Below are positions 1 to 64,000 of a stretch of DNA of 64,000 nt, in pieces. The first letter of the stretch is position 1. Every line of letters begins with the position of its first letter. The notes beneath the pieces are model-generated. The model made no database searches. It was not told where the DNA came from and worked only from the letters and a program-made list of their open reading frames with translations. Both the position numbers and the translations under genes were made by a program. The stretch comes from Paramacrobiotus metropolitanus. Lineage: Eukaryota > Tardigrada > Eutardigrada > Parachela > Macrobiotidae. The stretch spans positions 186,001 through 250,000 of the forward strand of contig NW_026570304.1 of assembly GCF_019649055.1 (NCBI RefSeq), in the 5' to 3' direction.

Positions 1-234
1 GAAAATGACCTTGTACTGATATCAGTCCTGGAAAAATTGAAAATGGTACAGGACTAAGAAAAACAATCATTATTAAAGATTAGCAATTCAAAACAGACAG
101 AGAGGGAAACCTCCGGAAGTGGCTCAAAACGATTGTTATGCGCCCAACCCAAAGACATTTAAGAAACCGTAGGCGGTTGCAAGGAGCCTACCGTCACAAG
201 AGCGAAGGTTAATGATTCCAAAAACATTTCAGAA

Positions 235-495
235 AACTAAAAGAACCTGGGAAAGCCCAAAGAATTCTGAGACAATTTAAAACAAATTTAGAAAATTAAA
301 GAACCTTAAGAAAGCCTAAGAAGCCCAGGAAACCTAAACAAAATTAATAATAATTACAAAAACTAAGAAACTACGAAAACCCAAGCAAGCCTAAGATACC
401 TAAGAAAAACCTAAGAAAACCTAGGAAACACAACAAAAATTTGGAAATGCAACAAAAACTAGAAAACACAAAATCTAGGAAAACGTGAAAAATTG
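235..495. repeat. A-rich low-complexity stretch
   Basis: Degenerate short repeats of the type CCTAAGAAAAC / CCTAGGAAAC recur through an A-rich segment. No open frame of note on either strand. Confidence 0.6.
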
Positions 496-519
496 AAGAT
501 GGCTAAATGTGCTGGCGGT

Positions 520-621
520 GGCCGAAATGAGTGTTGGCCGAAGTGAGCCTCGGCCGAAATGAGCGTTGGCCGAAGTGATCGTATACGGCCGAAGTGTAAC
601 GCGGCCGAAGTGATCGGACGC
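520..621. repeat. GGCCGAARTGA tandem repeat, six copies
   Basis: Six head-to-tail units of 16 to 19 bases each start with GGCCGAA(A/G)TG, at about 520, 536, 552, 568, 587 and 603. The units then drift (GAGTGTT, GAGCCTC, GAGCGTT, ATCGTATAC and others). They begin with GGCC like the fold-back termini further on, but no inverted partner was found. Confidence 0.85.
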
Positions 622-2390
622 GGCTTCAAGGAGCCTTGTCCGTAATCGTATCACTACCGTGCAGTCGATGAATGCATAATAATTGCAGCGCCCAGCGATA
701 TACGCTTACTCCTACAGAAAATTCAAATTACTCCTTAATTTAATTTTGATTAAAGGTGTGCTGATGCCTTTGCATTGCTATTTCTTGACTTTTTCTTTAA
801 ATTTGTAAGCAGGGTTCTGTAGGCGCTGATAATTCACATGTTCCACATTAATTGGTGAATTTAAAGTTTTAAGGCAGATTATTTTATTCAACGGTATAAA
901 TGTTAGTAATTGTAAGTTTTTTCTGTTTCAAAAACATGATCAAACGGTAGAAAAGCCATAAATTTGTCGATGTGCCGAGATCGGGCATTTGAGGACGCGT
1001 AGCTGAGTGCAATGCGCTGGCCAATGCGGCTACATCAAAGAACGGATATAGCGAACATTTGAGGACACACGCGCGTTCAGTTGCCCTGTAACTGCACTGT
1101 ATGCACCTGCCTATCGCTGAATGAAGGCAGCCTGTAGTGAATGAGTCAGGCATCTTGTTCGGCGAGATTGTACGAGTACTTACAGTGCGGTCGCTGCAGC
1201 AAAACCGTAAGAGTTATTTCCAGTTTAATGATGTTGCGGGAAGAAAGCATCAGTGGTTCACTGAATCCCGTTTTAGACTTTGATAAACCGTCGATTGTTG
1301 AACTCGTGAATGTCCAGTAATCTATTGTAAGTTTGTTACGGCAATGTATCATGTATAATATGCGTGGAACGTTGTGGATGTGGAGATGGACGGTGTGCTG
1401 CAGCATATGGCCACATTGTGGGCCTCCAGAAGAAGTCACAGAGCGTCAGCGACATTGTACTGTACGCTAGCGTCCCGTCTGATCGTAGATTTCGGATGCC
1501 CTAAACAGACGGAAGGTCTTTGACTGCTCCCTTGATCGCAACAGCAGCGCGCGCGCGTTGGAATCGATGTCGAGGTGCTGCTGCACGCAGGACAGAATCT
1601 CCTGTGGAAATACCGATTCCTTGGTTTAAGGGCTGAGATTCAATTGAGCGCTGTTGGTGGATCTGATAACAGGCGGGCAGCGTCGTCGCGAACGGATTCC
1701 CAGCCGACAGATTCGCGATTCGGTGGAAAAGATACTTACAGACTCCTTACCGCGGACCATTTCGTCATGCAAACCTGCAGTGTGCTAGACTACGAATCAG
1801 TCTGCATTGTCGCTGCTGCTCCGAGACGCTGAACCCTATCTCTAGCTGCAATTTGCCAAGATTTTCAGTCAGGATATGTACTGTGTGCGACGGCGCCAGG
1901 TGCTGCCATGATGGGATGAAGATGTGGTAAATACATGCTGTTGTTGAACCATGTTTCTTCTTGAAGCACATGCCGTATTAAAGCGTAATCGTGTTTTGCT
2001 TCGTCTCACTAGTCACTACAGACGCAGGTGTTCGAAAAGCACAGACAGTCCGATGAGTTTGACCATCAGCTGCTTTGAGAAGCCCGAAGAGTCGGACGCT
2101 GATTGTGAGTCGAAACGCGAAAAGCCGTAGAGTGTCGATGAAAGCGGTGTGACGCTGCCACTGGAAGGGTTGGAGGAGGTTTTCCACTCGCTGTAAAGTG
2201 GACACCGTGGATCGACAGCGCTGCTGTAGTGCCTGTCATATGCATGATGCCGTTATCAAGTCGCCCGATACGTGCACAGATGTTGTTGTATCGCTGGATC
2301 CATGCAGCTGGTCAGAGAGTTGTAATACCCTACGCTTGTCTGCCTCGTCAAGCACATCACGCCCGCCACTCGCACGGTCTGCAGCCGCTA
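622..2390. other. No recognisable gene
   Basis: Only short overlapping frames on both strands, none with a family resemblance. Base composition becomes mixed from 1,500. Possibly eroded coding DNA around 1,500-2,200, but frames are closed every few dozen codons. Confidence 0.5.
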
Positions 2391-2717
2391 TACTGGTACG
2401 GCTTTTCTGAGCCGAGTTACCCAGAATTTGATGGTTAGAGTGCTGGGTTTTGCACGATCAAGAAGATTTTGCACGACGCTGCCCTGCGAATTGACCGTTT
2501 CATCATGTACCAGCGATCGCTGGATTTCGCAGCGTTGGTATGATCTTGCGAAATCGCCAATGGAAATTGAGCGAACCTTTCGCCGTATGATCCCTGCGCA
2601 GCTATCCACCCTCTTGTCCAGCTGGCCGTAACCGTTTGATCGGGAGCCAGGATGGCTGCCGATGGCCTCCCCCTCGCTGCCCACGACGGCGCCCTGCTCA
2701 CCGCTATCCAGTCCCAT
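2388..2717 (-). other. Coding-like stretch, unrecognised
   Basis: A 109-codon frame on the minus strand overlaps an 88-codon frame in another phase and a plus-strand frame. The composition is less AT-rich than the flanks. No domain was recognised and no clear splice borders were found. It could be an exon remnant of an eroded gene. Confidence 0.25.
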
Positions 2718-2899
2718 GTACGCAGGTTGCGCGCTCCTTGATCATCATGTTACGGTTGCACATTGGCGCGTACTCTGTCGACAGGAACTGTGCGGTAAAT
2801 TCATTGCCATTTGTGGATTTTCGCGGGGAAGCGCACATTGTTTCCTTTGCCGATCGTAATAAACAGGTTGGGGTTGATATTTCGACCTTTTAATTAAAA

Positions 2900-4140
2900 C
2901 TTGACAGAAAACTTGGTTGAACTGACAAATCTGATCTCGTATTACTGAATGAGGTAGTTACTTCGATTAAAACAAACAGAATATTCTGTAAAAATAAATC
3001 CTGTTTCATAGAATTAATTTGAATACTAAAATGAAATTATTAATCAACAGAATTCACTTGTACAAGCCTAGTGGTGATGTTTTTACTCTGGCGTAGATCA
3101 GCCGCGGTGTTGACGCAACGTCCGGTCAAATCCGTAAAAACGGCCGCCCGCAATTTGGCAGTTCTCCACCAGCTCAAATCCAAGAGCACGCGCCCGGTTT
3201 GCCAGTGTATTATCGTGGCGGAAACCTTCGAGAAAATCCGTACAGGTGTGTTTGAAAATCAGGACGAATTAACAATTACAGAATTTTACGGAAACTGGTC
3301 TTGCGCACTGAATGTATTGTTACGAAAAAGCAGATGAACGGTTGACAGTTTTCTGTGCAAAACGGATGTGGATAACTTCCTGTCTAGTTTGAAAAATTTG
3401 GTAATTCGCCGCTGTGCAGCTATGTTGGAATTCAGTAAAGAAAGCATTTCGGAATTGAATTAGTCCGCCCGCATACGGAATTCTTCGTATTTTAAAAATT
3501 GGTAAATTGGAAAATTTTTGTTTGTTCTACCCATTTTGAAAGGTGAAATTTAAATGCAATCGTGATTTTATAATTTCTTGTCAGATACAGAGTGAAACGA
3601 CATTCCACACGTGCAAGTTGGTGCAACACAGCTGTTTGGCATACGGAATCAGTTTGCAGGCAGCATCCATAGCCGAAGATCGCGCGATAACCAGAACGAT
3701 TTTATTAGTTAACGGTTCAGGATTTTGTACTACTGCTGTGAATTATTCGGTCGCGGAAATTCTCAATACATTCCAGGTATTCTCCAGCGTCCCATTTTCG
3801 TTTTCTCGGGTGTAATATGCTTGTGTATAAAAACTGGCTATTTTAAAATTAAAAGTTTACGGCTTCTATAGACACAGAATTTTTTGTTTATAAAAAATAA
3901 AAGCACTCTTAAATTTTCAAAACAAATTTCAAATCTACGGTTCACAATCAAATTACAACTGTTAGAATTGCTGTTAAAATTTCAAATAGTACAAAGTAAT
4001 TATTTTCAAACTGCATACATTTTTTAAATTTAGAAATTAGAAGTATGCTGAGCGTTCAAATTCAAACCGAATATCTGCATTTTATTGCAGATAGTTGTGT
4101 CTCGTCACTCTTCCAAGCACCCGCCTTAACAAACGAGTAA
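2900..4140. other. AT-rich DNA without a recognised gene
   Basis: Low GC, short frames only (88 to 90 codons, none with family features). Nothing else seen. Confidence 0.5.
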
Positions 4141-4567
4141 GGTCCCGGTGAGATCAAGCCCTTGCCCACGGTGACCACGGCCACTGAGATCCGCTCCCCG
4201 TCACGCTGACCATCCACTGCGCACCTCACCCAGTCTCACCCAGTCGCCGCTGCTGAACGCGTAGGAAGCGGCATCCCGCCGGCCGTCCATCGGCATGGTG
4301 TGGTCCTTTCTGACCAATCGCTCCAAAGGTGAAACACCCGGTCCACCATCGCCCGCACCCGCGCCCCGTTCAGTGCAAGCAGTATCCGGACCGGGTGGTA
4401 AGCCAGCGTTCATCCTAGTGGATACAGACCAGGAAAAGACGGTGGCTATTCACCGAACGTGTAGTCGACGACGGCATCAGACTGCTACCGGTTGGCAGTG
4501 CGGAAAGCAAACACAAATTCTGGTATTAACGTCGATACTTTTAGATTTAAATAGACAGCAATTATAA
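4140..4567 (+). other. GC-rich coding-like block upstream of U2SURP pieces
   Basis: GC content jumps sharply relative to the flanks. A 90-codon plus-strand frame (from 4295) is rich in Pro, Ser and Ala (SKGETPGPPSPAPAPRS). It may be an upstream exon of the U2SURP remnant that follows, since it has the same strand and similar composition. I could not match it to a specific part of that protein. Confidence 0.3.
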
Positions 4568-4956
4568 AATGTCCGCTTGCAGCAGCACCGACAGCACCAC
4601 ATCGGATGCCTCGCAATCCTTTTTGGTGATCACAACGTGGCCTTTTACCGGACGAAGGCCTCATCGGGATCATTTCGCATGCGCAAGCGAAGCAAAACCG
4701 AAACAGGTAATGCCGGCGTGCCACGGCTGTTAATCCAATACTAACAGGATGATTTCCAGATGATGATGTGTAGTTTACAGTACGATTGCCAATATGATTG
4801 TCAGACAGTGTGATTTTCAAAATTTTTGCCCAATTTATGTGTCTGTCTTGCTCTAGAAAATGTAATTTACAATTTTTCTAGGCAGACTGGGAACACGTTG
4901 TTGATCCAGTAGGACGCGCAAGAGTCTGTGCGGGTGCTGGCCGTGCAGTCGGCCGA

Positions 4957-7955
<2,999 letters not shown>

Positions 7956-8782
7956 GAGTGTGATCGGACGATGGAGAGGAATCGTTTTCCTTGGGTTATG
8001 ACGATCTTTATTTTTTGTATGGAATTGTTTTGGGTTTCTGTGTTTTTGCTGTGTGTTGATTAGGGGCTTTCCCTGTTTTGGGATTTGCTGTGTGCCGCAG
8101 TTTGCTGTATGTTTCATGTTAAATTGTTAATGCCGTCTTAGTCGTTTATTGCCAATTAGATTGATCAGTCTGGTGGGAATTTGAAAACCCAAAGTTCTGT
8201 AGTTTTGGTCATGTAAAATCTGCTAGCCTGTCCGAATCATCTTGGCAGACTTGGCTTTAGCGGAAAAGTCGGAGTTGTACGTTAATATCGGAATAAACGG
8301 TAGAGGTAGTTACAGTTGAAAAGGTTAGTTATTCTGGTCGTAAGTGAAAAACTGATTTGGCAAACGTTGCCTTCTGATAACTGAAAAAATACTTTTTAAA
8401 AGTTTTGGGTCGAGTCGGTTAAGATTTAGCGACCGCACTACAGCTAGCCACGTCAGAACTTACTGGCAGTTACCTTTGAAATTGTAGAATATTGTGGTAT
8501 TTTCCTAAAAATTCCATTCGGGAGCTTGGAATTAGCTATAACATATCATTGCAGTCTCAGTTTGTAAGTATTGCACCATATGAATTTCCCTTTAAAGTTA
8601 AATTATCGTACGTGAGAAATAAGGACAGTGCTCACCTTTTCGCGCACCATATGCAACCATAAAGTAATCAATCATTATCTGCCGTCAATATGAAAGGAAA
8701 GACTTCCAAGGACCTGGGCTGGAAAATTGCCGGGTGCTGCTGATAAAATGCTTTAACACAATTTACAACCGCTTCATAAGCG
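7956..8782. other. No recognised gene
   Basis: AT-rich flank of the fold-back element at 8792. Only short frames; no repeat partner noticed. Confidence 0.5.
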
Positions 8783-8791
8783 AGCGTACAT
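8783..8791. repeat. Left 9-bp target-site duplication AGCGTACAT
   Basis: Identical to 9848-9856, directly abutting the GGCC termini of the fold-back element. Confidence 0.8.
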
Positions 8792-9847
8792 GGCCTGCGC
8801 TGAAAGTCTGAATCTGAATCTGATTCTGAATGCTAAAAGTCTGATTCTGAATGCTAAAAGTCTGAGTCTGAATGCTTAAAGTCTGATTCTAATTACTGGA
8901 ACTCTGAATCTGAATACCAAAACTCTGAATCCGAATACTAAAACTCTGAATCTGAATAATAAAACTCTGAGTCTGGCCGGTGATGACCGATAACAGCTAT
9001 CCAAAAATATTATTAGACGATGTGATTTCCGAACTACTTGTAAACCGTACAGTACTTGTAAACCGTACATACAGTACTGTAAAACATTACAGTAAAACCT
9101 TCCTGATACGTACACTCTTGTGTACGTACACCCTCTCCGAGACCGGAAGCGTGCTTCGCAGAATAAAAAAGAACAACTAAGTTAAAAGGCTTCTTCGGTA
9201 TTTTACCGGTCATAGTTAACATGCGTTTTAAATAATCTCTCATCGACTCCCAGGTGGCGTCTTCCAAGATGTAGGGTAGTTAATTATGCCAGTTGAAATA
9301 ACTGGAAAAAATGGAATCCGAATACGGTTTTACGCCTAAACCGGTTTAGCATGTCCGGTAGGACTGCTGGTGAGAAAGCGCAGATATTGAACACAGAAAA
9401 GTAACAGGTTGTCAGGAACAACCTCAACTTTTTTCCGCAAGCAAACTTTTGATTATCTATATAAAACATTTCAACGGGTAGAAAAAACTACTGAAACACA
9501 ACGTATTACGTAACCTTAAATAAAGTCGTTCGGAAAGGTGTTTTGAGCAACCGATAACTAATTGTTGGTACTTGGCAGCTTATAGTCCCACCGGGCGCCG
9601 TATTGCGGTTTACAAGTACAGAGTAGTTCGGAAATCACACCGTCTAATAATATTTTTATATAGCTGTTATCGGTCATCACCGGCCAGACTCAGAGTTTTA
9701 TTATTCAGATTCAGAGTTTTAATATTCGGATTCAGAGTTTTGGTATTCAGATTCAGAGTTCCAGTAATCAGAATCAGACTTTAAGCATTCAGACTCAGAC
9801 TTTTAGCATTCAGAATCAGATTCAGATTCAGACTTTCAGCGCAGGCC
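8792..9847. mobile_element. Fold-back DNA element with long inverted arms, 9-bp TSD
   Basis: Two arms of about 250 bases, roughly 8792-9045 and 9600-9847, are near-perfect reverse complements around a 550-base spacer. The arms start GGCCTGCGCTG and end CAGCGCAGGCC. The 9-mer AGCGTACAT flanks both ends (8783-8791 and 9848-9856), as expected for a target-site duplication. Each arm is built of about eight degenerate 20-23-base units of the kind CTGAATCTGAATACTAAAA. There is no transposase frame, so it is non-autonomous. A 9-bp duplication fits Mutator-like elements, but fold-back classes overlap and the superfamily is an inference. Confidence 0.85.
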
Positions 9848-9856
9848 AGCGTACAT
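9848..9856. repeat. Right 9-bp target-site duplication AGCGTACAT
   Basis: Identical to 8783-8791, directly abutting the right terminus. Confidence 0.8.
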
Positions 9857-10089
9857 GACAGGAATATCGTTACATATTATTGTAATACGAGTATCCATCA
9901 GCCGGCATGTACAGGCAGATACTGTGCCAGATTTAAAGGCGGCATACGTTTTATCCACTAACACACTAAAGGACACTTCCGAGCAAGAACCAGCAGGAAT
10001 ACCGCATTTGATTTTTCCTTCACAAACGTGGTGGCAACACAGCTTAAAATATTTTATCGAAATAACAAAATTTGATTTAATGCGGCCGC

Positions 10090-10200
10090 TCCTTTCATTG
10101 TCCCGAGCATGGGCGCACGGAAGCAGCGTTTCCTCGCTGAATTTCCAGCGACAGTCGTTGACGGAGATGCCGATATGCCGCATCGTATATCGGCATCATG
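10090..10200 (-). other. Short coding-like scrap shared with 37,985-38,075
   Basis: The minus strand reads LRQRLSLEIQRGNAASV. A second copy at about 38,060-38,005 minus reads LRQRLSIEIQRGNAVSV. Conservation at protein level with synonymous-looking base changes suggests two fragments of one gene family. I do not recognise the family. Confidence 0.4.
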
Positions 10201-10499
10201 GCATCGTATGTCGGTATCATCGACTTCTGGCTGTCGGTGAATGCCACCGTTTTACGGTTATTTACAGCGTGTGTATGGCAAGAGGTTGGAAGACTCAGAA
10301 CTGCGAAACCAGACATAACACAGCTTCCACCATTTCGGACCGGCATGAGCCAGTATTTCTGTATTGCACAAAATTATTTAGGCGATCGTGGTACCCTGGT
10401 CATTTTGCAAGGCTGCAACGTAACTTCCCGGTGTGCCAGGAATCCGTTAATCAGCGCTAATCCGCAAGGCGTTAATCCGCGTTTCCCGTAGTCTTAACT

Positions 10500-11040
10500 G
10501 ATTACAACATGGATCGAGATACTTCCACAGTTTCACAGGTTGAATCGAGTCTCTTCTCGAGTTGCAGTCTAGAATTTTCTTAATAATGCAAAATTATGCA
10601 TTTATAACAGTATCGATTGGCAATGAATTACAGTTTATATTACTGAGACGAAAATATGTGTCTATATGTACAGAGCACTTATGTGAATCCTGTACAAACG
10701 ATTTTGTAACTGCTAGAGTAGTATCGAATCCTTCACTAACGCCGCGCAAAATCGGGCGTGAGCTATCGAAAAGAATTTAATGTGCTGTATCTGCCGTTTT
10801 TCTTGTTGCGATACATCAAATACATTAAAATGCCAAATAAACGGAAATCGATACATCAAATAAACGGAAATTCGGTTTACGTTTAATACAACTACTATAC
10901 CTAGTCCGATAGCGTCGATACGATACGATTTAGGAAATCACAATAGCCACCCATTTTCACCCCCGTTTTTTATAGCCACCAATAAAGGCCCACCATTTCT
11001 CGCACCCTGCTTTCTACGGGCAACATTTTTGCTATTAATT
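10500..11040. other. No recognised gene
   Basis: AT-rich, with a local direct repeat (ATACATCAAATA...AAACGGAAAT twice near 10,815-10,875). No gene features seen. Confidence 0.45.
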
Positions 11041-11068
11041 AAGGTAATTGCAATGCGCCGTGACAAAC

Positions 11069-11134
11069 GGGCGCATAGATTTTGGCTATGCGCCCCGGTG
11101 TTCGGGCGCTTATTATTTGGCTTTGCGCCCCGAA
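11069..11134. repeat. Pair of GGGCGC-stem hairpins
   Basis: GGGCGCATAG at 11069 pairs with CTATGCGCCC at 11086 over a 7-base loop. TTCGGGCGC at 11101 pairs with GCGCCCCGAA at 11125 apart from one bulge. A third hairpin of the same composition (GCGCCCGG/CGGGGCGC) lies at 11803-11823. They may mark the ends of an 11.04-11.83 kb mobile element; no transposase was seen. Confidence 0.55.
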
Positions 11135-11829
11135 TTTCCGGGCGCAGAAACATCGTCTGTTTTCGGACAACTATTTTCTTTTCGTTTGAGATTTTTACTT
11201 GGTCAACGACTTAATCTAGAAGATTACAAAATCAGTATACTACGAGTATCAAAGTTTCAGAATTAGAGACAGTGGTCAGCAGGCCAGAACAAGCGGCAGC
11301 AAGTGGCGTTTTCCTCCGGCAGTTTTGTACCAATGTTAACGCGAAGCGTGGCATACAGTTGGCTGTGTCTTGTGGTACATGTATCGTCAAATGCGCTGCA
11401 GCTTCTATTGTTGGCTGATGTAAGGACGGTAAGAACATACGAAAGACCCAAACGTTAGGTGATATAGATTCGCTTTCCATGCAGAGAGCGAAAATCTGGA
11501 CAAGCATCGGGAAAGTGCTAACTTTATTGTACGAGTCCTCAGTTGCAATTCAATTTCAACTGCTGCAGCCATGAAAACGGTAACGCGCAAGAGAGCAGGA
11601 CGATCTATCGTGGCTCAAGCTTTGCATTTTTTATTTGGGCTGTTTTGCTAAACAAATCGGGCGCCAAACTCAGTCTGTAATGTTTTAAGTCACATTTTCA
11701 ATGAAAAGGCGATAGAACAAGGAAACAGATAACGAAAGTAAAGAAACTAAGTAAATAAAATCAAAATTTTACCTGAAATGTAAGAAAAATTCGATTGTTT
11801 TTGCGCCCGGACAGTCGGGGCGCACAGCC

Positions 11830-14480
11830 GTTTTGATTAATTAAGAAGACACCCTGCTGTTGGTGTTTTTACAGACACCCAGTTCAACTTTTATTTTCAT
11901 AAAAAATTATGGGATACGATTTCTGTGATATGATTTCTCTGCATCTCGAGGTAATTACAATAATTTCCGTGTCCTTTTTAACAAGGCTAGCCATATGTTA
12001 TCAAAAACGCTCGTTGGCGAAATCGTTAGAAGTGATAGCTGGTGAGATTTTTCCACCTTTCCACCGTGAGCGGGTGCAGTTATTAACCAAATAATAACCT
12101 TGATAGCCAAACATCGGCAAAAATGCTTAGAACATTTAGACCGGAAGTTATGGATTATTAACTTTTCTCTTTTTCTGGGTCGAGGAGAACAGTTACCAGG
12201 TGTACTGATGTATCGACGATAGGCAGTTTTACATAATGCACGCCGTCCATAAAATTAACAAAACGAAACTTTGCATTCTTGAAAGCTTTGGGCACGTTCA
12301 CGAATCCTCGTCCCTTTAAGCAATGGACGTGTCGCTTAGAGCATCCAGTATCACGTTGTTAACTGGGAATCAACAGGTATGGTTGGTTTGTGAGATGACT
12401 ATTACCTAAGTTATCACTGCCGGAAGATTGACTAGACCGGATGGATTAAGCGCATCCGTACAGACGCCCGCCGTTAAAAAATTAAGGTCTCGCTTGTTTA
12501 AAATTACGAGTATCAAGGTTTCGTTCTTAAAAATTATCGAAGTATTTATACGTACGTAGTACTACTGAAAAATTTTGGCTGAAACAAAACAGGCTGAGAC
12601 GTCTGCCTGGTCTGACAGCAATACTTATTTCCAGTTCATCCATCTAAGCGCAGCGCGGATCAGTGGAGACGTCAGAGAATATCTTCGATTCCTGCCATTT
12701 TCGCGTTGGTTGAGTAGCTTGTACCTGTATTTTTCTAAACGTCATCACCATTATGCCAGTTTTGTTGCATGCGTCGAATGGTCTCAATCGCTTGTGGGCT
12801 ATCCTTTTGGGATAGCTTTGGGTGGCAGTACTTGCGCCGTTGCTTAATAAGAACTAGGCACTAGCGCGTGGGAATGGTTCCGAACCACGGCACTGAAACC
12901 CACCAGTACAAGGAATAAGACCAGCGTGAATACACTAAACAGTAGTCAGTAAACAGAAAATAGTGCCCGAAGCAGCGTCTCGCGCAGGACAGTATGAAAA
13001 TTTATAATAATATTAACGTTGAACTGAGCGACTGTTGCAATTTGCTAGATACCGGTGACGTGTACTTTTGCCGAGGAGAGGCACATTCCTCTGTCTAGTG
13101 TCTACTTTACATTTACGATGATTTTGATCCCTTGATGTGGATTTTAGTCCACACCGAGAGGAAGCAGAGCATAATTTTATTTTGTCCGTAAAAGACGCCG
13201 TGTTTTGACATTTTCCTAGTTTTCTGCTCACAAACGTAGCTGCCGATGGTGATGGCTAAATACATTTATATAAAATGAATTTCTGGCATTATAATAATTT
13301 CAGTTGTTTATCCATTTACCTGAGCATGTAACATGTAAGAACAAAACTACAAAAAGACTATCAGTATAAGGTTTTCCGTTTTTGCAATGCAGTACTGTAC
13401 CATATAGACGTACATGCATTGTACAAGTGGTTTACAAGGTTCAATTTGATTGTTCGTTGGATTACCACTTTACCAGTGTTCGTTCTTTCTTAACTGCGTT
13501 CGTGTACTACTTTATAGTGCTTTATCTTTCTGTGGTCCTCTCCACTGACAAGGCACTTTGAACTTCGTAAAAATTCCGGTCACGTAGATTTTTTTCTGGT
13601 AAGAAAGTTATAACTTGGAATCGAAGACATCAGTGACCTTTATTTTGTCTTTTGTATCAAGCAATGCAAAAAAACGCTGCGTTACAATTAAGTATTCAGT
13701 ATTCTTGTCAAGCGAGCTGGTAGATTTGCCAAAAAAACGAGAAAATTTTTTTTTTCTGGAACTTGTGTTTCATATTTGCCAATTAATAAATACAAATAGC
13801 CTTTATGGGACAAAAAATTCTTAATGAACACGTACAGGCACAACAACAGGTACACCGAATACGTGTATTCGGAACATCCCTTCACAGAACACAGTGCCTT
13901 TTTTCTTGTAGCAGGCGATTGCAGTTGATTGGTATCTTTACATGTAATATTTAGTCAAATAAACAAACAAAATTAACACAAACAACAACCAGCTAAACTA
14001 AGAAAACACTGCACTACGTACAGCAAAAAAGATATAATTATAACTAGACTGTAGTCGACGCACGGCGTAGCCACTTTGGGTGGCCGGTTACGTCAATAAG
14101 AACGACAGCGAAATTTCTGATTTTAAGTAAGTACAGTGGGAATTCTCAGTTCCACTGTGCTGCGAGACAGTCAGCAAAGACAGCCAGTATCTACTATCTC
14201 GTAGTGATGCGATCTGGAGGTTTAACACCGTATCTCCTGTTTCCAGATTTCCCAGTTTTTCTGAGGCGAGATCGCTAATACGTCAATATCGTGTAAGAGT
14301 AAGAACCGTACTAACTTGTTGCACTGCTGGCAGCTGGCGTGCTCGATGTCCTGTGTGTGCAGTTGTGGATGCTGTCTGGTAGAATCACACTGTAGATTCT
14401 GCTGTTTTACCATCTTTAAACAAGCTCTTATATTTTTCCCTGTGCACCATGATTGATCATGGGTTTCATGATTGATCATG
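11830..14480. other. No recognised gene
   Basis: AT-rich. A 90-codon plus frame at 12,575-12,847 and other short frames have no family features. Near 14,440-14,500 the decamer ATGATTGATCATG recurs three times in a short cluster. Confidence 0.45.
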
Positions 14481-14629
14481 TTTTCATGATTGATCATGGG
14501 AATGAAGTATATTCCTGCGATCCTGTGGATAATTAGGAACCCGTCTGCCTATTTTACCGTAGCGTGTGTATTTAATTGTATCGTTGCGCGTAAGTGGACG
14601 GTGGCACACAGTTTCGTCGTCAGTCACGT

Positions 14630-16572
14630 TTGTGGCTCGGACCCGTGGCATCAGCGTAGTGGTGGAAGGTACGTAGGATCCTACTGTACGGCTGTGTGGT
14701 GGATGTGGCGGACAACGGGGTGCACATCGATCTGCTGTCCCAGATCGTCGACCCGAACTCATTCCATTCCACCGTACCTTCCTAACCAAGCCCATACAGT
14801 TCGAGGACTGGGAATATGCGTGGGCGGCCTGTCATGGGAGACCATCCCCATCGAAGTGCTTCGCCGGGAGTATCCCGGTGGGTCGTGGCGCTGATGGCCC
14901 GGGACCATGCTGAATCCGGCACCCAGCTCATCGTATTGGTCGGGGCACTCCACAGTGGCTGTCGTCCAGGGGCTGGAGCACAGTGGCGCCACTTGGTCGG
15001 GTTTTGTCCCCACGCACCGCCGTCGTTACCGTGTGTCAGCCAACGGGTGGACGCATCAGTTTGCGCAGGAATCTACGTTATCGGATTCGGCGCACATGGT
15101 GAGTATCGGTTGACTGGGACGCTTCATCAAGCGCAGTGTGCCGTTGTCGGCCGGGTGTTGTGCGGCGCTGGTGGCACAGCTGCCGCAAATGCTCAGGAGG
15201 ATGCAGGCTAACCAGCGACGGGTCTCCAATCATATGGTTGGTGTCACTGTCTCGATGTCACGGATGAACAGTTGCATTTCATTGTGGACCTGCACGGTGG
15301 CATAGGGTTTCTTCTGCGGGAAGGCGAAGACAAGGCTCAGGTACGATAACCAGGCAATGGTTACCTAACCACATTTCACAGTGATCGTTAGTGCCCGTTT
15401 CTTTTCATGGGTATCTGGCAAATCGTTAAGGCAAATCGTTAATGCTGACTGATACAGAAAATTGTTAAAGGTTTTATCGTGGCCCTGATGGATCGTCTTC
15501 CGAGGATCTTGCGTGCAGTGGAGGCTCCTGATGATTACTTGCAAATCTTCGGGACGGGGGATGAACCGTGTGCTGTGGGAGTGGATAAGTGGCAGGAAGT
15601 GCTTGCCCGTCGTGATACGCTGACGCAAAACCAAGATGCGCGCGGTATGCCCGGCATGGAAAGCTGTGCTTGTGTCACCTACTTTGACAAGCAACGTTAT
15701 CATCGAGACGGACGCTGCCAGTCGAGACTTGCCTGACCTGGAATACATCCTCACGGTGCCCTCTTCAGCTGCCTGCCTCCCTTCACCCAATATGTTATCA
15801 TTCACGATCGAGGCCAGTGCTTCGAGAAGAGACGTTTATAGATGGGGTTGGATTTCCTTCACTGTCTGGCGTGAGTCCTCCTAGGGATCTTCCTGACGGC
15901 GCTGTATCTGGTCGGCGTAAGGAAGTTTTCGGAATCCATCTCCATTGCCGGTTATTTCTGCGAGGTGCACTGGCTCTTCGACTGGAGTGTCGCCGGGCTG
16001 CCGCCTCGGTTGCCGCGCCACCTCCCTACTCTGTTCGCAGCCAGTCGCGATCTGCCGTGTGCTGACATCCATCTGGGACGGTGCCGTGTGCGCCTGGACT
16101 ACGATCTGGAGGAGCTGCTGTGGCGTCGGGGCGATCGTCGGTTGTACACTTGTACATATGTGCAGTTGTGCGTTGACTTGGTCAAGACGCGTCTGTCGCT
16201 GGGTAGGGATGTGGTGTGATTGGCGTCCACGGTGTGGGATGCGGTGGAAGGGAGGACGAGATACGTTTGCTTTCGGGGTGGTTGACGACGGTCGCTGCGG
16301 ACGCGAATCAGGAGCTGTATCGCAGAGCAGTCTGCAGAGTAAGCAAATCTGTTGAATGTTCTGAAGTGGAAATTGTCAGTAAATCATTAGGAAACTACAA
16401 GGTCTTATTTCTTCAAGCGCTCTTTTCTTCGGTAGCTGTTATCCACGATACAGACCGCGATCAACGTTCCTCCTCGCATTGCCGCGACAGGAAGTGGTGC
16501 ACGGAAGGACGACAGCATCGGCGCTTGGAGAAACTATCCCGCATTGCGCTGGCATTGCGCTGTGACCTTTGA
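14630..16572 (+). pseudogene. GC-rich multi-exon gene remnant, possibly F-box type
   Basis: This 1.9-kb GC-rich island between AT-rich flanks has protein-like plus-strand text that changes frame several times. Pieces include DNGVHIDLLSQIVDPNS (about 14,715), LHFIVDLHGG (about 15,270), MDRLPRILRAVEAPDDYLQIF (15,488), KMRAVCPAWKAVL (about 15,634) and LDYDLEELLWRRGDRRLYTC (about 16,095). The string RAVCPAWKAVL resembles the conserved core of F-box domains (RxVCxxWxxL). Adjacent F-box-like segments lie in different frames, so the gene seems broken or the borders are mis-seen. F-box assignment is an inference from one motif; an unrelated lineage-specific gene is possible. Confidence 0.4.
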
Positions 16573-16599
16573 GGATCCGGTGTGCCTTGTACTGATTGA

Positions 16600-17890
16600 T
16601 ATCATGCAGTAAATAATTTGTTAATGGAGTGCATGCTCGAGTGTTTTGTCTTGTGGATTTCTCAGGTTTGCGGCCCGCTTATGTTTTGACAGATTCCTGA
16701 CGCTTTTTTTCTCTTAAATTTTGTCTGAGTAAATGTTTCACCGGGGTGGCTAAACAAACTTCGAATTCCAGATAATTGCATTTAAGAAGGTAGTTGCTCA
16801 CACAAATAACCGTTCTCAGATTCAAGCAAACTTCATAGTTCTGTACTCTACTGTCATGTTAAGCTGGTCAAAGATACGTTTCAATAGAAGAAGTATATCA
16901 AAATTAAACTGGGCTAAGAGGTCTACCTCGCAAATGCAGAATATGCAAGTATTGAAAAGAACCAGAATTACTATGTATGTACATGTATATCAGTTTGAGA
17001 TTAGGACTTCATTTCGCACCGCCGGAATCGATAAGCAGTCGACATGTCACAAGGATAGGCATTCATCCAGCTAATCTAATTTTTCTGGCTCTCGATCTGG
17101 ACTCTGTAGTCTGCATGTTTCGGCTGCACGGATAGGACGGGACGGTGGAAAAGATAATTTCGCGGCGACGGTCGCGGCACAATAGGGCAATGTAATCATG
17201 TGAGCCCATTGCCGGCAACGTTCACGACACGGCCGTTATGGCAAGTTGTTGTTGTCGCCCATTGACGTCACGGGCTTGTACACAAACATGGTTGCCGATG
17301 GAGCTCTAAGACACAACTTGCCAACGGCGCAATGATGCCATGGAAGGTACTTCGTAAGATTGTAACGGTACAGTGAAGAAAACAATTCCGCTGCTAAATG
17401 CTAATATCCGCACACAACGATTTGCTCCTGTCGCAGGCGTCCGCCCATAGAAAACCACCATGCAAAGCGGACAACGCTGAAGTTTAATGCAAAGCAGCGT
17501 TACGATGGTCCGTTCAGACTGCAGCACGTTTCACCGTAGCCTCGGGTGGTTGACATGTAGACAAGTGGCGTTCGGCATGAAGACAGGGGGAAAATCCGGA
17601 ACTCACATATGGAATAACTACTTGTAGCGAAATTTCGCAGAAAGGGATTATTTCCTTTGTTGGCACACTGCAAACTCCTGCAAGCTGGTGACGTGCGAAG
17701 GGACGACTATGGCGGTTGCCATTCCACGACAAATCAGCAGTTAGTGCACTGTACGCCGACGGTAAAGAAGGGACTCGCTCTACTACCAAATGACGCGTTC
17801 CTCACCAGTGCGGGAACATCGCGATGATTGGCTGTGATCACAACCAATAAAAATTGTGCAAAAAAGGTACTGCATTCAAAGTTTCAAACT
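16600..17890. other. No recognised gene
   Basis: AT-rich to 17,080, then mixed composition. Minus-strand frames of 73 and 91 codons at 17,306-17,789 have no family features. Confidence 0.45.
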
Positions 17891-17893
17891 TCA

Positions 17894-17948
17894 GTAGCAC
17901 CTAATTAGTGGCACCTAGACATAACTGACTGTGTGCTGTATTCAAACA
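17894..17948. repeat. Left copy of flank repeat next to Helitron-like 3' end
   Basis: About 55 bases (GTAGCACCTAATTAGTGGCA...) recur at 27,106-27,172 in the same orientation. The left copy abuts the CTAG end at 17,949; the right copy abuts the TCTC end at 27,103. Such an arrangement fits insertion of one large element into tandem copies of this sequence. Confidence 0.7.
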
Positions 17949-18947
17949 CTAGTTGACCCCGCGCAAATTGCGCGGAATAAATAATACGACGGATAAATCA
18001 TAATAAGTGATAAATCATCATACGACGGATAATTAAGTGATAAAATTAAATATCATGACTGCAGCTCTGCTAATTAAATAGTACACGTTTCATGAACCGA
18101 ACATAGGATTCTTTGATGTACCTTACTGCACCTTTGGCTGCAAAAGTAAACTTAGACCTGAAACACGAAATGTTTCTCCCGAAAGCGGGTGAATTTTCTC
18201 ATTAGGTTCCGATGCATTGCTTTATTCCCGGATCTGTTGCTGCACATATCCTAGCAGTTTACAGTAGAAGAAATGGTGTACTTCTATATTAGTACATCTA
18301 TACTGATTGCTAAACTGGGATATAAAGGGAACAGGCCTCGGCGCATTTTAAAGGGCAGCAGTGGTGTTGTGGTCAAACTGGGATTTAGAGTTATTAAACT
18401 GTTGTTAATTAGCTTGCAGCTTGAAAGACCGGAGAGTATAAAAACAGGAAGGTAGAATCAAGTTCTTCCAAAAAATAAATTACACAGTCTCTATGCACCA
18501 ACTGCACGAATTTTAACTGATTAGTGACTGATCCGGAATTAAAGAAATAGGTCGAAAGCTGATGAGCATTTGTCGGCTTTCGAGGGAAAATGTTTGCATT
18601 TCAGGTCTTATATCACCTGTGTAGTCAGTTAAATTAAGGGAAGGAGAAATTTTCCACAGAATATTATCGTCAACTGTGTCCTTTGGTACCTTTGTCCCAG
18701 TCGCAGAATCTTCTCGGCCATGTTTGTCCAGTTTTAGTTTCTTTTTCAAGTACCAAATTTTCGTGAGAAATGTCCAAACAGCAAGTACAGCGACGGAAAA
18801 ATTCTTATGGAACGCAAAGTTCCATCTAACTGCAGCGGAATTGTCAAAAAAGGTGTTAGCTTTCAGACAGTGGGGGAACCTAGCGTTCAGTGCGTCGAGC
18901 TGAAGGGCTCAACAAAGATTAAGGCTTACCTGATTATTATATAGAGA
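17949..18947 (-). mobile_element. Non-autonomous Helitron-like element
   Basis: Read on the minus strand, it starts A|TCTCTATATAATAATC (from 18,947) and ends with a hairpin CCGCGCA/TGCGCGG, then GGTCAA and CTAG|T (to 17,949). A TC start, a subterminal 3' hairpin, a CTRR end and insertion between A and T are the Helitron hallmarks. It encodes no Rep/helicase, so it would be non-autonomous. The same 5' terminal sequence recurs at 27,103, so these ends may instead belong to a larger nested structure. Confidence 0.6.
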
Positions 18948-19458
18948 TAGCGAAAGCGAGCTTCCACCCACATCCAATTCCACCCCACCCGTTTTTAAAC
19001 CGAACATGATTTTGCTTGTGCAGAAAGCTGGATTTGCATTAATGTGTATCAGGCCTGAGCAGTTCTTTAATCCAGACACCACGTAACATGCCAAGCAAAA
19101 AGCTTGCTGTTCTTCGAAGCAAATCTTGAATATACCTTAAGTTGCCCCGTTTGACCTCGAACACCCTCATTACTGAAAACGAAAACGCAGCGCCTTAAAT
19201 CGCAAGCAGTTCTGCAAGTAAGGCAATCGCGCCCACCCGGGAAGGCACTTACATGGTAGTTGAGCGAGAACTAAATAAACCAATGCGGGGGTCAGGTACG
19301 TTATTAAAATCAGACTTTGGAACCATCCCACAGTCGCAGAATCTTCGCGGCCATTTTGCCGAGGCTTGGCGAGTATTGTAGCAAGATTGTTTCACTTAGA
19401 CTCAGTGGCGACTTTCGTAGCAAGTCGTGCACCGCATCGCTTTAGTTTGCCAGTACCG

Positions 19459-19712
19459 TGTCAATTTGTCAATATTGAGAGTATCCTTTGCTTGAGACAG
19501 GCCGAGTATAAGCTTATTAAGAGTACCTAATTTGGTGTCAATTTGTCAGTATTGACATATTGACAAAACTTGGGATGTTGCAACCCAGCTGGGACCGGTA
19601 AAAAATCCTGTCAATATGTCAGTATTGACATATTGACAAAAGTTGAGAAACGTCACAGCTAAACCCGACCGGTAAAGCATCGTGTCAATATGTCAATATT
19701 GACATATTGACA
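19459..19712. repeat. Left palindromic iteron array
   Basis: Four units at 19459 (half unit), 19536, 19609 and 19683 are spaced 73-77 bases apart. The last, 19683-19712, is a perfect 30-base palindrome whose left half is TGTCAATATGTCAAT. The others are the same with one or two changes. Matching units lie at 26550 and 26632, on the far side of the two genes. They are likely subterminal transposase or ATPase binding sites. Confidence 0.8.
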
Positions 19713-19935
19713 GTTTCGATTTAGCACGGCATTAAAACGTGACCGTTAGCAAACTGCGTAATTTTTTCCGTCTCCTGTTACTAATTGTGAACAAACATCG
19801 ATGGCAATGATAAATTATAGCACCTAGTAAGTTTAAAACAGCATTCTAATAATTTGCCATTACACGTTCTGAAATTGTGTTTTTAAGCACAAACGCGTCT
19901 CACATTAACGCAACAATGCAAACAAAGAGCAGTGG

Positions 19936-22900
19936 TTAGCGGCGTCTTGGCTGAGTCGATTTATGTTGGTCTTGCAGCCAACTTGCGGATTCTAGTGCGG
20001 CAAACAATTGCTTCATCCAGTAGTGCTGGAACCGCTTTTCTTTGTCTGCTGTAAAATGTGAATATGTGAAAATGATATTGTGTTAGTCACGATAAAAAAC
20101 GCAAACCTTACCGGTGATCCTTCATCGGAATCCGCATCTACTAAATCGAATGAACGCTTCAAGAGAACCTAAGAATAAAATATAGAATAAAGTGCAATTG
20201 TCGCACTTTTTTTCATATAATTTTGTACCTTTCTTTCGTTGTCAGTCTGGCTTTTCCAAAAACTTAGCGCGAGGCTTCGAATCAACTCCTCTGGACAACT
20301 AAAGGGCTGCTGGAATTTTGCTTTACCAAGCGCATCATACCACGTTTCGAATGCCGCTTGCTCTTTGGAAGACTCAAACTCCTTAGGTGATGATGCAGCT
20401 GACGAAGATGCAGTGACCTCTTCAGTCCGGACCAAACTTATTGGTTTCTTGACTGCCTTGCCAAACTTCGCCAAATCCAGTGAAACCATTTTCTGTTGCT
20501 CCTGAATGTTGCGGGAGCTGGAAGCAGCCAGCCGAGAAAGTGCAGCTTCAGCAAGTGTTTCCCACCCTTCCGCGTACTCGGTCGCCCGCGCAATCTGATC
20601 TGCAATTAAAGAAATAAATAAAGTTGCTAGAATACTGTAGATTTAAAAGAAAACTTTCGTTGAGATAGATTTAAAAATACGCACCAAAAACAACAAGTTT
20701 CTGAGTTAGTTCATCGGGTAGCTCTTTGAAATAGAGCACAATGACGCGCTCACTTCTCTGTCGCCGTCCTCCGTTCTCTGTTGGGATCGAAAATGCAACG
20801 CGACCCTCGCATCCGTAAGCGCTGTTGCTGGCCAAAAAATCGGCGATGTCTTTTTTACGATGGGCAAATGGGAAAATGTCCAACGAAGAAAACGCGGTTG
20901 ACCGAATTGCCACAGCATCCAGTTTTTGATACGAAACCCGAAACTGAAGCCATTCGAACCACTAGAAATATTGAAACGTACAAATTAATGAACATGCGTA
21001 ATGGCTACGCACGTTATAAAGACGTCTGATTTTCTGGACTTACTTTTTCACTGGGATATCGCAGCACTGTTTCCAGCAGCTGTTCCAGGAAATTTGCGAA
21101 ATCATTTGGCAGACGCAAGGATTAAAGCGGAAATTTCCAGTGCGTATTCCTTTGAAGTTTGGTATTTCTGGAATGAGGGAAGAGCCACTTCTCGCATATG
21201 TTTTCGGTAAATTGCTTGAACTCAAATCCGGGAAGCAGAATTCTCGATACCTGTTTAAGCAATTTTTATATGCTAACAATATCAACCGGAGATTAGTTTC
21301 AGATTGGGCGGCCTTGTACTTACATGCTCAGCCAGGGCGTAGTGCAAACCCAGGTTTCTGGCAATACGGCTGTCGTCTGACTTGCAGTTCGGTAGCATAT
21401 CCATTACTTCGGCCGAATATCGCACGAAATTCCGTTTCAACTCATCGTAGTCGTAATAAAGTAGTTCCGGTACGTGCGAGGACAAGCGGGTTGCACTTTT
21501 GTGAATGGGCTCAGTAGTTTCGTCCGGAAAACTCAAAGGTTCATCAACGGCAATTATAACAAGTCGCGACCGATACCGATTCCTGTAATTTTTTGGCAGT
21601 GCATTAAAGCAGTCAAGTCACCAAAACTGTAACTTACCATGATTCTGCCTCGCTGGCGCAACACTCAAGAAAATCGCTGTTCATGCAGATAATTGGTGAC
21701 CCCGATGGTATAAAGTTGCCAATAGAGTTGCTGCGCGGAAGCCCATCATAGATGTGAACAGAGAGGTCGATGTATTCTTTGTACTGCTTCTTCGGTGGAT
21801 CGTTGATAACTAGAGGCATGGTACACTCTTGACAACGTTTGCAGTATTCATGAACGGAAATGGAATTGTAGTTGAAGGATTCTGCTACGCTCCCGTCACT
21901 GCCTTTCATCGCCGCTGCGAGTTGAGCAATCATGGTTTTCCCGGTGTTTGACTTCCCAACAAGTACTAGAGTATAAACTTTATGGCCAACAGCACGGCTT
22001 ATGTTCCTGGGTTTCATAGCCATATTCGTGTGCCCTGAAACAAAAAATTTGGTATTTACAATGAATCAAACTAAATTGAGTTGACTGGTGCTACTGCTAC
22101 GCTGTGATACCAATTAATCCAAAAAATGTGATCATGTTAACGGGGCCGAGCTTTTCAAGCATCTGGTCGCAGAATTTGCCGGCGTTCTTGCTGCTGAAAA
22201 GGGCCACTGTTTTCATCTCAGATTTCATTGAGATAGGGTAAAATCCGGCTGCCTCTAAGGTCACTTTCTTGAAACGTCTGGAGTTGTCGTTGCAGACCAA
22301 CGCAGTTTCGGAATTGAAGATGTACACCTCCTTGGTTTGCTCCACGTTTTCGCGCTGAATGCCGATGTGAGTCCAATGGAATTTGATAAGAGTGTCATCT
22401 TCGGCGATACGTCTAAAGATTTTATGAAGTCCAGTAAGCCATATTACTATACTTACAATCGTGGTCAAGCCTTTATAATTTTCGTCATTTTATTATAAAT
22501 AATCCGTAGGAGAAACACACTTACTGTTCAATAGCATCAAGTTTCAGCGTGATGTATTCTTTCCACGCGTTAAACTCCTTCCAGATGAAAGAAATGGTCT
22601 CACACTGATCTCCCATTGTCGCTGAAGGCTTTTCGTATGCAACCTTTTCCAATTTCTTGTCTGCGGGAACAAGGAATTCACTGCAAAAGCATACAAATCA
22701 GAATGAGTGGCAAGGTTACCATACAATGTAAGAAAAATTAAAGTTGACCGATGCCACTTTCGAAAATTCTTCCTTAATTAAAACGTACCAGCTCTTTTTA
22801 CGCAAACCAGCTTTCCATTCCCATCGCGCAGCGTATGCCACTGTTGTTGGCTCTAGTCGGCTTGGGATCTTTGCGTTTGCAGATGACGGATTGCTGTTCC

Positions 22901-23678
22901 CGCGGTAATGTCAACTGCTTCCAATCTGTGCTCCACAATTCGGTATAGGATGCTGAGGATACCCATGCAGTACACGGACTTTTGGAACCATCGGCGGATT
23001 TTCCAGCATAATATGTCTTAACATCTTCGGAATTTTCCTCAAACCGGAAGCGTGTTGGCTAAAAATTATACTTCTGAACAAAAAAGTGAAACAACATGCT
23101 AGTTACGGCAGCATACAGTATACATCAGGTACGCTAACTATGCGCACGCACAAAGAAGTGAAACGTACAATCACCGGCAATTCAACATTAGAGAAGTTTG
23201 TTTGAACGTACCTGGTGCACCGATTCCGTTTCTTGGAAGATTCATCAGCCCGCAGGCAAGACTCATCAGAAACTGCCAGTTTTCGACCGCGCTGTTAAAC
23301 CATAAAATTGTATTGTATCAGTGAATCATAATGCATTAAGCAGCTGTATTTTACCCGAGCTGCAAGGAAGTCCATGGTTGTATTGTGCTCTTGGATACCT
23401 TGTTCGTCAGGACAATGTGAGTTTGCCAGAGAAACGTCAGCAACGCCAGTCCGCGCGGGATCCTGCATGTTGTCCAGTGATTCTACCACAGTTGCTGGAG
23501 CGGCGGCTGGTGGACTGTTTGAGGCATCTTTCTTTGACCTTTTTTTCTTAGCTGCATTTCTTCCACGAGGCTTTAAAACCGGCAAGGAAGAAGCACTGGA
23601 AACTGGCTCCAACGGTAATAGCTTGGCTGCTCTGCGCGTCGTCATTCCTAAGCGCTTCAACTTGCCGACATCACTCAT
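19936..23678 (-). pseudogene. Multi-exon P-loop ATPase gene of the two-gene transposon
   Basis: About twelve exons read leftward from ATG 23,678 to TAA 19,936 with short GT-AG introns. Exon starts are near 23678, 23295, 23060, 22681, 22450, 22035, 21590, 21240, 20955, 20598, 20168 and 20051. The N-terminal exon is basic (RGRNAAKKKRSKK). The exon at about 22,035-21,640 has a Walker A box GKSNTGKT, a Walker B-like LVINDPP and a sensor-like strand SPIICMNSDF. That order recalls SF3/AAA+ helicases. The C-terminal exons are charged. It is divergently arranged with the KDZ-type transposase and enclosed by the same iterons, so it is probably a transposition partner. One in-frame TAA (21,122-21,124) interrupts an otherwise coherent exon, so this copy is probably dead. 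The domain call is by motif only. Confidence 0.6.
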
Positions 23679-24418
23679 GATTGAGGAAAAAGAAGCACCA
23701 AAATACCAATATTTTTACAGTTATTTTTCTGATAAAGTGGAGAATACCCAGAAAACAAATGTGCACTTGGTTTAGCAAGCGAAAACTGAACAGCTCCAAC
23801 AAACAAGAGTCCGGTTAACTTTCGATGAGAGCGGCACAGTACCGGAACTATATCCGGCCCCGGCGATTACTAAGTAAACGTGCAAAATGGTCGTTCCAAG
23901 TAGTGTTGTACAATTTTTTGCCCATTGCGGTTTTATTTACTGATACCAGAGTTTACTAATGCTAATGCGTCACTGCATTTAATAGTGCTGCATTAGTGAC
24001 CAGCAAGCGCTTTTCATCAACGATTTAAAATTTTCTTGCAAACAAACACGTATTGGTAAAATAAAAGTAATAGGATGTGTACTCGCAGTTACCTGAGCTG
24101 TAAGAAGCTTTGTGATATCAAACATGCCTTATCACTTTGATTCGGATGTCCCACAAATGAGCCAAGATAGTTATTCATTAAATATTTATTTACTAAACTA
24201 GATTTCCAGGAGAAAACATGGTAGACAGTCGACTGACCTTTGCAACAAAGTTTGGCATTGATGCCTTTTTATTTGTCCGCGACTGTTACAAGAAAGTCCG
24301 TTTGTAGAGCGACCTTCCTGCCGCACTGAATTGGTCCAGGTAAAAGCTGATTTTGGAAAGAATTTACTGAAGTTGTTTATTCACTCTTAGTTCACCAACG
24401 CATTTTCATTCTTCTCTA
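23679..24418. promoter_or_regulatory. Divergent promoter interval of the two-gene transposon
   Basis: About 740 bases separate the first ATG of the minus-strand ATPase from the first clear exon of the plus-strand transposase. It may hold one or two 5' exons of the transposase (frames near 24,126 and 24,219, an exon end CAG|GTAAAAG near 24,340). A shared bidirectional promoter is inferred from the head-to-head layout; no core motif stands out. Confidence 0.4.
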
Positions 24419-26364
24419 GGCTATTCATATGCTTTCTTCCGATCAACTGGCTACAGACCCAGTGCGACCTAAACGTCTTCTCGAGGAATATCTTCCTTTG
24501 TGCGACATTGAGTATGACGAGCGTGAATCACTTGTTCTTCTCCCGCCAGCCATGAAATATTGCCCTTTGAAGTGCAAGTATCGGAACGGTTCCCGAGGAG
24601 CTCCTCGACTTTTGTTCCCAACTCATAAGCCGCCAACAAAGGCCGCGGTGTTTGAAGCAGATGGCACCTCACGAAATGTCGTTGTGATACAGAAAACGTG
24701 CAGAGGATGCCGTTCCATTTTTGAATATGATATGGTTCATATCTACGAGGAGGGGTATCAGTTTTATCCTTATCGTCGGCCGTACCTTCGAATTACTCCC
24801 AACTGCTACTTTTCGCGTCGTTTATGGGAGCACATTGTCAGAACGATGTAAGCAATACATACATCTATTTTCTTCTTTAGCAATCATTGGTTTACGAGAA
24901 CTGAGTTTAAGTCTTTCACAGGGTTAGCGGTCGGTTCACGTTTGAATCGTTTGCCCTTATATGGGAAGCCACTTATGAACAGAAAGGTAACTAAAAATTT
25001 TGGCTGCACCTTTTTTATTTGGGCACGAAAGGCATATGACAGCAAAATCTTTCTAGATTTCGACAGGAAATGGGTGTCAACCGCTTTTTATCGGCATGAA
25101 GTCGAAGAAGAGCTTCGGGACAGAGGTAGCTTAATTGAGACGATATTCCAACAAGCGAACAGCTTTGACGAGGTACTTCCTTATCTGGAGGCATGCCGAT
25201 TGGCAGAGGGGTTTCCACATTGCCACACCGCCCGTTGTGATGAGTATAAGTGCAAATACTTTCTCATTATGGACGGCTTCTGGATGATTTCGTTTCTTCA
25301 TTGTGCAGCCTTAATAGAGGTATTTTGTTCTAAAATTTCCCACTATACACAATTAAGGAAGTTTATGAATTGCAGAATATGATTGCGGGGTTCTCAAGTT
25401 TGTCTCTACCTCCGGTTTGCACTGCCCAGCCCGAGCCTGGTTCCATCTACTGCAAAAAGCATGGCAAAATAAGCCCTGCTGGAGTAAAGGCAACGTTGTC
25501 AGCTACGTTTGCTCAGACCGCTTTCGCTATTCCTGGTGAGACTGCTAAAGATTTTGTAGTAGCGTAGCCTATAAATTTAGACAATCAGTGCTCTATCTTT
25601 CAGAGCTCAAAGGATTACTAGGTGCAATAGACCTATCCAAACCGATGGATGAAACAAACGCAGCAGACGAAGTGGTACCATGCCGAAAAAACCTGGGGGA
25701 ATTTAAAACGAAGAATCCAGATAAAGTTGTTTCTGCACCACGCTCGAGGGGATACTTGGTGGTACACAGCCCTTGCGGACAGATACGATCCCAGTCACCA
25801 ATATATAGGTCAGCTATATCCCATTTACTTTACCGGTTTCAGGGAAGTGACATTATGATGGTATCGTACAGGTCGGAATCACCTTCTCAAACATTTCTGA
25901 TCGCTATTTCGTCGCTATTGGCTCACATCAAGAATTCAAAGATACCACAGGAGGAGTTTGAAAATGTTTTTGTTGTCTACGACAACATGTGCAACCTAAA
26001 TCGTTTGAAAATTGCACAAAAGCCGCTCCCGTTTTCTCCACCTTTTGATAATATGTGGCTGCAAGTGGCTAAAGTAATTGACAAGTTTCACTTGAACAAC
26101 CACACTCGTCCCGAATGCCGTACTGTGTACCACCCACGGCAAATCAAAGAGAAACATCCAACTTTGCAAAAATGTAACACCAGTGCCGCCGAGCAAGGAT
26201 TTTCTTGGTTTCGTCGGTTCGAGGCTGTTCTAAATCACATTCCAAGAAATCGTCAAGTGTTCTACGTCAACAGACTGATTTATCGACGAAATCAGTACTT
26301 GGCCACCGGAAGTTATGCCTGGGATGACGGATCTTGTGTCGACGAAGGAAACGCTACAGTTTAA
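24419..26364 (+). CDS. KDZ-type transposase with CxC5/CxC6-like cysteine clusters
   Basis: Seven plus-strand exons join cleanly across short introns, with borders near 24848/24921, 24985/25057, 25320/25375, 25533/25605 and 25818/25853, and stop at TAA 26,362. The first exon has paired cysteines (YCPLKCKY, KTCRGCRS). The middle has CHTARCDEYKC followed by FLIMDG, then a C...YCKKH cluster. The last exon has VYDNMCNL, VIDKFHLNNHTRPEC and NTSAAEQGFSWFRR. These match the KDZ (Kyakuja-Dileera-Zisupton) RNase H-like transposase plan with CxC5/CxC6 zinc-binding inserts: a DxxC strand, a DxFHxxxHxxC block and an Asn-x-x-x-E block. No stop or frameshift was seen in these exons, so the protein of about 560 residues or more could be intact. 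5' exons may be missing from my model. It probably moves the element bounded by the palindromic iterons. Confidence 0.72.
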
Positions 26365-26549
26365 TCTGGCTTTGATGCGCTAATTGTTGTTCGCTCGGTA
26401 ATCGAGTAATGTATGTTTACTATTTCTCGAGTCAGTATTTTAATTTGTCGATTTGCTTGAGTTTCTCCTGTTACTCGGTCAAATTGTCCATCTATACTGA
26501 CGTCAGTTAAATAACACGTCTTTATATGGAAACATCTGCTGTCATTTTT

Positions 26550-26661
26550 TGTCAATACGTCAATATTGACATATCGACCGGCGCAAAAAGGGAGTAGAAT
26601 CGAGATGATAGGCGAGCTCCCATTTAATCTTCGTCAATATGTCAATATGGACAGATTGACC
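26550..26661. repeat. Right palindromic iteron pair
   Basis: Two 30-base units at 26550-26579 and about 26632-26661, 82 bases apart, match the left array (TGTCAATACGTCAAT... and CGTCAATATGTCAAT...) with two to four mismatches from the perfect palindrome. They lie just beyond the transposase stop codon. Confidence 0.78.
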
Positions 26662-26744
26662 AGACAAGGCCGCACTGTCTTTAAAAAATAAAACAAACGT
26701 GCTACAAAACTCGCCACTACTGATTTTGCCTTCTTTCTTTGTTG

Positions 26745-27103
26745 CATTTTCTTTGTCAAAACTAAATTTCGATGAAAAATATACAATAAGACAATGGAAT
26801 ATTATCAAATATGGAACCTGAAGTTCCATCCAGCTGCAGCGACTGTCAAAAAGCCGTGCTGCTTAGACAGTGATGGGGTGGTCGGTTTAGCAGTGGTGAG
26901 TTCTTAGCTTTTCCCATAGACTTGTATGTTAAAGTTTTTGAAAGATTTCTTTCAGACCTATCTTTTTCTTCAAAAACTGATTTGTGATGGCTAATTTACA
27001 TTTTAAGGGCTATCGAATGATACATAGTCACGGCAGTTTGGATCAATGCGTCGAGCTGACGGACTCAACAAAGATTAAGGCTTACGCGATTATTATATAG
27101 AGA
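26745..27103 (-). repeat. Direct repeat of 18,740-18,947 (Helitron-like 5' region)
   Basis: Shared segments in the same order and orientation are AAGTTCCATC(C/T)A.CTGCAGCG.ACTGTCAAAAA, GACAGTG.GGG and the terminal GACTCAACAAAGATTAAGG run to TATATAGAGA. The right copy holds about 150 bases that the left copy lacks. Confidence 0.75.
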
Positions 27104-27175
27104 TTTAGTAGCACCTAATTAGTGACACCTAATTAGTGGCACCTAGACATAACTGACTATGTGCTATATTAAAAC
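27104..27175. repeat. Right copy of flank repeat
   Basis: Contains CACCTAATTAGTG twice, then GGCACCTAGACATAACTGACT as at 17,914. It begins immediately at the TCTC terminus. Confidence 0.7.
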
Positions 27176-27429
27176 GTGGACTGTATGTATTGTTTGTATT
27201 ACGATATTACCCGAAAATCCAAATGAGCAGATGTTGTTTAATCAGTATCTTTCTGTGACGTTCTGCGAGCGCAGCTAGTTGATAACGTACTACGGTGTGG
27301 GATTTTTGCCGGACATTACAGAGTGGAGCGTTGTTATTAATAGCCGGCACCGTAAATGCACGGTCGCTAAACTAACTGTCCTGGTTTTGACCAGTACATC
27401 TGTGAATGATAAATACTAAGTACTTTGTC

Positions 27430-28540
27430 ACTTCTGTTTGCAACTGAAACATGTTTCCTCTGTGGTTTGCCAACGTTTACTTTCTTCGGCCGTACACGAA
27501 CCACTTGAGAATACCAGAAGTACGAATATAACCCTATCAATCAAAGATAAGCGATCGGTATTTTCCCAACGAATTTGCCTTGCCTTAAAGTTCTGTCGGA
27601 AGGACAACGTAGCTTGGACCCTGCCAGTTTGCTTCTGCGCAAAATAAGCACAATTTGTGGCCAGAAAGTTTATCGCGAAATGGACAATAACTCAATAAAT
27701 CATCCGTCCATCTTCCCAACGTATACGCAGTTGTACATCCCACGGACGTATACCAAAAAGGCGAACTCCCTAGGTCAATTTGACACTGCATCAACATTCA
27801 ACAGCAAGATCGAACAATATTTTCCGGCGAATAAAGCCTGCGACAGTGGCCAACTACACTTCTACGTGCCTTTCAGGAAAATCCATTACCTCAGTTACCT
27901 GCGACAACGGGATTTGATTCTCCCACCGCGTGTGCAGTAAGCAAACTTCAACGGTTTTACTGTCACGCACGGTGCTAGTACTAAACTTTTTTCGGTAATC
28001 GTTAGCGCCGGTTGCAACTGTGGCTTGCGCTTTCTTTATGCAGGCAATTCGTGTTTTTACTGCTTCAGAAAGTTAAAGCGGAGGTAAGACCGAAAATAAT
28101 TCAGATCTGGCAGGAGGCAGCGTATTCCATGGTACATAATTACATTCCATCAGTTTTGGGCGTGCTCCGTGTCCGTGAGTACGACATAGCCACGAAAAAC
28201 CCACATAGAGCCATGATGGCAGAAAGCATGTTTTGTAACATATATTTTGCAACCTATTGGGAGAACACTGCACCGATATTCTTTGCTCAGCCCGGTGGCA
28301 CGGAGATCCTTCCAAAATTGCCGTCATCGCGCAAGTATTCGTATTTCCCAGCAAATTTTGCATTAATTTTTTCTGCAGATTTTTGGCTAAAATAGGTAAT
28401 TTTAACAGGAATACCGCAGACGAACGGAAATGCGCGAAGTTTATTAACCTTGTAAGCCGTAATCCATGGTCATATCTGTATGATGGACGAACGAAGCCGA
28501 CGATTATGGCTATTTACCTGTTTAGCGAATGCTAGAACAA
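27430..28540 (+). other. Two open frames, unrecognised
   Basis: Frames of 121 codons (27,575-27,940) and 127 codons (28,012-28,395) follow each other on the plus strand. The first has fairly protein-like text (IYIPRTYTKKANSLGQF and RKIHYLSYLRQRD). No domain was recognised; overlapping minus-strand frames of 70-96 codons are of similar quality. Possibly exons of an unknown gene. Confidence 0.25.
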
Positions 28541-28549
28541 CCGCAGAAC

Positions 28550-29640
28550 AACGGATACAGAACAACAGGGAAGCGCGCTTATTTGTTTGATAAGTAACAA
28601 TTCTAAGAAATATACTTTCGTTCATAAGAAAATCAAACACCCGGAGTTAAGTCTTATTTAGCATTAGTGAGAATAACTTCGTCTGTAAGAAAGCTGCGCG
28701 CAAATATCAACTCAATTGGCTCCAATAAAACCAGAATACACAAAGAATGCAAATCGGTATCAATGTCGCATCGCTATCCGTATTCAATATGCACAACAAA
28801 CCTGATAGTACCAAAATCTATTTAATTCAGCTGTGGCGTCTACCTATGTATATCGATGTTGTTTTAAAACAGATATCAGTAATCAAACATAAGGTTCTCA
28901 CCATGAAAGGTTGTTAAAATTACCAATTGAATTTAGAATCAAAAGTCATGGGTTTGTCTTTACCAAATTACAAGTCCCCTAGTCGATGCTTGAGGGCTTA
29001 TTTCATGGTGGATGCATTATATATTAAAAGATGATGCCTCAGTTATTGAGTAGCATTCATGATTACTTTGAAAACATAATGAACACATTTATTAACAGTT
29101 GGAAAGTACTCGTATGTTGTGAAAACTAAATCTCTGTTGCATCTTTAATTATAGTATTAATTAATATGCGGGCGTTACATGTACATGTATGTGCATATCG
29201 CATGGAATTTATCAGACGGAAATGCCGAAATGCTAGCCGCAAAAAACTATTAAGCAATAATAACAAACCATCGTTGCCTGCAACTTGCTAGTGCAACAGA
29301 GTATGAACAGCGAGAATGAAATACGAGTAATATCCCCCGAATTCTCGCACAGGGATAGATACACAAGAACATCATGGTTTTCATTGCATATGTTTTGCTT
29401 GCGCATTGTATTATTTTTTCGGCACTGAATAATTTTGCGTGTAACATTTAAATTAGACGCTTAATCTGTTTGAAGCAGTTAGGCGTTAACGGTTAAAAAT
29501 ATGTCAGTAGTTAAAAGTTAATGTACGTGCTGGAGTGAATGTATATCCAACGCCATGGAGCACAAAATATCAGTTATGCATGCGAGTATACATAGCGCTA
29601 TTTCCGTTACATATTATACAATATGCGATAACTATGCATC
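28550..29640. other. AT-rich, no recognised gene
   Basis: Short frames only. Nothing repeated elsewhere in the window was noticed. Confidence 0.5.
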
Positions 29641-29652
29641 TGTATCTCAGCA

Positions 29653-29661
29653 TTTCTGAAC
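29653..29661. repeat. Left 9-bp target-site duplication TTTCTGAAC
   Basis: Identical to 30516-30524 and adjacent to the left GGCC terminus. Confidence 0.8.
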
Positions 29662-30515
29662 GGCCAATGTCAAAACGCCGGCCGAATTTCCTGCCGACCG
29701 AATTTTTGTGTGGTCAAAACGCCGACCGAATTTCCTGCCGGCAGAATTTTTGGTGGTGAAAATGCCGGCCGAATTTCTTGTGGTCAAAACACCGGCAGCA
29801 CTTTTTCAACATTTTCATCTTCTAGTATAGTCATATTTCAAGTATTGTAAAAATAGTACCTGACACACACGGTCTATTACTAGCGCTGATATAAGTGCAG
29901 TCTCTTTATCGGCACGCTTTTGGTGCTGCATTGACAGCTTGCACATAAAGCTCGAAAGAAAACACAAAGGGCGTGCAAAAAGAGACAAACAAGGTGTACA
30001 ACAATGCTACTGCGGCAATAACGCCAAAGTGTGAGTTAGTCTAATCGCACCTGAGATGAGTAAAAACTAAGCCAGGATTGCTGCAGGTTTAATAGGCGCT
30101 ATTATTACATCCAAACTACGCTAAATGCAGTTTTTTTTAACATGTGTTAAATTTATATATGATGATCTTATATGCCCACATCCAATGCTTCCCTGTTTAT
30201 CTGAATGGAGCACTGCGGCGGTATGTCGACAGAAATTGTAGACCAAACCGAAAGACGAAATTATGATAACAGTACATAAAGCTTTGTTATACACCGCTTG
30301 GAAAGTGTACCCCGATGCAGCCTGCCGGTACTATTTTTTTTACTATTTTTACTTAAAGTTGAAAAAGATGACAAAATTCTGCCGGCGTTTTGACCACAAG
30401 AAATTCGGCCGGCGTTTTCACCACCAAAAATTCTGTCGGCAGGAAATTCGGTCGGCGTTTCGACCACACAAAAATTCGGTCAGCAGGAAATTCGGCCGGC
30501 GTTTTGACATTGGCC
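29662..30515. mobile_element. Second fold-back element, GGCC ends, 9-bp TSD
   Basis: The arms 29662-29820 and about 30357-30515 are reverse complements (GGCCAATGTCAAAACGCCGG... to ...GACATTGGCC) around a 535-base spacer. TTTCTGAAC flanks both ends (29653-29661 and 30516-30524). Each arm has three degenerate units of CGGCCGAATTTCCTGCCG plus a TGTGGTC linker. The element interrupts a copy of the dispersed repeat seen intact at about 36,510-36,570, which gives an empty-site comparison. No transposase frame, so non-autonomous. Same end style (GGCC, 9-bp duplication) as the element at 8,792. Confidence 0.87.
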
Positions 30516-30524
30516 TTTCTGAAC
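30516..30524. repeat. Right 9-bp target-site duplication TTTCTGAAC
   Basis: Identical to 29653-29661. The sequence then continues into the dispersed repeat (TTGTTAGCTGCACTTAAAG). Confidence 0.8.
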
Positions 30525-30650
30525 AGCATATATATTGTTAGCTGCACTTAAAGAAAGAAATTTTGTACTTTGAATACTTGTAAGGTTTGGCCACTGCGCC
30601 GCATAACATGTATTTAAAACAAAGTGCCATGCTATACTGTCAATGCAAAC
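30525..30650 (+). repeat. Dispersed repeat copy 1 (split by the fold-back element)
   Basis: Matches 36,545-36,665 (GTTAGCTGCACT, AAGAAAGAAATTTTGT, GGTTTGGCCA, TGTATTTAAAAC) on the same strand, and 47,160-47,260 inverted. Confidence 0.75.
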
Positions 30651-30659
30651 AGAGTAACA

Positions 30660-31930
30660 TAATTTGATTACAGGTCAACAAAAATCGAAATCTAGTAAAA
30701 CCATTCTAGGAAAGATAATACAAATATTATCCCCTCTCCCGTTCACTGGCAAGTGGCACTCAGCATTATTACAGTTATACAGAATGTTTGCGTGCCACAT
30801 ATGCCTGTTCCGAAGATTTTGATAAACATCGTTTTAGCCTTTTTCACTTGTACGCCCACTGACGGATGATTTAACGGTCTTCTTAGATCAATTCATTTAC
30901 GCCTTAAAAAATCACCATTCCCTCATCTGATACATCATAATGCGATCGCAGTCGACCACGTCTGCAACCAAGCCGTGGCATTCAAAAACGGGAACAGTCA
31001 ACACTGTATGCAGCCGACGTAATCAGCCAGGCGCAGTGCGCGTCACTCTGGAAGCGCTAGGCGCTTAATCCGACACAATCAGACTCGATCCGTCCACTGT
31101 GGGGCGCTTCACTGGCTCGCGCAGTCGTCGAGGGATCAGCACGCATTGGCAGCTGCGCACTATTGAATGTTCACATATTATTCGTGCGCGTTACGCCACG
31201 CCATCATCGCCGCTCAAACTTCCTTCCACGAACTCCGACTCGACACCCATTTAAAACCCGCGCCCCGCATCGATCTACTGCATCCCTACTGATATTCGCT
31301 TAGGCGACTGCTCTCTTGCCGCCACCAACCCGTTACTTCCGGGCGACGATTACTCGGTTGCATTTTCCTTCAATTCAGCACGCCGCATGATCCCAACAAT
31401 TCAGAGAATCGCCGGGGAAAACTGCGGTGAGGAAATAGCGGAGATACTCAGACGAAGGTCGCATGTAACCTTTTGACAAAGACGCAACCAGTACGGCCTA
31501 TGGCGATTGTTGCATAACTGAAGAAAGCACTTGACTAATGGTAAAGGTTACAAGGAAGCTAAAGGGTACACGGAAATAACAGGAACACTGCCAATATCGC
31601 TGACGGGCAACAGCCAAACTGGGAAAGAAACCACAAATGTTCTCGTCTAACGCGGTATTAATTTAACAGAAAAAAACCCTAACTGAATTCCTATAATTAT
31701 GAAAAGCCAAAAAACCTAACGCCAATAAACACGAAGAAAACTGCAAAAGTAGCAACTTCTTATTATGCACGTCTTATCTTTAGCAAACTTTTTAAAGTAT
31801 ACTCTTCCCAGTTTTGTCTAAGAACAGTATCATCAAGCGAGAAGAAAAACGGTGGAGAAGAAAATGACACTGGAGGCGAACGTTCTATGAAAAACCAGGA
31901 AAAGATAACGTACCCTACTATCGGCAGTAA
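30660..31930. other. No recognised gene
   Basis: 30,665-30,715 (GGTCAACAAAAATCGAAATCTAGTAAAA) has a direct partner near 50,660-50,700. The rest is mixed composition with no convincing frame. Confidence 0.45.
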
Positions 31931-31989
31931 GTCGGATGCTCCTTCGTTAATAAGTTAGGATGATGGATGGGTGCTGACCTGGTTGGTGA

Positions 31990-32180
31990 CGGAGGCGAAG
32001 AGGACAGCCAGAAGCAGAAGCAGTAGTCGGCGTAGTCGCCGACCCGCTGGCTCTCGCTGTGCACCGCGCACCGGCAGGCCATGAAGGAGGACGGGCAGGG
32101 AGGCGGCGAAGTTTTCCCGTTGGTCTCGATGAAGTCGTGTGGGGTGATGGATGTCCGGTCGATGGGGTGCTCGCGGGAGC
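31990..32180 (-). repeat. Inverted repeat with coding-like text, copy 1
   Basis: Minus-strand text ITPHDFIETNGKTSPPPCPSS and SESQRVGDYADYC is conserved in copy 2 at 33,942-34,085 on the plus strand (ITPHVFIETNGK..., SESQRIGDYADC). Protein unrecognised. The copies face each other around the ABCC remnant. Confidence 0.7.
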
Positions 32181-32419
32181 GACGGATCCGTGCCTGCAAT
32201 AATCACACAGTAATCCATATTTTCATCATTCGACTACGATCTGCACCGATGCGTTGCGCTGCCAAATGATTTTAAATTAATGTTGAATGTCACGGGAAAA
32301 GAGACATGCATGGACCACTTGATCAAATACAGCAACACATTTAACTAAAAACTTTAATCAGAATTATGCCCAATTTCTCATCGTACCAAAAAGGTTACAA
32401 CAGTGCATGCGACATACTA

Positions 32420-33320
32420 TGAATTTCTTCGCTCTGGCCACAACGATAAAGTTCAGTAGAACGATGAAGATCAGGGTGAAGAAGCCGGCCAAGGACATAT
32501 TGCCACAGGAAGTGCATCATCACCATGGCGGTCACCGGCGTATTCCAAACATAATGGTGATAGTAGAGGAAATCGATCGGAGATGCGTTGTGTATCGGTC
32601 GTTAACATGTTGCATGCATTACCGACACGGTACTGGCGCTTGGATGAATTAGCCAGAAATAATGCCTATAAATAACAATTATTCCGTCTGATCAGATTCT
32701 TAACAATAAACTGCTTTATGCACAGGCAAATAAAACAAATAAAAAACTGCAATATACCGCAGTTACACAGAATTATCGTATGCGGCTTAACGCGCATAAA
32801 ACATAACATTTATACAGAAAAAATTAAGCACAGTTATGTATTGAACATATACCGCAGCTATAAAGAATTTTATGTGCAAGTACGAGTACATTATCGAAAA
32901 CTGTAAATACGTACGTAGAAAAAAATCAGGGCCAGTTGACTATTGAACATATACCTTTTCATAGATCATGGCGGAAAGAGGTGAACGAATTCGCATACCA
33001 CAGCGGCTAGTGGAGTTATTCATCATTCCGAACGTGATACTCTGCACCGCCACCATCAGGAACAAAATGGTGGCCAGCACGCAACCTTTCCGCTGGAGTG
33101 GCAGTCAACTGGATAATCTGACTGCTAAAATACTGGGGTTGTGCAGTTCAGTATAACAGTAGGCAAATAACTGAGCAACAACATACCCAACGAGCAGCGG
33201 AACGAGGACCATAATGCCATCGGGGAATGACCTTGAAAAATGCCGATTGCCCGAAGAGCGGCCAGGATGTCTTGTAGAGAGCTGATACTAGCGACGGTGT
33301 CTCAAGGCGACCGCCCGATG
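32420..33320 (-). pseudogene. ABCC (MRP-type) ABC transporter remnant
   Basis: Three exon pieces of the first transmembrane domain lie in order on the minus strand. At about 33,312-33,180: SLVSALYKTSWPLFGQSAFFKVI then DGIMVLVPLLVG. At about 33,085-32,958: KGCVLATILFLMVAVQS and GMRIRSPLSAMIYEK before a GTATAT donor. At about 32,590-32,420: DFLYYHHYVWNTPVTAMV, then SLAGFFTLIFIVLLNFIVV and ARAKKF. These match the ABCC pattern of an intracellular Leu/Phe-rich start, TM helix, GMRxRxxLxxxIYxK loop and next helix pair. Frames break at the G-run 33222-33225, before KGC, before DFLYY and after LWQYV. No nucleotide-binding domain is present. ABCC exporters move organic anions and conjugates; this copy cannot. 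Confidence 0.8.
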
Positions 33321-33941
33321 AGTTGGTCAGGTTAGCACGACGACGGTTGGTACGGACGGTGTGACCACTGGCTTCCGACTGGGCAATCGCTGTAGTACCT
33401 GTCCAACTCAACAAACTAATTCCGAAATGGTTTACGGACAGCAAATGCTGTAACAGGCAAAAAAATTTTGAAATGCACAATTGCGAATTAAATTTCAAGT
33501 TATTATTCGTGTTAGAGGTGTTTTCCAGTTTTTACAAGGCCGCGTTATGGACATCATGCCATTCTACTACAACTTTCTACTGCTTTATCCACAAATTTGA
33601 ATAAACTGCATCTCAACACGAGGAAAAAAGTGTGCAAACGAATTCTTAAAATGCTGCATTTTCTAAAAATTGCGGGAAAATTCCTTTACAGCAAAAAGCA
33701 GCAGCTTCAGACTCCCCTAACGCAGTAAGAGTAATTTATGTAAGACAACGGATGCGAGAGTGTCTCCTATATTTCTTCCCCGGTAGCCGAAGTGTTTGCG
33801 CCACGCCTTGGTCAGCTCATTGTCCCTGGTATTCGGTGCGCTCTTCCGGTAACAAATCCCAGATATCGTCTTTCAGCAACTGCCGTTTCCATGCAGTCCT
33901 CATCAATCTGTAAAAATTCCAAATTATTTAAATGTTTACAC

Positions 33942-34085
33942 CCCATCCACCGGACATCCATCACCCCACACGTCTTCATCGAGACCAACGGGAAAACTTC
34001 GCCGCCTCCCTGCCCGTCCTCCTTCATGGCCTCCCGATGCGCGGTGGCCAGCGAGAGCCAGCGGATCGGCGACTACGCCGACTGC
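33942..34085 (+). repeat. Inverted repeat with coding-like text, copy 2
   Basis: Reverse complement of about 32,025-32,170, with protein-level conservation described for copy 1. Confidence 0.7.
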
Positions 34086-34184
34086 CAAATGCAGGGCAGC
34101 AGCGAGGTCAGACTCGGTTCGAAGTACAAATCAGTATGATTATATCAAGCTGGTCAGTAGCTGCTAGGTCAAGTAGGAATTTTG

Positions 34185-34325
34185 CGCTCTTTTGCACTTC
34201 TCCCCGCCGACACAAGCACATGCGACAAGGTTGTAACGCATAGCTTGAACCGACGCGATATCTCCGCCAGACTGACATTGTCGTCGACCAGTTGAATAAT
34301 GACTTCCCGGGCGTCGGTAGTTTTT
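34185..34325 (-). pseudogene. Paired-type helix-turn-helix fragment, transposase-like
   Basis: The minus strand reads DAREVIIQLVDDNVSLAEISRR then FKLCVTTLSHVLVSAG. This has the shape of the N-terminal paired/Tc1-mariner helix-turn-helix (hxxIIxLxxxxxSxxEIxRRFxxxxxTxxxIL). It is a single exon-size piece with no DDE domain nearby, probably a relic of a Tc1/mariner-type transposase or a domesticated derivative. Confidence 0.45.
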
Positions 34326-34489
34326 GTGGTAAATACTTTCTAATACCTTAAAATAATTATTACTCTGAATTCGAAAAACCCCCAAGAAAATACATGAACT
34401 TTGACGTTGGATGTTACTATCGTAAATATAATACACTCGTATAATTACGTATTACGTATAAAGATATTGTACAAGCTTGCATTAACTAG

Positions 34490-36760
34490 TAATTCTTGCC
34501 TGACTGAACAACAGCATTATTCCAGCTTAATTCATGTTGTTTTTGTTTAGCAGTCCATTCTGATAGTTTATATTAATATTCCGATCTAAGCAATATTATT
34601 TTTCCAGGAATGAACGATGCCGATATATACGCGCAAACGATTTATTTTAACAGGATTTAATTTATTTTTTCAGCACATTTTTATGGAAGCGAAAAACACT
34701 GTGCCGGTAATAATGGCCCACAGCGTTAGTATTAGATACATAAAGGCATAAATGCATAAAATAAGCCTGTGCATAAATAAACGAGATAGGTTCATTTTGC
34801 AATTATGCATAAATCGTCCTTAACCGGAAGTACGAGCCTTCACTGCGGCGCACCGGGAGTACGCTCCTTCTCCTCCGGAAACGACACCCGCGGATTTTCC
34901 TCCCAATAGATCCGACATCCGCTTGCCCTTCCCGCCATTGACCAGGACCCCGACGCCGCTGCCCGCCAAGGCCATGGAGCTCTGACGGCGCGGCGGGATG
35001 TACTCACTGGGCCACACCGTGCTGCGGCGGTGCAGGAAGCGCCCATCCATTGTATCACACCGCATCTCCACCTCCATCTGGGAGGGCCGCTGCGACATGC
35101 TGCAGGCGAAGCCGTTGCTATGGATGTCTAGGGTTGGCTAGGGATCTAGGGATGTCGTCGGCCGGGAGGGTGGGGGGGTGGACACTGACGCGTTGCAATA
35201 AACTGGCCACGGTCAGGAAGAGATTGGAGCACGCCACCCGGTCCCCGATGGACGCCCGCGCTCCGGCGGTGAAGGCCATGAAGACCCCCGGGACACGCAG
35301 CTGTTTGTCGACGGTGAAGCGTACTGAAATTGGGGGAAGGGCCTTCTAAAAATTTGGGTCGTAGTGGATCGAGAACAAATGCGCCATCAGCTAGGTCCCG
35401 AAGAACACAGTAAAGGTAACCACTTCCGGTTTCCGTTATATAAGTACGCAGACAAGTGACCTTTGGGGATGGCGTAATCGGCGATGTTGGTGTCCTCCTC
35501 CATGTAGTGCCCACTGAGCCCGCCCGGGAGCATGCGCATCGTCTCCAGCACCCCCGCTTGTACCTACAGCGTGGTATCAACGGTGACCTTGGTATATAAG
35601 GCGAACGCCGGTGGCTTCGTACGGGAGGACGTCGCGGTAGTCCAGCTTGATGGGCGTGTTGCAGCCGACCATCTCGCCGATTTCTATCTGCATGCGGTAC
35701 TGCATATCCGGCTTACGCAGCAGTATCGCTAACTGCCTGTGTAACGATTATTCTAGTATAGCAAGCGTATTATTACATACTCGTGTTTAATACGATTTTA
35801 GATTGAATCCGTTGTCCCTAAACCATTAACTGGATTTCCGATGGGCAACATCCGTGATTTCGCCAATCGGAAGGAAGGCAGCGAATCTCCGGGGACCGCC
35901 GCGCAACCGGCGGGGCCGGTATCAATCCTGCCCATCTAGTTAATCTCCATCTGCAGGCGCTTCTGCACACATCCGGTTTGCTCAGCAATATTGCTAACAA
36001 CCTGTGCAGTTGTTTGATACGATTTTTTAAATTGAATCCGCTGTCCCTAAACCAATAAATGGATTTCCGATAGACAATATCTGTGATTCTGCCATTTGGA
36101 AAGCACCGCTGACGTCGGCACTCTCAAACCGTCTCTCAAACCGTCGGCTCTCTCAATTCGAGCCGGAAGGCCGCGAATGTCCGGAGACCGCCGCGCCACC
36201 GGCGGGGCCGACCATGCCCCTTCATGCGACGCGTAATGCCGGAAGTCGCCGGCAAGCAGCCAAGCCCCGGAAGCACAGGACCCAGCGAAATGCTGCCGTG
36301 AACGGTGCGCAGCGTGCGACCATCATCGGCAGCGTGTTCGAGGAAGATAGTCACGGTATGACCATGGCCACTGCATTCGGCGTGGGAGTGCGACGCCCAT
36401 AAGCAGAGGACGCTGTCCTCTGGCAGAAGTAAGATTCTGCCTTGTTTTGGTGAATTGGTCAGGCTGCGGTATGCTTTAATCCAGGAGCTCTATTCAGCAG
36501 TACTTTTACGATAACAACTGTGCATCTGTATCCCAGTACTCCTGAACAGTATTTACTGTTAGCTGCACTGGAAGAAAGAAATTTTGTCCATTGAATAATT
36601 GTATGGTTTGGCCAATGTGCCGCATCCAGCATATTATGTTATGTATTTAAAACATAGTACTACCGGCACGTATATTACCATGTTAATGTACACCGTGATT
36701 CAAGATACAATTTTACAGTACTTCCGATCGGGTAAACATACATTTTGAAGTGATCCTTCT
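34490..36760. repeat. Large inverted-repeat arm A (P450 unit)
   Basis: Arm A is the reverse complement of 47,040-48,500 over most of its length, including noncoding parts (GGATTTCCGAT, ACTCGTGTTTAATACGATTTTA, TCTAGTATAGCAAGCGTA). About 520 bases (roughly 35,065-35,585) are missing from arm B. Confidence 0.8.
34830..36360 (-). pseudogene. Cytochrome P450 remnant A, heme-ligand Cys replaced by Ser
   Basis: P450s are membrane-bound heme mono-oxygenases. In minus-strand order: a helix-I/J-type piece LRKPDMQYRMQIEI then NTPIKLDYRDVLPY (about 35,745-35,625); the K-helix VLETMRM with the ExxR motif at 35,534-35,545; then HYMEEDTNIADYAIPKG before a likely donor near 35,450. The heme-binding segment FTAGARASIGDRVA lies near 35,273-35,232. 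The family pattern is FxxGxRxCxG; the codon at 35,250-35,252 is TCC (Ser) where the invariant Cys thiolate should be, a one-base change from Cys. TAG ends the frame at about 35,124. Upstream text near 36,300-36,230 (GPVLPGLGCLPA) could be the proline-rich N-terminal hinge. Frames also break between the J and K pieces. Non-functional as a mono-oxygenase. Confidence 0.83.
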
Positions 36761-36945
36761 GAAGTACCGGGGTAGTAATACCGCTGCTCACTTTAATTCC
36801 TTCTTTATTACCTTGAATGTTACGTTATAACGATAGACGCACACTTTTTTGGTGCACCAAGATTTTTTACATTTGTTATGACATTTATTACCCCTCATTA
36901 ACAATTTTTATTTATTGCTATGCATGTATCGTTGAAAAGTTTTAT
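36700..36945 (+). repeat. Dispersed repeat copy 2
   Basis: Direct copy at about 41,080-41,320, sharing AAAGTGATCCTTCTGAA, CCGGGGTAGTA, ACCTTGAATGTTACGT and CCCCTCATTAACAATTTTTA. Confidence 0.85.
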
Positions 36946-37115
36946 GACTCCAAAACTAATTACACTAATAACTTTAAAATAGAAAAAAAATGTTGCCGGT
37001 TGCATACAGATTATCAAGTGTCTCTTTCGCCGGCTAGTGCTCAAGCTTCTGGTCAGGTGAAATCGACGGGGAACTAGTGCAACTTTCAGCTGTCGTGCTT
37101 GCTGAATTGTCGAAG

Positions 37116-37340
37116 TTACACTACTGTCAACCGTATGCTCCGTTTTTCAGGTTGTATCGGCGATTCGATGGTGCCCGTTGTAGTACTTTTTGTTGGTCGC
37201 ATGTCTGCTGCAGTTGTAGACTGCGGTGTTGTTGTCGTATCGGTCGTGGTGGTTTCGGTGGTATCCATTTTGTTGCACTTGCCTTCCGTTGTGAACTCTG
37301 TCTGTATTTTGTAGTCAGGAGGACTGCTGGCGGTTCTACT
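37116..37340 (-). pseudogene. Ser/Thr-rich mucin-like fragment
   Basis: An open minus-strand frame ending at TAA 37,116 reads EFTTEGKCNKMDTTETTTTD and continues with more Thr runs (TTTTPQSTT, STTTGTIES). The plus-strand fragment at 41,330-41,602 has similar composition. The short sequence ACTCTGTAGTGTATAGTGTAT occurs near both in opposite orientation. Thr-rich spacers are common in secreted mucins and surface proteins. No signal peptide or membrane segment is visible. Confidence 0.4.
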
Positions 37341-37399
37341 TTCCTATACTATTGTATATACACTATACACTACAGAGTGCTATTGTCGGTTATTTCAAA

Positions 37400-40300
37400 A
37401 TTTTTTGTTTTCCGGTAAGTGTTGCCATTTATTTTTTAATAAGCGATTACAGTAAGTATGAGAGAATGCTCGCTGACATGATCGCGCGCATGATAATGCC
37501 GCTTATCGACGCATCAAAGAATTCGAGATGGCGTTATTTTAAGGCGTTGATCGCAAACGTTGTGGTTAGTGCATCTTCAATGTGATAAATCAAATCTTAT
37601 TCGGTATTGGCTGGTGTGCATTCAACACTCTGCAGTACCCAGCGGTCGAGAACATCTCGTTATGGCACAAGTTCTGTTTCAGATTCTACAGACCCACACA
37701 AGTACAACTGAAATTATTTTATCGGAAATATGTGTATACTCGTGTATAACAAAATTCTTTAGAATGGTCGGCGCTTTTGGACTAAAAACTACAGCGAAAG
37801 TTTAATATTATTTGTCAATGCAGTGATGTGAACCAGTTTTTTCAAATCGTTACTAATGCCGATATCGTTTTGTTGAATAGCGACAAAGATTTACTACCAT
37901 CAAATAATTAGTCAGTCGCTTCACAAGTTTGTAACAAAAACGCGATTAATTGCAACAGAAAAATTTCTCTTAAATTGTCTGTTCCATCGATAGTGCCAAG
38001 AACAGAAACTGCATTGCCTCTTTGAATTTCAATCGATAGACGCTGGCGTAAGAATTCGTGTGACCGAGGTTCACCAGTGTGCTGCTGTAGCCGCTTTCCT
38101 ATTTCCTTCACTAAAAGGAATGCCGATTTCCCCCAGGGCCGAAAGTTTCAAAAGCGAGCGGGGCAAAGATGTACATGCCGTCGAGATACGCGTACAAGCT
38201 GATTTTCACAGCCATAATGGGCTGATGTGAACCTCACAGCCATAAATACTTAAAGCAGTAGCCGCGACTACACTTAACCTTTCTGTAACAATTCAAAAAA
38301 CATAACGCTAAATTCGTTATCGGAACTCTTGAAGACGTTGGTTGCTTTTTAACTGGAGCTGACTCTTGATATCGTTATGTAGAGCTGTTCTTATGAAGAA
38401 TAATAAATACCGAATGCTATTCTAATTTTCCATCGATTATTTTTTGGTCTGCCACTTCTTGCTTCTGATTTCGCATTACCATCCAACTGCTCTTCGTTTG
38501 CCGTCATGTCTAAACGCCGTCATGACAGATTTGAACTTACTGCTCGGATGTAACAACGTGGCAAACCATTCAAGCAGATTTTATTCAGCTTCGTTATGTT
38601 TAGGCTGTACAGATTGTACAAGGTCCATTTTGCGTTAGCATAATGCGTCGCCGGACGCGGGTCACCGCCTAGATAATTGTCCAGAACCTGAAAAATGCGG
38701 GTTTCTAATCACTTCGGCCGTTTCCGTTTCGAGAAGCTTTATTCGGCTGCAGCTCACTTGAGCCATCATCTGCTTCGGTCAATTTGCATGTTAACGCCAG
38801 TTTGTCTGCCCAACAGTTCCGCCGCACTGCCACCGATGATAACGTTTAGTTACAATTTACAGCAAGAAATGACTTAAATTATCTGTATTTTTTACTTTGT
38901 GCTGAGCAGTGCAGCTATTTGACTGAAAACCACGTATGCTTCCAGAAAACATTCAGAAAGTAGACCAGTACAAGCACAACCAAATCGGCACAAGTGCTTC
39001 CAGAAAGGGTCGTTTACTATGCATACGATGCTGCATTAACATAATCAGGTTCGCTTTTCTATCAAATATGGTTCTGAGGAATTTATGAAGTGAAGAATTG
39101 TTCCAATAGTTTACATTTGAAACTTGGAAATTCTATCTATCCTGCGAATCCGGGGCCAGGTTTTCGAAATAAGCGGTGGCCGAACAGAGTGCTTGCCGAA
39201 GCGAGCAACGGCTGAAGGGACAAAATTGGAAAGAAACCCTCCCGTCGCTGACATCGGAGCAGAACCAGCACATAATTCTTTGGCGAATGGTAGCTAAGTA
39301 AGCTGGGTTTTCCGCTCCTACGATTCCGATTCGATCGTGTCATTTATGCCGCTCAATATGCTCTCCCAATTTACACTCAGCCGGAAGACGCCCTAGACAC
39401 GACTGCATTAACGACATCTTGCGACGGGCTCTTGGAGCAGCAGGCATACCCGCAAGGACTGAACCTAGAGGCATGCATCATGAGAACGAAACACGTCGCG
39501 ATGGCATCATCACTTTCCCATGGACAAGGGGATTGTGTTTGGCATGGGATGTTACCTGTGTTGACACTGTCGCCCGTTCGTATTTGGACCAGACCAGTGT
39601 GAAGGCCGGAGCGGCAGCAGACCATGCCGAAGCCGAGAAAGCAAGAAAGTAAAGCTTCCTTTTGGGACGATACGAATTTAAGGCTGTTGGTTTTGAAACA
39701 TTCGGCAGTTTTGGTACATCTGCCAAAGGATTTGTTAACGAGATTGGGAAGAGGATTTTGCTACAAACCGGCGAGATTCGTAGTCTGGAGTTTTTGTAAC
39801 AGAACATCTCTTTAGCAATCAACGTGGTAATGCTGCTTCAGTATGGGGACCGTCGAGAATGTTGTTTCGTTTAACCGTAATTAGATCTTGATATCGTTAT
39901 CACGCTATTGAGTGCAACAACAACAACTATTAATACAAAGCACTGCGCAAGAAAACACCCAATAAAAACCTAATTTACACTTTCAACACGATCGACTCTA
40001 GGTATTTGTCACATACGTCCCAGAGTTCTGCAGCATCGACTGTACCGATACTTCTATCGGTAAACTATCGGCAAAGTGGAAGGTCACGAGATCATGGCGT
40101 AAACGGCATTCCCGCCAAACAACGCGGTCGCATCAAGACGCCAAGCGGGAGTAGCACTTCACCATCGTATTTATACTCTCCGCGAGGGAATATGTTCTGT
40201 AATTTTCCGCGGTGTCCTTCTCAGGCGGAATCATCAGTGAACGCCGGTACAGTACCAAACGGTTTATGTGGGCACCGACACTGTGTAGGATCGGCTGGAC

Positions 40301-41080
40301 AGACTGCATCGACGGTCCGGCTGGTGTATCGTTGTCCCAACTACGTGCCACTCTGCGCTGAATAGAGGAGTAATGGCGCACACAGAGGGTCCGCGTGGCG
40401 CTGGTAATCAGATTCAGGAGGCAACTGGTTCATAGCACTTTCTCACAATTTTAAAATGAATTTTAAAATTTTTGAAATTCATTTAAAAAAATCGGAAAAA
40501 AATGTCCAGAAAAATGTATACAAATTATTTAGCTTCAGAATAGCATAAGGTATTACAAAAAAGTGATTCGGAGTGCGCGAAAGCGGGAGTTTTAGTGTAT
40601 GTGTCCCATTTTTCGACACTATGTACCGGGCCATTTCCCTCGATATGGATCGTATGATGCCGTATTAATTTGAAGAATATTGCAATATCGGCACATTTCA
40701 CACTGAACAGCTTCGCACTTTGTTTTACGGAATATTACATCACTGATACAAAAGCGCAGTAACACAAACCGTGCACATTAACAGAAAATGTAGAACAAGT
40801 GTTGACCCGGTAGCATCTCAAGAAGTGGCGCTAAGCAGCGACTTGTATGTACCACAGTACTCGTTGCCGATTTCGAGAAACTGAAGATACATGCGTTGGT
40901 GGAAGTGATAATGGCCGGACAGCGGTTTCGTGAACTGGTTCCTCGCGTACAGCTCCCTCGGCTGGACTCTGAAATATCACCCGAGCGAAAGCGTATTCAT
41001 CCGGCGCATTTTTTTATACGGACGTGCCGTGTGCCAAACGGCTACTACCAACGGCACCATGCTTACAGCCTAATATACAC
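37400..41080. other. No recognised gene
   Basis: It holds the LRQRLSIEIQRGNAVSV scrap (about 38,060-38,005 minus) shared with 10,090-10,165. Other frames up to 119 codons (40,006-40,365 plus) have no family features. Confidence 0.4.
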
Positions 41081-41320
41081 CAGGATCAAAGATACAAATT
41101 CACAGTATTTCCGGTCTGGTTAATATACACTTTAAAGTGATCCTTCTGAAATGCCGGGGTAGTATTACCGCTACTCAGTCCAATTCCTTCATTATTTAAC
41201 CTTGAATGTTACGTAATAACGATAAACGCAGACTTTTTTATTGCACCAAGATTTAATTATATTTGTTATGACTTTATTACCCCTCATTAACAATTTTTAT
41301 TTATTGTTGTGCATGCATCG
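41080..41320 (+). repeat. Dispersed repeat copy 3
   Basis: Direct repeat of 36,700-36,945, diverged by scattered substitutions and short indels. Confidence 0.85.
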
Positions 41321-41324
41321 ATCG

Positions 41325-41602
41325 CAGCCACAACGGAAGCTTTATCCACCACGGGCAGCAAGATGAATCCACAACGGACAGCAGTTCAGCTGGTACTGCA
41401 GAGTTGGGAACCGAAACTGTTATTACGGACATTACCACGAGTACTGCGACCATATGTCTTCATGCGATACAACTCATACAAGTACCGTTAACGGAGCCGG
41501 CAGTAGAAATATCCCGACTGACCCGGGCACCACAACTGAGAACCTCATCACCGACATCCCCTCGACTCCAAAGGAAACATTAACCGACAGTAGCACTCTG
41601 TA
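41325..41602 (+). pseudogene. Ser/Thr-rich mucin-like fragment with frameshifts
   Basis: Three successive frames carry Thr/Ser-rich text: IAATTEALSTTGSK, then DESTTDSSSAGTAELGTE, then TDPGTTTENLITDIPSTPK ending at TAG about 41,600. Intact coding would need two frame changes, so a decayed gene is likely. The gene family is not identifiable from low-complexity text. Confidence 0.4.
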
Positions 41603-41609
41603 GTGTATA

Positions 41610-43185
41610 GTGTATCAAGGTAAAGATCTATATTACAACGGAAAACCCCGTACGATCTGGTCAGAACAAACCAAAAAATTAATCGAAAAAGTGCTAACGC
41701 CATTCGATTCAGCATGTCTGGAAACTGTGTCACATGCATTTTGTTTTTGTAATTATCCGCTCCGGCTCCCGTTCACAAGCGCCGGTGCCGGTAGAGCTGA
41801 AAGCTCAAGGTGACCTTGAAAACAATTTCAAAGTCCGGTTGCATAGTGCACAAAATCAGTAAATTTAAACTGGCCGTACTTTTTCAGATCAACAAATTGA
41901 AAAGATTTTACTGTAACTACTACAAAATTAAAAAAGCCAATTAGCAGTAACACTGACGATGCTGCTAGTGTATTGCTTCGTTTCAATAAACCGTTTACAG
42001 TTTAAAGCGCTCACCAACATGACTTAAGGCCATGGCTACTTTGGCTTTAATGCTAAAATGGCATTTTCCGTAAAAACTTATACATACTAAATGAAGACTG
42101 CTCTATTAATTGGAAGAAAGTTCAAACCTATAACATCAGTAGACTTCGAAATATGCATTTTTAAAGTATGCGACCTAAAGTGGTCGACACTGCATCCAAT
42201 GACTGGCTCGGCTAACCGTTACGTTAGTGATTGCAAGCTAGCGAAGATGTGATATAAAGTCAATGGAAGAATAAATTTGCGATCTACATCTTTTGTCATG
42301 CCGAGCCATAAAACGTCGCTGGACATCGGTAGAATGAAAGCAAACACAGAAAGACAATAGACTTTGATCACACGCAAGTGTGGCTAAAGCGAACACTCAG
42401 CTGTCTGGATATTAATTTCAGAGTTATAAGACTTTTTTGAAACTCAGGCAACGGATGCGAGAACATCTCAAAAGCTTAATTTGCGAGAGCGAATTCAGAA
42501 ATATTCGGTTTCACTGGGGTTATAACGATAACCAGCATTTGTAAAAGTGTTTCTTAAAGGCGGCAAATTTAAAAATTTGTTTTTCGAAAAAAACCCTCGC
42601 AGGGTGCAAGAGGACTATGTTCTGGATTTTGTGGTTGCTTACATGGAATTTTCCCATTACCGTGTGCAGACTAGTTAATTTTTTAGTGGAATTATCTTAT
42701 TTCAAATTTTAAACTGCATCGTTTGAGTTGCGTTTGGGCTAGTTCGTACTGATTTTTTCTATTTTTCTATTTGATACATATATAGACCTAAATGCTACGT
42801 ACGTTTCGAAGCAAAAGGACAAACTGCTCACTTCGTAACGATTAAAGCCAAAATAGCCATGGCCTTAAGGATAAGACCGCTCGTTAAAAGCCATTTAGCT
42901 GTGAGCCTGTGACTGCGACCAAAAGAAATCGTTCAAACGGGATGACCTATCGTTACAGTTCGAGCAAAACTAAGGACAGTGAGTAATGATTTATCAGCAT
43001 ATACCAGTGTCCAGTCCGTAAATTATTCCGTATAATACGGAATAATCATACGGTATCTGTATTCTAGATTTTTATTACCACAAAAATGAAAAGGGATACA
43101 CGAACCCAACATTCCCGTACAGAATCCGCAGAAAACATTTCCATAATCTGAATGCCCATATTCAAAAGACCGGCGCGGTATTACA
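41610..43185. other. No recognised gene
   Basis: AT-rich. GGCCATGGCTACTTTGGC near 42,032 and its inverse CCAAAATAGCCATGGCC near 42,850 form a loose inverted pair about 800 bases apart. Confidence 0.4.
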
Positions 43186-43189
43186 CTCA

Positions 43190-43385
43190 CTGAGCCCGTT
43201 AGGTGAACGAGTGACCAAACTACCACCACTGTCCAGAGCACAAAGCCAACTAGGTGAACGAGTGACCGAAGTACCACTACCGGCTAGTGCACAAAGCCCG
43301 CTACGACGAGTGACCGAACAACCGCTGCTGCCCAGAGCACACAGCCCCCTAGGTGAATGAGTCACGAAACTACCACCAGCATCTA
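43190..43385. repeat. Minisatellite, about 55-60-base unit, 3-4 copies
   Basis: The unit (GTGACCAAACTACCACCACTG...AGCACAAAGCC...CTAGGTGAACGA) repeats at about 43,210, 43,261, 43,308 and partly 43,360, with 10-20 percent divergence. Confidence 0.85.
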
Positions 43386-43399
43386 CTGCAAGCATGCTC

Positions 43400-45570
43400 T
43401 TGGTAAAATTTAGTACCTGGTAGTATCAGAGTCGGGAGGGAAAGTTAACAAAAACTTCCTGCTGAGTCAAAGTGACTGCATCTGAGTGCATAAAAAGCCA
43501 TAAATTCACGTTTTATCTTATCTGCGTTTTAGCGCTATTTCGGGCCATTTTGTTTCGCTGAAGGAATAAGGTGTTAACTAAACAGCTGATCGAAATCATT
43601 TGAATAAACCGGCCGTAGGCTGGAGACCACAAGAAACGCGGAGGCGAAGCCGAGGCTGTTTCTTGTATACTATAGTACAGGGAAGCAGAACCGCCAGCAG
43701 ACCTTGCTACGAAACCGTATTACGAATACCGGCTGGCTTTTCCTGCTTTACGCTTCGCTGTGAACATTTCCATAGGGTCCTCGACAGTTTATTAGAAGCT
43801 AAAATGGAGAATGAAATTTTCTACAAACTTGTCTCTTTAGTTTTAGAATTAAACGAAAGTAAAGAGAAAACAATGCGAATGAAGAAAATTTTCTCTCTAT
43901 CGTTCCTACATATCAGTTTTAAGAAGCACAGGTACACTTTCGGACAACAGGACCTGGAATGCGAATGTGGAAGCTCAAACTTCGGGACTTAATTCCAGAC
44001 AGAAGGCGATGACCTAAATGTTCACGTTATTTTAATCATTTAGTTAACGGAAAATATTCCGCTTGCTTGCTTAAATCAAGTGCGAGATTCTTGTGGACTA
44101 GGTTTAATGGCGTACGTCCAGATGGCAGTCCGCAGCGCTAGAATAACGTCGACTCGACGGCTTATGGATTTATCAGTCCTGAAAAAGCTAACTTTTGCCG
44201 CCGTTGATGCGTACTACAAAGCCTAAAGCATGAACTCAATAGCGAGGATGCTAAAATATGACAATCTTTGATAATGACGACGACTGTTGTATCGATATGC
44301 TGCGTTGTGCGATTCCGTTTCCCATTTAACTGCTCATATTGTATAATTATTGTAAAGTGGGCATGGGGACGCTGTTCGATGCTACAGTATTTGCACTTAT
44401 CAGTTACCATAATGCGATGCGCTGCTTTGAGTTGTATGTTTTACGTACAAGTAATGACAGCAGTTTTCACTGGGTTGTAATAGGTTTGTATGTACATCAT
44501 GCTACATACACAACTAATCGAACCAGTTTTACTGCCTGTCTGGGAATTCTGAATTTTTGTGTTTCCTGTTTCCAAGTCCGATATTTTCGTAGATAAGTTA
44601 ATGAATTAAACTCATATCGCCTGCCCACAAGTCAGTAGAATCTGAGAACGTGAATCTAATCTGAATCTGCATGTTTTGTCAGAAATTTATTAGTTTGCTT
44701 ACTTACGAACGGAAACCGATATGGACAGTCAGCGACATTTCTTTAAATGATCAGGAGACAGCAATGTAAACGATGACACCTTACTATACTCAGGTTTTTT
44801 TCGGTTTGCGCTTGGTCTTGGTGTTTACATAAAATGCACTACTGTAGTAATTGCCGTTCTTGTACAGCCATACCGTTTAGTTGTGGCGCCATCGCACGAC
44901 AGCTGTGGTGATACCCACTTCCCAGCCGTTTGCACAGTTACGGTGTTGTTCGTTCCCTGTCATCGGTGATGGTCCTTATCGCTGCACACTGCCGTAGCCC
45001 TTATTGGCTACTCATCTGGTTAGAAAGGAAAACACAGTACACTAATTTAGAATTATTTTGATATGGCCGAGTGCAGTAATATGTTTCCGAGGCCACTCAA
45101 ATGCAGAAAAGTTGAAACCGACTAGTTAGCAGTAATATTATTCACTAATGCCTGAAAAACAAAATGTGTGATCAGCAACTGCGACAGATACTTCGACAAA
45201 TGCCTTAGTCCGGACCCCTATTTTTTCGTAAGGGTTTTAAATGAGGTTTGTATTTCGGGGAGGGTCACTAAATAATAAAATACATGCACAGCGCGCTGCG
45301 CTGCCGTGCAAAATGCAAAGGCTGTTCCGGTCAGCTGCGTCATTCCAGTTTTCAACAACTTTAACTTATTCTGGTAATTATACAGCAATGAAAAGCAAGT
45401 CAAAGGGCTAATGGCGCGATCAGCAGTTATTCATATAGCGCCTTAAGGGGGTTGGTGCCGGTAACCGGTACACAAAATATCATAACTCGCAGCTAATGTA
45501 AGCAAAACATGAAAAAAATCGAAGTATTTTTTTATCTATCGACTAAGTCCGCTTCTTCACAAATTCACGA
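43400..45570. other. No recognised gene
   Basis: A 130-codon plus frame (43,600-43,992) and smaller frames lack family features. Mostly AT-rich. Confidence 0.4.
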
Positions 45571-45579
45571 ACAAAACTA

Positions 45580-45963
45580 GAAACGAACAACAGCGCGACC
45601 GTTAGTCAAACTGCAACTATCCTTCGGGTCTTCGTCTTCGCTGCCGGTCTCGCCATCGTCAAAATCGGAGTCGTCGTCTTCCTCTTCGCCCTCGTCCATG
45701 TAGCATCCGGTCAGGGCGGCAAAGGTCAAATTGTTCAACGTGGAAACATCCAGCAGGCGCATATCCAGCGTCTCCCAGCGCCAGGGATCGGCACCGGGTC
45801 CCAAAGTGTTGAACCTGAGCAAACAACAAACAATTTCCGCTGCAACTCTCTCCCGCAATCGAAGGTTATTATACTTCGACGTGTCCCGCATTCCGGATAT
45901 TCTCGCAATACGGATTCGCGTGGCGTACACCAGAGACACGGTATTCCCCGCGTTGTTCCACAC
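45580..45963 (-). CDS. 3'-terminal exon of an unrecognised gene with acidic tail
   Basis: A 128-codon frame on the minus strand; the likely exon starts after an acceptor near 45,818 (TTGCTCAG|GTTCAAC) and ends at TAG 45,579. The text LDMRLLDVSTLNNLTFAALT is followed by a strongly acidic run (DEGEEEDDDSDFDDGE and more). Codon use and GC content exceed the flanks. Acidic tails are common in chromatin and F-box-type proteins, but no family is recognised. Confidence 0.4.
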
Positions 45964-46162
45964 GGCAGAAACTTTTCAAAACCTGACTACATCATAATTA
46001 GGGTCCTCATGCAAGTCTCAAAACCGTTTGGCCATGTCAAATTTAGCATAGAAATTATCAGCTCATAATCTGCCGTTGAGTAGGTCGGTAGGATAGATTA
46101 TTACAGTAATTATTCCTATTGTACTGATCTCTCCGTCACAGGAAACTGCACTGGCTTCCGCG

Positions 46163-46335
46163 ACTACCGGAGACTACCGAAATCTACAAAAACTACCAAG
46201 ACTACCGTTGACTACCAAAAATTACACAAACTACCGAGACCACCGGTGACTACCGAAAACTACACAAATTACCGAGACTACGGGTGACTACCGAAAGCTA
46301 CATATGCTACCGAGACTACGAGTTACTACAGGCCA
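46163..46335. repeat. Minisatellite, about 38-base unit, four to five copies
   Basis: Repeats of ACTACCGAAAACTACACAAA followed by CTACCGAGACTACCGGTG at about 46,163, 46,201, 46,239, 46,277 and a partial copy, with scattered changes. Confidence 0.87.
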
Positions 46336-46339
46336 CCGC

Positions 46340-47035
46340 AGAAAATAATGAAAATGCAGGTAACTACGCCCATGACGGAAAAATTTTGTCATTGTACGAT
46401 ATATACAGCCTTTGTGGATACATAGGCTACAACAAAAGGTGCACTACATCGTCTAAATAAGAGCCGTGAAAAGATGTGATGTTGAGGCCATAGATCAAAA
46501 TAATGGCTGTCAGCTGAGAGGAAATCGTCACATATTCTCAAATGGCCACGAGTTAAAAATAAATGCACGTATTTTTTCGTCGTCACTTTCATCATTCTTT
46601 CTCCGCCCCAGCGAGAAACGAAATCTTGTTTTGGAATTGATGACGGATGGAAGGCTCTTTTCCGATTGTCAAGCATCAGACGGCGTCATTAACTTGCAGG
46701 TAATTTGAGGCGCGCTGCCTAATGTGGCAAGATAAACCTATGAATCTACGCGAACGAGAAACTGCATCTCCGACGATAATAATTTAATAAATAACTGCGA
46801 TCTCTGCCAAACTGCCGACTGAGAACGAGAACTGAACGATGCCAAACTACTGCTACTCACTGACTTAATAATATACAGAAACGGGGCATCCGTGTAGAAC
46901 AACCAAAAGTAAATCCGAACAAAAAAGAAAAGAGAACGATCGAGAAAGTACGAGCGATGAGAAAGTACGAGCGATAATAGAGTACGAATGAAGCCGTCAC
47001 TTTACGTACACATCGCTACCGTAATGCTATATCAC
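46340..47035. other. No recognised gene
   Basis: AT-rich. Near 46,945-46,985 GAGAAAGTACGAGCGATGA repeats in tandem with small changes. Confidence 0.45.
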
Positions 47036-47039
47036 GTCA

Positions 47040-48500
47040 CCTGTAATAGCTCTGATTACTTCAAAAGTATGCTAATCCAACCGGAAGTACTGTCAATTTG
47101 TATCTTCAATCATGTTGCACATTAGCATGGTAATAAACGCGTGCTGTTGGTACATCGTTTAATTACATAATTGTGCTTTGTAGGCACATCGGCCAAACTT
47201 TTCAGTTATTCAATGTACAAAATTTCTTTCTTCAAGTGCAGCTAACAGTAAATTCTTTTCAGGAGTGCTGAGATGAAGCGCACTTGCTATCGTAAAGTAC
47301 TGCCGCGCTGGGCTCTTGAAATAAAGTACACCGCAGCTGAAACGATGCTGACTCTTACTTTTGCCAGAGGACAGTGTCCCTGCTCGAGGGCGTCGCACCT
47401 GCAGTCTCACGCCGCGTACAGTGGCCATCCCGTCCTCCTCCAACACGCTGCCGATGATGATCGCACGTTGCGCCTCGCTCACGGCATTTCGCCGGGTCCG
47501 GGGCTTCCAGGGCGTGGCGGCCAGTGGCGACGTCCGGCATTTCCAGTCCCATGAAAGGGTACGATCGATACCGGTGGCGCGGCGACCTCCGGAGATTCGC
47601 GGCCTTCCGGCTCGTCGGTGAGCGCCGACGTCAGCGGAGCTTTGGCTGGCATAGGGTCCATCGGAAATCCAGTTAATGATTTAGGGACAACGGACTCAGG
47701 CTAAAATCGTATTAAACACGAGTATAAAATTATACGCTTGCTATACTAGAATATTACTACACTGGTTGTTAGCGATACTGCTGCGTCAGCCGGATGTGCA
47801 GCACCGTATACAGATGGAGATGGACGAGATGGTCGACCGCAACACGCCCATCACGCTGGACTACCGAGACGACCTCCGTAGGAAGCCACCGGCGTTCGCC
47901 TTGTATACAATGGTCACCCGGTGTGATACACTGGATGGGATGGGCGGATACACTGCATCGCAGCAGCACGGTGTGGCCCAGTGAGTACGACCGCCGCGCC
48001 GCCAGAGCTCCATGGCCTCGACGGGCAGCGGCGTCGGGGTCCTGGTCAACGGCGGAAGGACAAGCAGATGTTGGATCTGTTGAGGGAAGGCCTCGCGGGT
48101 GTCGTTTCAGGAGGGGAGGAGCATATTCCCGGTGCGCCGCAGTGAAGGCGCGCACTTCCAGTGAAGGACTATTTATGCATTTTTTTGCAAAATGCACCTA
48201 TTGCGTTTATTTTGCACGAGCTTATTTATGCATTTATGCGTATATGTAGGTATGTATCTGTATCTAGGTAACGCTGTGGACCATAATTACCGGCACACAG
48301 TGTGTTTTTGTTTTTGTTTCCATATGCTGAACAAATAAACTAAATCCTGTTAAAATATACCGTTAGTACGTATATATCGGCATATTTATTTATTCATCGT
48401 AAATTAATATTACCTATAATTATCAGAATGGGCTTCTAAGAAGAACAACATGAGTTAAACGGCAATAATCCTGTTATTCAGTCAGGCTGGAAAAATGCTG
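47040..48500. repeat. Large inverted-repeat arm B (P450 unit)
   Basis: Reverse complement of 34,490-36,760 with an internal deletion of about 520 bases at about 47,910. Spacer between the arms is about 10.3 kb. Confidence 0.8.
47270..48160 (+). pseudogene. Cytochrome P450 remnant B, K-helix and heme exons deleted
   Basis: The clearest part is 47,766-47,880: LAILLRQPDVQHRIQMEMDE then NTPITLDYRDDL, the P450 I-to-J helix region, better preserved than in remnant A. Where A continues into the ExxR K-helix, B jumps from AATGGTCACC directly to sequence that in A lies beyond the heme exon (GTGTGATACACTGGATGG). Catalytic core is absent, so this is dead. Confidence 0.7.
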
Positions 48501-48850
48501 ATATCTGTAGCTGTAATAGTTAAGAGTGAAATTAATCGGCTCAGCAAATTAATCGCACCGCTGTGCTGGCTTCATCAGAAGGCGACGATGGCCGTCAATA
48601 GTGTCAGCCCCAAGGAGATTAATCCAACGCCAACACCGGCAACGTCCGAGGCATCCACGTACAGTAACGGGAAATTAGATCAATGAGAAGTAAATGCCAT
48701 TCACTGCCATTGCTCGTGTTTGATTCAGTACCGGTAGCTGCGCACCGAACGGTAGGCGGAGATCCTGTCGTGATCAGAAGAGTGGATGATTAGCAGAACG
48801 AACGGACCGCCCGCGGGAGGTGCCGGTGCGATCGTTTGCTGGCCTAGGGC
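48490..48850 (-). other. Coding-like pieces, one hydrophobic
   Basis: The minus strand reads VAGVGVGLISLGLTLLTAIV (about 48,645-48,585), a plausible membrane helix, and PFVLLIIHSSDHDRISAYRS near 48,815. There is no continuous frame and no recognised family. Confidence 0.25.
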
Positions 48851-49039
48851 AAAATCCAACTAATAAGTATTACAAAAATGAAAACACCGCCGGAAACTAC
48901 AACAAAAAATTAATATTAAATAAATCAAATCAAATAAATGCAATATGAAAATAAAAAAGAGTAAAGTACAACAATAATGCATTATGAAAAAAACACATTA
49001 GACTATAACAGAAAAATTACAACAATAATGCATTATTCT

Positions 49040-49400
49040 TATGTAAACTGTTTACCAGACGAGAGCCGACGGGTGTGGCGCACAAGAAGAAATGCCGGGC
49101 GAACACTGGCAGTTTAGTGAGGTCGTTCAGACGGCACGTTGTGTCGGCCGGCAAGTGTGCCGGAATTCCCGCGAGACAGCCACATCCGGATTCAAATGCT
49201 TCTTGTAATCAGTTATGTTTGTATATAACTAACTTTAGCAATATAAAACGCTTGCCGGTCAGCTTGCGGAGATCTGGGTGGAATCCATGGAGAACGTCGG
49301 GAAGCTGTATGTGCAGCCGCTTCAGCTCCACGCAGCACACTTTCACTGAGCTGATCAAATTACAGCCAACGAAGGGTCGTTCACAGCCTGTTAATGATTA
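49040..49400 (-). other. Coding-like exon remnants
   Basis: The minus strand reads VCCVELKRLHIQLPDVLHGF (about 49,350-49,290) and, further on, DTTCRLNDLTKLPVFARHFF (about 49,150-49,090). The text is protein-like with moderate GC but has no domain match. The leucine spacing could suit a leucine-rich or F-box-associated region, which is speculative. Confidence 0.25.
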
Positions 49401-49979
49401 TTACAAAACGGAGCAGCGAAACGTTTAAAGGTCAAGACTGTCGCTCTTGTTGCTCTATTTCGCCAGTAGATTGTTGTGCCTAAGAATATCTTTATCTTAA
49501 TATACAGGGAAGTGTGTTCTGCCACTTAGAAAAGCACCAACTGCAGTACAGAACAATACACCCTCATGGTCAGTATAGTGTACTAATAAAATATCTCCCT
49601 GTCCAAATGTGCCGGTTGGCAGTTTATTTTGTTTGTTATGCAGCAAACATGGCCTGGATAAATGGTACCACAGTCAATATCCCTCGCTATCTCTAATTGT
49701 GTGCTCAGATTATGAAATACAATCCTATCCGAGATCACTTCATCATGTTCATTGTTCAAGAATCAAGATAAGATCCCGCGTTCCCACACGAAAACCCATT
49801 GGCAGTCGACGCACGCGCCATACGATCCGCAATCACCGTCAGTCTACCAGATCGGAGAAACAGGGAAAACAATCGTTGAAATACACCGTTATGGTGCGAA
49901 TAAATAAATTTTGATCGTATCATCCGCATCGTCAAATTCAGAAAACAGCAATCGATACAAAGTTACAAACGACTGCTAA

Positions 49980-50290
49980 CCACACTCTGGCATGGGAATA
50001 TGGAGGTTCGTTCCACGCGTCACTTCTTCCTAGCCCACAACAGGTCGTCGGCCCGCGGCAGTGCCCAAGCAGCGCGTGACACTGTGCTCCCAGGAAGACT
50101 AAACGCCCAGAATCTCCAGCGGCCAGTTTAGCCAGCCGGTACCGGTGGTAATGCAGAAGTAGGTCTCGTGCGGCGCCACATGGGTGGATACGGTATTTGC
50201 GCGGCAAGATCACATGGTGCTCCTGCAGCTTGGTCATCCAGCGCGGCAACCCGAAGTACCTGTGCGACCACTTCAGATCTGTCCGAACCA
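49980..50290 (-). other. GC-rich coding-like block
   Basis: Two overlapping minus-strand frames of 74 and 103 codons. The text WMTKLQEHHVILPRKYRI looks protein-like. GC is higher than the flanks. No family recognised. Confidence 0.25.
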
Positions 50291-51333
50291 GGCAAGATTA
50301 AACCGCAGTATAACGATTGATTCAGAGACGCAGGAATCCGGGCAGGACACACGACACGGCCCTTCTAGTGGCTCTCTGTTACAGTTACGTGTGTGTGAAT
50401 CGGTATAAATTGGGAAATAGCGCCAACGTGTGTCACTTGCTGCGTAAAAAAAATTTTTTTCTGTTTTGTTGTCTTATGATGGTTTGGGGCCGTTTCGGCC
50501 ATGTTCATATAACTGCCCAAAGGGAGGTAAATTCCGAGCCCACCTTTTGGTGTTTCTCGCGTGGCGTGTAGGAGCAATATCAGCCAATGCGCGTGCTGTC
50601 TGCCGATTACATTTCACAAGCCATACTGTCATGCAAATAGGCTAAATTATTTGGTTATATCTGTAGCCGGTCAACAACAATCAAAATCTAGTAAAAATAC
50701 CGGTCTAATGGTAGATCCAGAATAGATCCACAGACGGAGACAGAAACGGAATCTATCCCGTGGAAGTGAGCAATACGATCTGGATTGCGAACTATTGCGA
50801 AATCACAAAACGTCGCACCGTAAACTGCTGACTTTTAATATTGAAAGTCTGGAGAACAGAAAATCAACAATTGATCGGCGCAGCTCGATCGTAAAACGTA
50901 GAGCCAATTCAACAGCGTGCAACGCTGTGCAGCACGTGCTATGCCGCGCCCACTAACACAACTCAAGCCAATCAGAAGAGACACAACACAGACATGTAAT
51001 CCTAAGGCGTAGCGCCTAGCGCCACTGACGTGAACGCTAGTGATCCCGGTCTCACATGCCTCTGGGGGATGCCGAGCTCCTGTGAGGCTGGACACACTCC
51101 CGAATCCACGAGAAGACGACGGTCGCCGGTGTCTGTGCGTGCTCAAAAACATCAAATTCTCTTAATCCATTTTATCACATCAATTCCGTAAAGGCACAAT
51201 TCCATTTAATACAATGTGAATAAAGAGATCCAATTATAAAAATACTATCAAATCATTAGGAACAGATCAACAGTAACAGATCAACAAAAGTATTAATCAA
51301 ATTGTAGACTAGGATCCTCCATTTCTGACTCGC

Positions 51334-51824
51334 AAAGGTCACAGGTCCTGTCCACCGTTTTCCGCACTTTAATCCATTCCGCTCCGTTGAGCAATTTCGC
51401 GCATCCATAATGCGACTTTCATCACAATCCGCTTTGAGAATCGAGTGCGTATCAAGTACGACTTTAGAAATACTGCTTCATCTTTGGAATATGGTGCGTA
51501 TCAATTGTACGACTTCAAAATGAGATCCAGTAAAGGTCATGGAGGGACGTCAGTAAAGACAAGCGTAGTTCGCTTCCTCCCTAGTAAAGGTCATCCTTTG
51601 TTGAGATGATCCGTTGAAATGTGCGACTCATTTTGGGTTAATGGTCCCAAAGGTCATGCGACTTGAATTCCGATACGGTGACTCTGTTGGGCAATTGATG
51701 ATCCCAAAGGTCATCCCACTCGTCAAAACTTCCATTAAAGGTCATGGAGGGACTTAGCCAATTTTCTGCGGCTTTCAAGCACTTCTTCGCTTGCCTCCCT
51801 GGTAAAATTTGCAGTTTGACCTTT
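51334..51824. promoter_or_regulatory. Cluster of seven AAAGGTCA sites outside the coding block
   Basis: Exact AAAGGTCA on the plus strand at 51334, 51532, 51586, 51649, 51706 and 51737; the next, at 51817, is on the minus strand. The first continues as AAAGGTCACAGGTCC, a near DR1 pair of nuclear-receptor half-sites. The phrase TAAAGGTCATGGAGGGAC occurs twice (51531, 51736). AAAGGTCA is the classical NBRE bound by NR4A/HR38 monomers and overlaps ERR/FTZ-F1 sites. Binding here is an inference. Confidence 0.7.
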
Positions 51825-51861
51825 CCGTCGCACATCCAACTTCAGTATGCCTCGAGCGGCC

Positions 51862-52300
51862 AGAGTGCCGGCAAGTTTACCGTAGCATCTCTGATGGGGC
51901 CGGCTAGTTACCGCATTGAATTTACCCCGTGAAATTTCCACCTTAAGTCTTTTACTCTTGTTCGCCGCTTGTGGCTAACATTAATACGAGAAATCCGGCT
52001 TGATTACCGTAGTTTTCTCGTTTTAATTTCACACTGAATCGCTTAAAGAGTGCCGGCATAGTTTACCGTAACAACTCTAATGAGGCCGGCTAATTGCCGC
52101 ATTAAGTTAACCTCATCAATATTCCACCTGTTGTCTTTCTCTTTTCGCCGCTTGTGGCCCCGTTTCGTATTCAAGAGATCCGGCTTGATTACCGTAGTTT
52201 CTCTTGTGCATTTATAACACTGAGTCGCTTAGAGAGAGGCCGGCTAACTGCCGTAGCAACTCCCTTGGGGCCGGCTTCATAGACCGAATCAATTTCAACC
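51862..52300. repeat. About 185-bp tandem repeat, two and a half copies
   Basis: Units start at 51,862, 52,047 and 52,231 (AGAGTGCCGGC...TTTACCGTA). Each has CCGGCTTGATTACCGTAGTTT, a CGCCGCTTGTGGC box and GGGGCCGGCT/GAGGCCGGCT. Divergence is about 15-25 percent. It lies just past the last ORF of the retroelement, where an LTR or 3' untranslated region would sit. Confidence 0.85.
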
Positions 52301-52403
52301 CCAATAGATATTCCACATGATTTCTTTTAGGCAATTCTGTGCTATAAACGCTGCAAACAACAAATACACAAATACAGTTAATGTTAACATGTCACGTGTC
52401 ACG

Positions 52404-52412
52404 CCTTTTATA
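52404..52412 (-). promoter_or_regulatory. TATA box, possible LTR start
   Basis: The minus strand reads TATAAAAGG just after the purine-rich AAAAGATGAAAATGG and TGTTG. A polypurine run followed by TG is the layout at the border of an internal region and a 3' LTR. The opposite LTR is outside the window, so the border is unproved. Confidence 0.4.
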
Positions 52413-52478
52413 CAACACCATTTTCATCTTTTGTGACGTACCGACAAATGCCGTAGACGTCCTTTTAATAGTGTGATC

Positions 52479-52905
52479 CTAACGATCAGCACTATTCCAT
52501 TTCATTTGAATCGCCCTCGCCATCTCTCGGCGGGCGTTTCTTAGCGCTTTCCGGTTGGTTTCGATCGGAAGTTCGGTCAACTGGTTCCGTCGAGTCAACT
52601 TCCATGACCTTTGCCGGATCAACTTCGCGCTGGCCACGACCTTTCCTTGGCGACTGCGCTTAACCGCCTCAAGTCGATGGCGTGCGTCATTTTCTTCCAG
52701 TCGCAGCCTTCGGTTATCAGGGTCATCTTCCGCCAATCGACGCTGCACGTCGGCGAGATTATCCCGCAGCTGTTGGTTTCGGATGCCGCGTCGTCCCATC
52801 TGGTTAGGCGCACGGTCTGGGCGACGGTCACTTTTCTTCACTAAGAATTCATCAATGTAAGTTTCGATTCCGTCCACCGGTTCGACGTAGTCACTTCCAG
52901 AGAAT
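52479..52905 (-). CDS. Retroelement ORF, charged coiled-coil-like
   Basis: The frame is open from just after TAA near 52,906 to stop 52,479, about 141 residues with no obvious ATG start. Arg/Asp/Glu/Leu-rich text (DNLADVQRRLAEDDPDNRRL) suggests helix or coiled coil. One AAAGGTCA on the coding strand (52605). Function unknown; probably a piece of a longer broken gene. Confidence 0.5.
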
Positions 52906-53092
52906 CTTTGATCTTATTAATCCTTTCTTCAACTTGGGATGCGTGGCGCTGTGTCAAGTTGCCCTTTTCCATTCGTGTCTTACACTTTTCAGCGCCTTGC
53001 GAGCCGTATGCGCTATGCTGATATGTTCCATCGGTTGTCCCAATTTAGCGACATGAGCTCGGAAGAACGGTGGAATGTCGTCCTTCATGGTA

Positions 53093-53482
53093 TTAGACAC
53101 CAATTGATTCTGTGTCTCTAATGTGCCAGGTCTGCAGCAAAGACCTTTTGCCCCATCCTTTTGCGGCATAGTCCTTAGGATCCACCTGTAGTCCTATCAA
53201 TGCCCTTGCTGCAAGCAACTTGAAGGCTGGATTCACGTGTCGTAAAACAAACTGAGCCACGTATTCTTGTCGTTCGGGATAGTCTCTGTAGTAGAACTGT
53301 GTCATCCCGATTGGGTCAGTTGTATCCAGCGGTACATCCAATAAACTCAAATCCACCAAACTGTGTAGCCCATTCCGTCGGATAGGGAGATAACAGTCCC
53401 GTACTGAATCGCGGTGGATGAATAACCGACGAAAAGTCCTTGTTCCACTCCTGTTTAATCTCTCTCGCATAACCCGAGTCAA
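53093..53482 (-). CDS. Retroelement ORF, unrecognised
   Basis: Frame of 129 residues (text HSLVDLSLLDVPLD, FVLRHVNPAFKLLAARALIG). The following frame (53,169-52,954, QLVSNTMKDDIPPFFRAHVA) seems to continue it after a phase change near 53,120-53,160, so a frameshift probably splits one longer gene. No domain recognised. Confidence 0.5.
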   Translation of the reverse strand: MTRVMRERLNRSGTRTFRRLFIHRDSVRDCYLPIRRNGLHSLVDLSLLDVPLDTTDPIGMTQFYYRDYPERQEYVAQFVLRHVNPAFKLLAARALIGLQVDPKDYAAKGWGKRSLLQTWHIRDTESIGV

Positions 53483-53693
53483 GTGAAATGGCTCAACTGT
53501 CTCAGAATTGTGCCAATTTTGTTGGCTTCAACCGAATCCGACTCAAGTCCAAAGTATCGACAAATTTCGACCGTTTGCTCATCAATATCAGTCGTATTAT
53601 ATTCCATGTCGATGGTATCCGGTTGTCGGTTATCGAATCTGGAGTTCTGTCGCTGTTCAGCTTGGCGACGATTATCCGGTTCACGATGACCTT

Positions 53694-54116
53694 CTAGTTC
53701 ACGTCGCTCTCTGACTCAGGCTGCGACGGTTCATTACTCGCCGGTTGTTCCGGTTGAAGGTCACTATCCAGAATTACATTTCGTCGATGAGTTACATTCT
53801 CTTGAGAGGCGGTTTCCATAACTGAACTAGTTCCTTCCATCGCATCGTCTTCTTGTACGACGCTCACAATTGGATCCACGACGTGAACCATTGACTCCAC
53901 CCGCTGGTACTTTGGGGGTGAATCTTCCCGTTCAGTGCTTGATGACCTTTTGCTTGCGCCCGAGTCAAAGGTCGCATAAAATGCGGCTCTCTGTTGCCAT
54001 TTCTTATCCTGTAGGTCGGGCGTTCGATTTCGCGTATGTTCACGTCTTTTATCCCATGACCTTTCGGGTGTTGACATCCTGACGTTACGATTCCGGAATG
54101 CAACTCCCATCGGCAC
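53694..54116 (-). CDS. Retroelement ORF, polar
   Basis: Frame of 140 residues, Ser/Glu/Arg-rich (REHTRNRTPDLQDKKWQQRA, PEQPASNEPSQPESES). Overlaps the upstream frame (54,375-54,085) by about 30 bases in another phase, so a frame change may link them. Two coding-strand AAAGGTCA sites (53943, 54057). Function unknown. Confidence 0.5.
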   Translation of the reverse strand: MPMGVAFRNRNVRMSTPERSWDKRREHTRNRTPDLQDKKWQQRAAFYATFDSGASKRSSSTEREDSPPKYQRVESMVHVVDPIVSVVQEDDAMEGTSSVMETASQENVTHRRNVILDSDLQPEQPASNEPSQPESESDVN

Positions 54117-54375
54117 CTGATGCCCTTGTTTTCAGGCTCTGTACGGAACGTCTCCGCACGTTTTCACGTCCTCTCGTCGCCGCCAAAATCTTTGCCGTAT
54201 CGATTTTCCTTTGAATACTCGTTTCTGTAACTTCGTCTCCATGGCGCACCCATCCTCTTCCGCCACGGTAATCTCTATCATGAGAACGTTCGCGTGACCT
54301 TTCGTTGCGGTAGTCACGTGTCCTTTCACGAGTGTTCGCGTGACCTTTCTCTCTGTCGTTCAGAAGTTCGCTCAT
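54085..54375 (-). CDS. Retroelement ORF, RS/RD-rich
   Basis: 96 residues, starting at an ATG whose ATGA overlaps the stop of the previous frame (54,372). The Arg-rich text RDYRNERSRERSHDRDYRGG looks like a splicing RS domain. However, part of it is created by AAAGGTCACGCG occurring three times within 108 bases (54295, 54341, 54393). RNA binding through Arg-rich stretches is plausible; the SR-protein resemblance may be a by-product of the DNA motif. Confidence 0.5.
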   Translation of the reverse strand: MSELLNDREKGHANTRERTRDYRNERSRERSHDRDYRGGRGWVRHGDEVTETSIQRKIDTAKILAATRGRENVRRRSVQSLKTRASGADGSCIPES

Positions 54376-54695
54376 ATTCGTGAATGTCCGCGTGACCTTT
54401 CTCTATGCGGGGGCGACCGTGGTCGTATAAAGCCTTCGTCCCGTTTAAAATTTCTGAATGCTTGCAGCACATCGCTTTCGGTTCGGCGAGATTTACGTAG
54501 GTCATCCATACGTCTTTCGACTTCCTTCTTTATGTAGGGTGCCGGCGCGAACCCGTCTTGAAGTCGTTTCTTCTCCCGCAACAGCATTTTGAATACCTCG
54601 TCTGACATGGCAGCTGGATCTTTCGTTAACGTTTCAATTTGTATGATAAGTGACTGTCGTACAAGTTGCATTTCGTCTTCGTTAAGGCTGGCCAT
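54372..54695 (-). CDS. Retroelement ORF, helical
   Basis: 107 residues from ATG 54,695 (MASLNEDEMQLVRQSL), helical and charged, ending in an Arg-rich tail (RSPPHRERSRGHSR). It starts shortly past the preceding ORF in another phase. Its stop shares bases with the next ATG (ATGA), the arrangement used for coupled termination-reinitiation in some retroelements. Function unknown. Confidence 0.5.
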   Translation of the reverse strand: MASLNEDEMQLVRQSLIIQIETLTKDPAAMSDEVFKMLLREKKRLQDGFAPAPYIKKEVERRMDDLRKSRRTESDVLQAFRNFKRDEGFIRPRSPPHRERSRGHSRI

Positions 54696-54709
54696 GCCCG
54701 TAGGTGCAA

Positions 54710-55216
54710 CTAAACTCGATGTGCTGGGCAGTATTCTCGTGCAGCCTGTTCACTTGCTCTCTTATTTTCCGCATTAATTTTCGCGCGGATTTCGTCTTCC
54801 ATCTGCTGAGCTCGCATCTTCGCTTGGTCTTCTTCAAATTTCTTCCGATACGCGTCTGTCTGTGGACACTTCAACGGCTCCAAGGTGTCATCCCAGCCAG
54901 GTTCATTGTTCCGGATCGCTTCTCGATAACGATCTTCGAATAGCATTCGCTCTTCTACTGGGATGCTGCCGTAATTCCTTGCACTTATCAGGTTACGGAA
55001 GACGTCCAGGTTCCCACGTTTAGCTTCCGAGACTCCAACAAGTGAGACAATATGTGGGTCGTCCAGCTTGTGAATGCAAGTGTAGCAAGGGAATTTCTTA
55101 TCAACCTTTTTGTTGTTCCTTAAGCAGTCCGGACACTTCGGATTATAGCCCGTAAACTGATCGATGTCTGCCGCCGTTCCTGAACGTTTAGGAGTGGCTT
55201 GACCTTTTTGTGCCAT
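54710..55216 (-). CDS. Retroelement ORF with CxxC-CxxC zinc-ribbon-like pair
   Basis: 168 residues from ATG 55,216 (MAQKGQATPKRSG); an earlier TTG at 55,246 is unlikely as start. CPDC and CYTC pairs 14 residues apart could bind one zinc. The C-terminal third is a predicted charged helix (KFEEDQAKMRAQQMEDEIRA). The AAAGGTCA at 55,200 codes for its residues 4-6 (Lys-Gly-Gln). It might be the nucleic-acid-binding structural protein of the element, but no CCHC knuckle is present. Confidence 0.5.
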   Translation of the reverse strand: MAQKGQATPKRSGTAADIDQFTGYNPKCPDCLRNNKKVDKKFPCYTCIHKLDDPHIVSLVGVSEAKRGNLDVFRNLISARNYGSIPVEERMLFEDRYREAIRNNEPGWDDTLEPLKCPQTDAYRKKFEEDQAKMRAQQMEDEIRAKINAENKRASEQAAREYCPAHRV

Positions 55217-55551
55217 CTTTCTCTTCAATCTGCAATTATAAAACAATCCATCATAGTAACCTTTTCGACGTTAATCCTTTCCATTCCTATCCATGTTAAG
55301 GCTTTCTATCATTTTTACGCCTATTCCGTTACTGAGCTGAGACTTTCCTAGCTCCTGCTGCCTTTTCTATCACTGTAACGTGGTGACCTTTCTCACGTTA
55401 TCAGCACTCTGACTACTGTGACCTTTTCTATTAGTCCTATTGCTGCTTTCAGTTGACCTTTCATAACACTTTTCTCTTTTCGTTTTGAACTGTTTATGCT
55501 TTTTCTGTAATATGCAGGGTTCATTACTCGCTGCATATTACACTCGATAAT
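55217..55551. other. Noncoding gap with three AAAGGTCA sites and a hairpin
   Basis: No frame. Coding-strand AAAGGTCA at 55384, 55419 and 55454, spaced exactly 35 bases apart. An 11-bp perfect stem, GTAATATGCAG at 55507 with CTGCATATTAC at 55531, has a 13-base loop. Confidence 0.65.
55507..55541. terminator. 11-bp stem-loop between retroelement ORFs
   Basis: GTAATATGCAG and CTGCATATTAC are exact reverse complements around a 13-base loop. Role unknown: an RNA structure in the retroelement transcript is possible, and the terminator label is only the closest category. Confidence 0.3.
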
Positions 55552-55815
55552 TCACTCGGATTCTTTCGTCGATGGTTTATACGGCTTGAAATCGATTCGG
55601 CCATCTGGCTTAATATGAAGCACTTCGTCCGAGATCAAGGCTTCAACGGCATTCTTAATCCACTCCTTATCGCTTTCAATATTCAACTCTCCCAATTCAT
55701 AATTGACGGCCATGAAGTTCGAAAGGTCATTCCATGACGCTCCATTTGTACCGCCGATGGCGTCCAAAGCCACGTCTGTGATGGCTATCTTCCAGGCCTC
55801 CAATTCCATTTTCAA
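55552..55815 (-). CDS. H15-like winged-helix ORF
   Basis: 87 residues as listed from a TTG; the frame is open further upstream to TAA near 55,910 (about 115 residues, YNKDNKVVYYLPKQGQ). The pattern WKIAITDVALDAI, GASWNDLSNFMAVNY, IKNAVEALISDEVLHI and GRIDFKP follows the helix 1-helix 2-helix 3-wing layout of linker-histone H15 domains (AI..L....G.S...I..Y...NY...IK.AL..L...G.L.....G...). It lacks the basic tail of histone H1 here, but may have been a DNA-binding domain of the larger broken protein upstream. One opposite-strand AAAGGTCA (55722). Confidence 0.5.
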   Translation of the reverse strand: MKMELEAWKIAITDVALDAIGGTNGASWNDLSNFMAVNYELGELNIESDKEWIKNAVEALISDEVLHIKPDGRIDFKPYKPSTKESE

Positions 55816-55970
55816 TCTGGGCGTTCGTTCCTGACCCTGTTTCGGAAGGTAGTAAACGACTTTGTTATCCTTATTGTATTTACATCCCAGCTTTCTTTCT
55901 TATATGCTCGTTTCAGAGCTCGTTCAGTCATGTTATGACCTTCCGTTTGAATTTATTGCCACTTGTCTCT

Positions 55971-58900
55971 TCAGGTCTGTACCAAGCATCTCTTTTTCTC
56001 GGATGATCTGGGCGCGTTCTGGACTTCGTTCCATGTACGATTATTCACGTCCAATGCCGGCCCTAACATGTAATCTGTAGCCTCCTTTGCCGGTGTACCG
56101 CTACTTTTCTGGGAGGATGTCGAGTCCGTTGGGTCAGCCGTCGCTGTCTCGTCGATCCTCAGCTTTGCCAGTGATCCTGATGATGACCCCGCCGATTTTG
56201 GTTCGGCTGTCTTCTTCTCCTCCTGTGGCAAAGTCTCTTGACCTTTTAAATCGCCGACCGACTTCGATCGTTCCTTCTCAAAGACGTCCTTTAATGGTAT
56301 GAACAGTGATTTAGAAACACCTGGCGCGCCGAATCCGCTTCATTTCTGCTGCCGCTTCTTTTCCATCGGGAGCATGACCTTTTCTTTCTCCCGTTTGTCT
56401 GAAGTCTCATGACCTTTCGATTGGACTTCTGCGGTAGTTCCAGATGTCTTTTGACCTTTCGACTGTTCATCTTTTTCTGTCGCAGGTCCAGAAGGAGCCG
56501 TTATTGTAGTATCGTCATCACTTCCCGATTCCGAGTCCATTGGGCCTTTTGTCTTCGATGAAACTGTGACCTTTTCCATATCCTGACTGTCGGACATATT
56601 ACAGTGGATCTGTCTTTCCGGTGGTATTAGACCAACTCTCGTGTATCGGATCGGGTGTCCTTTATTTGCGTTTGTTGTAGCAAGGATATTCTGTTTAATC
56701 AATTTTGGCAATACACGCTCGGTTGCCGTGTCGATCTCCTTTATCATCCCGTTCCCGTCATTCCAAACTGCGTTAATATATTGGCTAATCCGATGGCTTG
56801 TTGATCCTAACGGGCTTGTCATTCCTGCGATTGCCCTTTCTACTCGCATTGGGACCGCTTCATTCGGAGTTGTCAGCGCTTTATCCGAACTGGCTGGTCT
56901 GAACAACTTGGCCTCATACGAGAAACTCGGGTGCTTCTGTATAAGTTTTCCTGCGTTCCGCGCGAATTCCAATACGACGTCGAACTTTTGTTTAGTGAAG
57001 CTACGATGTTGTTTCTTCAAATACGTCTTCAGGCCTGCTTTAAATTTGGATGTCACCGATGCTGTTCTTATTCGTGTGAAATTCTTTTCAGTTCCGTTAT
57101 ACGCTTTGGTTACTTCATCGACCGTGTTCAAATTATCATCATCGGGACCATCAAATTCTTCGTCTGAGGTGAAGTCCAGTTCACTCTCTCCATCTGGTTC
57201 AGTGTAATTAACCGTCGCTAATGCGTCGATTTTCGTGACTGTCTTGCCCTTTCCTTTGGTTTTAACGGGTTCGCTCTTTGCTTTTTTTTCTTTATCCAGA
57301 GCTTCCGCTAAGCTTCTTGGTTCAGTGGTTCTTGATCGTGTCGTTTTCGAGTCCGTGTGTGACCTCGCACTAACCGTCGAAGTGCTTGGAAGGCTCACTT
57401 CCGATGCCTCCGATTCACGCGACGTCTCCCGTTTCGCTTTTTCGCGAATCTGTTTGTCCTTGCGCTCCTTTGGCGTGGATGCGGAAATGACAATAGGGAC
57501 AATTTGTTTCACTGCTATGACCTTTCCTTTGGGTTTTGATGGCTCTGCTGTAGCCGATTGAATAACTTTCTTTGACTTCGTAGGTGTCGATGACCTTTCT
57601 TCAACTTCGCCAACTGACTCGTCCAATATCTCAACATCATGAGACGCTGGTTCGTCTCTTTTTTTTGATCCTTCCCTTTTCTTCTTCCCGGTGCTTGTGC
57701 TATCGCTTTCATCACCGCTCTTTTTCATCTTATCTTCTTCCTCCTGTCGTTTCTTCTTCTCTTCTTCCTCCCGTCGTTTCTTGAGAAAATCGCCTTTCTT
57801 AACCTTGTCACGGTTCATGGCCTCTTCCAATCTGGGCGCTTTCCTCGGTTTGACTTCTGAGGGCTTCACTTTTGAGGGCTTTTTATGCTTGTCGGCCGTT
57901 TCTTCATCTGAGCCTTCTTCCTCAGGTGGGTCCTCGTCTTCCGACTCTGGTTCGTCGTCACCAGGTGGATTACAATGGGCGCAGTTTGGTTCATCACACT
58001 GAAGGTGCTCATGACTTCCTTGGGCAATCTCAAGTACTCTTTGTAGCGAACGTCTGGCCCCTCCTGTTTCAGTTATATTTGCCGACGTGCCCTGCGCCTC
58101 TTCCGTCTCTCCGGCTCCGCCTTCTTGTGCCGGGGGATGAATTTCCAAGTGTCTTGTCTCTTTCGGAGATCCCTGTGAGGCGACCTCCCACAAAGGGTTC
58201 TTCTTAGCGTCGTAAAATACCGTTTTGTACGTTCCATCTTCCATTCGTCTTGTGAGTCGGAAATGTGCTCCATCGATCTCCGCTCGATGCCGCATCATGC
58301 TGATGAGTGTGCTTGCTTGAACCACGGCATCTTTTCGGTCGCTTTCAGGTATCAGATCCCATAACTGGTCAATAGCTGCCTGATTCGCATTTCGGGCGCT
58401 CTCTTCTGATACATCCCATGGGGCATATGGGACCTAGTCTCCTGTTATTGGGTCAACTATCACCGCAGTTATGGTTTCCGTAGCTTCTCCATTGTCAGCG
58501 AAAAGTCTGAGGGTGACCTTTCTGCTTGTCGCCTCTGTATACCTCGGGACCGACTCATAATCATCTGACGATCGTTTCTTCGGATCAGGATCCGCCGTCG
58601 GTTTTGAGCGAGTTCTCTCTTTGATCAACAGTTTGCCGTCCGTTGTGTATGTATATGGCAAGTGGTCATCATCTGTGCCCACTTTGATACGGATCCATGC
58701 ATCTTCTTCGGTTGCAACTTTAGATACCACGTGCTTCATCATCTGAACGATAACTCTTGGGTTATGACGTTCTTCTGGGGGAATAAACTGTAGCGCCTCA
58801 TTGACTACCGTTTTTGACTCTTTCCCAATGGCATCCTTAACTGACCTATCCGCGAGGGGATTATACGAGTCGATCTCTTTGTTCGTTTTCTTATCGACTA

Positions 58901-60458
58901 TTCGTGCAGTGACCTTTCGTTCTTTATGATCTTCCCCAGTGTACTTGGCCGTGAAACTTCTACACTTCGGGAATCGAATCTGACCTTCTGTTCCAGCTGG
59001 TGTGGGTGGCGCGCTCTTTCTACCCACTGGAACTGGGCCTTGTGGCTTTGCCGGCTCTGCTGGTGTTGCTCTGCTTTCTGTGGGCTTCTTTGTTCGCTGC
59101 CCTTTCTTATCAGTTTCTTTTGGGCTTGTCGTCGGTGATCTCACTCTTTTTCCACTCTTCGTGGTGCCACTGGATGGTTCTGTGACCGAACTAGTACGTC
59201 CACGTCCTGATCCTGCAACCGAGCTGGCCCGTGACCTTTCTGCTCGTTCCGTTAATACGGCATCAATCTTCTGCTTTGTGGCCAAAAGGTCCTCGTCCGT
59301 CATTTCATCAACCGGGGCATCTTTTTCAGCTCTGGGTTTAGATGGTCCCGCGACGCTGGTAGGATGTATCTGTCTTGTTTCCGGGAACACTTTAAGATAC
59401 CTAAGGATCTTTTCGACGATCGAAGGCCATGGCCTACCATTTAGCGACGGGTGGTATTGCCACATCGACGCAATTTTATCGCGTATTCCTGCGCTCTTTT
59501 CGATCAGTTTTGTCTTTTCCTTCAGGGCGATATGACATGGTTTAATAACGGCTTCCAGGCTGATTAACTTTCCGTACCATGCGTGCTCGTCTTCAACTCG
59601 CATGTGAATTCTATAAAGTTCGCGGCATTTCCGATTAAATTCTCGGATAGCTTCCAAGTCGTTTTCCGTCAGTTTGTCCTCCTTATTCGGAATCATATTT
59701 AAGCTTGCGTCGTCCTCTCTCAAATCCAAAGGAAGCTTCGGTGCGTATGCATGTATTGACGGTTCACCTGGAGGCGTAAGCCGTAAACCATCTGGTCCAG
59801 TCTCGTCCAAGTTTGGACCCAGTGACGGTAGAATGCCTCTCGGTCGCCTTCCTCCTCTGTGTGGTGAATTACGATAAGGGCGCTGCGCTCCAAGTTGCTG
59901 CGGTGTTCTCATGCGAGGCGCTCCGATATCCGACAGTGACAAACCTCCCGTCTCCGGAAAAGGCGGTAATATCGGAGATGACCTTTGTGACTGTACTGGG
60001 GTCACTAGCATTCCGCTGAATCCCCCATGTCCCGTGAATCGATTCGGTGGAGTCTGTTGTGGTGGCGGCATCAGCATTCCTGCCGGTCCCATTATCACCT
60101 GCGATGGTCCCGCCGGTGGGGTATACGATCATGGATACGGTTGGTAAGGGGCGCCCGTTGCTTGTCCCGAATACTGGGTTCCGGCAGGTGAGCCGTGGTG
60201 CACCCAGTTAACCGTGTCCTGATAATTCGTCTGCTGTCCTGGATCGTGGTACACGTAATACCCCTGTCCGCCGTAGTAACCTCCTTGGGTTGTTCCAGGT
60301 TCGTTCTGAGCCGTTCCCACTGATGACGTCGATTCTTCACCATATAAAGTGTCATAGCCGTATTCACCTTCCATTCTTATAGGTGTTGATGCTTTTAGTG
60401 GGTTTCCAATACTTTCCGAGTCTGAATTATCCGAGTTTTGTCGTTCCAATCTGTCCAT
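55971..60458 (-). pseudogene. 4.5-kb post-integrase ORF interrupted by three stops
   Basis: One reading frame runs from ATG 60,458 to TGA 55,971 (1,496 codons). Internal stops are TGA at 60,131-60,129, TAG at 58,436-58,434 and TGA at 56,342-56,340; the text between stops is in one phase throughout. The N-terminus is Gly/Tyr/Gln-rich and prion-like (GGYYGGQGYYVYHDPGQQ), then Pro-rich. A folded segment follows at about residues 210-300 (HAWYGKLISLEAVIKPCHIA, SMWQYHPSLNGRPW), then long Lys/Glu/Ser-rich disordered stretches and CDEPNCAHC. It is downstream of integrase, where gypsy-type elements may carry env, but no membrane segment or signal peptide is visible, and no gag motif. Near the 3' end the phase seems to shift toward the H15-like ORF. 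Eleven coding-strand AAAGGTCA sites lie in it. Either a decayed gene or, less likely, one using stop readthrough. Confidence 0.65.
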
Positions 60459-60576
60459 TAACTGTGCAAAAACAAAAAACAATAAAGGTTAACTTTTTGC
60501 ACAGTGGTGACCTTTCTTTTTGCCTTCCCAACTCCTATTTTTAATTAAGTGTGACCCCTTATTTATGTCTATGTGG
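60459..60576. other. Gap between pol and the downstream ORF
   Basis: 118 bases without a gene; holds one AAAGGTCA on the coding strand (60508-60515). Confidence 0.6.
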
Positions 60577-63432
60577 TTATTTGTTCTCTCGTCCTTTAGT
60601 TATCCGATCAAGGAGTTCTTTCTCGGCTGCATCCTCAGGTTCGCCTTTTTGAGTTAGCAGTTCCGTAGGAGTTGGTTTCTTCTTCTTCTGTTTGACTTTC
60701 CGCTCGTTAATTGCTTTCGCTATATCACGGCCCAATTGTTCGGCTTTTGATTTGACCGCTTCTATCTCCTCTTCTCTCTTTTTTATGAGTTCATTCTCAT
60801 AACCGGTAACAGTGCGTGGTTCGAAAAAATTCGGGTCACGCTCTGACATCTCAGCGTCCGTACGCTGTTTCGAAAGGTCATCCTTATCTTCGGTAGCAGT
60901 GCGTGGTTCGAAAAAGGATTGTTGCAGGTCCTTTTTGGAGGTACGCTCTGGAACTTTGGAGGTCGGTTCGTTGTCTTGTTCCAGTGACCTTTCTGCCAAA
61001 TTACCAGCCTCTGCGTTCAACTTGAATGTGACTGCTGTTTCGAAATCCTTATCCTCCTTCTTCTTTCTTCCTCTTTTCTTTGTAGATTTGTTTTCTTTTT
61101 CCATTTCAGGTAGCGGAGGTGGTTCGAAAAAAGGTTCTTTTTGAGGAGTATGCTCTGTGCCCTTATCCTCTTTTTCCTTTTCAAGTAGCAGAGGTGGTTC
61201 GAAAAATTGATTGGTACCATTTTTCGAAGCTAGCTCGGCTTCTTCCGTTTCTTTTTCGTTCAACGTTCGTTGCGAATCTTTCTCGTCGGGTAATGGCGGA
61301 TGCCACGGCTTTAACCGATCAATGGAAACCACTTTTAGATCCGCTTCCTTCTTCGGATTCTGCTCGATGACCTCCGCTTCGTTTGTTCGCGGGAAGCTAA
61401 GAATTTTCCACACTTTATCGTACTTCGACTTGAAATCCGACTGGTTTTCTTTCTTCCCCTGTTTAGTATCTTTTGGAAGTCGTATAAGTACCAAATCGCC
61501 CACTTTGAAATTCGGCTCCGATTTCTTCTTATTATAAATTTCCGCATTTTTCTCATATGCGTCTTTGATGTTACATCTCGCCACTTCTTCGGCAAAGGTC
61601 AAGTTCTTTTTCATGGTCTCCACCCATTCGTCTGGAGTTCCGTAATCATCGGGTATATTCGTTTTTGTGACCACATCCTCCGGCATTGTCATTTCTCTGC
61701 CGTGTAGCATATAGTATGCTGAATATCCAGTTGTGGCGTGCACGACTCTGTTCATTGCCGAAATAACATATGGAAGGTACTTATTGAACTTTCTTTCGTT
61801 TCCCGCTTTCAGGTACTGTGCCAGGCCATCCGCAATCGTTTGCATCTGTCTTTCAACTTGGCCTTGACCTTCCGGATGATACGCCGTTCCAAATGTGTGT
61901 TTAATCTTAAACACATTGGTGACCTTTGCCAATACTTCAGCTGTAAAGTGTCGTCCGCGATCCGTATGTAGGATGTGCGGTGCCCCGTGTACCAATATCA
62001 CGTGCTTCACGAACACTTTAGCGAATTCTTTGGCCGTTGCCGTCTTCATTGGTACCGCAATCACATATTTCGTCAGTTGATCAATAAACACCGCTATGTA
62101 TTTGTATCCGTGTTTCTTCGTTGGTAACAGCGGTCCTTTCAGATCAGCGTACACTCGGAAGAACGGATGTCCGACTTTAATCTCTTGTAGTTTTCCCGGT
62201 GGGCATTTTCTTGGTGTCTTGCGGAACTGGCAACCTTGGCAGGCGAGTATATAATTCTTCACATCTGTACTCATCCTGTCCCAGTAGTATCGGAGTCTTA
62301 TCGCTGACAATGTCTTTTCAAATCCCAAGTGACCTGCTGCTTTCTCGTCGTGCAATGCGTGGATTATCGATCTTCGCATTGACAACGGTACCACGTATGA
62401 CCTTTCAAGTCTCCCATTTTTGTCCTTTACCCGGTATAATATACCGTTCCATAACTGGTAGTGCACTTCAAATTTCGATCTTGTTTCCGCGTCTGGTAGG
62501 TGTTCCAATTCGTCTATGATCATTGCCAGATGGGGATCTTTCAACTGTTTATTCCGCAATTGCAAGTTGGAATCATCAACCTCTTCTTCGTCACCTTGCA
62601 GGTTGACAATGCGAACTGTCGCCGTACTGAGTTCATTCCAATCCTTGATGACCTTGCATCGTGGTAACGGTTTATACCGCTTTTTCGCCTGTTTTGGGAA
62701 TCTCAGCAGTTTGATTGGGCATTCGTTCAACGCTTGTGCCACTTTGTCCGTTTCCCAAAGGTCATCTCTATTCTCCGCTCTATCATCAAGTCCCGTGACC
62801 TTTCCATTCTGCATTTGAGATTCCGCGTCAATTCCGGTGACCTTTAAGTCACTAACGGCGGGCAACCAGCTTCTCACTCGGTTCACTTTTGCTTCGTTTT
62901 CAGCCGACTCGTTCGCCGTAGCTGAGGTGACCTTTAATCGTTTCTCCCTCTGTTCCACCATCTGCAGGAACAGCTGTCCAACTTCAATTGCCGGTTCCTT
63001 CGTATCAAACTCCTTCTTGTAATCCTCGAAATTCGGAATCTCATCAAATTCTTCTTCGTGACACGTCGGACCTTCAATTGGCGCTCTTGATAACGCGTCC
63101 GCGTTGTCACAATATTTTCCCGGTTTGTATTCGATTTTAAATTGGTGGCCTTGTAGTGCCATTGCCCATCTTGTTAAGCGTGGGTTCATTCCAACTTTAT
63201 TCGTTTCTGACCTTAGCAAGTTGGTCAGCGCCTGATGGTCCGTCCTTACGGTGAACTCGGCATAATCGATGTACGGCTTGAATTTCCTGACAGCGAACAC
63301 TACTGCCAGACATTCCCATTCTGTTACACCGTAATTCTTCTCAGCTCCATGTAGAACACGACTGGCGTACGCGATCGGATGTCCATCTTGTGACAGCACA
63401 GCTCCAATTCCTTCTTTACTTGCGTCGCATTC
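60577..63432 (-). CDS. pol: Ty3/gypsy pol, 3' part: RNase H, integrase, FFEP-repeat tail
   Basis: 940 residues from the first GTG at 63,399; the frame is open to a break at about 63,433. The RNase H start (VIECDAS just upstream, then IAYASRVLHGAEKNYGVTEWE, RTDHQAL) covers about residues 1-110. Integrase has its HHCC zinc site (HDEKAAGHLG...CQGC) at about 350-395. Its catalytic core has Asp at about 418 (YADLKGP), Asp at about 476 (HTDRGRHF) and Glu at about 512 (GQVERQM) with the D-35-E spacing intact. After it comes GDLVLIRLP, typical of the C-terminal domain, then a 250-residue Lys/Glu-rich tail with four FFEP(P/R) motifs at about 730, 757, 826 and 858. No chromodomain seen. Nine AAAGGTCA sites lie in this ORF in two codon phases and both orientations. 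Role: cDNA synthesis and insertion of the element. Confidence 0.93.
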   Translation of the reverse strand, partial: ECDASKEGIGAVLSQDGHPIAYASRVLHGAEKNYGVTEWECLAVVFAVRKFKPYIDYAEFTVRTDHQALTNLLRSETNKVGMNPRLTRWAMALQGHQFKIEYKPGKYCDNADALSRAPIEGPTCHEEEFDEIPNFEDYKKEFDTKEPAIEVGQLFLQMVEQREKRLKVTSATANESAENEAKVNRVRSWLPAVSDLKVTGIDAESQMQNGKVTGLDDRAENRDDLWETDKVAQALNECPIKLLRFPKQAKKRYKPLPRCKVIKDWNELSTATVRIVNLQGDEEEVDDSNLQLRNKQLKDPHLAMIIDELEHLPDAETRSKFEVHYQLWNGILYRVKDKNGRLERSYVVPLSMRRSIIHALHDEKAAGHLGFEKTLSAIRLRYYWDRMSTDVKNYILACQGCQFRKTPRKCPPGKLQEIKVGHPFFRVYADLKGPLLPTKKHGYKYIAVFIDQLTKYVIAVPMKTATAKEFAKVFVKHVILVHGAPHILHTDRGRHFTAEVLAKVTNVFKIKHTFGTAYHPEGQGQVERQMQTIADGLAQYLKAGNERKFNKYLPYVISAMNRVVHATTGYSAYYMLHGREMTMPEDVVTKTNIPDDYGTPDEWVETMKKNLTFAEEVARCNIKDAYEKNAEIYNKKKSEPNFKVGDLVLIRLPKDTKQGKKENQSDFKSKYDKVWKILSFPRTNEAEVIEQNPKKEADLKVVSIDRLKPWHPPLPDEKDSQRTLNEKETEEAELASKNGTNQFFEPPLLLEKEKEDKGTEHTPQKEPFFEPPPLPEMEKENKSTKKRGRKKKEDKDFETAVTFKLNAEAGNLAERSLEQDNEPTSKVPERTSKKDLQQSFFEPRTATEDKDDLSKQRTDAEMSERDPNFFEPRTVTGYENELIKKREEEIEAVKSKAEQLGRDIAKAINERKVKQKKKKPTPTELLTQKGEPEDAAEKELLDRITKGRENK

Positions 63433-63434
63433 GA

Positions 63435-64000
63435 TTACGGTCGGTTTTGCGGGTCAAACTTTGCCAGTACTGGACCTTCACATAACAACTGTTTCAAACT
63501 GTTGAACTCATCTTCATGTACCTTCGTCCAGTCCTTTTTCACGTGCTTGTCTTGTCTCAGCAACTCGTATAGGTGGCAGGTCTTCTGTGCATATCCCATT
63601 ATGAACTTGCGGTAATAGTTCGCCAGTCCAAGGAATGACCTTAATTGCCTTTCTGTCTGAGGCCGTTTAAAATCTGAGACCGCGGTGACCTTTTCCGGAT
63701 CCATGCGAATTCCGTCTTCACTGAGTATGTGACCCAGGAATCCCATTTGTCTCATTCCGAATTCACATTTCGTTGGCTTTATTGTGAATCCCGCTTCGAC
63801 CAGGCTCATTAGGACGTTTCTCAAATTCTGCATGAAAATTTCCCAAGTTTTTCCAGCGAAGATAACGTCATCAATGTACCCGAAAACGCAACCCTTTCTT
63901 TTCGCTTTTGAGAGTACTTTGTCCATGCACAACTGGAATGTTGCTGGTCCGTTGCACACTCCGAATGGCATTCGTTTAAACCGGTACATTCCATCTTGCG
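63435..64000 (-). pseudogene. pol: Ty3/gypsy reverse transcriptase, partial, ends in a frameshift
   Basis: Continues past the right edge of the window (frame open at 64,000). It holds RT motifs FKRMPFGVCNGPATFQ, the catalytic GYIDDV (YxDD class, about 63,878-63,861), GFTIKPTKCEFG, FLGHILSEDGI and the thumb FLGLANYYRKFI. The frame closes at TAA 63,435 after KFDPQNRP, exactly where the family runs on into RNase H. The next residues are found one phase over in the ORF that follows. So a small indel at about 63,433-63,440 splits pol in this copy. A programmed frameshift between RT and RNase H would be unprecedented; decay is more likely. Confidence 0.93.

Follow-up and report, generated by a model that had tools for sequence, protein, structure and literature searches.

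The 64,000-nucleotide window analysed here comes from the tardigrade Paramacrobiotus metropolitanus (contig C84), and it raises two questions: why a single eight-base word, AAAGGTCA (TGACCTTT on the opposite strand), recurs so often towards its end, and what reads that word. The sequence-only reading had placed 40 exact octamers in the last part of the window and about seven in the first 51.3 kb; all 40 positions were exact, and 7 octamers were counted in bases 1-51333. It had also assigned the 40 to one retroelement saturated with the word. This is upheld, with a larger element: 24.6 kb with at least 86 octamers, of which 61 are sense and 25 antisense and which are spaced by a median of 162 nt. 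The count is a lower bound because C84:258401-259700 lay outside the sequence read.

The octamers belong to a young LTR retrotransposon of the Ty3/Gypsy type in P. metropolitanus (Table 1). The Pfam families on its minus strand follow the Ty3/Gypsy order (RVT_1, RT_RNaseH, Integrase_H2C2, rve); upstream of pol, inspection by eye showed a DTGA motif of protease type and, in a gag-like frame, a CCHC knuckle (L071); and the best protein relative, 85% identical, also comes from P. metropolitanus. Aligned over 360 columns, the 5' and 3' LTRs agreed in 352, the differences being a single substitution and a 7-nt gap; CCGG adjoined each of them on its outer side, as a short target duplication would; the near-identical LTRs and the CCGG flanks fix the span of the element and indicate a recent insertion. 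The 3' boundary of the family coincided with this span: similarity dropped at 50689-50706 in 28 of the 29 other loci (in two of them through a contig end), the 29th being cut by the end of its own contig. Two assignments were abandoned: an element without LTRs, suggested when a search with the terminal 557 nt (40 of 353 candidates scored) returned no 5' LTR, was overturned by the sequence of the 5' side; and 51334-51744 was no longer taken as part of an LTR once the 3' LTR had been mapped.

Table 1 Features of the octamer-bearing element. Positions refer to the window, except those preceded by C84, which refer to the contig.
Feature	Position	Strand	Remarks
Complete element	C84:236704-261309	minus	24.6 kb
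Element part within the window	50704..64000	minus	remainder past window end
3' LTR	50704..51056	minus	no octamers
5' LTR	C84:260950-261309		no octamers
Antisense octamer run	51334..51744	plus	6 octamers in 411 nt, inward of 3' LTR
Octamers in coding and non-coding DNA	51817..63693	minus	30 sense, 4 antisense
186-nt tandem repeat	51862..52244		about 2 copies; no octamers
186-aa open frame	54710..55270	minus	no Pfam family; 1 octamer
697-aa open frame after pol	56340..58433	minus	no Pfam family; 6 octamers
564-aa open frame after pol	58434..60128	minus	no Pfam family; 4 octamers
RNase H and integrase (pol)	60577..63453	minus	6 sense and 3 antisense octamers
Reverse transcriptase part of pol	63435..63998	minus	leaves window; 1 octamer

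The three frames that follow pol, and the L070 frame, gave no Pfam match at E up to 1, and the L069 frame only matches below the curated cut-offs (DUF2935, DUF1818, PI_PP_I). The three homologues found for the 564-aa frame were all from P. metropolitanus. This frame and the 697-aa frame share one reading frame, with a single stop between them (58434-58436); a public P. metropolitanus protein (P0122) spans the matching junction, so copies of the element without that stop exist. By eye, a similar strand-helix-strand module of no Pfam family seems to be present twice, near the end of the 564-aa frame and at the start of the 697-aa frame, and a short FFEPR-type peptide, rich in proline and glutamate, recurred in several element frames (L070, L071). 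The 186-nt tandem repeat separates the antisense octamer run from the coding part.

Composition and chance were rejected as the cause of the octamer excess by three kinds of control. Dinucleotide-preserving shuffles of the whole window (n = 100) gave a mean of 2.83 octamers and a maximum of 8, against the 47 observed. Markov models of order 1 and order 2, built on the sense strand of the element in 51817-64000 with the octamer sites masked, predicted 0.36-0.41 sense and 0.10-0.13 antisense octamers, against 30 and 4 observed. Shuffling synonymous codons within 7,773 nt of open frames (n = 2,000) gave a mean of 1.5 and a maximum of 7 in the sense orientation (18 observed) and a mean of 0.13 and a maximum of 2 in the antisense orientation (3 observed), the observed counts exceeding the maxima in both. 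In agreement with the sequence-only reading, no unrelated 8-mer was equally enriched in 51334-63693 (the commonest one not overlapping the motif, GAAGAAGA, occurred 11 times), and the other copies of the family bear the word as well: 60 loci retrieved by DNA similarity, the window's own two among them, contained 7-36 octamers apiece (767 in total, against 11 reversed words). Five other copies (L019, L020, L032, L035 and L038) carried 20-27 octamers in their last 1.4-1.6 kb, downstream of pol, and on the 5' side of the C84 element 8 antisense octamers were packed within 271 nt inward of the LTR. Over all the sequence of the host genome (169.8 Mb searched), the octamer occurred 42,562 times and the reversed word 15,522 times. 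No enrichment was found outside the element in window positions 1-50703 (7 octamers, 8 reversed control words), where an open frame at 25549-26364 presumably resembles a KDZ-type transposase. An origin of the octamers in a repeated peptide was also rejected, because the 21 of the 40 window octamers that fall in open frames occupy three codon phases and both strands.

The octamer is under selection as DNA, including within protein-coding stretches. Conservation was tested at 18 of the 86 sites, ten in or just after pol and eight in the 3' region, against copies retrieved by genome searches (candidates scored: 40 of 318 for pol, 40 of 209 for the 3' region and 40 of 457 for the 5' region). Thirty loci each were taken from the pol and 3' searches; removal of the window's own loci (L009 and L039) left 29 copies 82-96% identical in the pol query and 29 copies 92-97% identical in the 3' query. 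Copies unaligned at a site were left out of the count for that site, hence the unequal denominators below; gaps were scored as changes in the intact-octamer and per-base counts, and were excluded from the site mapping of array regions and from the third-codon-position and column tests. In or just after pol, 264 of 283 comparisons showed the word unaltered, whereas other octamers were unaltered in 55%; in the 3' region the figures were 220 of 231 and 67%. At third codon positions of pol, 6 of 776 comparisons differed inside octamers and 4,792 of 26,680 outside. Such pooled comparisons are not independent, the copies being related, and the column test is the more careful one: 4 of 27 third-position columns varied inside octamers against 644 of 931 outside (p = 1.3e-8), and codon positions 1 and 2 alone gave no significant column difference in pol. 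Non-coding columns of the 3' region behaved likewise: 9 of 64 varied inside octamers against 393 of 1,493 outside (p = 0.028), and none of the 64 had changed in three or more copies, against 169 of the 1,493 (p = 0.0008).

Per-base change was 0.4-1.6% within the octamer, 2.1% at the next base and 8.2% at the preceding base; positions -5 and -4 before the octamer were also low (2.1% and 1.4%). Some sites were weaker, 4 of the 18 tested octamers ranking only between the 23rd and 32nd percentiles of 8-base windows. In the array regions the octamer bases differed by 0-3.4% and the spacers by 4.0-11.7% in L019, L020, L035 and L038; against L032 the values were 6.0-11.3% and 18.3-20.4%. Sense and antisense octamers are equally conserved (intact in pol: 183 of 197 sense and 81 of 86 antisense comparisons; intact in the 3' region: 56 of 57 sense and 164 of 174 antisense, the latter being the 51334..51744 run). 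The simplest reading of this equality is recognition of the word on double-stranded DNA.

The conserved block consists of AAAGGTCA followed by any base except G, the base before it being free. In the C84 element the next base at the 86 sites was C in 48, T in 21, A in 17 and G in none, and G followed in about 1% of 142 distinct octamer contexts; genome-wide, AAAGGTCA followed by G occurred 4,042 times, above its own reversed control (2,427). Words that differ from the octamer by one base were also followed through the copies. Variants of the first base were kept unchanged (CAAGGTCAT in 28 of 29 copies, GAAGGTCAA in 29 of 29, TAAGGTCAG in 22 of 29) and variants of the core were mostly changed (AAAGGACA unchanged in 1 of 29, AAAGTTCA in 5 of 29). 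On the few sites available, this is what an AGGTCA half-site that favours a 5' A would show; five other one-mismatch words were unchanged in 15 of 23, 25 of 28, 22 of 28, 24 of 28 and 28 of 29 copies, the last one lying in the LTR. The 9-mer AAAGGTCAG, avoided in the retroelement, is repeated eight times every 90-91 nt at C1:2537724-2538368, apparently a separate tandem array.

The octamer is identical to the NBRE, AAAGGTCA, which NR4A receptors bind as monomers (PMC4777543). A genome search with the NR4A DNA-binding domain gave 37 matches. At C45 a host DNA-binding domain is split over two exons (one with RTVQKGSKYVC...), and its best match is NR4A: the pieces are 86% identical over residues 1-29 and 73% over residues 22-70; four NR4A chains matched the second exon with 70-76 bits, and RXR, the next in rank, with 61. 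Judged by similarity, a DNA-binding domain of NR4A type is thus encoded by the host. The 1.2 kb of sequence from C45 did not show the C-terminal extension, with which the receptor recognises the 5' A. The earlier proposal of an NBRE, the site of NR4A/HR38, is thus borne out for the exact word, its best fit and a matching host domain, while binding by such a receptor stays a prediction.

Our best explanation is that the internal DNA of the element, coding and non-coding, offers many landing sites to a single sequence-specific protein and so forms a platform for it. This protein would recognise, on double-stranded DNA, AAAGGTCA with A, C or T as the next base and would most likely be a host nuclear receptor of the NR4A/HR38 kind, bound as a monomer; we give this predicted combination an even chance of being right. 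Binding along the body could keep integrated copies in open chromatin and have them transcribed wherever the receptor is active. The mobile landing platform of the sequence-only reading stands as far as the dense, conserved word is concerned; receptor binding and any gain from it are what we infer. Of the alternative roles offered with it, integration marking found no support, and neither did packaging, which is disfavoured because it would act on RNA and antisense octamers are as conserved as sense ones. An enhancer of the LTR promoter was rejected as the main role because both LTRs are free of octamers. The octamer-free LTRs, the usual place of a promoter enhancer, also count against our best explanation, as do the unenriched remainder of the window, the four weaker sites among those tested, the low change at positions -5 and -4, the lack of a column difference at codon positions 1 and 2, the retention of other one-mismatch words, the genome-wide excess of the word followed by G, and the C-terminal extension not found in the 1.2 kb from C45.

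The same DNA platform could instead be read by a protein that the element itself encodes, directed against silencing or used to mark the element's own DNA. The model for this would be the plant VANC/VANDAL system, which is the closest analogue of the array, although the tardigrade element is not a member of it. In Arabidopsis, a dense short motif recruits a sequence-specific anti-silencing protein; this motif, YAGTATTAY, has 9 bases and one orientation, belongs to one transposon family and is rare in others, and its density, not the single sites, counts for marking (PMC5735166). The likeness lies in a dense, family-specific short motif, which in the tardigrade is common also to a distant related element, and VANC21 in particular reads a motif of likewise 9 bases, dense and mostly in one orientation (PMC5735166); within the window the octamer is confined to the element, which has several open frames without known domains. 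The differences are substantial: VANDALs are plant DNA transposons (PMC5735166) and the tardigrade element is an animal LTR retrotransposon; the VANDAL motif is mainly non-coding, whereas the octamer is also coding and occurs in both orientations; and the VANDAL reader is element-encoded with demonstrated binding, whereas no DNA-binding domain was recognised in the element frames searched (Pfam, E up to 1). The only fold model obtained, from AlphaFold, was unusable (mean pLDDT 36.6), and the octamer is identical to a known host-receptor site. We consider an element-encoded reader unlikely.

Another host protein (ERR, FTZ-F1, a further nuclear receptor or an unrelated factor) might also read the platform, and the 37 genome matches imply that other receptors exist in the host. 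ERR and FTZ-F1 sites have the form TCAAGGTCA. They fit the array less well than the NR4A site, since the first base of the octamer is nearly always A and the base before it is free, and a reader of this sort appears distinctly doubtful to us. Selection could alternatively act on RNA, with AAAGGUCA as a packaging, stability or small-RNA target site; AAAGGTC followed by A looks like a seed site for a small RNA, and sense octamers far outnumber antisense ones in 51817-63693. Yet composition alone would favour the sense orientation by about 3-4 to 1 in 51817-64000, an antisense octamer run stands in the flank beside each LTR, and the equal conservation of antisense octamers is again difficult to accommodate, so that this possibility is very improbable. 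That the word has no function, having spread by tandem duplication or chance and been kept by recent common descent, is barely credible, although some octamers do sit within short duplicated units: the spacers diverge while the octamers stay (L019, L020, L032, L035, L038), 86 exact words face 50 one-mismatch words in 22.6 kb of the element, and the third-codon-position test speaks against it in both counts and columns.

A distant related element, on C1, is likewise dense in the octamer. This second octamer cluster (C1:202498-218933) contained 24 forward-strand octamers among the matches listed, and the 3.5 kb read from it contained 20, 10 per strand. Its gag-like frame shows about 30% protein identity to its counterpart in the C84 element (71% DNA identity over 399 nt), and 5 antisense octamers precede this frame, an arrangement similar to that on the 5' side of C84's element. 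The DNA-alignable stretch had one octamer position in common, at which the protein is also similar. From this one relative, octamer density seems to have been kept while the positions changed. It is conceivable, if doubtful, that the retrotransposon has turned its body, coding sequence and all, into a dense receptor-binding array, and that selection keeps the total dose of the array and not the position of single sites: an NR4A-type orphan receptor might then open the 24.6 kb along their length, or escort the long cDNA into the nucleus, and the activity of the element would be tied to the hormonal or stress state of the host.

Precedents for parts of this arrangement exist in other mobile elements. 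The Drosophila gypsy insulator is an internal cluster of Su(Hw) sites for a host DNA-binding protein within a Ty3/Gypsy element; its sites number about a dozen and are confined to a single short non-coding block. The array also resembles the NR5A2 sites of mouse SINE B1 in that a mobile element bears a receptor half-site; SINE B1-type elements are short, non-coding and have few receptor sites per copy, whereas the tardigrade element has 86 sites in an array that overlaps pol. No retroelement precedent for a body-wide array of receptor sites was found in the open-licence papers searched. Like the giant Ty3/Gypsy elements Burro and Ogre, the tardigrade element exceeds 20 kb and has extra open frames of unknown function; unlike them, it has short LTRs (about 355 nt) and a body saturated by one conserved octamer, and the parts of the Burro and Ogre report at hand mention no comparable motif (PMC6431247).

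The exact eight-base word and the nearly fixed third codon positions of pol mean that one run of letters spells both a binding code and a protein code. Should a nuclear receptor prove to be the reader, a transposon family would be linked directly to host signalling in a stress-tolerant animal, and the family would offer a natural system in which to test the effect of motif dose on chromatin. If the reader is instead the element's own, an animal retroelement would have a system of the VANC type.
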